DNA from: an archaeon
Lineage (GTDB): Archaea > Thermoproteota > Nitrososphaeria > Nitrososphaerales > Gagatemarchaeaceae
Assembly: GCA_021851265.1 (NCBI GenBank)
Contig: JAJZIG010000003.1
Span: forward strand, 1 to 40,331
Length of the DNA: 40,331 bases
Reading direction: 5' to 3'
Shown one piece after another: positions 1-40,331 of the stretch. The position numbers and the translations under genes are program-made. Position 1 is the stretch's first letter. The number at the start of each line of letters is the position of its first letter. The notes under the pieces are model-generated. The model had not been told where the DNA came from. It did no database searches and saw only the letters and a list, made by a program, of their open reading frames with translations.

Positions 1-1
1 C

Positions 2-694
2 GCAACAGTTCAGTTCGTGGGCCAGAACTACACCGCCATAGTCAGCACAGGCAGGATGGATATCCCTATCATTGGGGGGCTGAAGGTCAACTCCACCAGC
101 CCTGCAGCCGCCATCGTGGATGTCCAACCGACGGTCATCAATCTAGGAAACAATTCTAGTCCTATATTCACACTAGCAGCAGGGGCCAAGGCCCTCCAGG
201 TGCCTTCTGAGTACGTGAGCCAGTTGACTAAAACCATGGGCCAACAGGTTCCGCTGAAGGAGCACGGCTGGTTTGACTCTTTCAAGGCCGAGTACTCAAA
301 CAACTTCAGCGGTACAGCAGTGAGCCTGACCCCCAACTCGTTTTCTATCAACGTTGAGAACGGAGGGCCTAGTCAGATTACTGTTCGCATGCTCATTGTG
401 GCCGCTCACATCAAAGGAGGAGAAGGCAGTGCGCTAAGTGCCGCAGCCAACAGCATGGTCTTTCTGGTACAGCCGAATGGTTCGCTTCAGCTTCTCGGCG
501 GTCCGCTGAGTCAGGTCCAGTCGTACCTGAATGGGCCAGGATACACATTAGCGGGCGGTTCTTCACAGACGTTCTCATATTCAGGGAGTATCACAAGCCT
601 TCGCGGGGGGAGCGCACCCATAGTAGGGACCAGCTACTACGTCGTCATAGTCGGCACAGGGACGATAAGCGCCCAGCTCGTCACCGCGACTTAG
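2..694 (+). CDS. Partial extracytoplasmic-type hypothetical protein, 5' end outside window
   Basis: The reading frame is open from the left edge and ends at the TAG at 692-694. A GTG at 17 is only an internal possibility, because codons before it (ATVQF) continue the frame. About 230 residues are visible. They are rich in Ser, Thr, Gly, Asn and Val, with several N-x-S/T sites and alternating hydrophobic patterns, as in beta-rich archaeal surface or pilin-like proteins. The last residues (YYVVIVGTGTISAQL) are a strand-like hydrophobic tail. No N-terminal signal or pilin leader can be seen because the start is missing. No family is recognised. It converges with aRF1, sharing the bases TTAG for both stops. 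Confidence 0.6.
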   Translation, partial: ATVQFVGQNYTAIVSTGRMDIPIIGGLKVNSTSPAAAIVDVQPTVINLGNNSSPIFTLAAGAKALQVPSEYVSQLTKTMGQQVPLKEHGWFDSFKAEYSNNFSGTAVSLTPNSFSINVENGGPSQITVRMLIVAAHIKGGEGSALSAAANSMVFLVQPNGSLQLLGGPLSQVQSYLNGPGYTLAGGSSQTFSYSGSITSLRGGSAPIVGTSYYVVIVGTGTISAQLVTAT

Positions 695-1935
695 CTTCTG
701 TAGCGGAGCAGAGCCGCAATTCCGCCGAAGGTCTTGAACATGCTTCCCTCCTCCGTCCCCGATGAAACTACTTCTACTTTGGCGCCTCCCTGAAACGCAA
801 TCTCCTCGAGCGCGTCGACCAAATCTTTCTCTGAAAATTCATACTCTGTGGCCCCACAACTCGAGCAGGGAGCAGCGCCCATATCTTGGCGTGTCTGAAT
901 CTTCTTTGAAGTAGGGACGGTTTGCGACTTCTGCGTCCTGCACTTCTTGCACACAGCTTCGATAGCCACCAACTCCAAGTCGTCCGAGACAAGCACCACT
1001 TCGGCGCTGGCTTTCTGCAACGCTTCCATCACCCTGGGGAGCCCATAGACGGCAAGCCCTCCTTGCCTGTTGACTTCGCCGAGGAACTTCTGGACCAGAC
1101 GCTTCTCTTCAATGAGCCTGACGTCCTTGAGTATATCTGAGGCCTTCTCAACCAGCTCTCTTACTCCCTCCCTCCCTGAGTACCCAAGGTCAAGCACAGC
1201 GACCACTTTCTTCTGCAGCTCATAGTGGAGGTACTCGCCCTTCAAGAACTCGTCCTTCGTGGGTCCGGGTCCCCCCACAATAAGACCGGTAATCTTGTTG
1301 CTGTCGATGAACGTCCTAGTTGTATGTTCTGAGACCCTATTGAAGAAGTAGGTCAGCTCCATCTCCCTTCCGCGTTCGTACCTCCTCGCCGACTGTCCTC
1401 CCTTACGCGTCTTCCCCGAAATGCCTGAAGTCATCAGATCCACTATCTCCAAGCTCCCGCCGCTAAGGATCCCGAGCCCAACATCACTCGAGTCGATGGC
1501 CAGGAGCCCGAAGACTTTGTCGTCTCTGAGCATGTCTCTTAGGTATTCGACCCTGAAATGGTCGTCGCACGCGTACAAGTACGTCTGTACCGGTTTGGGC
1601 GGAATTATCTCCCACACGTTGACTACCTCGCTCCCCGGTCCGTTAGTCGGGAGCGCCCCTGAGAAGACAACCAGCCCCATGTCAGGTACAGTCTTGTACA
1701 GTTTGAGCCTCTGCATGGCCTTGGTGAGAGCGTCTTGCACGTGGTTTCTCGTCGTATCTGATTTGATGTTCCCCGCCGTCCCCCACTCCTCACGTAGGTT
1801 GGCGATTGCTTCATGAATCGCCTTCTTGGGAGGGATGTAGAGCGACACCAGCTCCGTCCCTCTGCCTTCCTTGTTGCTGAGCTCTGAGATGAGCTTCCTT
1901 ACCTTGTATAGCCTAACGGAATCAGTCTTTGACAA
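691..1935 (-). CDS. prf1: Peptide chain release factor aRF1
   Basis: Archaeal class I release factor that reads all three stop codons in the ribosomal A site and triggers peptidyl-tRNA hydrolysis. The 414 residues match the family length. Visible motifs are NIKS at residues 56-59 and Y-x-C-x-x-x-F at 121-127 (stop-codon recognition, N domain), and GGQ at 179-181 within KTRKGGQSARR (catalytic loop, middle domain). The C-terminal domain holds two CxxC pairs (CKKC, CSSC) typical of archaeal aRF1. The start is a TTG at 1935. A box-A-like stretch (TTCTTAAGATTA on the minus strand) lies about 65-75 bases upstream, so a short leader is likely. It is divergent from pyrH and ends on four bases shared with the convergent gene. 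Confidence 0.97.
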   Translation of the reverse strand: MSKTDSVRLYKVRKLISELSNKEGRGTELVSLYIPPKKAIHEAIANLREEWGTAGNIKSDTTRNHVQDALTKAMQRLKLYKTVPDMGLVVFSGALPTNGPGSEVVNVWEIIPPKPVQTYLYACDDHFRVEYLRDMLRDDKVFGLLAIDSSDVGLGILSGGSLEIVDLMTSGISGKTRKGGQSARRYERGREMELTYFFNRVSEHTTRTFIDSNKITGLIVGGPGPTKDEFLKGEYLHYELQKKVVAVLDLGYSGREGVRELVEKASDILKDVRLIEEKRLVQKFLGEVNRQGGLAVYGLPRVMEALQKASAEVVLVSDDLELVAIEAVCKKCRTQKSQTVPTSKKIQTRQDMGAAPCSSCGATEYEFSEKDLVDALEEIAFQGGAKVEVVSSGTEEGSMFKTFGGIAALLRYRS

Positions 1936-2028
1936 TGCAGCGCTACCTCTGCGTCAGGCGAAAGGAACGGACTGGGGAGAGGAGGCAGCGGGCATCCTAA
2001 TCTTAAGAATGGGAATCTCCCTTACCCA

Positions 2029-2036
2029 TTTATAAA
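2029..2036 (+). promoter_or_regulatory. TATA box (box A) for pyrH operon
   Basis: TTTATAAA is a near-perfect archaeal TATA box. With initiation about 25 bases downstream it gives a leader of roughly 15-20 bases containing GTGAGG before the TTG of pyrH. This is one of the few genes here that seems to have both a TATA box and a Shine-Dalgarno-like site. Confidence 0.75.
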
Positions 2037-2075
2037 ACCTCCCGCCCTGTTGCATGCATAAGTGAGGAACCAAAT

Positions 2076-2741
2076 TTGAAAGTGGTGCTCCGAATCGGCG
2101 GCTCTGTACTGGGCGACCCCCCTGCGGCCAAGATCGTGAATGCCTATGCGGAGGTGATCTCTGACCTCAATTTTGAAGGGCATTCAGTGGCGGTGGTTGT
2201 CGGTGGTGGAGGCGTCGCAAGAGAGTACATCAAGTCGGCCGCTGCCATGGGTCTCTCGCCCTACCAGCAGGACACTGTGGCCATTCACGCGTCCAGGCTC
2301 AACGCTAGGCTGGTCGCGATGAAGCTAGGGGGGGTGAGCAGTGTTCCCACCTCCATTGACGGGATGCTGCAGCGGCTGGCGAGGAACCGGGTCGCAGTCA
2401 TGGGAGGCCTGAAGCCTGGAATCACCACGGACACGGTTGCCGCTATCGTAGCCGAGAGATGGAGGGCCGACCTGATGGTGAAGGCCTCTGACCAGAGCGG
2501 CATCTATACCGAGGACCCACGGGTCAACAAGAAGGCAAGGAAACTCGATAGAATCACCTACGAAAAGATGAAGGAAATACTTGGGGGTTCCCACAGACCA
2601 GGGATACACAGCATCGTGGATCCTGTGGCCGTCGACCGACTGACCGGCTCTAGGATCAAGCTAGTAGTCCTGAACGGCGCAGACGCTAAGGGAGTAGTCA
2701 GGGCGGCCCACGGCGAGAGAATAGGGACGGTAGTGAGTTAG
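2076..2741 (+). CDS. pyrH: Archaeal-type uridylate (UMP) kinase
   Basis: Phosphorylates UMP to UDP in pyrimidine nucleotide synthesis; amino acid kinase superfamily. The 221 residues fit the short archaeal PyrH form. Visible are the N-terminal lysine/glycine loop (MKVVLRIGGSVLGDP), a glycine-rich VVVGGGGVAREY loop, and the nucleotide-binding region KASDQSGIYTEDPR. The start is TTG at 2076, preceded by GTGAGG six to eight bases upstream; the frame begins directly with the family N-terminus. The CNNM/CBS gene follows after 22 bases and is likely cotranscribed. Confidence 0.94.
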   Translation: MKVVLRIGGSVLGDPPAAKIVNAYAEVISDLNFEGHSVAVVVGGGGVAREYIKSAAAMGLSPYQQDTVAIHASRLNARLVAMKLGGVSSVPTSIDGMLQRLARNRVAVMGGLKPGITTDTVAAIVAERWRADLMVKASDQSGIYTEDPRVNKKARKLDRITYEKMKEILGGSHRPGIHSIVDPVAVDRLTGSRIKLVVLNGADAKGVVRAAHGERIGTVVS

Positions 2742-2763
2742 GAGGGGCACAGGAAGGGGCGAA

Positions 2764-3735
2764 TTGGTCCCATTCATAGTCTACGCATGCCTTCTGGCTG
2801 CCACCGTCATCTCTTTTTGGTCTTCACTGGTCGAAGCGACCTTCCTCACCTTGCGTCCCTTCTCTCTCAGCTCTTCCATTGACGACCCATCCACAAGAGC
2901 GTCAAAGGCCCTTGCCATAGTCAACGACAAGACTAAACTCGTGAGCGTGACCACCATGGTTGACACCATATCCAACGTCGTCCTAGCAACATCGATGGGA
3001 CTGGTGCTCTCTGCTTATCTGGGACCTATCGGCTGGGTCTACAGCGCCCTGGGCGGGTCCTTCGCCATAATGACGTTCCTTTACTTGCTTCCCAAAGCAA
3101 TTGGGATAGAGAACGCCCTGCGGATGGCGGTGTCTCTTGCTCCGTCTACCAGAGTGGTGCTGGACGCACTTTCGCCTGTAGCTGTGCCACTTACGACCTT
3201 GGCTAGGAAGCTGTCCGAAGTCATAGTCGGCAAACCAGGTTACAAGGAGGTCGACCTGTCGGATGAGTTCGAAGACGTTGTCACCATGCTAGAAAAGGTC
3301 GGGCACATAGAGCCCGACGCAGGCAGACTTCTGAGGACCGCCCTGGCCTCGTCGAAGACCGACGCTAGCGATGCGTTGACGCCGTTGGGAGAAATCACCG
3401 CGGTCTCCACGGATGCCACGGTCCTGGATGCTCTCAAAGCCATGGGACAAACCAGCCACCCCCGGATGCCTGTCTACGACCATCTGAGGAAAGAGTATAT
3501 CGGCGCCGTCACCTTCCGGACGATGTCCAAAGCCATCTCTAGAGACCTACTAGACTCAGGCATCTCGGACTACATGATTCAGCCAGCCAAAGTATCAAAA
3601 GACGATGGCCTGGCAACAGTCATCGAGAAGATGCAGGACGCCGGGACCACCATAGCTTTCGTCTATGATGACAAGATGGTCGGGATGATTACCCTGTCGG
3701 ACATACTCGAGCGACTGCTCGGAGTGAAGGTCTAG
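2764..3735 (+). CDS. CNNM (DUF21) transmembrane protein with CBS pair
   Basis: Integral membrane protein with an N-terminal DUF21/CNNM domain (about residues 1-150, four hydrophobic segments, with the S-S-L-V-E-A-T-F-L-T signature in the first) and a C-terminal pair of CBS domains (about 195-320) that usually bind adenine nucleotides. The family is linked to magnesium or other divalent cation transport. The CorC/HlyC domain of many bacterial members is absent; the protein ends just after the second CBS unit (ITLSDILERLLGV). The start is TTG at 2764, preceded by purine-rich AGGAAGGGGCG. It lies 22 bases after pyrH. Its TAG stop shares CTAG with the stop of the reconstructed PEP-mutase-type gene on the other strand. 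Confidence 0.85.
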   Translation: MVPFIVYACLLAATVISFWSSLVEATFLTLRPFSLSSSIDDPSTRASKALAIVNDKTKLVSVTTMVDTISNVVLATSMGLVLSAYLGPIGWVYSALGGSFAIMTFLYLLPKAIGIENALRMAVSLAPSTRVVLDALSPVAVPLTTLARKLSEVIVGKPGYKEVDLSDEFEDVVTMLEKVGHIEPDAGRLLRTALASSKTDASDALTPLGEITAVSTDATVLDALKAMGQTSHPRMPVYDHLRKEYIGAVTFRTMSKAISRDLLDSGISDYMIQPAKVSKDDGLATVIEKMQDAGTTIAFVYDDKMVGMITLSDILERLLGVKV

Positions 3736-4570
3736 GCGAGCCTTCTAGGGACCGCCAACGCATTGAGCTCGTCGAACGTTATGGCCTCGTCGGTAAGGCC
3801 GCCATACGTCCCATTCTCGCGCACCTCCTTGGACACGCGTTTGAGGAATCCTAGGGTGGCATACGAGGCACTGGGGCCGAAGCTGATTCTGGCGACCCCA
3901 AGACGTCTGAGTTCGGGGACAGGGGGAGTCCCTTTCTGACCATGACGTTGACGGGAAAGTCGAGCGCCCTGACGAATGCCGAGATTGAGGCTGTATCAAC
4001 TAGGCCCATGGGATACACACAATCCGCTCCAAGGTCTCTGTAAGCCTCGGCCCTCCGTACTGCTTCCTGCAGCTTCGCCGCGTCGTCCCCAGCAGCGAAC
4101 CGGAGAGCGTCTGTCCTGGCGTTGATCACAAAAGGGACACGCATCTGCTCGCGGAGCCTGATAAGGGCCCTGAGCCGCTCCAATTGCTTTTCCAACGGGA
4201 GGAGCTCTTTAGAGCTGTGCACGAAGTCTTCTATGTTAACCCCAACGGCGCCCGCACGAACGACTGCCTCTACGCTCTTGGCGACGCCTTCAGGGCCGTC
4301 ACCGAAACCCCCGACCACATCGGCGCTCAGCGGGACCGAGAGCACCTTGGCGATTCTACCCACGGCAGCCACGAACTCTCCACGAGGAATCCCCTCACCG
4401 TCAGGATAACCCAGCGAGACTAACATACCGGCGCTCGAGGTGGCTACAGCAGGGAATCCCTCGTCTTCGAAGACCCTAGCACTGGAGACATCCCAGGCGT
4501 TAGGCAGCACAAGCACTTCCCTCCTGTCGTGCAACCTGCGGAATGCCTCTGCTTTCTCTACCTGATTCAT
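3732..4570 (-). pseudogene. Isocitrate lyase/PEP mutase superfamily gene with one frameshift
   Basis: The N-terminal 210 residues are a clear member of the isocitrate lyase/phosphoenolpyruvate mutase family, carboligase-type enzymes acting on C-C or C-P bonds. Visible are NAWDVSSARVFEDEGF, the metal-site SADVVGGFGD, VNIEDFVHSS and INARTDAL. After NVMVRKG the frame runs into unrelated sequence and stops at 3851. Adding one C on the coding strand in the C5 run (G5 at 3922-3926 on the plus strand) restores LPPVPELRRLGVARISFGP and continues through a family-like C-terminus (GGLTDEAITFDELNAL) to a TAG at 3732. The restored end shares CTAG with the neighbouring convergent stop, which suggests this was the true end. 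A one-base sequence error is possible. The physiological substrate cannot be told from the sequence. Confidence 0.85.
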
Positions 4571-4906
4571 CCCACGGCTGCCTGACGTGGGACTCCTAAA
4601 CCATTACGGGCCCAGGGGTGGGGTGCGGAATGCCTCCAGACTGGACCGCTTCTTGTTGGCAGCCTCGGCGCAGACACGCCTGGTTGACGCGCCGAAGATC
4701 TCTGTCTGTGTTGTCAGTGACGACCAGAGAACCAGGACCGAGGTGCCTCGCCACCGCCTCCATCCCGAACCGGAATTACTCGAGGCCTACCGGGCTGTCG
4801 TGGCAGCTGAAGTCTACTGCCTCAACCTCCTTGAGGAGAGGCACAGCAGCTCTTCACACTTCCCCTTCCTTAGGTCCCATCAGCTCTGCAACGCGGTCGG
4901 GGCCGC
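4571..4906. other. Intergenic stretch without a supported gene
   Basis: A plus-strand frame is open from 4587 to 5018 (143 residues), but its last third is antisense to the small Cys/His gene at 4907-5200. It has no recognisable domain and no clear box A or Shine-Dalgarno site. It might be a remnant or a chance open frame in GC-rich DNA. Nothing else is visible on either strand. Confidence 0.4.
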
Positions 4907-5200
4907 CTACTCACCGAAGGTTGACGGGAGGACCAAATGCAGCTCGGGCTTGCAGATCTTACATCGTTTCGCGCCGAACTCGCGGGCGCCCGTGGCTACG
5001 CTGTCTATCCAGAAGTAGCTCCCTTGTTTGCGGTCGTTGATACTGACCTTGCTGTTGAATTTGTCAGTCGTGATGCACTTGGAATTCACTTTATGAATGA
5101 TGGCAGATTTGCTTGCACCGGTAATTACAACAAATCCTTCGTCCGCTAGTCTGACTTTGCGGAGGTCCGCGAAGCTCTCAATCTCTTTTGATTGCCCCAT
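4907..5200 (-). CDS. Small putative metal-binding protein (H-x5-C...C-x2-C)
   Basis: A 97-residue protein of unknown function. His36, Cys42, Cys80 and Cys83 form a pattern (HKVNSKC ... KRCKICKP) like Ada-type or related one-zinc folds, in which a His/Cys pair and a C-terminal CxxC bind zinc. Aromatic residues (SYFWIDS) lie between the two halves. The start ATG at 5200 is preceded directly by an in-frame TAA, so no longer form exists. The base composition is more AT-rich than its neighbours, with many Lys, Ile and Asn codons, which may mean transfer or relaxed selection. No neighbour gives a functional link. Confidence 0.6.
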   Translation of the reverse strand: MGQSKEIESFADLRKVRLADEGFVVITGASKSAIIHKVNSKCITTDKFNSKVSINDRKQGSYFWIDSVATGAREFGAKRCKICKPELHLVLPSTFGE

Positions 5201-5450
5201 CGCTTATGGGTCTTGGCGCTCCTTGAAATAATCATATCCATACCTTTCGCCGCGCCCTATTCTCCGGTTCGTCCACGGCTCAGGGAGACGAGTCGGGCAT
5301 CGCGCCAACTGGTTGATAGATAGTTAGTCCCGGACAGGATTCATTGCCCTGGGCGACCAGAGGACGACGACTTTACCTTCAATAGCCGGGTTCGGGTCCT
5401 TTTCATGACGAATTGACGGGGACGATTGGCCACACATCGCTTTGAAACGT

Positions 5451-5456
5451 ATAAGG
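5451..5456 (+). promoter_or_regulatory. TATA box for dienelactone hydrolase gene
   Basis: ACGTATAAGG has its centre about 27 bases before the ATG at 5480, the spacing of a leaderless mRNA. It decides for the ATG at 5480 over a TTG at 5426 that lies upstream of the promoter. The preceding stretch from 5201 holds no supported gene. Confidence 0.7.
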
Positions 5457-5479
5457 GCCACAAATCTACCTCGGCTAGC

Positions 5480-6118
5480 ATGAGTCGTGTTACTCAGAAT
5501 GGATGGGATTTCTTCCTCGCCAAAGGGAAGACTAGCATCGGGCTCGTGGTCATCCACGAAATCTTCGGCTACAGTCCCTATGTCGAGGAAGTGGCGACGG
5601 AACTGGCGAAGGCCGGGTTCAGCGCCGCGTCCATCGACCTGTTCCGAGGAGTCAAAGCAGACACCCTAGAAACTGGTATGAAACTCAGGGAGTCGGTCAC
5701 AAAAGAATCGCTCCGTGAGGGGCTGTCTGCAGGTGCAGAATTGCTCCGGAGCCAAGCTGGGGCCCGGACCGTAGGGTCAATGGGGTTCTGCATGGGCGGA
5801 GGGTTCGCTCTCCAGGCGGCCTGTGACCTTGGGCTGGACTTCTGCATTGACTTCTATGGGCAGATACCAGACGCCGAAGACGCGTCGAAGCTGCAAGGAC
5901 CCGTCCTCATGATTCTCGGGAGCGAAGATACCCGAGTGACACCTTGGGCTTTCCAGCAGTTGCTCCCCGCAGCCATGAAGCACAACAAAAGAGTGGAGAC
6001 ACAACTGTACCCTCACGCGAAACACGCCTTCCATCGACCGGGCTGGGAAGGCCATAATCCAGCCGCAGCCAAGGACGCCTGGGACAAGACCCTAAGGTTC
6101 CTCTCACAGCTCGGATGA
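5480..6118 (+). CDS. Dienelactone hydrolase family protein
   Basis: Cytosolic alpha/beta hydrolase of the dienelactone hydrolase family, which opens lactone or ester bonds. The 212 residues from the chosen start fit the family. The nucleophile is Cys in GFCMGGGFALQ, where most hydrolases have Ser; the acid is the Asp in GSEDTRVTP; the His is in KHAFHRPGW. The Glu of VVIHEIFG, which in the family interacts with the Cys, is also present. The ATG at 5480 was chosen because a TATA box lies 27 bases upstream. An earlier TTG at 5426 would add 18 unlikely residues. The natural substrate is unknown; no aromatic degradation genes are nearby. Confidence 0.9.
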   Translation: MSRVTQNGWDFFLAKGKTSIGLVVIHEIFGYSPYVEEVATELAKAGFSAASIDLFRGVKADTLETGMKLRESVTKESLREGLSAGAELLRSQAGARTVGSMGFCMGGGFALQAACDLGLDFCIDFYGQIPDAEDASKLQGPVLMILGSEDTRVTPWAFQQLLPAAMKHNKRVETQLYPHAKHAFHRPGWEGHNPAAAKDAWDKTLRFLSQLG

Positions 6119-6178
6119 GCTCACACAGGCGCTCTTTGGGTCGAGTTAACAGCAGGCTTATACGGAGGACAGAGGAGC

Positions 6179-6580
6179 ATGCAAGCGGTTGAATTGGTTT
6201 CAGAGAAGATACTTCGGTTCCAGAACAAGAACAGAGATTTGGGCTCGCTGGCTCAACAGATAGCACAACAACTCCAGTCAGAGGGGTACAGAACCAACAT
6301 AGCCGCCGCGCCACTCGGAACAATCATCCAGGCCCAGAAGGGCGGTATATTGCGCGATCTGATTGCCTCCGAAAGGGCCTTCACCATCATGGTGACTGGT
6401 CAGTCCAACGATTTCTCTGTCCACATAGGGATAGGCAAGTTCTTCCAGAACCTCGGGGTCATGGCAGTAGAGGCCCTACTACTTTCAGAGCTGTTCCTCG
6501 CAGTGGACATCCCTGAGATGCTCTGGACAGAACACATCGAGAATAAGCTGGCGAAACAGATAGTACAAATTGTCGGCTAG
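6179..6580 (+). CDS. Conserved-looking hypothetical protein, 133 aa
   Basis: A soluble alpha/beta protein without a recognised family. It begins with a helix (VELVSEKILRFQNKNRDLGSLAQQIAQQLQSE is helical in pattern), followed by short strands and a C-terminal helical part with a hydrophobic stretch (VMAVEALLLSELFLAVDI) that is rather short for a membrane anchor. ATG at 6179 is preceded by GGAGGACAGAGGAG, a good Shine-Dalgarno region. The dienelactone hydrolase gene ends 60 bases upstream. Its TAG stop shares CTAG with the convergent minus-strand gene. Confidence 0.75.
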   Translation: MQAVELVSEKILRFQNKNRDLGSLAQQIAQQLQSEGYRTNIAAAPLGTIIQAQKGGILRDLIASERAFTIMVTGQSNDFSVHIGIGKFFQNLGVMAVEALLLSELFLAVDIPEMLWTEHIENKLAKQIVQIVG

Positions 6581-6868
6581 GCCTCTCGGTAACAGGAACT
6601 CATCCTGACGAGCCCAAAGGAGTCACCCAACAACGAGCATGTTTCAGTTGAAGGCCTCGCCCAATCGACGATTTGTATCATAGTGGACTTCCGTGCTGAC
6701 TTGGGACTAAGGGGAGGCCTACCAGTCGCGTCGAACAGCGTCGTGGCCCACACTTCTATGCTGCCTCCAAACATCTTTGTTGGGCTCCTGCATGGTCACT
6801 GCACCCAGACCAGTCATAACACCGTGAATCATCCTTAAAGCCAGAGTCGGCGACAACTTGTACCTCAT
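6577..6868 (-). pseudogene. Small hypothetical gene, probably split by a +1 frameshift
   Basis: Two adjacent minus-strand frames both look coding. The first starts at ATG 6868 (MRYKLSPTLALRMIHG...) with AGGTG eight bases upstream. The second runs from 6774 (MFGGSIEVWATTLFDATG...) to the TAG at 6577. Dropping one base in AACAAAG (about 6775-6780) joins them into one protein of about 96 residues. Alternatively the second part alone is a 65-residue gene started at 6774, with AGGAG ten bases upstream. No family is recognised. The TAG stop shares CTAG with the gene at 6179-6580. Confidence 0.45.
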
Positions 6869-6933
6869 TGTCACCTGCCATTCAGCTCCCTCCGGCCTCA
6901 CGGACAAAGGAAGCCAGGGGTGCCAAGGGTAGA

Positions 6934-7848
6934 TTGCTATCTCCTTCGTTCTCTGTAGGAGTGTGCGCTGCCGACAGAATGGAAGACCCAGAGGGCTTCA
7001 TACAATTCATACTCACGGAGTCGACCCGCTCCTCTGCTGTCATGAAAGAGTTAGTGGTCGTAGCCAGCGGGATTGCGGGGCCAGCACTTTCTGGGCTAAA
7101 GCAGGCCAGCGAATTGGACGAGAGAGTGAAGCTCCTAGTCGAGACGGTCAGACGCGGGAAGGCCGAAGCAATCAACCGGATACTGTCTTCAGTGTCTGGA
7201 GAATACATCGTCTTCGTCAACGCGGACGCCACGCCCGAACCAGGCGCGATATCCTCCCTCCTCAAGTTGGTGTCTTCCAATCCCAGGAACGGAGCGGTTT
7301 CTGCGCTCCCAGTGCCAGAGGATTCGGAAGGGATGGCGTCCCTTCTGACCAAGTTCATGTGGGACGCCCACAACGAATGCTCCGTCTATCTAAATCACCG
7401 AGGGATAGCTAATCACAGCAGCGACGAGTTAGTGGTCTTCAGGGCAGCAGCGACGACACCCCTACCGGAGGGCCTGGTGAACGACGGTGCTTACATGGCA
7501 GGGATGGTCAAGCGGAAAGGCTACAGGGTCAAGGTATGCCAGTCTGCAAAGGTCCGGGTCAAGACTCCTTCCAGGCTCGTGGAGGTCATCCTGCAACGGC
7601 GCCGGATCCTCTTCGGCCACGCGCAAGTGTGGCGCAAGGTCGGCTCTCCTCCCATAACCATCGAGTCAATGCTGATTCTCTCACCCATGGTGAGCATGCG
7701 CTTGCTGGTCAAATCCCTGTCCAAGGACTCCAAGTTCCTGCTTGTACTTCCCCTGGCAGCAGTGGGTGAAGCCTTTGCTGCCGCTCTTTCAATTCTTGAC
7801 ACACTAAAGTCCACCACCGCCCACGAAGTCTGGAGGCGCTTCACCTGA
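6934..7848 (+). CDS. Family 2 glycosyltransferase (membrane-associated)
   Basis: GT-A fold transferase using a nucleotide or lipid-linked sugar. The pattern is family 2-like: an early strand region, GKAEAINRILSSVSGEYIVF, then VNADATPEPGAIS, where the N-A-D stands for the metal-binding DxD. A conserved-looking acceptor region (GLVNDGAYMAGMVKRKGYRV) follows, with a hydrophobic C-terminus (LLVLPLAAVGEAFAAALSI) suited to membrane contact. The frame is open from TTG 6868, but that overlaps the divergent gene. TTG 6934, just before FSVGVCAADR, fits better; ATG 6979 is another choice. It is followed with overlapping ends by the nucleotidyltransferase-like gene, so the pair is translationally coupled. 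Confidence 0.8.
   Translation: MLSPSFSVGVCAADRMEDPEGFIQFILTESTRSSAVMKELVVVASGIAGPALSGLKQASELDERVKLLVETVRRGKAEAINRILSSVSGEYIVFVNADATPEPGAISSLLKLVSSNPRNGAVSALPVPEDSEGMASLLTKFMWDAHNECSVYLNHRGIANHSSDELVVFRAAATTPLPEGLVNDGAYMAGMVKRKGYRVKVCQSAKVRVKTPSRLVEVILQRRRILFGHAQVWRKVGSPPITIESMLILSPMVSMRLLVKSLSKDSKFLLVLPLAAVGEAFAAALSILDTLKSTTAHEVWRRFT
7832..7836 (+). promoter_or_regulatory. Strong Shine-Dalgarno site before a CTG codon
   Basis: GGAGG lies inside the end of the upstream glycosyltransferase gene, eight bases before CTG at 7845. No ATG, GTG or TTG is available near it in the downstream reading frame, so it supports CTG as the start of the next gene. Confidence 0.5.
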
Positions 7849-8768
7849 CCCTGTCGGAGAAGAACTCTGAAAGGATCGATCTGCTTTTCGAGCTAGCGAA
7901 ACAGAACGGTTCTCTGATATCGGTCAGCGAGCTGACGTGCCTTCTATCGGAGGACATATCAGAACGTGAGTTGGTCAACGCAATCACATTCGATCCGTCC
8001 CTCAACTCCAAATTCGAGCTCAAGGGCGACTACCTCTCCGAAAGGCGCCAAGGGTCAGAGGCAAGCGACATCGAAGCAGAGTCCCGCAACAGGGCGAGGG
8101 CAAGGTCCAACATGGAGTACGCGGCTAAGTTTGCGCGATTGCTCCGTCCAGCTCGCTTCAAGATGATAGCTGTGAGCGGTTCCACATCCTATGGCTCTGC
8201 TTCGAGATCCAAAGATTTGGACCTGTTCTGCATCGCTCCCGCCGGAGCGCTGTGGCGTTCCCTTACCTGGGGACTCATCATGGCGAGAGTGTCCAGTCTC
8301 ATCTCTCCTCGTTCGCCTTCCGTCTGTCTCAGCTGTATCATGGACGAGAGATATGCCCATTCAAAGTTTTCCACCCCTCAGGGGCCGCTCTTCGCCAGGG
8401 ATGCCCTCGCAACCAAGGTCATCATGGGTTATGACATTCATAGATCCCTCATGAAGACGGCAAGGTGGATCTCGGCATACTATCCGGCTGCCTACGAACA
8501 TTCAGAATTCTCTGAGGCTCATATCCAACCCATGGTTCATCACAATATCTCGGAGAGGATCATGAACCTCTTCATGTTCGCAACGGCCGGTAGGTATCTG
8601 AAACTGAAGTCGTCTTTGTTGAATAGGAGGCTAAATGCAACCCGCCGGAACTGGGACGTCTTCGATATTCAGTGCGAAGAAGATCATCTCATCTATGAGT
8701 CTAGACGGTACGTTTCAATGCGGCAAAGATACGAAGCATTGCTAGCCTCTGTCGAAGCAGGGAGGTGA
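7845..8768 (+). CDS. Nucleotidyltransferase-fold protein, apparent CTG start
   Basis: The central part carries the nucleotidyltransferase signature G-S-x-x-x-G followed by D-x-D: AVSGSTSYGSASRSKDLDLF. Such domains transfer NMP or a related group, or are regulatory when degenerate. A mainly helical C-terminal half (about residues 130-307) matches nothing recognised. The first canonical start is TTG at 7971. But the 42 codons before it read as protein (SEKNSERIDLLFELAKQN..., a helical, winged-helix-like pattern), with no ATG, GTG or TTG back to the stop at 7797. CTG at 7845 overlaps the upstream TGA as CTGA and has GGAGG eight bases before it. Sandwiched between two glycosyltransferases, it may activate or modify a sugar or lipid carrier; that role is inference. 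Confidence 0.75.
   Translation: MTLSEKNSERIDLLFELAKQNGSLISVSELTCLLSEDISERELVNAITFDPSLNSKFELKGDYLSERRQGSEASDIEAESRNRARARSNMEYAAKFARLLRPARFKMIAVSGSTSYGSASRSKDLDLFCIAPAGALWRSLTWGLIMARVSSLISPRSPSVCLSCIMDERYAHSKFSTPQGPLFARDALATKVIMGYDIHRSLMKTARWISAYYPAAYEHSEFSEAHIQPMVHHNISERIMNLFMFATAGRYLKLKSSLLNRRLNATRRNWDVFDIQCEEDHLIYESRRYVSMRQRYEALLASVEAGR
8761..8767 (+). promoter_or_regulatory. Shine-Dalgarno site for the processive glycosyltransferase
   Basis: GGAGGTG overlaps the stop of the nucleotidyltransferase-like gene and sits seven bases before TTG 8775. It fixes that start and shows the two genes are in one operon. Confidence 0.65.
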
Positions 8769-8774
8769 AGGAAC

Positions 8775-10337
8775 TTGCTGGCAGCATCCTACTCACCAGT
8801 TGCGCCTGCGCTGCTAATGGGGTCGGTCCTCATCAGCGGGATTTTTGTGGTCTATGGCCTCAACACCCTCTATCTGACCATACGATCCAGGCGCTACAAA
8901 CAGGTGCGCACTCTCCCGCTTTCGGCCCGCCCACCAGTGGCAATCCATCTCCCGATCTACAACGAGTTCTACGTAGTAGAGAGGTTGCTCGCTTCATGCG
9001 CCCGGGTGGCCGAAAGGTACGGCTCTGACCTCGTAAGGATCTACATCTTGGATGACTCCACCGACGACACTAGCCTCGAGGTTGACAGGCTGGTCCCAGA
9101 GTACACGTCCAGGGGTATCATGATGAGTGTGATAAGAAGGAGCAGCCGCGTCGGCTTCAAAGCCGGGGCGCTACAGGCTGCCTTGGCGGAGACAGGTGAA
9201 AAATACGTCGCCGTGTTCGACGCTGACTTCGTCCCTCCGGAGGACTTCCTAGAGAGGACCGTCCCGATCCTGGAGAGCGATCCTGCCATAGGATTTGTGC
9301 AAGCCAGGTGGGGCCACCTCGACAGGGATCACAACTTCATTACCAAGACCATCGCCATCGGCATAGACGCCCACTTCTTTCTGGAGCAGAAAGGCAGGAA
9401 CGGAAACGGGTACCTGATGAACTTCAACGGTAGCGCGGGGGTGCTCAGGGCCTCAGCCATCACCGAGGCAGGCGGCTGGGCGCCCGACACTCTGGCGGAA
9501 GATCTTGACCTGAGCTACAGGCTCCAGCTCAGAGGGTACCGCGGAGTCTACCTGAACGACGTGGAGGTGCCGGGGGAGCTGCCGCCGACCATCACCGGGC
9601 TCAAGAGGCAACAGGGACGCTGGGCTCGAGGCTCTCTCCAGACCGCAAAGAAGCTCGTCCCATCAGTCAACTCATCCAAGAGGCTCAGCCTGAAGCAGAA
9701 GATGGAGGCGGTGATTCATCTGACTTACTACCTCGTACATCCGCTCATGGTGATCTCGTTTCTCCTGGCAGTCGGGGCCGACTTCCTCTCAGTTGACGTC
9801 ATCAATTATGCCGTCAACTTCTCGGTGCCTCTCCTGTCCGGAGGGTCAGTGCTGGAGAGTCTCTCGTTCATATTCATCCCCTGGCTGATCTTCTCGATCT
9901 TAGTAGTCCTATCCACCGTCGCCGTGTTGGTGTACTGCATAGAAGCAATCAGGGTGCAGAAACTGGGGCTCTTGGAGAACATCAAACAGATACTGCTCTT
10001 GGTCATCATAGGGTACGGGATCAGCATAAGCAACTCTGTCCAGGCGCTGGGTGGGATCTTCTCGAAGCAGACGGGATCGTTCTCAAGGACCCCAAAATAT
10101 GCAATTGAGCGAACCGGAGGGACCTGGAGCGGGAAAAAATATCAGCTACCTTTCAGCAGGACCGCAGGCCTGGAGGCAGGCGCAGTGGCACTCTCTGTCG
10201 CCGCTCTGGTCTACGCCTGGGTTACCTCAAACTACGGAATAATGCCTATCTTGGTTGTCTATCTGATTGGATACGCTTGCGTGTTGTATCTCACCGTCGC
10301 GCAGACGCTCGCCTCCTCTGGCTCGAGGGATGTGTAG
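8775..10337 (+). CDS. Processive family 2 glycosyltransferase, cellulose synthase-like
   Basis: Membrane-embedded GT2 enzyme that polymerises a polysaccharide and usually moves it across the membrane. Motifs in order: LDDSTDD (D93-D94), FDADFVP (D149, D151), TLAEDLDL (E242-D243), and QQGRW (Q279-x-x-R-W283), the D,D,D,QxxRW set of cellulose, hyaluronan and related synthases. One membrane helix precedes the catalytic domain (about residues 8-32). Four to six follow between about 315 and 515. The length of 520 residues is typical of CESA-like proteins without a PilZ domain. The start is TTG 8775, chosen for its GGAGGTG site. It is in an operon with the two genes before it. The sugar cannot be named from sequence. 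Confidence 0.9.
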   Translation: MLAASYSPVAPALLMGSVLISGIFVVYGLNTLYLTIRSRRYKQVRTLPLSARPPVAIHLPIYNEFYVVERLLASCARVAERYGSDLVRIYILDDSTDDTSLEVDRLVPEYTSRGIMMSVIRRSSRVGFKAGALQAALAETGEKYVAVFDADFVPPEDFLERTVPILESDPAIGFVQARWGHLDRDHNFITKTIAIGIDAHFFLEQKGRNGNGYLMNFNGSAGVLRASAITEAGGWAPDTLAEDLDLSYRLQLRGYRGVYLNDVEVPGELPPTITGLKRQQGRWARGSLQTAKKLVPSVNSSKRLSLKQKMEAVIHLTYYLVHPLMVISFLLAVGADFLSVDVINYAVNFSVPLLSGGSVLESLSFIFIPWLIFSILVVLSTVAVLVYCIEAIRVQKLGLLENIKQILLLVIIGYGISISNSVQALGGIFSKQTGSFSRTPKYAIERTGGTWSGKKYQLPFSRTAGLEAGAVALSVAALVYAWVTSNYGIMPILVVYLIGYACVLYLTVAQTLASSGSRDV

Positions 10338-10358
10338 GCGCGCCGACGGCGCTGCAAG

Positions 10359-10366
10359 CCTAAAGC
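10359..10366 (+). promoter_or_regulatory. Box A for GT-C type gene
   Basis: CCTAAAGC is centred about 27 bases before ATG 10389. It favours the ATG over the TTG two codons earlier and suggests a leaderless mRNA separate from the upstream operon. Confidence 0.5.
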
Positions 10367-10388
10367 CATTCGTCTCCTGCCTTTGGGC

Positions 10389-12167
10389 ATGAGAAGGGGC
10401 TTGGCCTGGCTGCTGCTGGCGTTCCTCGTCCCCGCGGCAGTTCTAGCCGTGTCACCCGCGACCGCGGCACAAAACTGCGGAGTTGGGTTGACCGCGGGAC
10501 CCTCGCAGGTCCACTTTCCACTGAATACAATCCCGTCACCGGGTGCGACAACCTTCAGCGAGACGTTCGACGTCACCTATCCGCCCTCCCTGGCGAACGA
10601 GACGCTCACACTTGAATATCTTAACGGGAGTCAGTGGTACAAGCTGGAGAACTTCACTGCGAACGGCCTGGGGTTCACTGAGACGAGCTATGGTCTGGAC
10701 AGGGGATGGGTGAGGTTCGGGACCGCCTCTGTCAGGGTGGCCAGTGGAACGTGCTACTCGAACACCGCGACCTTCGGCGTCGGATACGACTCCAGCGCCA
10801 CTATGCTGGACATAATGGCATACGCAGCCATGGCGGGTTCGGTCTTGGCGTTCTTCATCCTGGGAACGAGGTTCGGTTGGAGGAGGTTCCTCATATTGGC
10901 GATTCCAGCGTACCTGGCTCTGTCACCGTGGACGGGACAGAGGTACGACGTCTATTTCCTCATTAGTTCAGGCATCAGAGTCCTTCAGCACGTCAACCCA
11001 TTCATGCCGGGAAATCCTCCAGTCTATCCCGGACCCCTGAAGTGGGCTTATCCTCCCATCTATCCCGTCTACAGCGCTTTCTCATACCTGGTCTATCAGG
11101 CGTTCACAGGGGCCCATCTCCCTTCCATCTCGTCGCTCACATGGCCCGGATGGTTCACTGAGACCTACAACGTGTACCTAGCGTTCGTTCCTTCTAACCT
11201 CCCGCTCCTCGTGATGCTCCTGAAGCTCCCCATGGTGGCATCGGCTTTTCTGACAGGCTGGCTCTTGGCTAAGATGACCGGCAGAGAGTCGACTTCGATT
11301 CTGTGGATTGCGAACCCCCTGGTCATCTTGGTGGCGGCTGTCTGGGGTCAACTTGACCCCATAGCGACACTCATGGCGGTCGCGTCACTGTACTACTTCC
11401 AGAAGGGGAAGGCCTACCACGCATATCTGTTCGCATCGTTCGGCGCAGCGGTCAAAGTCTGGCCGGCGATCATGATTCCGGTCATGCTTGTGGCTTCGAT
11501 TAGGAAGGGCGGCTTGAAGGCAGCAGTTCGTCCAATTGTCGCGGTGATACCGGCTGTGGCGCTAACCATGGGCCTCTATGGTGCATATGGGAGCATTCTG
11601 AACAGCCTTTCCGTCTTAATCTATGCCAGGGGCATACCCACATTCGCAGGGGCGTTCACAGTCAACGGACTGACATGGCAGGAAGTGCTGTTTGTCTTGA
11701 AGTCTCCCCCCGTCCCACTGTTCCTCTACGTGGGAGTTCCCATCTACGCTGCCCTGCTAGTCTGGATATATTGGAAGAACGACACCGACGTCGTGAAGTG
11801 GACGCTGGTCTCGATTCTTGTCCTATTCCTGACCTACAACTATGTCAACCCGCAATATTTCTATTGGATACTCCCACTGTTCCTGCTCCAGGGGAGACGG
11901 CTTTCTTATGTGGTATTCACAGCCCTCCCGCTTGCCTTCATGGCGGCCGCCTATGATTTCTTCTACTTTGTCTCGCCGGCAATACTGCATAACGAGTATG
12001 CCATAGGCGCCTCAATTGCCGACCAGATCAAGGTCAATTACTTCTACCAGACTGATTGGCTGTTCATTCTTATCGCAGCCGCCATCCCAACGACTGTGTA
12101 CGTGCTGTCGCTGTTTGCACAACTAAAGCCGATCCACCGCGGCACTCGGACCATGGAGAACGTTTAA
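10389..12167 (+). CDS. GT-C/GT87-like polytopic membrane glycosyltransferase
   Basis: Begins with a signal peptide-like helix (LAWLLLAFLVPAAVLAVSP), then an extracytoplasmic beta-rich domain (about residues 30-135) with two Cys (C30, C117) and several N-glycosylation sites. About ten membrane helices follow. After the second helix comes WTGQRYDVYFLISSGIRVL, with N-P-F shortly after, resembling the first outer loop (acidic residue, then NPF/NPY) of GT-C enzymes of the mannosyltransferase/GT87 (DUF2029) type, which use lipid-linked sugars on the outer face. The added N-terminal exported domain is not usual. ATG 10389 was chosen by promoter spacing. Substrate and acceptor are unknown; the context suggests a surface glycan. 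Confidence 0.75.
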   Translation: MRRGLAWLLLAFLVPAAVLAVSPATAAQNCGVGLTAGPSQVHFPLNTIPSPGATTFSETFDVTYPPSLANETLTLEYLNGSQWYKLENFTANGLGFTETSYGLDRGWVRFGTASVRVASGTCYSNTATFGVGYDSSATMLDIMAYAAMAGSVLAFFILGTRFGWRRFLILAIPAYLALSPWTGQRYDVYFLISSGIRVLQHVNPFMPGNPPVYPGPLKWAYPPIYPVYSAFSYLVYQAFTGAHLPSISSLTWPGWFTETYNVYLAFVPSNLPLLVMLLKLPMVASAFLTGWLLAKMTGRESTSILWIANPLVILVAAVWGQLDPIATLMAVASLYYFQKGKAYHAYLFASFGAAVKVWPAIMIPVMLVASIRKGGLKAAVRPIVAVIPAVALTMGLYGAYGSILNSLSVLIYARGIPTFAGAFTVNGLTWQEVLFVLKSPPVPLFLYVGVPIYAALLVWIYWKNDTDVVKWTLVSILVLFLTYNYVNPQYFYWILPLFLLQGRRLSYVVFTALPLAFMAAAYDFFYFVSPAILHNEYAIGASIADQIKVNYFYQTDWLFILIAAAIPTTVYVLSLFAQLKPIHRGTRTMENV

Positions 12168-12169
12168 CT
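12163..12169 (+). promoter_or_regulatory. Box A for reductase-methyltransferase fusion gene
   Basis: TTTAACT, overlapping the end of the GT-C gene, is centred about 30 bases before TTG 12196 and fits leaderless initiation there. Confidence 0.45.
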
Positions 12170-12195
12170 CTCTTTGGACCCTTTTCATATGCGGA

Positions 12196-13374
12196 TTGGG
12201 CGTATACGAATTGGGCCCAGCTGGCCAGTATGTGCGTATCGAAACGATCGGAAGGAGGACCGGCCGCCTGCACTCAGTCATAGTCAGGTACGTGATGTAT
12301 GATGGAAAAATGGTCGTCTTTCCCGAGAGTGAAGGGCATCAGGACTGGGTAGCCAATCTCAGAGGAAACCCGAGGGTAGGTGTCTACGCAGGAGAGGCAA
12401 GGTGGGAAGGGGTGGCGGAGGAGCGGAGGGCAGATGGCCTCAAGGATCCTGTCCTGGGGGCGTTCACCAGGAAGTACGGTGGGGCGGAGGTAAGGAGGAA
12501 ATACTGGGGCACGATGGGTTTCTTCCAAATCAGCCTCCTCTCAATGACAAAGGAGAACTACGCGGAACTGGTCTATTCAGACCTAGAGGCAGCTTTCGAC
12601 GGAGTCGCGCTGACCTATGATCATCACATCTTTGGTAACCCGATGAACGTGTGGCTCAGAGATAGGTCGGTGGACTTGATGGCTACTCTCTTCAAGCGAG
12701 GGGACACCGTGGTCGAGGTGGGATGCGGAACTGGGACTGAGACCCTCCGGCTGGCGAGCAGAGGTGTCAGGGTCGTGGCGACAGACATTTCGCAGAAGAT
12801 GCTCCAAGTGCTGATGAAGAAGGCGAAGGCCAGAGGACTCGACGCGAACGTTATCCCCGTCCACTGCAGAGCGCACCAGCTCAAGGAAGGGCTGGCTAAG
12901 GCCGGATGCACGAGCGCCGATGGGGCTTATTCGACCTACGGCGCCGTCAACACAGAGCCACGGCTTGGGGAGATGGTAGCCAACCTCCACGAGTTAATCC
13001 GACCAGGAGGGAAACTTGTGCTGGGCGTGTGGAACAGGTTCTGCCTCTACGAAATCATCGGGTATTCGATGAGGATGCGACCCTCGATGATTGTGGCCAG
13101 GCTCAGGAACCCGGTCCCTGTGGGGAAATCGAGATTCTGTGTGACCACTAACGCTTTTTCCGTCAGAGAACTGAACCGGCAGATTCACGGACGGTTCGAG
13201 TTGGAGTCGCTCAGAGGGGTATGCATACTGCTTCCTCCATCGAATCTGGTCCGATATCTTCCCCGAGGACGACTCCTTCGACTCTTCAAAGCTTTGGATA
13301 TATCCATTCAGTCCAGGAACCCCTGGTGCCAGCTCGGCGACCACTTCATTGGGGTGTATAATAGAGTTGGATGA
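12196..13374 (+). CDS. Fusion: DUF385/Ddn-type deazaflavin reductase domain + SAM methyltransferase
   Basis: Residues about 1-115 match the DUF385/Ddn split-barrel family of F420-dependent or quinone reductases: IETIGRRTGRLHSV, then YDGKMVVFPESEGHQDWVAN and LRGNPRVGV. Residues about 135-392 are a class I SAM-dependent methyltransferase with motif I VVEVGCGTGTETLRLASRG, an acidic ATDIS at the end of strand 2 and a motif IV-like ADGAYSTYGAVN. The two halves are joined in one frame without a stop. TTG 12196 is the only workable start; there is no ATG or GTG upstream in frame. Such a fusion could reduce and methylate one substrate, for example a lipid or quinone-like molecule. That is inference. 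It lies between glycosyltransferase genes on the same strand. Confidence 0.82.
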   Translation: MGVYELGPAGQYVRIETIGRRTGRLHSVIVRYVMYDGKMVVFPESEGHQDWVANLRGNPRVGVYAGEARWEGVAEERRADGLKDPVLGAFTRKYGGAEVRRKYWGTMGFFQISLLSMTKENYAELVYSDLEAAFDGVALTYDHHIFGNPMNVWLRDRSVDLMATLFKRGDTVVEVGCGTGTETLRLASRGVRVVATDISQKMLQVLMKKAKARGLDANVIPVHCRAHQLKEGLAKAGCTSADGAYSTYGAVNTEPRLGEMVANLHELIRPGGKLVLGVWNRFCLYEIIGYSMRMRPSMIVARLRNPVPVGKSRFCVTTNAFSVRELNRQIHGRFELESLRGVCILLPPSNLVRYLPRGRLLRLFKALDISIQSRNPWCQLGDHFIGVYNRVG

Positions 13375-13422
13375 CTCTACACCTGTGTGTGCAGTCAGGA
13401 GGTCGGGGAGGCGGGCGCTCGG

Positions 13423-13686
13423 ATGAAGCTCATAAACGAAAGGACGATGTTCAAGATACTCCTGGAGGGGAACGGGCTGATGCTGTCGGTCACCACAAAG
13501 AAGAGAGCATTTTTCGTGTTTCTCTCTTCGGTCTACATAGGCTGCAAGACCGCGCCCACCACCGATCCACACCCAGGGATTGTGGAGCTCTGCGACTACG
13601 ACATCAAGACAATCATCAGGGAGTGGTCGAGGCTCTACAGAGTATGCCTTCCCAACCAGCCGTTGACAGTCGGCATCACTTCTTGA
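13423..13686 (+). CDS. Small hypothetical protein, 87 aa
   Basis: Codon choice (AGG, ATC, GTC, AAG preferred) matches neighbouring genes, and the reverse strand gives only an Arg/Pro-rich shadow. The protein is MKLINERTMFKILLEG... with a hydrophobic patch (RAFFVFLSSVYIGC) and three Cys. No family is recognised. ATG 13423 follows GGGGAGGCGGGCG; an in-frame GTG at 13387 would add 12 residues. It begins 48 bases after the fusion gene and converges with the minus-strand glycosyltransferase. Confidence 0.55.
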   Translation: MKLINERTMFKILLEGNGLMLSVTTKKRAFFVFLSSVYIGCKTAPTTDPHPGIVELCDYDIKTIIREWSRLYRVCLPNQPLTVGITS

Positions 13687-13747
13687 AGCGAGGTCGCGGG
13701 GTCTGGCTGCCGGCAATCTTGGGCAAGGCGCAACACGGCGCATGCCG

Positions 13748-14500
13748 TCAGTTCACCTGCTTCAGGATTCTCCATCTTTCTGGCTGGACAAACCCTTTCA
13801 AGAACTTCAGATAGAACAAGGGAGCATATACGATGTTCTTCGGGCTTCGGCTGTTGAGGCTCTGCAACAGGACGACTTGGGCGGTAAAAACAAGCTGGCC
13901 GACGTTGACGCCAGCCGCAACCCGAGTGTTCGCCCCCTCCCACTCCGGCTTGTATCTCCTATACTGGGACCTATGAACCATCACATCGGAAACGAAGACA
14001 GACGACAGACCCATACGACGGAGCTTTCTCCTGACATAGAACTCTTCACGGGCATTGATGGACGAAGGAATTACTCTTCCCTGGAAGTCCTCCGTGCGGA
14101 GCACGAGGAGCCCCATGGGGAGGCCGTAAGCGAACCTGTGGCCGACCGACATGCCTACCACGGCCCCGACCGTCGGATGATCAAGGACTTCGATTGCGAA
14201 GTCAAAAAAACGCGGTTGAATGATCTCCTCGTCGCTATCCACGAATGCGAGATACTTGGTCTTACATAGGTCGAACGCCAGCTGCCGGGCGTAACCGAGC
14301 CCTACATCGTGGGAAACAACCTCTGCGCCCAGCCGTCTCGCTATCTCGACTGAGTCGTCGACGCTGCTTTGATCGATTATTGTCATTTTGATCCCATGCC
14401 CGCTTCGAAAGACGCTTCGAAGACATCTTTCTAGGGTCGCCGCCGAATTCCTGGTGCACACGAAGACCGTGAGGTCTGAGGTTTCCTCTGTCAGCTGCAA
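13748..14500 (-). CDS. Family 2 glycosyltransferase
   Basis: Soluble or peripheral GT2 enzyme of 250 residues. It opens with the family strand VFVCTRNSAATLERCLRSV, then IIDQSSVDDSVEIA, GLGYARQLAFDL and the metal-binding FVDSDEEI (DxD in D-S-D). C-terminal basic and aromatic residues (FYLKFLKGFVQPERW) may touch the membrane. The start is TTG at 14500, about 30 bases downstream of a TATA box. It is encoded opposite to the other glycan genes but points into the same locus. Confidence 0.88.
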   Translation of the reverse strand: MQLTEETSDLTVFVCTRNSAATLERCLRSVFRSGHGIKMTIIDQSSVDDSVEIARRLGAEVVSHDVGLGYARQLAFDLCKTKYLAFVDSDEEIIQPRFFDFAIEVLDHPTVGAVVGMSVGHRFAYGLPMGLLVLRTEDFQGRVIPSSINAREEFYVRRKLRRMGLSSVFVSDVMVHRSQYRRYKPEWEGANTRVAAGVNVGQLVFTAQVVLLQSLNSRSPKNIVYAPLFYLKFLKGFVQPERWRILKQVN

Positions 14501-14526
14501 GGAGCCGCCAAATCTCTCCGCATGCC

Positions 14527-14534
14527 CATATACA
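14527..14534 (-). promoter_or_regulatory. TATA box for minus-strand GT2 gene
   Basis: GTATATGG-like sequence on the minus strand, centred 30 bases before TTG 14500. Confidence 0.5.
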
Positions 14535-14648
14535 TTGCTGTGGCTACAGAAACAACCCCGACCACCATGACTGGTCCCCGGCCAACAGGTGGGCGTTACC
14601 GAGGCCGGTTCGACTGCGGGTCCAATCGTCCCGAGAGTGGCAGCTGAG

Positions 14649-14733
14649 TGCGGGGGGAGGGATTCGAACCCTCGAACCCCTAAGGGATGAGGTCCTGAGC
14701 CTCACGCCGTTGACCAGGCTGGGCGACCCCCGC
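14649..14733 (-). tRNA. tRNA-Leu, anticodon CAG
   Basis: An 85-base class II tRNA. The acceptor 5' strand GCGGGGG pairs with CCCCCGC, followed by discriminator A. The anticodon stem TGAGG/CCTCA encloses the loop CTCAGGA with anticodon CAG. A long variable arm (CCC-TTA-GGG stem) precedes the T arm GAGGG-TTCGAAT-CCCTC. The D arm contains AGCCTGGTCAAC. No intron is visible and the 3' CCA is not encoded. It reads codon CUG, one of the common Leu codons here. Confidence 0.95.
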
Positions 14734-14758
14734 GCTACCCCAGGCGAGCCTAATATTC

Positions 14759-14766
14759 GCTTTAAG
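14759..14766 (-). promoter_or_regulatory. Box A for tRNA-Leu
   Basis: CTTAAAGC on the minus strand is centred about 30 bases upstream of the first base of the tRNA. Confidence 0.6.
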
Positions 14767-14834
14767 AACATTGAACTGGGCTGAGCACTTTCGCGCCACT
14801 CTCCCATTCAAAGAGTTCTGTCAGCGAACTTCCC

Positions 14835-14842
14835 GTTAAATT
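14835..14842 (+). promoter_or_regulatory. Box A for RecA-like/PolB gene group
   Basis: GTTAAATT is centred about 29 bases before ATG 14867, so the first gene of the group is probably leaderless. Confidence 0.6.
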
Positions 14843-14866
14843 CAGGTCACAGCCCGCGATTGCACA

Positions 14867-15754
14867 ATGGTGAGACTACACTATCTCTATGAGCAGAGGA
14901 CCGACGGGAAGGAGAAGTCTGTCTATTACTGCTCCGGCTGCAATTGCGTCATGAAACTCGGCGGGGGTTCCTCTATCGGCAACGTCGTGCATCCCCATGC
15001 CCGCTCCTGCACTAATCGTGACTGCCCGCTCGAAAATCCCGAACATATGTTCGCCCCAAGGTCGGAGGCGCTGTTCCGGCCAGCTTCTTCAATCCCCCAT
15101 TTCACTCTGGGATTTCCCCCATTGGACTCGCTCCTAAGACCCCTATCTGAAAAGCGCCTCTTGGTATTTAGTGGAGACCAATCTTCAATCGTGGCAGAAC
15201 TGGCGGCGTTCAGGGCTCAACTTCCAGTCGAATCGGGCGGCCTCAATTCTGCGGTCGTGTTCATAGACGGAGGCAACCGCTCCGACCCATACCTCCTTTC
15301 GTCCTTCGCCAGGCAGAGAGGGGTCGGGCCCCGCGCCACGATGAAACGAGTCGCCTCTTGTCGTGTCTTTACACTCTATCAACTGACCGAGCTGGTTTCA
15401 GAGCACCTGGCATGCGCCGCGGAGGATTACGGGGCGAGGTTGGTGATAATCTCTGACATCCTCGGCACTTTCAACGAGCCGGAACTGGACGAGAGGGAAG
15501 CGAGGCGCGTCTTGGATGCCATCTATGAGCGCATAGAGGGACTGACAGAGTGTTCCCTTGTCATCGTGACCCTACCATCGCCCAACAAATATGATGAGCT
15601 GGTCATGCGGTGGGCCGACACCATGATTTCTCTTTCGCATAGCAGGGACGGCGCCAAAGCAGAACGCCTCAGCCGAAACAGTCTGGCTTCCGAGGTCATC
15701 ACGTTCAAGCCTAATCTACTACTGAACGCTACTGGAATCGAGGTTCCGTTCTGA
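14867..15754 (+). CDS. RecA/RadA-like ATPase-fold protein with degenerate Walker A
   Basis: A 295-residue protein with an N-terminal Cys cluster (C22, C25, C27, C48, C53; YYCSGCNCV and RSCTNRDCP) that may bind zinc, as in RadA/Sms-like proteins. A RecA/KaiC-like core follows: FTLGFPPLDSLL, then FSGDQSSIVAEL (about 101-112) where the P-loop GxxGxGKT should be. The Lys is missing. Next come AVVFIDGGNRSDP, like the strand after Walker A in RadA, and LVIISDILGTFNEPE in the Walker B position. It probably cannot bind or hydrolyse ATP normally. It overlaps the next small gene by one base (TGATG) and precedes PolB. A role as a DNA-binding or polymerase accessory protein is inferred from context. Confidence 0.75.
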   Translation: MVRLHYLYEQRTDGKEKSVYYCSGCNCVMKLGGGSSIGNVVHPHARSCTNRDCPLENPEHMFAPRSEALFRPASSIPHFTLGFPPLDSLLRPLSEKRLLVFSGDQSSIVAELAAFRAQLPVESGGLNSAVVFIDGGNRSDPYLLSSFARQRGVGPRATMKRVASCRVFTLYQLTELVSEHLACAAEDYGARLVIISDILGTFNEPELDEREARRVLDAIYERIEGLTECSLVIVTLPSPNKYDELVMRWADTMISLSHSRDGAKAERLSRNSLASEVITFKPNLLLNATGIEVPF

Positions 15755-15924
15755 TGGGTCGCACTATCTCTTCGTTCAGGGTAACCGAAGCCGAAGTCCA
15801 AGAGGCCGCCAGATGGAAGGCGTTCAGAAGGTCCTTCGGAAGAGAGATAGGGAAGTCTTTGATGACCCGCTACGCTCACAAGGCTCTACATATCCGCCTC
15901 TTCCACTACCATCAGGTCGTTTAG
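15754..15924 (+). CDS. Small basic protein, 56 aa, coupled to RecA-like gene
   Basis: A short gene not reaching usual size cut-offs. ATG at 15754 overlaps the upstream TGA as TGATG, the classic sign of translational coupling; it ends with TAG at 15922-15924. The protein is basic and aromatic: SFRVTEAEVQEAARWKAFRR, then SFGREIGKSL and AHKALHIRLFHYHQVV. An amphipathic helix with many Arg/Lys and a His-rich end suits contact with DNA or another protein. No named family is recognised. Its position between a RecA-like gene and PolB suggests a small polymerase accessory subunit, analogous in size to the PolB-binding proteins known from Sulfolobus. Homology to those is not shown. Confidence 0.6.
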   Translation: MGRTISSFRVTEAEVQEAARWKAFRRSFGREIGKSLMTRYAHKALHIRLFHYHQVV

Positions 15925-16193
15925 GTTCGAAGGCATGACAATGGCGATAATTTCCAATCACCTCAGGCTCCTCGAGCGGCCCATCAAGACATCGAACGCG
16001 GGCCGAGGGGAGGCGAAGTGACCTTAAGTCATCGAGGCGCTTGACAGTTGGTACTGTTTCGTGAATGTGTTCCCCGTCGAAGACAGGCTTGTTTCGCGCA
16101 GATGATCCCGACGTGCTACGACTACTCCCAAGCGGTATGCACTAGGGACGCTCTTTCCCGACGAGGCTCTCATCACAAAGTCGAGGGTCGGAA
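15925..16193. other. Gap before PolB, no clear gene
   Basis: Contains a 28-codon frame (ATG at 15936 to the TGA ending at 16021, MTMAIISNHLRLLERP...) that could be a leader peptide or chance. On the minus strand a frame from inside polB runs to about 16024 with some protein-like character, but no start of its own. No good box A is seen directly before the PolB GTG. Confidence 0.35.
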
Positions 16194-18449
16194 GTGACGC
16201 GCGGTTGGATATTCGACCTCTATCCAGGCGGCCCCGGCGAAATGGTCGTCTGGCTGAAGACTGAGAACGGCGAGGCAGTGAGGCTGACAGACCGCTGGTC
16301 TCCATCACTGTTCGTAGGGTCGAACTCCGCGTCAGATTTCGCCGTTCCAGTCCACACACTCCGTGACGAGTTCTTGTGGACCAGGGTGGTCAGGAAGCGC
16401 GAAACGGTGACCAATTACGGGTGGTCCGACGTGCTCGAAGCGAAGCTCACCGACGCCAGGAACGCCCAGCGGGTGGCCGAGCGGATAGAACGGTTGGGTC
16501 CTTTCGGGACGTTCAGAATCTACAACGTCGACGTCCCTCCGGACCAAGGTTACCTCTACGAGAATGATCTTTTCCCCCTCGCATTCTGCAATGTAATGAG
16601 CGATGGGGGGCGGCTCCGCTGGACCATCGAAGACGACGTCTGGGCCTACGACTATGCCATCCCAACGTTAAGGACAGCCAGACTCGACGTGCAGGTGGCG
16701 AAGAAGGGGAGGCTGCCGAAGCCCACGGATCAGATAGAATCGTTCACGCTAGAGTACGACGGCGAGTCTGTGGCCATCGTCGGCCAGAGCGAAACAGACA
16801 AGCTGTTCAGGCTGGCAGAGGTTGTCCACGAGGCTGACCCGGATGTCATCCTGACCAACGACGGGGACACCTTCCTCTTCCCCTACCTCATCAGGCGCAC
16901 CGAGGCCAACAGCGTCAGGCTGTCTCTCGACAGGGACGGCGCCCCCCTGACGCTCCCGTCGAAGCCAGGCACTTCCTATTTCAGCTATGGACAGGTACGC
17001 TACAAGCCCACCGCGACGAAACTCCGCGGCCGCGTGCACATTGATGTCGACGCCTCATTCACCTACTCTGAAGGAGGATTCGACGCACTCTTCGAGCTGA
17101 GCAGGGTCTGCCGCATGCCTCTCCACACATCCAGCAGGGCCAGCATAGGCAAAGCCCTGTCCAGCCTCCAGTTCTATCACGCGCTCAAGGCGGACCTTCT
17201 GGTTCCATGGAAGCCTACCCTGGCGGAGCGCTTCAAGGACAGGAATGAACTGATGACGGCCGACCGAGGAGGCCTCATCTTCGAGCAGAGGGTCGGGGCA
17301 TATGAGGGGGTCGGGGAGCTGGACTTCTCTGCCCTCTACCCGAACATCATGTACAGGAAGAACATCTCTGCCGAGACCGTCAGGTGCTCCTGCTGCCCCG
17401 ACTCCGATAACCGCGTGCCTGAGCTTGGGTGGAATACATGCAGGCAAGAGGGTTTGGTCCCCCGCTCCATCAGGATCATAGTTGAGAAGAGGCTCCACTA
17501 CAAGGAGATTAAAGAGAAGGTGGTCGACGACTCGCTCCGAGACCACTACGACGCCAGGCAGGCGGCCCTCAAATGGCTGGGGGTGACGACGTTCGGATAC
17601 CTGGGTTTCAACAACGCGAAGTTTGGCCGCATCGACGCCCACATCGCAGTTTGCGCCTGGGACCGGAAGGTCATAACCGACGCCGCCAGGGTGGCCGAAG
17701 CCAGCGGCTTCGTGGTCGTGCATGGCATCGTGGATTCTCTCTGGCTCTGGAAAGAGGGGGCGGAGAAGGGCGACTATCTCGGACTCAAGGCAAAACTGGA
17801 AGCAAAGACTGGGTTCGCCATGTCATTCGAAGGCATCTACAAGTGGGTGGCCTTCCTACCATCGAAGTCGGAGCCGGGGCTACCGGCACTCAATCGATAC
17901 TTCGGAGCCTTCGAAGATGGCCGCTTGAAGGTGAGGGGGATTGAAGCGCGCCGCCATGATACGCCGCCGGCTTTCGTGGTATGTCAGAAAGCCATCCTGG
18001 ACATCCTGGCCGAAGCAGGTACTGTAGCGGAGGCGAAAGCCAGGGTCCCAGAGTGTATCGAGGTCTTCCTCAGATACGCGGGGGCGCTCGAGCGGCACGA
18101 AATCCCTGCCTCCGAACTGACCTTTTCGACGAACCTCTCGAAGGCGCCAGAAGAGTACGCCACCGCGACAGTGCAGCACGCCGCAGTAAAGCAACTGGTG
18201 GACGAAGGGGCCGATTTGCACGCTGGTGAAAGGATACACTATGTTATCATGGACTACCTGGGTAGAGGCTCGAAACGGGTGACGCCGCTCGACATGATTG
18301 AGAACCAAAGCCGTTACGACTCGGACCGCTACGTCAGGCTACTGGCTGAGACATGCTCCTCTGTTCTCGAGCCCTTCGACCCAGGATGCGCCGCGGAGGG
18401 CCTGATGGCGCGCTACGAAGCGCGGAGGAGCAGGGCTCTCACCAGCTGA
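16194..18449 (+). CDS. polB: Divergent family B DNA polymerase
   Basis: DNA-dependent DNA polymerase of family B, 751 residues. The N-terminal region and exonuclease domain cover about 1-330 and the polymerase domain about 350-690. Motif A is intact (ELDFSALYPNIM, Asp377). Motif B reads QAALKWLGVTTFGYLG (Lys460), with VTT where NS-x is usual. Motif C reads HGIVDSLWL: Asp514 remains, but the first Asp of DTD is Val or Ile. In the exonuclease domain, motif I (normally DIE) reads LDVQV: Asp165 is kept but the Glu is Gln167. Exo II has TNDGDTFLFPYL (Asp225). A Cys cluster (C398, C400, C401, C416) follows motif A. The protein is shorter than most replicative PolBs and probably has weak or no proofreading. 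The GTG start at 16194 precedes the family-like GWIFDLYP. Confidence 0.92.
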   Translation: MTRGWIFDLYPGGPGEMVVWLKTENGEAVRLTDRWSPSLFVGSNSASDFAVPVHTLRDEFLWTRVVRKRETVTNYGWSDVLEAKLTDARNAQRVAERIERLGPFGTFRIYNVDVPPDQGYLYENDLFPLAFCNVMSDGGRLRWTIEDDVWAYDYAIPTLRTARLDVQVAKKGRLPKPTDQIESFTLEYDGESVAIVGQSETDKLFRLAEVVHEADPDVILTNDGDTFLFPYLIRRTEANSVRLSLDRDGAPLTLPSKPGTSYFSYGQVRYKPTATKLRGRVHIDVDASFTYSEGGFDALFELSRVCRMPLHTSSRASIGKALSSLQFYHALKADLLVPWKPTLAERFKDRNELMTADRGGLIFEQRVGAYEGVGELDFSALYPNIMYRKNISAETVRCSCCPDSDNRVPELGWNTCRQEGLVPRSIRIIVEKRLHYKEIKEKVVDDSLRDHYDARQAALKWLGVTTFGYLGFNNAKFGRIDAHIAVCAWDRKVITDAARVAEASGFVVVHGIVDSLWLWKEGAEKGDYLGLKAKLEAKTGFAMSFEGIYKWVAFLPSKSEPGLPALNRYFGAFEDGRLKVRGIEARRHDTPPAFVVCQKAILDILAEAGTVAEAKARVPECIEVFLRYAGALERHEIPASELTFSTNLSKAPEEYATATVQHAAVKQLVDEGADLHAGERIHYVIMDYLGRGSKRVTPLDMIENQSRYDSDRYVRLLAETCSSVLEPFDPGCAAEGLMARYEARRSRALTS

Positions 18450-18537
18450 CCGCTCTGAGGGGCCTTATCCTGATGATGGGACACTCCCCTTCACTCCAAG
18501 GGTCTGTCCTATAGCGCTCGAACCGGCCGAAGAGAAT

Positions 18538-18825
18538 CTACAGCAGGCGAAGATACTCCTTTCCTCTCTCAAGAATATCACACTCTCCTTCTATCATGAC
18601 TGCACTGTTCGGACGATAATCGTCCACGACGAGCGCCACCCTTTTGTTCTCCTTCAGGTTCCTCAGCTTCTTAGTTCCGTAGTCGGTGACCATCACCACA
18701 TCCTCTCCGTCGAGAGCGTAAATCAGGGGGACGACACGAGGAACAGCGTCCTTTGAAGCGGTGGCCAGCCTGCACGCTTCGTGGGTGCTTAGGAAGTTCA
18801 ACTGCTCAGGAGTCAGCGCCCCCAC
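18538..18825 (-). CDS. PPOX-family (split-barrel) oxidoreductase, interrupted by amber codon
   Basis: Pyridoxamine 5'-phosphate oxidase-related flavin or F420 protein. EQLNFLSTHEACRLATASKD, then VPLIYALDGEDVVMVTDYG, KKLRNLKENKRVALVVDDY and AVMIEGECDIL follow the family in order. The frame stops at a TAG (18538-18540) after 95 residues, short for the family. Reading through it in the same frame gives ILFGRFERYRTDPW, then EGECPIIRIRPLRAVSW and a TGA at 18439. This is exactly the usual C-terminus, for a total of about 128 residues. So the gene has an in-frame amber codon: a nonsense mutation, a sequence error or read-through. The GTG start at 18825 is divergent from the Nudix gene. Confidence 0.85.
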   Translation of the reverse strand: MGALTPEQLNFLSTHEACRLATASKDAVPRVVPLIYALDGEDVVMVTDYGTKKLRNLKENKRVALVVDDYRPNSAVMIEGECDILERGKEYLRLL

Positions 18826-18891
18826 GATACCAAGTCGCGGATAGAGCTACAATAACATTTACCAACGGTCGCCCCTGACTATGTTTCGTTA

Positions 18892-19362
18892 ATGACAATC
18901 GACGCGACAGTCTGCCACATAATCAAGGGCCACAGACTGCTGCTGAAGAAGGCCACCAGAGGGATAAGTGCCGGCAAATGGAACGGACCTGGAGGGAAGA
19001 TAGAGCCTGGAGAGACGGTCGCGCAGAGCGTGGTCAGGGAGGTAAAGGAAGAGACCTCGCTGTCGGTAGCCGACCCTCTATACCACGGAAAGCTAGAGTT
19101 CTACATGAACGGAGGCCGGAGCCTGGACTTTTTGGTGCACGTATTCTCAGCCAAACGGTTCTCTGGGAGGCCGCGCTCGAGTGAAGAAGGAATAGTAAAG
19201 TGGTTCGACATCCAGAAGATACCGTACTCCAAGATGTGGGATGACGACAGGTACTGGCTCCCGCTTCTACTGAACGGCATAAACTTCGACGCCCGTTTCA
19301 CATACGACCGTAAGAACCATTACGTCGTCGATTATGACATCAGGTCTCGGGCAGGGCTTTAA
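18892..19362 (+). CDS. Nudix hydrolase, MutT/MTH1-like
   Basis: Hydrolyses nucleoside diphosphate-X bonds, most likely oxidised or other damaged dNTPs, keeping 8-oxo-dGTP out of DNA. The Nudix box is complete: GGKIEPGETVAQ followed by SVVREVKEETSL (GX5EX7REUXEEXGU, with Ser in place of the final Gly). The preceding GKWNGPGGK and the C-terminal MWDDDRYWLPLLLNG are like human MTH1, which has matching W-D-D and WLPLLL features. Its 156 residues equal the MTH1 length. ATG 18892 is used; a weak box (ATTTACC) lies about 30 bases upstream. Position beside PolB and PolD fits nucleotide-pool cleaning. Confidence 0.92.
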   Translation: MTIDATVCHIIKGHRLLLKKATRGISAGKWNGPGGKIEPGETVAQSVVREVKEETSLSVADPLYHGKLEFYMNGGRSLDFLVHVFSAKRFSGRPRSSEEGIVKWFDIQKIPYSKMWDDDRYWLPLLLNGINFDARFTYDRKNHYVVDYDIRSRAGL

Positions 19363-19374
19363 CCAGATACAGTT

Positions 19375-19390
19375 CCGTGGGCGCCCACGG
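19375..19390. repeat. Perfect 16-base palindrome after Nudix gene
   Basis: CCGTGGGCGCCCACGG is its own reverse complement and starts 13 bases after the Nudix stop. It could form a short stem or bind a dimeric protein. The rest of 19363-19530 holds no gene that I can support. Confidence 0.6.
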
Positions 19391-19530
19391 CCGGACCGAT
19401 GAATGCGAGTCACCCTGAAGATTTTGGACGCTGTAGGCATCAGCATCGAAGCCTATACAAAGAGGCTCGAGGGGCCTACAAACCCGCGCCCTATGCAATG
19501 CAGGGGGAAACCATATGGTCACACATAGTG

Positions 19531-19536
19531 CTTAAG
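19531..19536 (+). promoter_or_regulatory. Box A for PolD large subunit
   Basis: GCTTAAGACC is centred 28 bases before ATG 19562, indicating a leaderless mRNA. Confidence 0.65.
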
Positions 19537-19561
19537 ACCAACCTAGACCCCGCGCCTTTGA

Positions 19562-22500
19562 ATGTCGTTTTCTGCCGATTTCGCCTGGCAACGTGTGAAG
19601 ACCCTGGCTCCTTTCCCAAGCCGCCTCGAGCCCTACTACCGCGACATATTGTCTCAGTACGAGGCCGCCCACATTCTAGCTTCCACGGCAAGGATGAAAG
19701 GATACGACCCTACCAGCATCGTCGAGAGCAAGACGGTATTCGATCTGGCTGACAGGGTAAACCAAATGCTCCGGCTGGACCAGTTCGAAGGACTGGTCGA
19801 CAGGCTCAGGGAGCTCCTTCACAGCACCTCGAAAGAGCGTGCAGCACTGACGATTTCTCAGGAGATTGCTCTGGGCAAATTCGGAGCGCTCGAGAGGCAC
19901 GAAGCCCTGAGCTACGGGGTCAGAGCAGGGCTCGCTGTCATGACAGACGGAGTCACCGTGGCTCCACTAGAAGGGATATCTGGCGTCACGATAAAACAGA
20001 ACGACGACAACACCGATTATGTGTCTGTCTCTTACGCAGGGCCAATGCGCTCGGCGGGGGGGACAGAGGCGGCGTTCTCTCTGGTGATAGCGGACGTGAC
20101 AGCCAAGAAGCTGGGTCTGAGCAATTACAGGGCCCGCCAGGAGGAGATCGACCGCTTCGCGGAGGAGCTGAGGATCTACGAGCGCGACGTGACCAACTTC
20201 CAGTACAAGGTGACTGACGACGACATCCGCCGAGCGATATCGAATCTCCCAGTCGAGATCGATGGAATTGAGACAGATCCCATCGAAGTGGTAGTCCACA
20301 GGAACCTCAAGCGGGTGGCCACAGACAGACTCAGGGGGGGCGCCCTTAGAGTCCTCAACGACGGTGTGATAGGCAGGGCCCACAAACTATCGAAGAAACT
20401 CGCCAGCTTGAACATATCCGGGTGGGACTTCCTCGCTCAGCTGAAAGGAGGGACCCAGCAGACGACGAACGAGACTGAAAAGGCCGGCGCCCACTTTGAA
20501 GAGGTCATTTCGGGGAGGGCAGTGCTTTCAATGCCGAGGAGCAAGGGAGGCTTCAGGCTCCGCTATGGACGGTCGATAAACACTGGCCTCTCAACCATCG
20601 GGATACACCCGGCGGTCGCAACACTCCTCGATTTCCCGGTAGTAGCCGGGACCCAGGTGAAGGTGGACATGCCGGGAAAGGCGGCCACCATCGCTTTCGT
20701 CGACTCCATCGAAGGGCCCACAATCTCAACGAAGGACGGCAGAGTCCTGAGGGTATCGACTGTGTCGCAGGCGGAAGAGGTGCGCGACGCCATGTCGAAG
20801 ATAATCGACTTGGGAGACGTCTTGATAACCTATGGCGACTTTTTGGAAAGTAACAAAGCACTACAGCCATCGCCATATGTCTCCGAGTGGTGGGCACAGG
20901 ACCTCGGGCGCTTGATGGCTGGGGTTCCAGGTGCCATGGAGGCGCTGGCCTCGGCAGGGGTAGGCGGCGACAGGGCACGAGAGCTGGCCTCCTCTCCGAC
21001 CACCGCCCCGACAGCTGCAGAGGCTATAGCAATCTCACATGCAATCGGCATCCCACTGCACCCATCGCATACCCCACGCTTCGACAGGGTGGGGTCTGCC
21101 GACCTAGTCGAGCTACGGCAGAGCGCGCGACTCGAAGGGAGGGAAGTGGTCATCGGTGCCGCCGTCCCACGCGTCCGCTGGATACTGAATACCTGCCTCA
21201 TTGAACACCGGACCGAGGGTGATGTGGCAATCGTCGGCGGCGAGTCCGCAGTCATCCTCCGCGCTCTTCTGCGTCTCGATGAGCCGGGGTCCGTAGTCTC
21301 TCCCGACGCGCCTGACTACATCAGGAGTCTCTCGGGGATTCAACTGGGACGGCAGAGCACCACCACCATTGGCGTCAGGGTAGGGAGGCCAGAGAAGGCA
21401 ATGGTGAGGAGGATGAAACCTCCTGTCCACGTGTTGTTCCCCGTAGGCTACGGAGGTGGAGCGATGAGGGACGTCTTCTCAGCCGCCAGGGCGGGGAGAG
21501 CTGAGATAGAGGTCATCAACCTATACTGCAATAGGTGCAACCAGAGGCGGCTCACTCCAAAATGCGAGGTCTGCGGCGAGGATACGGCGCCATTCATGGC
21601 TTGCCCCCGGTGCGGCGCTACAACCCACGACACTGTATGCCCCAACTGCAAAGCGAAGACCCTTCCATACTCCAAGATGGACTTCGACTTCAAGTCGCGG
21701 TTGGAGGCGATAAGAGCGAAGATCCCGCACTCTTCATCCAAACCAGTGAAGGGCGTGAGGGGCCTGACGAGCGTCTCCAAGGTCCCTGAAGCCATAGAAA
21801 AGGGGATCATCAGGAGTAGGCATAACACCTTCGTCTACAAGGATGGTACGCTGAGGATCGACGCCACCAACGAGCCTCTGACTCACTTCAGGCCGCGTGA
21901 TGTAAAAGGCGATCTCCAAACCTTGGTTCGCCTCGGCTACACTCACGACCACAAGGGAGTTCCCCTCAAATCCGACGACCAAGTGCTGGAGCTCAAACCC
22001 CAGGACATCATAGTCCCCGCGGACATCAGCAGTGATTTGGTCAAGATGGCCCAATGCATCGACGACGAGCTTCAGAACCTCTACGGCCTAGAGCCGTTCT
22101 ACAACGTAGCAGGGCCTGACGACCTGCTGGGCAAGCTGGTGATAGGGCTCGCGCCCCACACCTCAGTGGGGGTAGCTGGACGGATAGTGGGATTCTCAGC
22201 GACAGAGGTCTGCCTTGCAAATCCCTATTGGCACTCGGCGAAGAGGCGGGACTGCGACGGCGACGGAGACTCCATACTCATGCTGGTCGACGCACTGCTG
22301 AACTTCTCACTACAGTACGTCCCGGCGCAGATAGGCGGCTACATGGACACCCCGCTCCTGATACAACCAGTGATCCTGCCGGCGGAGGTCGACGAGCAGG
22401 CGCACAACTTCGACGTGGCGGAGACCTACCCGCTTGAATTCTATGAGAAGACCCTTACCACCCCGCCTGCGGCATCCGTGGCCTCGTTGATTGAGCACAT

Positions 22501-23026
22501 CGGATCCCGCCTGGAAAGCGAAACCCAGTTCTATGGCTATGGATTCACACATCCGACAAGCGCCATCACGATAAAGCGTTCCAGAGCATCATACTCGACA
22601 TTGAGAACACTCAACGAGAAGATTGCGAAGCAGATTGAAGTGGCATCCCTGGTAGAAGCGGTGTCTACCCGTGACGTGGTCGAATCCATCATCAAAACAC
22701 ATCTTATCAGGGACATCATGGGAAACGCGAAAAAGTACGCAACCCAGGCGTTCAAATGCAAGGGCTGCGGCCTAACGCTCCGGCGACCTCCGCTCTCGTC
22801 CAAATGCCCCAGTTGCGGCGGCGAAATCAGGGGGACCTTGACCAGAGCTTCTGTGGAGAAGTATCTTCAGATTGCCCAGCGCCTCGCCCGAGAGTACGAC
22901 GTCGATTCGTACCTGAGGAACAGGCTTGATATGCTTCAGAGAGAGTTGGACCAGCTCTTCCAGGGACCGAGGAAGGCCGACCAGCTGGAGCTGACAGATT
23001 TCTTGAAGCCTGCACTAATCGAATGA
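19562..23026 (+). CDS. polC: DNA polymerase D large (catalytic) subunit DP2
   Basis: Catalytic subunit of the archaeal family D replicative polymerase, acting with the small exonuclease subunit DP1, which is not in this window. The 1154 residues match intein-free DP2. Visible are the N-terminal ISVGIT-like region (SYAGPMRSAGGTEAAFSLVI), zinc modules CNRCNQRRLTPKCEVCGE and CPRCGATTHDTVCPNC, the catalytic Asp-rich loop AKRRDCDGDGDSIL near residue 900, and a C-terminal zinc module CKGCGL...CPSCGG, which usually binds DP1 or PCNA. No intein interrupts the catalytic loop. The ATG was chosen by promoter spacing. The end overlaps the convergent SHMT gene by 12 bases. Confidence 0.97.
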   Translation: MSFSADFAWQRVKTLAPFPSRLEPYYRDILSQYEAAHILASTARMKGYDPTSIVESKTVFDLADRVNQMLRLDQFEGLVDRLRELLHSTSKERAALTISQEIALGKFGALERHEALSYGVRAGLAVMTDGVTVAPLEGISGVTIKQNDDNTDYVSVSYAGPMRSAGGTEAAFSLVIADVTAKKLGLSNYRARQEEIDRFAEELRIYERDVTNFQYKVTDDDIRRAISNLPVEIDGIETDPIEVVVHRNLKRVATDRLRGGALRVLNDGVIGRAHKLSKKLASLNISGWDFLAQLKGGTQQTTNETEKAGAHFEEVISGRAVLSMPRSKGGFRLRYGRSINTGLSTIGIHPAVATLLDFPVVAGTQVKVDMPGKAATIAFVDSIEGPTISTKDGRVLRVSTVSQAEEVRDAMSKIIDLGDVLITYGDFLESNKALQPSPYVSEWWAQDLGRLMAGVPGAMEALASAGVGGDRARELASSPTTAPTAAEAIAISHAIGIPLHPSHTPRFDRVGSADLVELRQSARLEGREVVIGAAVPRVRWILNTCLIEHRTEGDVAIVGGESAVILRALLRLDEPGSVVSPDAPDYIRSLSGIQLGRQSTTTIGVRVGRPEKAMVRRMKPPVHVLFPVGYGGGAMRDVFSAARAGRAEIEVINLYCNRCNQRRLTPKCEVCGEDTAPFMACPRCGATTHDTVCPNCKAKTLPYSKMDFDFKSRLEAIRAKIPHSSSKPVKGVRGLTSVSKVPEAIEKGIIRSRHNTFVYKDGTLRIDATNEPLTHFRPRDVKGDLQTLVRLGYTHDHKGVPLKSDDQVLELKPQDIIVPADISSDLVKMAQCIDDELQNLYGLEPFYNVAGPDDLLGKLVIGLAPHTSVGVAGRIVGFSATEVCLANPYWHSAKRRDCDGDGDSILMLVDALLNFSLQYVPAQIGGYMDTPLLIQPVILPAEVDEQAHNFDVAETYPLEFYEKTLTTPPAASVASLIEHIGSRLESETQFYGYGFTHPTSAITIKRSRASYSTLRTLNEKIAKQIEVASLVEAVSTRDVVESIIKTHLIRDIMGNAKKYATQAFKCKGCGLTLRRPPLSSKCPSCGGEIRGTLTRASVEKYLQIAQRLAREYDVDSYLRNRLDMLQRELDQLFQGPRKADQLELTDFLKPALIE

Positions 23027-24304
23027 ATAGGCGGGCGTGTCTCTGAACGAATACTTCACCTTCTGGAAGCCTTTCCTGAGCTCTTTGATTTTGGCCACAA
23101 CTTCAAGATTCTTCGCACCGCCGAGACCCAGGTGCACTAGCTCGGCCACCTCGTTCATCTCAGATTTGCCCATCCCTAGGCGTGTCAGCTCTGACACGCC
23201 TAGCCTTATCCCGCCTGGATTCGTGTAGTGCCTTCCTGCCTGAAGGTCTCCTGGTATAGGCTCCCTGTTGCAGATGATGTTCTGGTCTTCCAGCAGCTTC
23301 TCAGCCACCCCACCATCGGCATATCTGGTCACGTCAAGAACGACCTGGTGGGACATGGTGTAGCCGTTCTTCTCTCCAAGGACGCGTTCGCCCAACTCGG
23401 CGAGTCTCCCAGCGAGTGTCTGAGCGTTGACTACTACATCCTTCGCATAACTGCGTCCGAATTGGAGGAACTCGGCGAAGACCATCGCCTTGGCAGCTAC
23501 GTTATGGAGATGATGGTTGCTCGCAGTACCAGGGAAGACAGCCTTCTTGAGAGGCTCTGCGAACTCAGCCGAAGACGCAATCGCGCCTCCCTGCGGCCCG
23601 AAGAGCACCTTGTGGGTGCTCATGGTCATGATCTGGGCGCCCTCTCTGAGCGGATCCTGGAACTGTCCGCCTGCAATCAGCCCGGCGACATGGGCCGCAT
23701 CATAGCACACGACCCCCCCTTTGTCATGTATGGCTTGTGTCAGCTCCTTGACAGGGTGGGGGAAGAGGAACAGGCTGCAGCCGAACATCGCCAGCTTGAG
23801 AGAAGGTAGAGCATCAATCCTCTTCTTCGTCTCATCGATATCGATGTTCATCGAATCTTTGTCGAACGCGAAGTATGACACATCGAGGGAGTGCACTAGC
23901 CCCGCCGTCCCTCCGAAATCCTTCTTCCCATGGGAGATGTGCCCCCCATTGGGGATTGAGAGTGCCATCATCATGTCCCCTGGTCCACTGACGGCCGAGT
24001 AGACCGCTAGGTTTGCATTGACTCCCGAGACAGGTCTGACGTCGAAATGGTCAGCCCTGAACAGCTTCTTCCCCAGCGCGATTGCCTGCAGTTCTATCTG
24101 GTCTATGTATCTGCATCCAGCATAGACCCTCTCACCAGGCCACCCCTCAGCGTACCTATGGCCAAGGTCTGACGAAAGGACCCTCCGAACCGGCTCGGAC
24201 GCGAGGTTCTCGCTGGCTATCATCGGAAGGCTCTCTGAGAACCACTTCTCATGTGAGCGGATCCCGCTGATTACAGCCTCGAATTCCGATTCGTAGGAGG
24301 GCAT
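23015..24304 (-). CDS. glyA: Serine hydroxymethyltransferase
   Basis: PLP enzyme interconverting serine and glycine with a pterin C1 carrier; it supplies glycine and C1 units for thymidylate and purines. Family features are ESLPMIASENLASEPVRRVL, HRYAEGWPGERVYAGCRYID, YDAAHVAGLIAGG and the PLP lysine in MSTHKVLFGPQGG. The 429 residues and C-terminus match archaeal SHMT. The ATG at 24304 is 27 bases after a TATA-like box and also has GGGAGGAC upstream. It overlaps the polD end by 12 bases. Confidence 0.96.
   Translation of the reverse strand: MPSYESEFEAVISGIRSHEKWFSESLPMIASENLASEPVRRVLSSDLGHRYAEGWPGERVYAGCRYIDQIELQAIALGKKLFRADHFDVRPVSGVNANLAVYSAVSGPGDMMMALSIPNGGHISHGKKDFGGTAGLVHSLDVSYFAFDKDSMNIDIDETKKRIDALPSLKLAMFGCSLFLFPHPVKELTQAIHDKGGVVCYDAAHVAGLIAGGQFQDPLREGAQIMTMSTHKVLFGPQGGAIASSAEFAEPLKKAVFPGTASNHHLHNVAAKAMVFAEFLQFGRSYAKDVVVNAQTLAGRLAELGERVLGEKNGYTMSHQVVLDVTRYADGGVAEKLLEDQNIICNREPIPGDLQAGRHYTNPGGIRLGVSELTRLGMGKSEMNEVAELVHLGLGGAKNLEVVAKIKELRKGFQKVKYSFRDTPAYSFD
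23176..23203. repeat. 13-base inverted repeat inside glyA
   Basis: CTAGGCGTGTCAG and its reverse complement are separated by two bases. It lies in the coding region for RLGVSELTRLGM, so the protein sequence is itself near-symmetric (RLG-VSELT-RLG). It may be chance or an RNA hairpin. Confidence 0.6.
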
Positions 24305-24326
24305 GTAGCCCGGCGTCCTCCCACGT

Positions 24327-24336
24327 TAATTATACA
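24327..24336 (-). promoter_or_regulatory. TATA box for glyA
   Basis: GTATAATTAA on the minus strand, centred about 27 bases before ATG 24304. Confidence 0.6.
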
Positions 24337-24371
24337 TTTGGCGAAAGGGTGGTCGACGCAAGGCCCGCCGG

Positions 24372-24378
24372 TTTATAG
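24372..24378 (+). promoter_or_regulatory. TATA box for ABC transporter operon
   Basis: GTTTATAG is centred 30 bases before ATG 24405 and is divergent from the glyA promoter, with about 40 bases between the two boxes. Confidence 0.65.
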
Positions 24379-24404
24379 CGAGATGCCGCAAGGGTGAGCA
24401 AGCG

Positions 24405-25136
24405 ATGTCCTCGACCGGGAGCCCGGTGGCGTGCATCGAGCTCGCCCACGTGAGCAAGTCATATGGCCGGGTGCCGGCGCTCAACGACCTGAGCTTTGAA
24501 ATCCCGGTGGGCGGGAGGTGCGCCCTGTTGGGCCCAAACGGGGCTGGCAAATCCACGACCCTCAAGCTCCTCGTAGGCTCTCTCCGCCCCGACACTGGAC
24601 ACGTCAAAATCCTCGGCTCCTCTCCCGACAGCAGGGCCTCCAAGTCTGTGGTGGGTTACCTCCCCGAAGACGCCCTTCCATACAGGATGCTCTCGGTGAG
24701 AGAGAACCTCGAATACATCGGCGCGCTCCGGGGCGTCCCAGACGTGAAGGGGCGGGCTGACTTCCTCATGGACGAGCTGGACCTGAGGCAGTACGAAAGG
24801 GCGAACGTCGGGAGGCTTTCGAGGGGGAACACCCAGAAGCTCGCAATAGCCCTCGCCCTGATCCATTATCCGAAGGTGCTGCTCTTAGACGAGCCCCTGA
24901 ACTACCTCGACATACCGACCCAGGAGAAGGTGATCACCCTCCTGGACGGGCTAGAGGGGACCCACCTTGTCTCAACACACATCATGTCCATAGCCAACAG
25001 GCTCACCGACAGCGTGGTCATGATATCTAACGGGATGTTCCTCTGGGAAGGGACCATCGAGGAGCTCAAGAAGAGGGGTTCTCCGGACGAACCGATAGAG
25101 AAGGTGGTGGCGAGGATGATGACCGGTGCTTCTTAG
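24405..25136 (+). CDS. ABC-2 type transporter ATPase subunit
   Basis: Energises an export-type ABC transporter. Walker A is [14 protein letters not shown], the signature is [15 protein letters not shown], Walker B is [13 protein letters not shown], and the switch His is in HLVSTHIMS. The Gln loop is atypical ([11 protein letters not shown], Pro/Glu in its place), which is common in ABC-2 drug, antibiotic or lipid exporters. The length of 243 residues is normal for a stand-alone ATPase. Its end overlaps the permease start by 11 bases, so the two form an operon. The substrate cannot be inferred. Confidence 0.93.
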
Positions 25137-26535
25137 CCTGCTGAAGTTCGTCGTAAGGACCCGCTTCTCCAGGCCCTTCCTGATCTTCTTGGCAATCCTG
25201 CTCGTCTACTACATCGGGATCTCGCAGACCATCTCTCCTCGGTCCGAGGGCTTGATACTCGGATACTATGGGACAGCGATTGTCGCCCTCTTCCTTGCCA
25301 TGTCGCTGGCAGCGGGTGGTGTGATGATCCTGAAGTCAGACAGAGACTACCTGTTCACGCTCCCGCTCAGCACCAGGGACCTCTCAGTGTCAATCTTCCT
25401 TTCGCAGTTCATGGCCTTCGGGATAACCATCCTGCTCATGTTCGGCTATCTGTACCAGTCGCTCGACTCACCACTCTTCTTGGTCGATCTGGTCGCCCTG
25501 GCCCTGACCTTCACCTCGCTCGGCGTGGTCGCCCCTGCGATCGCCACCAAGGTCCGGATCCCGCTCTCCGCCGGGCTGGCCCTGTGGACGCTGCTGGCCT
25601 TTGTAGGCTTCCCGTTCTCCCCAGGCTCGGCGTTCTACGGGAACCTCTATGACGGTACCGCAACCTTGGTGGCCCTAGCCGCCGTAACCACCGCGGCAGC
25701 CTTCAGGGGGCTCTCGCGAATCGAGCTCGACATGATGAAGAGCCTTGTAAGATCGACGTCGACGGAGGTCAAGTCCCCAATCAGCTACGCAGGGAAGACC
25801 CCCATCGGGGCGATCTACTCAATGAACCTCTCTTCGATCTCGTTGGCAGGGAGGATGAACATGGCGGGCGCGTCCCGATATGTCTCAAGGCGGGTGAAGA
25901 CCAAATGGGTCATCGCCGCGGCATCGATCCTCGCTATCGCGTACTACGCGTTCGTAATCCGACTCGGCCCTCCGCAACCGTTCACGACTGGCTCCGACTC
26001 TCTTCCTACTTCGGTCTTGGTGCCGGTGGTCCTGTCCTTCTTCGCGTTCTTCCTTTCTCAGTCAGCGATAACGAACGAGAGGGTCTGGCTGTCGCTCACT
26101 TCTCTTCCTCCTGCCACATATTTCAGGCACCTGGTCATTTCGAGAGTTGCGTCGCTGTTCCTGATGCTCGCTCCATTCATCATCGTCGACGCCGTTCTTT
26201 ATGCGTCCGGTTATGGCGAGACTTTGGGGGCCCTGGCGGTCACGGCGTCAGTTATCCCGGGCTCCTTCGTCCTTGAGATACTCTGGGCCGCCTACATCGC
26301 ACCCATTCAGGTCAAGGGAGACGACCTCACAATGCCCGCTCAATTCAGCCTGAGGCAAATGTCTACCGCCATTCCAATGGTGGCCGTGTTGGTCCTGGTC
26401 TCCGTCGCCGTTCTCTTCCCATTCATTGCACTCATCGGAGGGATAGTACTCATTGCAGCGGCAGCAGCCCTCACCACGAGCGCAGGTTTCTGGAGCCGGG
26501 TTGTCACAAGGCTTACGGAGAACGGGTTCGTATGA
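25126..26535 (+). CDS. ABC transporter permease-like membrane protein
   Basis: A 469-residue polytopic protein with about ten to twelve hydrophobic helices. The first is [15 protein letters not shown]; a cluster lies near residues 300-460. A soluble loop covers about 200-260. It is encoded from a GTG inside the end of the ATPase gene, so it is the membrane partner of that subunit. The sequence is of the large ABC-2 permease type seen in archaea rather than a classical 250-residue ABC-2 permease. Confidence 0.8.
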
Positions 26536-26550
26536 AACTTGGGCGTTACG

Positions 26551-26556
26551 CTTAAG
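26551..26556 (+). promoter_or_regulatory. Box A for secG
   Basis: GCTTAAGAACT is centred about 29 bases before ATG 26583, supporting a leaderless secG mRNA. Confidence 0.6.
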
Positions 26557-26582
26557 AACTGTATGGCTGGCCGCAACTCTCG

Positions 26583-26741
26583 ATGAGCAAGAAGGACAAC
26601 GCACCGATGCCCGCGTCAAGCGCAGGCCTACTCACCTTCTTCAACGAGGAGACTCAAGGCGTGAAGATTAGGCCCGAGATCGTCATCATCGGATCGATTG
26701 CCTTGATAGCTGTGTCGATTGTCATCAACATCTTCGCCTGA
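26583..26741 (+). CDS. secG: Preprotein translocase subunit SecG/Sec61-beta
   Basis: Small tail-anchored subunit of the SecYEbeta protein-conducting channel. The 52 residues have the archaeal Sec61-beta layout: a short N-terminal cytosolic part (PMPASSAGLLTFFNEETQ), the conserved G-V-K-I-R-P-E and one membrane helix (IVIIGSIALIAVSIVINIF) at the C-terminus. It is too small for common gene-length cut-offs. The DUF2070 frame overlaps its end by 23 bases, so both are probably on one transcript; in many archaea secG stands beside conserved membrane genes. Confidence 0.92.
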   Translation: MSKKDNAPMPASSAGLLTFFNEETQGVKIRPEIVIIGSIALIAVSIVINIFA

Positions 26742-28503
26742 GCCGAGGCAGAGGGATCAGTCCTCCACAGAGGCCCTAGCGAGCAGATACAGGCACCTGT
26801 TCATCCTCCCATCATCTCCCAGGCTCATGCTGTACGGAGGGGTCACGACGCTGGTCCTCGCACTGGTGCCGGGGTGGAAGACGGAAGCAGTGGCGTCGGT
26901 CTTAGCAATATTGGTGTTCGTCCTGTCTGGGTATGTGATTTCGGGCGCCCTTAACCTCACTGAGAAGGACACAATCGCCAATTTCAGGAGGGTCCTCGCG
27001 CTCCTGCTCGTTGGTAGCCTTCTATGGCTCCTCCTGGTCGCGATTGGGGGAGCCTATGCCTGGGCGGCACAGTCCCCACGTTCTCTTACCAATGCCTACC
27101 TGTACGGCGCCTTCGTCTGCGCCGGCATGGAATATCTGATAATCAATGGCGCGTTCACGAAGAACGCGGCCCTGTCGCTTGGGCTGGCTGCAGTACAACC
27201 CGCAATCACCTTGCTGATTGTCATGTCCACGAAGCTCGAGGCCCATCTGGACGGCTTCGCACTGGTCTCAGGAGCTCTTTCGCTCGTTGTCATTATCGCC
27301 TTCCCCGCACTCCTACGACGGAAGAAGACAAGCCGTGGTTACGACGCGCTAAGCCTGTTCAGGGCGTTCATGAAGGCCTGGACAGCGAGTCATCCCGACG
27401 ACCTCGAAACGATGATTGCCGGCCATTCCGAGGAGATTGAAGTCATCACAAAAGTCCTCCGCTTCAGGACAGGCACAGGCGACATATACGTGGTGCTCCC
27501 TGGGGTCCATCCCGGTCCTTTCTACCCAATTGGGAGCTATGATCTCCCCGGAGTGATCTCAAGAGAGTTCAGGGATCTAGGGCGGGTCATGACACTCCAC
27601 AGGCCCGGGGGGCATGAACGGAACCTCGCTACCAGGGCTGACACCCTGGAGTACGCCAAGGGCGTAAAGGAACTCGCGAGGACCATCAAGCCTGGGAGAG
27701 ACGCCCTCATTCGGGGACCTTTACACGCGTGCGTGGGCAAAGCCACTGTCAGCGCAACGGCTTTCTCCAAGGACGCACTCCTCACCGTGTCTTTTGCCCC
27801 CTACGGGTCAGACGACCTCGACACGGAGTTAGAGGAGGTCATGACCGGGCTCGCATCTGAGGTCGGGCTTGACGTGTCGGTGGTGGATGCCCACAATTCG
27901 ATAGCCTACGGCCTGGAGTCCCCAGAAGTCAGCGACCCGGGCTGGAGTCAGCTCCTCAAGGCTACGGGAAACGAGGACGCCAAGGATTTCGACATAGCCT
28001 ACGCTCACTCTGCCGAAGTCGGGTTCGTAGGCAAGGGCGACCTGACGGAGAACGGCATCGGTCTACTGATGGTCCGGTCCGGATCCACGAAGTCTGTCCT
28101 TGTGCTCGCTGACGCGAACAACTCTGCATCAGGCCTACGCGGCGAAGTACAGAGTGCCCTCAACACAGCGGGCTACGACCTTGTCGAATTCTGCACCTCG
28201 GACAGCCACAACCTTGCAGCTCGAGGGCTGACGGTGCAGCGAGGCTACGAGGCGCTGGGGGAAGCGACCCCCATTGACGCCATAGCCGAGCTCGCCGTCA
28301 AACTAGCGAAACTGGCAGACTCAAGGCTGGCCCCGTCGGAGTACGGCTCAGCGACAGAAGGGCGAAAGTTCAGAGTGTTCGGTGTGAAGGCCCTAGAGGA
28401 GTTCGCAGCCATTACTCAGACTAGCTCAGCGTTCGCAAAGAGGTACCTCCAGCTGGCCCTGGTCGTTTCTGGGCTGCTGCTGATAACATCTCTCGTCCTT
28501 TAG
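26719..28503 (+). CDS. DUF2070 archaeal membrane protein
   Basis: Conserved archaeal protein with an N-terminal membrane domain of about six or seven helices (residues about 35-195) and a large soluble C-terminal domain (about 205-560) with a metal-site-like motif VVLPGVHPGPFYPIGSYDLP, further His residues (LHRPGGHERN, VVDAHNS, TSDSHN), and one C-terminal helix. The 594 residues fit DUF2070. Its function is unknown; the His/Asp pattern suggests a metal hydrolase. The only canonical start near the N-terminus is TTG 26719, lying inside secG. The nearby secG gene hints at a membrane-linked role. Confidence 0.88.
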   Translation: MSSTSSPEPRQRDQSSTEALASRYRHLFILPSSPRLMLYGGVTTLVLALVPGWKTEAVASVLAILVFVLSGYVISGALNLTEKDTIANFRRVLALLLVGSLLWLLLVAIGGAYAWAAQSPRSLTNAYLYGAFVCAGMEYLIINGAFTKNAALSLGLAAVQPAITLLIVMSTKLEAHLDGFALVSGALSLVVIIAFPALLRRKKTSRGYDALSLFRAFMKAWTASHPDDLETMIAGHSEEIEVITKVLRFRTGTGDIYVVLPGVHPGPFYPIGSYDLPGVISREFRDLGRVMTLHRPGGHERNLATRADTLEYAKGVKELARTIKPGRDALIRGPLHACVGKATVSATAFSKDALLTVSFAPYGSDDLDTELEEVMTGLASEVGLDVSVVDAHNSIAYGLESPEVSDPGWSQLLKATGNEDAKDFDIAYAHSAEVGFVGKGDLTENGIGLLMVRSGSTKSVLVLADANNSASGLRGEVQSALNTAGYDLVEFCTSDSHNLAARGLTVQRGYEALGEATPIDAIAELAVKLAKLADSRLAPSEYGSATEGRKFRVFGVKALEEFAAITQTSSAFAKRYLQLALVVSGLLLITSLVL

Positions 28504-28510
28504 GAAATGG

Positions 28511-28517
28511 ATTTAGA
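28511..28517 (+). promoter_or_regulatory. Box A for thymidylate kinase gene
   Basis: ATTTAGA is centred about 25 bases before GTG 28539, which fits leaderless initiation at GTG. Confidence 0.5.
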
Positions 28518-28538
28518 CGCGCGATAACACCGGAGACC

Positions 28539-29153
28539 GTGAGCCGTCCGGGTGCAGTCTTCATCGCCATCGAAGGCGTTGACGCAGTGGGGAAGAGAAC
28601 CCAGGCCTCTCTACTGAAAGCATGGCTAGAGAATAGGGGACTTTCAGTCCGTACCCTCTCATTCCCAGCATACGAGACCGCCATCGGGAAGCAGATACGA
28701 GACTTCCTCGATGGGAAGATATCATATCCGCCTCAGGTGCGGGCCATGCTGTACGCCGCCAACAGGTGGGAGAAGAAGGCAGAGTTAGAGGCGACGCTCT
28801 CAAAGGCCAACGTGACGATAGTCGACAGATACACAGGGTCCAATTTGGCCTACGGCATGTCGAGCGGCCTGGCCCTGGAGTGGCTGAGGGTTCTTGACGC
28901 CGGACTCCCTGAGCCCGACGTCACACTAGTCTTAGACGCTCCGCTCGCCAAGACAATGCCCAGGCGCAGTGGCATGAAAGACTCCTATGAAGGTGACGCG
29001 CACCTTCAGGAAATGGCCCGGCGAGCCTATCTAGAGCTGGCTAAGAGATTCGGCTGGACTGTCGTGGACGCAAGCATGGGGATAGAAGAGGTCAGAGGTT
29101 CAATCCGTTCAGCGGTGTCCAAGGCGATGGATATCAGAGGCCGAACCGTTTAA
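28539..29153 (+). CDS. tmk: Thymidylate kinase
   Basis: Phosphorylates dTMP to dTDP for DNA synthesis. The P-loop is FIAIEGVDAVGKRTQ, slightly unusual since most have DGxGKST/TQ. The DR-x motif is IVDRYTGSNLAYG, the substrate part is LSFPAYETAIGKQI, and the LID region is RRSGMKDSYEGD. Its 204 residues are typical. The GTG start is set by box A spacing and by the immediate P-loop strand. It is followed by the HD hydrolase gene, whose box A overlaps the TAA of tmk. Confidence 0.94.
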   Translation: MSRPGAVFIAIEGVDAVGKRTQASLLKAWLENRGLSVRTLSFPAYETAIGKQIRDFLDGKISYPPQVRAMLYAANRWEKKAELEATLSKANVTIVDRYTGSNLAYGMSSGLALEWLRVLDAGLPEPDVTLVLDAPLAKTMPRRSGMKDSYEGDAHLQEMARRAYLELAKRFGWTVVDASMGIEEVRGSIRSAVSKAMDIRGRTV

Positions 29154-29154
29154 G
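29148..29154 (+). promoter_or_regulatory. Box A for HD hydrolase gene
   Basis: GTTTAAG overlaps the tmk stop and is centred 30 bases before TTG 29181. Confidence 0.55.
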
Positions 29155-29180
29155 TTGGCAGAGGCGCGTCTAGTATAGGG

Positions 29181-30473
29181 TTGACTACTGACGCTGTGGC
29201 CAAGATAAGAGACCCGGTCCATGGCTACATCAGAATGACAGAGGTAGAACGGGAGCTCATCGATTCCCCTTTCCTCCAGAGGCTCCGAAGGGTTCACCAA
29301 CTCGCTGGTTCATACATGGTTTATCCTGGCGCCACCCATACCAGGTTCGAACACGTAGTAGGAACCATGCACGTGGCGGGGCAGGTTGCCGAGTCCCTGA
29401 CGCGCTCCTACGATGTGAGCAAGGACATGACGCAGGAGGTCAGGGTTGCGGCTCTCTTGCACGATGTCGGGCACGGCCCGTTTTCGCACATGTACGAAGA
29501 GGTGCTCGATGGGAAGGCGCAGCGCTCTCATGAAGAAATCTCAAGACGCGTGATCTTGGAGACAACAGTGAGCGATATCTTGGAAAGGAACGGGTACTCC
29601 TCGAAGAAGATGTCGGACCTCGCCGTAGGGAGAGCGAGGTCCAAAGAGCCATTCATGAACGAGATTGTAGCCGGCGGCCTGAGCGCTGACATGATGGACT
29701 ACCTACCACGTGACTCATACTTTACTGGAGTCGAGTACGGCAAGGTAGACATCCAACGCGTAATCGATTCGATGCGCGTGGTCGAGGGACACTTAGTCAT
29801 AGACGACACCGCGCTCTACGCATTCGAGGCCCTACTGCTCGCCCGTTATGAGATGTTCAAAGCTGTCTACTTCCATAAGACAGTAAGGGCAGCGGAGCTG
29901 ATGCTTGTGCGTTCGATGCAACTCGCTGACAGCGTGCTGGGCCTGACAAATCTTTCTGACATGGAGAATTATCTGGAGCTGACAGACGAAGTGGTTCTGC
30001 ACAGACTGGTCACCTTGGAGCCTTCGAACCAGGAACTTCGAGAGGCAAGGCGCCTCGCCTTGGGCTTCAGGGACAGGCGCCTGGTGAAGTGCGCCTTCGA
30101 ACGGGTGATGCAGCGGATGGAAGGGAAGATAGGGAAGATCTTTGTCGACCAAGCAGCCCGAAGTGAGACAGTCTCGCTGATGGCTAAGGACACACATGTG
30201 AGCCCCGAGGCGTTATATTTGGACGTCCCGACCACGCCATCAGTTCCTAACACCTATTCCAAGGAGGTGTTCAGGACGATAGGCCTCCTGAGTATGGAGG
30301 AGAACAAACAGGTTCTGAAGTCGGTCCCGCTGACAAAACTACCACTGGTTGGATCAATAGCAGGATTCATGGATGTCCTCCGGGTCTACACAACTTCCAA
30401 GAACAGGAAAGGCGTGGCGAAGGTGGCGAACAAGATTTTCAACGACAAGAGGTTCCTGGCCAGGATGACTTAG
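29181..30473 (+). CDS. HD-domain phosphohydrolase, dNTPase/SAMHD1-like
   Basis: Metal-dependent phosphohydrolase of the dGTPase/SAMHD1-like branch. The start of the domain is IRDPVHGYIRM, then FLQRLRRVHQLAGSYMVYPG, HTRFEHVVGTMHVAG, and the HD pair ALLHDVGHGPFSHMYE; a later Asp in LSADMMDYLPRDSYF completes the site. The 430 residues fit the family, including YyeF-like and SAMHD1-like archaeal proteins. It probably degrades dNTPs or related nucleotides. TTG 29181 was chosen because box A lies 30 bases upstream. The gene after tmk makes a nucleotide-pool pair with opposing effects. Confidence 0.92.
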   Translation: MTTDAVAKIRDPVHGYIRMTEVERELIDSPFLQRLRRVHQLAGSYMVYPGATHTRFEHVVGTMHVAGQVAESLTRSYDVSKDMTQEVRVAALLHDVGHGPFSHMYEEVLDGKAQRSHEEISRRVILETTVSDILERNGYSSKKMSDLAVGRARSKEPFMNEIVAGGLSADMMDYLPRDSYFTGVEYGKVDIQRVIDSMRVVEGHLVIDDTALYAFEALLLARYEMFKAVYFHKTVRAAELMLVRSMQLADSVLGLTNLSDMENYLELTDEVVLHRLVTLEPSNQELREARRLALGFRDRRLVKCAFERVMQRMEGKIGKIFVDQAARSETVSLMAKDTHVSPEALYLDVPTTPSVPNTYSKEVFRTIGLLSMEENKQVLKSVPLTKLPLVGSIAGFMDVLRVYTTSKNRKGVAKVANKIFNDKRFLARMT

Positions 30474-30484
30474 GCCCTGGGGCG

Positions 30485-30492
30485 CTAAATAT
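30485..30492 (+). promoter_or_regulatory. Box A for XPD-like helicase gene
   Basis: CTAAATAT is centred about 24 bases before GTG 30512, supporting that start. Confidence 0.5.
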
Positions 30493-30511
30493 CGAGGCAT
30501 CCTGTCACCCT

Positions 30512-32371
30512 GTGAGCATAGAAGACAGATTCGTCTATACTACGTTCCGGCCGGGACAGAAGGAGCTCGCCCTTCGAGTCTACGATGCGTGCCTCGGCGG
30601 AGAAATCTTGGTCGCTGAAGCCATGAGCGGCTTCGGCAAGACAGCGGCGGTCCTCGCAGGCGCCCTGTCAATGGCAGAAGAAACAGGATGCAAGGTGATA
30701 TACGCCTGCAGGACCAAGAGGCAGATCAACAGAGTAGTCGAAGAGATTTCAAGACTGCAACCCAAACACCACTTCAAAGCGGCTTCCCTGTTCTCGAAGT
30801 TTGATTATTGCCTCCTCAGGAAAGGCAGACGGGTACCGAGAGAGTCATTCGGCTGGTACTGTACCTTCAACATCAGCAACAATCTCTGCTCGTACTTTCT
30901 CAACGTCCCACTGGCAAGAGGCTTCGACGACCTTGTGAAGGAGTCCCTGGCTCGTTCTCCAAGCCATCCGGAACTGATGACCCGCTCCGAAGCTACACAC
31001 GTCTGTCCCTACGAGGTGGCGAGGCTGGCCGTTGCCCAGGCCACAATGGCCGTGGTGCCATACCACTATGCCCTCGACGCGAGAGCCACACCCGTCCTCT
31101 TCGACCGGAACTCGATCGAGAGAACGCAGACAGTCTTGGTGGTGGACGAGGCGCACAATCTCAGAGAGTTTTACCGGGGGATGAGCTCTGTTGTCGTCAC
31201 TCTCGAACAGGTCAGAGGAGCAATAAAAGAGGCAGAAGCAATGCTCATGGAAGAAGCCGCTGCGGCTCTCGAATCCCTGCTGTCCACATTGGAGCGGTTA
31301 TCCGAGGAGTGCAAGGGTTGGTTGCTTGACAGGGACTCCGTCCTGGACCGGTTCCGCAGCGCCCATGGGATTACATGGCTTCAGAACCTTGCATTCGAGC
31401 TCAACGCGAGCTCGGGGGTCGCCTGGGGGTCCGTTGTATACGAGAGACGGTTGCCATCTCTGATACTTCACATTGGCGAGTTCATCGCCAGGCTCTCTTC
31501 CTCTGATCCCACCATTCTGGTGAAGTGGGAGAGTTCGTTCGGGCTCGTGGATCCAGACCCTGTGAGGAGCTCCTACGAGTACTTCAAGAGGTTCAGGAGC
31601 ACTGTCCTCCTCTCAGCCACAGTCAGCCCATCCAACGTCTTTGCCAGGTCTGTGGGCCTCCGACCAGAGTCTGTTGCGATGTACCAAGTCGCGGCCAGAC
31701 CAGCAGTCACGGTCAAGACTGCCATCGACACCGGAACTTCAACGCGTTACAAGCAGCGGACCCCTCAAATGTACGAACGGATATCTGAAAGGGTCGCCGC
31801 GGTTGTAAGGTCTACTAGATCTGGTGTGGGGGTCTTCGCCCCCTCCTATTCTGTCCTCGGTCCGATTTACGAAAGAGTGTCCAACGACATCGGCGGCAGG
31901 AACATGGTGATTGAGGCCCCCGGACTCTCGAACGCCCAGGCCACGGAGGTCTTCGACTCGTTCAGATCGGCAGATGACTCAGTCCTCTTCGCGGTCCAGG
32001 GTGGACGTTTCTCTGAAGGAGAGGATTTCGAAGGAGGCGCCATGGGGTCGATAGTGGTCGTTGGCATGGCCCTCCCGCCCCCGTCTCCCATGATGTATGC
32101 CGAGTATGAATACCTGAAGAGGGCGGGGGAACAAAACTCACACCTAATGCTTTCCCGCCTCCCTGCTCTTAGGAAAGCGTTCCAAGCGGCAGGGAGACAC
32201 ATCAGAAACCCGGGGAAACGAGGGATGGTGTTCTTCTTGGATGAGAGGTTCGGCACGCCAACTACTGTGGAATCGATGCCCTCTTGGCTCAGGAGGGACC
32301 TCGTCAAAGGTGACCTCTCCCCGGACGTAATCGAGTCACTCAGCCGCGGATTCTGGTCGGGGTCGAGCTAA
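30512..32371 (+). CDS. XPD/Rad3-family iron-sulfur DNA helicase
   Basis: SF2 5'-3' DNA helicase of the XPD/Rad3 type, used in nucleotide excision repair or related DNA opening. Walker A is EAMSGFGKTAAV, with Phe-Gly-Lys-Thr. Four Cys that fit the FeS cluster are C100, C117, C126 and C165. The DEAH box is VVDEAHN (D212-H215). The C-terminal RecA-like domain includes LLSATVSPSN, VGVFAPSYSVL and FSEGEDFEGG, with the arginine motif QAAGRHIRNPGKRG. Its 619 residues fit archaeal XPD. GTG 30512 follows a box A. The end overlaps the convergent RuvC-fold gene by 32 bases. A paralogue lies at 38129-39892. Confidence 0.93.
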   Translation: MSIEDRFVYTTFRPGQKELALRVYDACLGGEILVAEAMSGFGKTAAVLAGALSMAEETGCKVIYACRTKRQINRVVEEISRLQPKHHFKAASLFSKFDYCLLRKGRRVPRESFGWYCTFNISNNLCSYFLNVPLARGFDDLVKESLARSPSHPELMTRSEATHVCPYEVARLAVAQATMAVVPYHYALDARATPVLFDRNSIERTQTVLVVDEAHNLREFYRGMSSVVVTLEQVRGAIKEAEAMLMEEAAAALESLLSTLERLSEECKGWLLDRDSVLDRFRSAHGITWLQNLAFELNASSGVAWGSVVYERRLPSLILHIGEFIARLSSSDPTILVKWESSFGLVDPDPVRSSYEYFKRFRSTVLLSATVSPSNVFARSVGLRPESVAMYQVAARPAVTVKTAIDTGTSTRYKQRTPQMYERISERVAAVVRSTRSGVGVFAPSYSVLGPIYERVSNDIGGRNMVIEAPGLSNAQATEVFDSFRSADDSVLFAVQGGRFSEGEDFEGGAMGSIVVVGMALPPPSPMMYAEYEYLKRAGEQNSHLMLSRLPALRKAFQAAGRHIRNPGKRGMVFFLDERFGTPTTVESMPSWLRRDLVKGDLSPDVIESLSRGFWSGSS

Positions 32372-32960
32372 CCACTTCTCCCTTCCTGAACGCAATCTTG
32401 GCCGCTGCTGCCTGATCCCGCTGGGCTCCTCTGATCTTTGAGCTACCCGTCGATGTCCCTGACTCGTCCACCACCTCTATTGTCGCTCTTGGGACTTCTT
32501 TCTTCAACAACTCGACCAGCTTCATGGCCATGGACCTGTTCCCGTTCCCAATCCTGACCAAGAGTCGGCTCTCGGGAATGCCTCTGCCGAAGGCGCCAAT
32601 CCGCATGCAGACAGAAGCCGCCGACTCTAACGTGCTGAGGGCAAGCCTCCTTTGGCCGTAGAAGACGGCCAGGCCGTTCCTCTTCCCAGGATCGACGCCG
32701 GCGAGGATGGTGTCCCTTGAGGTATCCAGGTGGGAAAGGACTTGACCCTTGAAGACTCCCGGGTTGTCGTCCACCGCTTCTAACGTCAGGACCTTTTGCC
32801 CGAACTGCTTCGCTTCGAGCGCGGTGGTCAGAATCACCTCACATCCATTTAGGTTGGATTCAGGTACGAGGCTCGAGAATGGGAGTCCTGCTCTCCTCAA
32901 CCTCGTCACGAGGGCGTAGTAGGCACGCGCGTCGGAGGTCATCACGCATATTCGACTCAA
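32340..32960 (-). CDS. RNase H/RuvC-fold predicted nuclease-like protein
   Basis: The C-terminal two-thirds (about residues 85-200) look like the YqgF/RuvC branch of the RNase H fold. ILAGVDPGKRNGLAVFYGQR carries the first Asp, EVVDESGTSTGS the middle acid, and GAQRDQAAAAKIAF the last Asp before a helix. The N-terminal part (about 1-80) is a small alpha/beta domain (SRICVMTSDARAYYALV...). A role as Holliday-junction nuclease or in RNA processing is possible but not shown. TTG 32960 gives 206 residues; GTG or ATG a few codons later are alternatives. It converges with the XPD-like helicase with overlapping ends. Confidence 0.75.
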   Translation of the reverse strand: MSRICVMTSDARAYYALVTRLRRAGLPFSSLVPESNLNGCEVILTTALEAKQFGQKVLTLEAVDDNPGVFKGQVLSHLDTSRDTILAGVDPGKRNGLAVFYGQRRLALSTLESAASVCMRIGAFGRGIPESRLLVRIGNGNRSMAMKLVELLKKEVPRATIEVVDESGTSTGSSKIRGAQRDQAAAAKIAFRKGEVVSSTPTRIRG

Positions 32961-33514
32961 CTTGGGCAGCGAAACTCAATGAGCGCTGGTTCCATATTGA
33001 GCTTTGGTTCGTCGTACCACGCGTCGGACCGGCCCCGAGCGGCGACTCGTTTGCTGCGCGCTCGACAGGTCCTCTGATGCCGCTTCGTCACAGGAACAGC
33101 TGCTTCCTATACTGGCCTAGCTTATCCATTTCGAGACACCTGCCTCAGAGGAAAGGAGAACTCTGGTCGGATACCAAAGGAGAGGCTGGTTGCACCTATA
33201 ACTAAGCCCACGCCGGACTATGGCAAGATCGTCGCTACCTCCAGCCTGCCTGAAAAACGAGTTGAGCACCGGACCATTCCCATAACCTGACATCCTCAGT
33301 CTCTCGACGTCAACCATTCGACGCTCTTTTTTCCTCTGACGAGTGAATGGGTTTCTAACACTGGAGCACAGACGGTAATCGACAGGACAAGCCATGTGTC
33401 TCCCCTATGTCTAGGGCTTCGCTGGGAGCTCTAGATGGCGAGGCAGTCGTTTCGACGTGTTTATGTCAGCTGTTAGATACCAGAGCGCATGAACTCCCAC
33501 CAGCCGGCAGACCC
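32961..33514. other. Intergenic region with a doubtful minus-strand frame
   Basis: No secure gene. A minus-strand frame with ATG at 33317 runs to TAG at 33117 (MVDVERLRMSGYGNGPVLNS...) and has somewhat protein-like codons, but no box A or Shine-Dalgarno site is clear. The plus strand has T6 near 33328, as in an archaeal terminator. A TTTATG sequence near 33458 may be the box A of the HAD gene. Confidence 0.35.
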
Positions 33515-34189
33515 ATGGTGAGGGAGTCCAGGCGGGCAGTCATCTGCGACTTCGACGGAACGATTACCGATGTGGACACAGGGCAACTAGTCTTGACAAC
33601 GTTCTCGGGTAATGATTGGATACGCTATCACGAGCAATACGTACGCGGCGAGCTCTCCTTTGAAGAGTGCCTCCGTCGTCAGTACTCCCACGTGGCACGC
33701 GCCACGAAGGCTTCAATCCTGAGTCTAGTAGAAGAGCGCGTGCACGTCAGGCGGGGCTTTGAAGAACTACTGGCAGCTGCCGCACTCGCGGATGCCCCAG
33801 TGGTTGTCGCCAGCTACGGCCTCGACTTCTGCATCGAACGTGTGATGGGTAACGTGCGGAATGGAGGAGCGGTTCAGGTCTACTCACCGAAGGCAAAGTT
33901 GGAAGAAGGCGGCATCACCCTCGATTTCCCCTCACCGCATACAAAGGATGTAGTCAACTTGAAGGATGATGCAGTGTGCTGGTACAAGCAGAAAGGCTTC
34001 GAGGTGCTCTTCGTTGGGGACGGTGCCTCCGACCTACCAGCGGTCGAGAAGGCTGATGCGAGTTTCGCCATCGAAGGCTCGGAACTTGCGACGATGTGCG
34101 AAAGAGAAGGAATCAAGTGCGTCACCATAGCAGACTTCTGGCCCGTGGTGAATGTCCTAACACGAGTGACATCGCGACGGGGCAGGTAA
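33515..34189 (+). CDS. HAD-superfamily phosphatase, MtnX/SerB-like
   Basis: Phosphatase of the haloacid dehalogenase family. Motif I is VICDFDGTITDVDTG, with the nucleophile Asp and the acid two residues later. Motif II is VVVASYGLDF. Motif III and IV are the Lys in DDAVCWYKQKGF and VLFVGDGASDLPAVEKAD. The cap region (YEQYVRGELSFEEC-like) fits the MtnX, phosphoserine-phosphatase-like branch that dephosphorylates small metabolites such as methionine-salvage intermediates. ATG 33515 (MVRESRR) leads directly into motif I. A longer frame from ATG 33407 adds 36 unrelated residues. No methionine salvage gene is near, so the substrate remains open. Confidence 0.85.
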   Translation: MVRESRRAVICDFDGTITDVDTGQLVLTTFSGNDWIRYHEQYVRGELSFEECLRRQYSHVARATKASILSLVEERVHVRRGFEELLAAAALADAPVVVASYGLDFCIERVMGNVRNGGAVQVYSPKAKLEEGGITLDFPSPHTKDVVNLKDDAVCWYKQKGFEVLFVGDGASDLPAVEKADASFAIEGSELATMCEREGIKCVTIADFWPVVNVLTRVTSRRGR

Positions 34190-34405
34190 TGCAAGACTGA
34201 CGTGTGGGGTTCTATTCCTCTCATGGGGGTTGGCTCGACTGGGTGTTCCCTCGGAGGCGTTGAGAGCCACTTTCAGGAAGGCGAGCCGCTTGTTCTGCTC
34301 GTCGAGGTGGGTTCCGACCCTCTGTGCGGGGGTCTGCTACGCAAACGCGAGTAATGGGGCCGGGGAGAAGGAAAGGGACACAGGCGAGCTACAAGGCGCG
34401 GCGGT

Positions 34406-35116
34406 ATGTCGACGGGGCCAATGAGGACGAAACCCAATCTGAAAAGAGACGAGACGCTCAAGAAACTTGACATGCACGCGCCTCCCAACTGGGAAGAGAC
34501 CATCTCCAGAGGTGAGCTCGCCCGACTGCTGGGGGCGGGAGACCAGGCGGGAATACACGTGGTCATCGGAGACATAAGAGGATCGACCCATCTGATGAGA
34601 GAAGCGACATCGTCGAGGGAATATGCTATGATCACTATGTCATTCACAGAGCGGATGAAGAAAATCAAGGGAAAACTCTGGCTGGTTTGACAAGTTCACC
34701 GGGGACGGCTTCATAGTCTACTGGCTCTATGGGTCGAAGCCCTCAAAGTTCCTCGACGAGGCGATGGGTTTCTGCAGGCACGCTCACGAGACCTTCGAAG
34801 GAGAAATCTTCCCGGAGCACAGAAAGAACGCGAGGAATCTGCCTGCCCACGGTGGCTGGCCCTGGGGGTCGACTCGGGTCGGTGTGCGCTGGAAGAGATC
34901 GCAGGGGACTTCACCATTATCGGTCACGCAGTGGTAGGGGCAAAGAGAATGGCCGAGGCAGCCTCGAAGGGAGAGACTCTCTGCAACATCAGGATGGGTT
35001 GCGTACTGGGTGCCGACCGTGTCCTGGATGCCACCATAGATTTCCAAGAAACCATCGCCAAAACCAAAGAGTACCCGGGGCATGGGCAGGAAGCCTATCG
35101 GATCTTGTTCGGATAG
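34406..35116 (+). pseudogene. Class III nucleotide cyclase homology protein with two frameshifts
   Basis: Three pieces in changing frames make one class III adenylate/guanylate cyclase domain. The first frame has HVVIGDIRGSTHLMREATSS (first metal Asp). After an extra base in GGGAAAA (34669-34675) the frame moves to GWFDKFTGDGFIVYWLYGS (second metal Asp, GDG turn). After a lost base near 34850-34862 it returns to LALGVDSGRCALEEIAG, then FTIIGHAVVGAKRMAEAAS (the IGxxV-x-AARL-like region) and the end FG at 35116. About 236 residues would result. Both shifts are one base and opposite, so this may be decay or sequence error. The 216 bases before it hold no supported gene. Confidence 0.8.
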
Positions 35117-35152
35117 TCCACTCAGTTGTAGTGCCACCAGACGCGACCGCGT

Positions 35153-35443
35153 CTAGCTCTTTGCTATGCGTTCCTTCTCTCTGAGTTCTGTCCACTCGTG
35201 CCCACAGTGAGTGCACTTGAATCGGTACTCATAGGTGAGGTCGTCGGCCGCGACATCTTCACCACGGGAGCCTGGCACTCTGACGCTGAACGGGTTCAGC
35301 ATCTCTAAGTCGTCTTCTGCTCGTCCTCTCAGGTCGTCCTTGAAATCCTCGACTTTCTCGTCCTCGATAAGCTTCTTGCTCTCCGTTACGACGCTGAACA
35401 GGTGGTGACAACCAGGACACTCGACTTTCATAATCAGCTTCAT
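35153..35443 (-). CDS. Small zinc-ribbon protein
   Basis: A 96-residue protein with a zinc-ribbon pair: C9-x2-C12 (VECPGCHHLF) and C77-x2-C80 (FKCTHCGHEW). An acidic, mostly helical stretch lies between them (about residues 22-72). The domain is intact and the protein may bind nucleic acid or another protein. ATG 35443 follows a TTAAAT box at suitable distance and AAGGA. It ends 36 bases after the broken cyclase on the other strand. Confidence 0.75.
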   Translation of the reverse strand: MKLIMKVECPGCHHLFSVVTESKKLIEDEKVEDFKDDLRGRAEDDLEMLNPFSVRVPGSRGEDVAADDLTYEYRFKCTHCGHEWTELREKERIAKS

Positions 35444-35463
35444 ACAATTCCTTTCAGGGCTCC

Positions 35464-35471
35464 AATTTAAC
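35464..35471 (-). promoter_or_regulatory. Box A for zinc-ribbon gene
   Basis: GTTAAATT on the minus strand, centred about 24 bases before ATG 35443. Confidence 0.5.
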
Positions 35472-35512
35472 CATTCTCAGGCGTGGAGTTGACCTCGTCG
35501 ATGCGCGCCAGC

Positions 35513-35905
35513 TTAGACCCCTTGCACCAGCGCTTTCAAGGATACCTCCGCCTCTTCGGCAACCTTCTGAAGCGCTACCGCCTTCCGCAACTCCTCAGGC
35601 AGCTGCTTGGTGGGCAGGTATAGACTGATGTAAGTCTCCTGCCCTTCGTCATAGACCACAATCTTACAGGGGAGCACTAGACCCGCCTCCTTCGATGCTG
35701 TCAGGCCTTCGGCAGCGAGCTTGGGGTTGCACACATCGAGTATGTTGTATTTCTCCACGTCTACGCCGGTTCTCTCCTTGAGCGTCGCCTTTAGGTCGAT
35801 GTCAGTGAGGACTCCCCACCCGTTAGCCTTGAGCGTTTCCTTCAGCCTCAGCACCGCCTCTTCATGACCGAACTCTACTCGCCTGACGAAAGCAATCGAC
35901 GTCAT
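35513..35905 (-). CDS. DUF302 protein
   Basis: Small soluble protein of the DUF302 family, a ferredoxin-like fold of unknown function often met in redox or stress contexts. Features are EEAVLRLKETLKANGWGVL, then DIDLKATLKERTGVD, YNILDVCNPKLAAEGL and VLPCKIVVYDEG. The pattern, including the conserved D-x-C-N-P and L-P-C, is clear. ATG 35905 (MTSIAFV) was chosen because a box A lies 26 bases upstream; an in-frame ATG five codons earlier lies too close to the box. 130 residues. Confidence 0.88.
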   Translation of the reverse strand: MTSIAFVRRVEFGHEEAVLRLKETLKANGWGVLTDIDLKATLKERTGVDVEKYNILDVCNPKLAAEGLTASKEAGLVLPCKIVVYDEGQETYISLYLPTKQLPEELRKAVALQKVAEEAEVSLKALVQGV

Positions 35906-35926
35906 GCTCAAAAAACACATCTCCAG

Positions 35927-35935
35927 CTATTTAGG
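35927..35935 (-). promoter_or_regulatory. Box A for DUF302 gene
   Basis: CCTAAATAG on the minus strand, centred 26 bases before ATG 35905. Confidence 0.55.
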
Positions 35936-36190
35936 TTGCACGTCCCCCATGCCATGGCAGGGGTGTGTTCTCATCAGTCGTATCAGGTTCCCAGGGTCCC
36001 CGCACCACCTTGGAGGACAGGTTGGCCCTCACTGGGCCATCTTTGGAGCAGTGTTGCATCAATGCCTTCACTCGTCCGTCGAACAGGGCGGCTTTCTGAA
36101 TCGGGGGAAGACCACATCCAGGCAAGCCCAGTGCAGACTCTGCCCCAACGAGGAGCGAATAGGGCGGGCTCAGGTCGACCTGGAGCTTAG
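35936..36190. other. Divergent intergenic region, no supported gene
   Basis: A plus-strand frame runs through it into the next gene from ATG 35904, but the residues are Arg/Cys/Trp/Gly-rich and unrelated to the toroid domain; it also crosses the DUF302 promoter. There may be a decayed gene, but nothing is recognised. Confidence 0.4.
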
Positions 36191-36198
36191 CCTATTAT
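36191..36198 (+). promoter_or_regulatory. Box A for alpha-toroid gene
   Basis: CCTATTAT is centred about 26 bases before ATG 36222 and selects that start over the longer frame. Confidence 0.5.
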
Positions 36199-36221
36199 TC
36201 TGGGCTCTCTGGCCAGCAGCC

Positions 36222-37190
36222 ATGAAACACGTCATTGACTGGCTCCTCGAGCCTTCGCAGCCTGCAGTCCGGTACCTTGCACTGAGGGACCTCGTTGAAG
36301 GGACGGGAAGGCGCGAGCTTGAAAACGCAAGGCGTGACATCGCAACAAGGGGCTGGGCCAAGGACGTTCTCACGAAGCAGAAGCCAGGCGGTAACTGGTT
36401 GGACAAAGAAGAAGACCTCTACAGACCGAAGTATGTCTCCACAAACTGGATGCTACTGCTACTCTCTGACTTAGGGGTTACAAAGGACAACCCGCGAATA
36501 GCCAAGGCATGTTCGCTCTGGATGGACACCTATGCGGGGCCTGATGGCGGCTTCGACACGCCTGGTGCCAAGAACAGCGAACACTGCCTCGTGGGGAACA
36601 CAGCCAGGGCGCTAATCAAGTTCGGATACACCGACGAGCTAAGAGTGAAGAGTGCCTTGGACCTCCTCGTAAAAACACAGAAGGCCGATGGTGGCTGGCA
36701 CTGTTTTCCCTCATCCACGGGAACGATCGACGCGTGGGAAGGCATGAGCGCTTTTGCCGTGTACCCACGACAAGAGTGGACCCGAGGGATGAAGGCCGCC
36801 GTCGAGAAAGGGGCGGAGTTCTTCCTTGAACGCAGGCTTTACAGGCAGGGAAGCCGCTATGACCCTTGGATTCGTTTGCATTTCCCATATCACTATTACT
36901 ATGATATCCTCGTCGGCCTCGACTTCATGACCGCCCTCGGGTACGGCGACGAAAGCCGCCTGAAGCCTGCACTCTCCCACCTGAGAAAGAAGCGCAGGGG
37001 GGACGGGACGTGGGGACTGGACGCCGTTCATCCAGACTTCTACGATGAGAGGTGGCCCCGCTGGCGGTCCAAATACGAGAAGTACTACACCTCGTTTTCT
37101 CTGGAGCGTGCAGGCCGGCCGAGCAAAATGATAACCCTCAGAGCCCTGACTGTGCTGAAGAGAGTAGGAGAGTTCAGCACACGGCGCTGA
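36222..37190 (+). CDS. Prenyltransferase/squalene-cyclase-like alpha-toroid protein
   Basis: A 322-residue helical repeat protein of the terpenoid cyclase/prenyltransferase alpha/alpha-toroid type. QW-like repeats are visible: GPDGGFDTPG, KADGGWHCFPSS and RGDGTWGLDAVHP, each followed by helices. The start MKHVIDWLLEPSQPAVRYLALRD resembles bacterial and archaeal proteins of this group that are not true cyclases. The Asp-rich DxDD catalytic motif of squalene-hopene cyclase is not seen, so cyclase activity is doubtful. The function is not known. A His/Trp/Tyr-rich segment (HFPYHYYYDILVGLDF) is typical of the group. Confidence 0.8.
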   Translation: MKHVIDWLLEPSQPAVRYLALRDLVEGTGRRELENARRDIATRGWAKDVLTKQKPGGNWLDKEEDLYRPKYVSTNWMLLLLSDLGVTKDNPRIAKACSLWMDTYAGPDGGFDTPGAKNSEHCLVGNTARALIKFGYTDELRVKSALDLLVKTQKADGGWHCFPSSTGTIDAWEGMSAFAVYPRQEWTRGMKAAVEKGAEFFLERRLYRQGSRYDPWIRLHFPYHYYYDILVGLDFMTALGYGDESRLKPALSHLRKKRRGDGTWGLDAVHPDFYDERWPRWRSKYEKYYTSFSLERAGRPSKMITLRALTVLKRVGEFSTRR

Positions 37191-37423
37191 TCTACGGGAC
37201 GGCCCGACACATCCAGATGTTGGACGCCCTAGAGGCGGGCGTTCGACGCTGACTCCAAAGGCTTCACAGGCCAGGGCGCAGTTTTACGAAACAGAGAGCC
37301 TCTGTTCTCCTTGGTTCCACTCCCACTACCACATCTCTGTTCAATCCGTCGACCTTCTACCAGACCGGAGCCTCATTCAAGAAAAGCCACTGGATGGACC
37401 ATACAAGAAGCCCTTCCGAACCT

Positions 37424-37431
37424 GCTTAAGC
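37424..37431 (+). promoter_or_regulatory. Box A left in front of a decayed gene
   Basis: GCTTAAGC is centred about 31 bases before TTG 37459. The 230 bases before it hold no gene that I can support. The promoter appears intact though its gene is broken. Confidence 0.5.
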
Positions 37432-37458
37432 GCGGCACTGTGCTTCGGCGGTGCGAGC

Positions 37459-37960
37459 TTGCCGAGGAAGATAGCCGCGAACATGTACACGACCCTAGAC
37501 GACCACGGTGTGCTCCAGAAATGCCCCCGTTGAGACGTGGACACTGAAGAGCCTGACACCGCTTTCACCGAAACGTGGATCAATCGCTACGACTCTGTGG
37601 ATATCGTCGTCTTCGAGGGACATTCTTTCGATGGTCATCTGCAGGTCCACTCGGAGGCGGCGAGAAAGCAGGACACTCCGAAGTACCTCTTCGATTACGA
37701 AAAATGGCTCACCACCACCAAGGGGTCGTACTGTCTCGCAGAAGGCAGTTGGTGGCGGAACTTCCAGGGTCATGTCCGGTGAACTGAGCGAGGTCGTTGC
37801 AAAGCTGAGGACGGAACCAGGGAACGATATCATCATGGACGGAGGATCCTCACTTGTCCGCGAGTTCATCCAATGTGGACTCACAGGCGACTAACGGATG
37901 GCCGTCTGACATGTGGTCCTAGGCCTTGGCGGCCACCATCAGGAATCAATGCCTAGTCAG
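37459..37960 (+). pseudogene. Decayed dihydrofolate reductase/RibD C-terminal family gene
   Basis: Fragments of the DHFR-like RibD-C family appear in order but in different frames: RKIAANMYTTLDDHGVLQ (N-terminus), then a TGA at 37532-37534; SVDIVVFEGHSFDG and TPKYLFDYEKWLTTTK; VVLSR in a second frame; and WRN, then SRVMSGELSEVVAKLRTEPG, NDIIMDGGSSLVREFIQ and GLTGD in a third. The last part is followed by TAA, RMAV, TGA and HVVLGLGG, matching the usual D-E-Y-R-L-x-V-x-P-V-x-L-G-x-G end. At least three frameshifts and three stops make this a true pseudogene. The right limit is approximate. Such enzymes reduce pyrimidine or folate compounds. Confidence 0.8.
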
Positions 37961-38094
37961 CAGGCGCTGAAGCACCCTTTCTGTCATGTCCCTCCCTTAT
38001 GGAGCGCTTGTTCTGCACTGCGACAGTGTGAAGCGAAACTATCCTACCTGCCTGGGCCACGATCTTCCACGTCAAAGGGTGACGGGGTTTGAAG

Positions 38095-38100
38095 TTTATA
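38095..38100 (+). promoter_or_regulatory. TATA box for second iron-sulfur helicase
   Basis: GTTTATACC is centred about 31 bases before TTG 38129. The DNA between the pseudogene and here holds no other gene. Confidence 0.55.
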
Positions 38101-38128
38101 CCATCTCCCAGTTGACGAAGCCTGCTCG

Positions 38129-39892
38129 TTGAAGTTCTGTCCTTCGTGCGGTTCCAGAGTCAGGTCTAGTATCGGTACATCAGCGGTGACCTGCGCCAGT
38201 TGCGGGCTCGCTCTGGGTCGCAACGCCCCGAAGCGAAAGCTGCTCGACAGCTTTCCATTCCTCACACCGCGGCCGTCGCAGGAAGAAGTCCTGGCCCACG
38301 TAGAGGCGACGCTCTCCCAGTCGAAAAAATACGTCATTCTTGAGGCTCCGGTCGGGTTTGGAAAATCCGCAATAGCAGCGGCCCTCTGCCGCCACTTGGG
38401 CTCCGCATATCTCCTTACATCAACCAAGCAGCTCCAGTCACAATACTCAGCCGATTTCGGCTTTCCCGTGGTCACAGGGAAGTCGAACTTCACTTGTCTG
38501 GTCCCTACTGCAAGGGGGAGTTATCCATCCTGCAGTAAGGGAAGATGCGAGGCAGACTGGACCCTCTCCGAATGCCCGCACTTCTTGACCCTCGAGGAGT
38601 ATGACGAGCATGCAAGGGGTGCTTGCGGCAAGAATTCGAAATGCAGACGCCTTCAGGACGGAAAGCTCTGCCCCTACTACGAGCAGAAGTGGGATGCATT
38701 CAGGGCTCCGGTCATGGTGGCCAACTATCCGTTCTTCCTCTCAGAGCTGAGCTATACCGATGATGTTCAACATAGGAGACTCCTGGTATGTGATGAAGCC
38801 CACGATCTAGAGAGACAGATGGTCGGGTTCGCGTCCTACTCACTAAGGAGGTCAACGCTCGGGAGCTACTCTCCAGAAGGAGACTTGACTCCTGTCATCC
38901 CCGACATGGGCCTCCAAGATGTTGGCGCATGGGCCAGGCCCCTCGGCGACGCCAAGAGGACGTTGGAAAGCTTCATCGACGCGAACCAGAAGGACGGGGG
39001 GATGCAGGATAGGATTGCTTCCTGCAAGGACGCACTTGAGTCACTGAACGGGTTCGCTGAGGAGCTCGAGGCCCACCCATCCAACTGGGTTGTCAACAGC
39101 ATGAGGAAGTCTTCAACGGCCAAGGGCGATTCTACGGTCGAGGAGGTCGTCTTCCAGCCACTGGACATCAGCGCATACACATCCAGATTCTTCGACTCAG
39201 CGGACACGGTGCTCCTCATGTCAGCAACGGTCTTCTCCAAGGAGGTCTTCTGCAGGGCCCTCGGCATCCCCGAAGACGAAGCGACCTTCGTGCGCGTGGA
39301 AGGCTCCGCTTTCCCCGTAGAAAACAGGCCTATCCGCGCACTCGACGCTGCCCAGTTGAGCAGAACTACCATGGAGGCATCCATGGGAGCAATAGCGGAG
39401 GCGGTGGACGAAGTGATGTCCCGCCACGCGGGGGAGAGGGGGATTATCCACACTACCTCCTATCAGCAAACGAGGTACATCATGGACCACGTCTCAGAGC
39501 ACAACAGAGCGAGGCTCTCCAGCACTGAGAATGTATCTTCGAGGTCCGCGCTCCTGCGGGCCCATGGGGATAGGGACGAGTCGGTTCTAATCTCTCCAAG
39601 CCTGTACCAAGGGGTTGATCTGAAGGACGATCTATCCAGGTTCCAAATCCTCGTGAAAGTACCTTTCCCAGACCTCTCGGAGAGGAGGACGAGGGTGAAG
39701 CTGGAGAAGGACCCTGGGTGGTACGACTGGCAGACGGCCTTGAGACTTGTTCAAACCTATGGCAGGAGCGTGAGGAGCGAAGCGGACCACGCCGTCACTT
39801 ACGTCCTCGACTCCAACTTCACCCATTTCATCAGGACACATAGAGAACTGTTTCCAGAGTATTTCCTGGATGCACTAACCCCCTTCAGCTGA
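38129..39892 (+). CDS. DinG/XPD-like iron-sulfur helicase with N-terminal zinc ribbon
   Basis: SF2 helicase of the Rad3/DinG type, 587 residues, with an N-terminal zinc ribbon (C4, C7, C22, C25: FCPSCGS, TCASCGL) before the helicase core. Walker A is LEAPVGFGKSAIA (Lys79, Ser80). Seven Cys lie between Walker A and the DEAH box (C123, C135, C140, C149, C166, C172, C181); four of them probably hold the FeS cluster. The DEAH box is LLVCDEAHDLE (D222-H225). C-terminal motifs are VLLMSATVFSKE, IIHTTSYQQTRYI, LISPSLYQGVDLKDD and VQTYGRSVRSE. It probably unwinds DNA with damage or other structures. The extra zinc ribbon and Cys set distinguish it from the XPD-like protein at 30.5 kb. The start is TTG 38129. 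Confidence 0.9.
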   Translation: MKFCPSCGSRVRSSIGTSAVTCASCGLALGRNAPKRKLLDSFPFLTPRPSQEEVLAHVEATLSQSKKYVILEAPVGFGKSAIAAALCRHLGSAYLLTSTKQLQSQYSADFGFPVVTGKSNFTCLVPTARGSYPSCSKGRCEADWTLSECPHFLTLEEYDEHARGACGKNSKCRRLQDGKLCPYYEQKWDAFRAPVMVANYPFFLSELSYTDDVQHRRLLVCDEAHDLERQMVGFASYSLRRSTLGSYSPEGDLTPVIPDMGLQDVGAWARPLGDAKRTLESFIDANQKDGGMQDRIASCKDALESLNGFAEELEAHPSNWVVNSMRKSSTAKGDSTVEEVVFQPLDISAYTSRFFDSADTVLLMSATVFSKEVFCRALGIPEDEATFVRVEGSAFPVENRPIRALDAAQLSRTTMEASMGAIAEAVDEVMSRHAGERGIIHTTSYQQTRYIMDHVSEHNRARLSSTENVSSRSALLRAHGDRDESVLISPSLYQGVDLKDDLSRFQILVKVPFPDLSERRTRVKLEKDPGWYDWQTALRLVQTYGRSVRSEADHAVTYVLDSNFTHFIRTHRELFPEYFLDALTPFS

Positions 39893-39970
39893 GGTACCGG
39901 ACCGGTCCGAACGACTTGAGCTAGGACACCTACTCCTCGATCCATGTCATAGTAGGATCCGCCTCATCTC

Positions 39971-40330
39971 TTAGGGACGAGTCGACGGGAGAACGCTTCG
40001 ACTCCTGCTCTCCTTAGTCCACGCCTCGTCAACGAGGGTGGCCAACTCTCCCCTAGAGAGGGCATAGGTTGATCCCCGGTTTACTTCGACGAGCCTGGAA
40101 GCGAGTTTGCCCATGGCCCAGCGGAACTCAGCCATGTTCGACGTGACGACGTACCTGTTCCTAGGCTCCTCCGTCAGGAGCGCCTCCATAATCACTTCCG
40201 CGACCAGGGAAGGCTGAGCGCGTCCTTCGACGTCCGAAACTTCATCCTTCCAAGTCGCTGCCACCTCTTCTGCTTCTTTCTTCATAAGCGCAGGTTTCAT
40301 GACTCTCGCACGCCTTTCGAGGACCTTCGC
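39971..40330 (-). CDS. Probable short-chain dehydrogenase, C-terminal fragment
   Basis: The frame enters from the right edge (AKVLERRARVMKPALMKK...) and ends at 39971, so only about 119 C-terminal residues are visible. The pattern PSLVAEVIMEALLTEEPRNRYVV resembles the C-terminal part of SDR oxidoreductases, where a helix with V-A-x-x-I precedes P-R-x-R-Y. The NAD(P) loop and YxxxK are outside the window, so the call is tentative. The ATG at 40300 is internal. It converges with the helicase; a 12-base palindrome CGGACCGGTCCG lies between at 39898-39909. Confidence 0.45.
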   Translation of the reverse strand, partial: AKVLERRARVMKPALMKKEAEEVAATWKDEVSDVEGRAQPSLVAEVIMEALLTEEPRNRYVVTSNMAEFRWAMGKLASRLVEVNRGSTYALSRGELATLVDEAWTKESRSRSVLPSTRP

Positions 40331-40331
40331 G

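Follow-up and report, generated by a model that had tools for sequence, protein, structure and literature searches.

The coding unit that starts at position 14,867 of the window, as the whole analysed stretch of 40,331 nucleotides is called here, raises the question of whether a degenerate RadA-like protein, a very small basic protein and an altered B-family polymerase form an unrecognised mutasome, and whether that unit is intact. The window belongs to a draft genome of 1.89 Mb (212 contigs, 90.8% complete). The sequence-only reading had described the three genes as a possible archaeal mutasome-like unit and had set it beside the bacterial ImuA-ImuB-DnaE2 cassette, in which a RecA-superfamily protein without recombinase function is encoded beside a specialised polymerase. 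The two loci do share a non-recombinase RecA-superfamily gene next to a specialised polymerase gene. However, the bacterial polymerase is the C-family DnaE2, whereas here the polymerase belongs to the B family, its partner is RadA/Rad51-like and the operon is devoid of C-family and Y-family genes such as DnaE2 and ImuB. The cassette is thus an analogue only, and the appropriate comparison is the archaeal PolB2 mutasome.

An operon shared by PolB2, an inactivated RadA and a small helical protein of arCOG07300 was described in PMC4104785. The term "PolB2 mutasome", with its components iRadA and PPB2 and the operon order iRadA-PPB2-PolB2, was introduced in PMC11791011. According to the latter work the N-terminus of PPB2 is conserved (MGRT, with Arg at positions 3 and 9) and this arm is a key element of the complex, in most PolB2 proteins the first Asp of motif C is replaced, PolB2 carries a D(K/R) motif, and some operons have PPB2 in duplicate, with MGRT in just one of the pair. 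The window encodes MGRTISSFR (Arg3, Arg9), an arm that fits the published PPB2 motif, together with HGIVDS and LDRD. It resembles the PolB2 mutasome in gene order, orientation and overlaps, in the ATPase-less RadA homologue, in the changes to motif C and the exonuclease of PolB2, and also in the duplication of PPB2 with MGRT in one copy only. The operon is of this published type and not an unrecognised system; its features are listed in Table 1. The difference from the described complex lies in the small subunit: both PPB2 genes are broken in the window and, independently, in the genome of a relative, G025.

Table 1. Features of the iRadA-PolB2 operon and its upstream region (window positions)
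Feature	Start	End	Strand	Description
Conserved upstream element CACTTTCG	14786	14793	+	Contains ANTTTC; 42 bases before TTAAAT
Box A-like GTTAAAT, operon promoter	14835	14841	+	Aligned and conserved in relatives
iRadA	14867	15754	+	RadA-like, without Walker A; N-terminal CxxC zinc-ribbon-like segment
PPB2a pseudogene	15754	16021	+	arCOG07300-type, MGRT arm; first frame is the 56-aa ORF 15754-15924
PPB2b remnant	16022	16210	+	Second PPB2 paralogue, no MGRT; intact in relatives at this position
PolB2	16194	18449	+	B-family polymerase, 751 aa, GTG start

The first gene encodes 295 amino acids that match the Pfam Rad51 family (E=1.7e-5). A profile built from seven iRadA sequences matches solved RadA chains with E=1.9e-11, and the match begins at the RadA core domain. 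No Walker A motif of the form GxxxxGK[TS] is found in this protein; the corresponding segment reads FSGDQSSIVAE, which bears out the earlier description of a RadA/RecA-like protein without the Walker A lysine. Where RadA has its N-terminal helical domain, iRadA carries the zinc-ribbon-like segment, whose Cys22, Cys25 and Cys48 are aligned in all seven iRadA sequences. The gene next to PPB2 and PolB2 thus encodes a RadA homologue devoid of both the ATPase residues and the N-terminal helical domain. Relatives carry proteins of 45-78% identity at the same position. A structure predicted from four sequences was of low confidence (pLDDT 52) and was set aside.

The polymerase matches PF00136 (E=1.5e-26) and, in its exonuclease domain, PF03104 (E=2.3e-5). 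Its best NCBIfam model is of the PRK05761 type (9.8e-113), which aligns end to end over 731 residues. Motif A reads DFSALYP, motif C is HGIVDS in place of YGDTDS, the exonuclease motifs are degenerate and the D(K/R) motif is kept as LDRD. The altered exonuclease and motif C noted previously are therefore real, but they are not specific to this gene: HGIVDS and the decayed exonuclease motifs occur in an alignment of the window sequence with 26 relatives, and orthologues in the genus share 58-86% identity. Since the same Asp is replaced in every PolB2 of the lineage that was aligned, such a motif C is what a PolB2 normally has, and a mutation peculiar to the window gene was rejected. The possibility that would have undone the mutasome reading, namely that this is the ordinary processive PolB, did not hold either, as a separate gene, in a 1359-residue frame on another contig (C19), encodes the replicative-type PolB. 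Among other polymerases, PolD is encoded at 19562-23026 of the window and the Y-family polymerase genes of this genome sit on other contigs. Sulfolobus islandicus Dpo2 (PolB2) is an active polymerase that lacks proofreading and serves as an extender in translesion synthesis (PMC8764526), and Sulfolobus PolB2 is required for damage-induced mutagenesis according to PMC7390963, as that work is cited in PMC8764526. Dpo2 resembles the window protein in that its PolC motif is changed at the conserved Tyr and the first Asp and working proofreading motifs are missing. In contrast, the PolB2 proteins of Sulfolobales are 540-582 aa long, whereas the window protein, at 751 aa, retains a remnant of the exonuclease domain (PF03104).

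As proposed from the sequence alone, the genes lie in one direction behind a single box A. This box A-like GTTAAAT occupies the stretch 26-32 bases ahead of the first ATG, and relatives share it. Further upstream, the element CACTTTCG precedes iRadA in the window and at 13 of 17 other loci, including the non-syntenic loci G028b and G033. Wherever enough sequence is available upstream, the loci of the genus have both the box A-like motif, some 30 bases ahead of the start codon, and the element, about 40-55 bases beyond it. The pattern CACTTTCGN{35,55}TTAAAT gave 23 matches in 31 genomes of the genus, 15 of them at iRadA, while the reversed control pattern gave none. Because CACTTTCG is conserved and also stands before the non-syntenic second cluster G028b, this candidate element is likely a regulatory site. 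It includes ANTTTC, the hexamer to which the damage-response regulator Orc1-2 binds in Saccharolobus islandicus (PMC9738581), an overlap of only five fixed bases that does not imply the identity of the regulator. A wider regulon is unsupported, as the other matches in the genus precede unrelated genes. One other match to the element in this genome lies before a 72-aa ORF that has no Pfam family above the cut-off.

The other outcome that would have undone the mutasome reading, a failure of the genes to co-occur in related genomes, did not arise. PolB2 relatives were detected at E<=1e-40 in 106 of the 201 genomes of the order, the weakest of these matches being other PolB types, and matches to the PPB2 profile in 103 of the 201. 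In a family sample, a PPB2 match stands directly before PolB2 at 33 of 34 loci, the two being 179-280 bases apart. The exception is an extra PolB2 copy without partners on contig C1 of G033, a genome that holds the full set on C2. In relatives, PPB2a is a single ORF of 84-93 residues, intact in most of them, and the gap before polB2 contains a second PPB2-like ORF (PPB2b) of about 80-86 residues, which lacks MGRT and overlaps the start of polB2. Comparison of gene order across relatives shows that iRadA-PPB2a-PPB2b-PolB2, all in one direction, is the ancestral arrangement in this genus of Nitrososphaeria. A horizontally moved locus was ruled out for the close relatives, with which the flanking genes and tRNA-Leu are held in common. 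A mutasome-like unit was thus correctly recognised as far as the ancestral operon is concerned, which is already published. In this genome, however, breakage of the small gene means that the unit of three parts described earlier is not intact.

The 56-residue ORF and its TGATG overlap with iRadA exist, but the ORF is not a complete gene. Homology to PPB2a continues through three frames (15754-15843, 15819-15881 and 15878-16018), which identifies the ORF as the first frame of PPB2 followed by a frameshifted tail, the stump of a PPB2 of the 88-residue type. Compared with intact relatives, PPB2a of the window has an in-frame insertion of 6 bases near 15783 and deletions of 1 base after 15826 and after 15877. 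The apparently empty stretch 16022-16193 consists of the remains of PPB2b. In this paralogue, a nucleotide alignment shows that the start codon is gone along with 11-14 bases, that 1, 2 and 51 bases are deleted after about 16085, 16151 and 16175, respectively, and that the TGA stop overlapping polB2 was lost in a change that leaves the encoded PolB2 sequence the same. In total, the assembled sequence contains five frame-breaking indels, a lost start and a lost stop codon and the 51-base deletion within about 440 bases. Instead of an intact PPB2 of about 85-90 aa with MGRT arm and three helices, only frameshifted remnants are present, and the locus was therefore filed as a PPB2-deficient derivative rather than a full PolB2 mutasome. 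A complete novel protein of 56 residues was rejected, as homology runs on in the two other frames. Programmed frameshifting is disfavoured, since multiple unrelated indels, the missing start codon and the loss of 51 bases are beyond what it can repair. It is very improbable that the 56-residue basic protein, composed of the N-terminal arm, the first helix and a new tail, replaces full PPB2 in a new kind of unit. In both the window and G025 the TGATG coupling does persist, as does the MGRT arm to which the key contact is ascribed, but the tails that follow the frameshifts are unrelated between the two lineages, the arm of G025 ends after five residues and most PPB2 residues are gone. The tiny protein can be no more than the N-terminal arm of PPB2 in truncated form.

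The lesions in G025 differ from those of the window, with deletions of 1, 1 and 2 bases in PPB2a and of 2 bases in PPB2b, whereas both PPB2 genes are intact in G029 and G009. The PolB2 tree has the topology (G009,(window,(G029,G025))) with support of 97-100%. As the intact G029 thus falls between the window and G025, PPB2 was broken twice. This distribution also bears on the explanation that the breaks are errors of assembly or consensus in an ordinary, intact PolB2 mutasome operon. Metagenome assemblies are involved, and a recognisable protein results once the frames are corrected; however, in two separate assemblies the lesions are concentrated in the PPB2 pair, with none in about 10 kb of neighbouring genes. 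Changes of 51, 11 to 14 and 6 bases, lost start and stop codons and an excess of substitutions at invariant residues are moreover unlike base-calling errors, which makes this explanation improbable.

The genes on both sides of the lesions are constrained. In the window, G025, G029 and G009, iRadA and PolB2 are open and without frameshift. The window has five frame-breaking lesions in 440 bases of PPB2 versus none in 3.1 kb of iRadA and PolB2 (P=2.8e-5, or P=1e-7 once unbroken alignments of syntenic genes, about 10.6 kb in all, are included), and the corresponding clustering in the PPB2 region of G025 gives P=3.6e-4; these values assume random placement of lesions over PPB2, iRadA and PolB2. 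The residues follow the same pattern. At 36 sites of PPB2a that are invariant among 13 intact sequences of the genus, the window alters 5, whereas intact sequences alter 0-2 in a leave-one-out comparison (P=2.6e-4). At the invariant sites of its neighbours, the window alters 6 of 267 in PolB2 (other sequences 0-9) and 0 of 56 in iRadA. Between G029 and G025, dN/dS is 0.87 for PPB2a, 0.28 for iRadA and 0.22 for PolB2. For PPB2a of the window the ratio is mildly raised at 0.21-0.47 (0.36 against G029, 0.21 against G009), which suggests that the loss may be recent and fall late on the window branch, and that PolB2 may follow.

Such a late loss would also fit an operon that is decaying as a whole, in which PPB2 broke first by chance and the lesions of useless PolB2 and iRadA genes are still pending. 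The mild dN/dS of the window PPB2 is in keeping with this, as are the patchy distribution of PolB2 operons, which many members of the genus lack, and the PolB2 branch of G025, which is twice as long as that of G029 (0.043 versus 0.02). However, had iRadA and PolB2 gathered frame-breaking lesions as densely as the PPB2 region, they should carry about 36, and they have none; the invariant-site changes of both proteins stay within the normal range, and the same pattern arose twice. We therefore regard early decay of the operon as unlikely. The preferred reading, drawn from sequence comparison, is that the locus is probably a PolB2 mutasome operon that has lost its small subunit while the polymerase and iRadA are kept under selection.

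A different way to reconcile broken PPB2 genes with constrained partners is the supply of PPB2 in trans by an unlinked gene, which would leave the complex complete. In other families of the order PPB2 genes occur unlinked, and a single genome can have as many as about 15 matches; in addition, a PPB2b-like match without an MGRT arm lies on contig C26 of G025 (E=5e-7). In the window's own genome, however, no further MGRT-bearing PPB2 turned up, the sole other match (E=0.01) lying inside a 302-residue frame. As this genome is a draft in 212 contigs, with 91% of it present, an unlinked PPB2 could sit in the missing part, and we consider supply in trans distinctly unlikely. Among these rivals, early decay carries the most weight, followed by supply in trans from the unsequenced part and then by assembly error.

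In a PPB2-deficient operon of this kind, by extension from other archaea, DNA damage would induce the genes from the one promoter, iRadA would dock on PolB2 through a contact like that between RadA subunits in a filament, and PolB2 would extend primer ends beyond lesions without proofreading. A normal PPB2 could not come from this operon, and the PolB2-iRadA pair would keep a selected function in a reduced or altered architecture. As PolB2 and iRadA are still constrained, we infer that the pair works without PPB2. Purified Dpo2 of Sulfolobus islandicus extends mismatches and lesions alone, a case of a PolB2 that is active in vitro in the absence of PPB2. More tentatively, and with slightly more doubt than confidence, PolB2 and iRadA may by themselves constitute a working damage-tolerance polymerase; its repeated natural loss would then mark PPB2 as an accessory, perhaps regulatory or restraining, subunit rather than part of the mutasome core.

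The mutasome operon itself is already known; what is new is that the PPB2 pair was lost repeatedly while PolB2 and iRadA were kept, and pseudogenes are not mentioned in the main text of PMC11791011. The finding also calls for caution with short ORFs coupled by TGATG, which can be remnants of broken genes. The PolB2 mutasome complex is known only through genome context, co-induction and structure prediction, and the role of PPB2 as the key to its assembly is model-based. Two lineages in which both PPB2 genes are broken and yet PolB2 and iRadA are constrained make this proposal testable and may provide a natural test of whether the polymerase and its RadA-like partner need the small subunit.

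With three Y-family polymerase genes in the window's genome (G000), two in the table and a third on contig C190, the B-family polymerase of the mutasome operon (PolB2) is not the only candidate translesion polymerase of this archaeon. The large subunit of the family D polymerase (DP2) is also encoded nearby, with one PNPOx-like gene and one NUDIX gene between it and the PolB2 operon. The neighbourhood including DP2 is conserved in the close relatives G009, G029 and G025. An additional PolB2 copy with 61% identity to that of the window occurs in G033, where neither iRadA, the inactivated RadA, nor PPB2, the small helical partner, adjoins it.

Within the window's genus, iRadA opens with a zinc-ribbon-like CxxC...C...C segment of about 60 residues, in which Cys22, Cys25 and Cys48 line up across seven aligned sequences. 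The word "zinc" does not appear in the main text of the mutasome paper (PMC11791011). In the order sample, some genomes of family f8 (e.g. G165, G192 and G196) harbor up to about 15 matches to the PPB2 profile on contigs apart from PolB2, some of them inside frames of 180-220 residues, which suggests that the PPB2 family may have expanded there with other roles.

Coordinates of the features (G, genome; C, contig; L, locus)
Feature	Location	Remark
iRadA zinc-ribbon-like segment	window 14882-15028	aligned Cys
DP2	window 19562-23026	just downstream
Y-family polymerase	G000:C17:34062-34514	near-equal scores
Y-family polymerase	G000:C38:1525-1977	near-equal scores
Additional PolB2 (L051)	G033:C1:256000-272000	
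PolB2 with motif B insertion	L046:1802-5641	G029
PolB2 with motif B insertion	G025 C10/C13	
PolB2 with motif B insertion	G028 C33	
PolB2 with motif B insertion	G035; G031; G171	

In several relatives PolB2 is interrupted at motif B, following LKWLGVT, by about 500 inserted residues that the PolB2 of the window lacks. In domain searches the insertion of G029 matched intein splicing domains (E=1e-10) and LAGLIDADG domains (E=1.8e-8). An intein carried by PolB2, a non-replicative polymerase, would be noteworthy.
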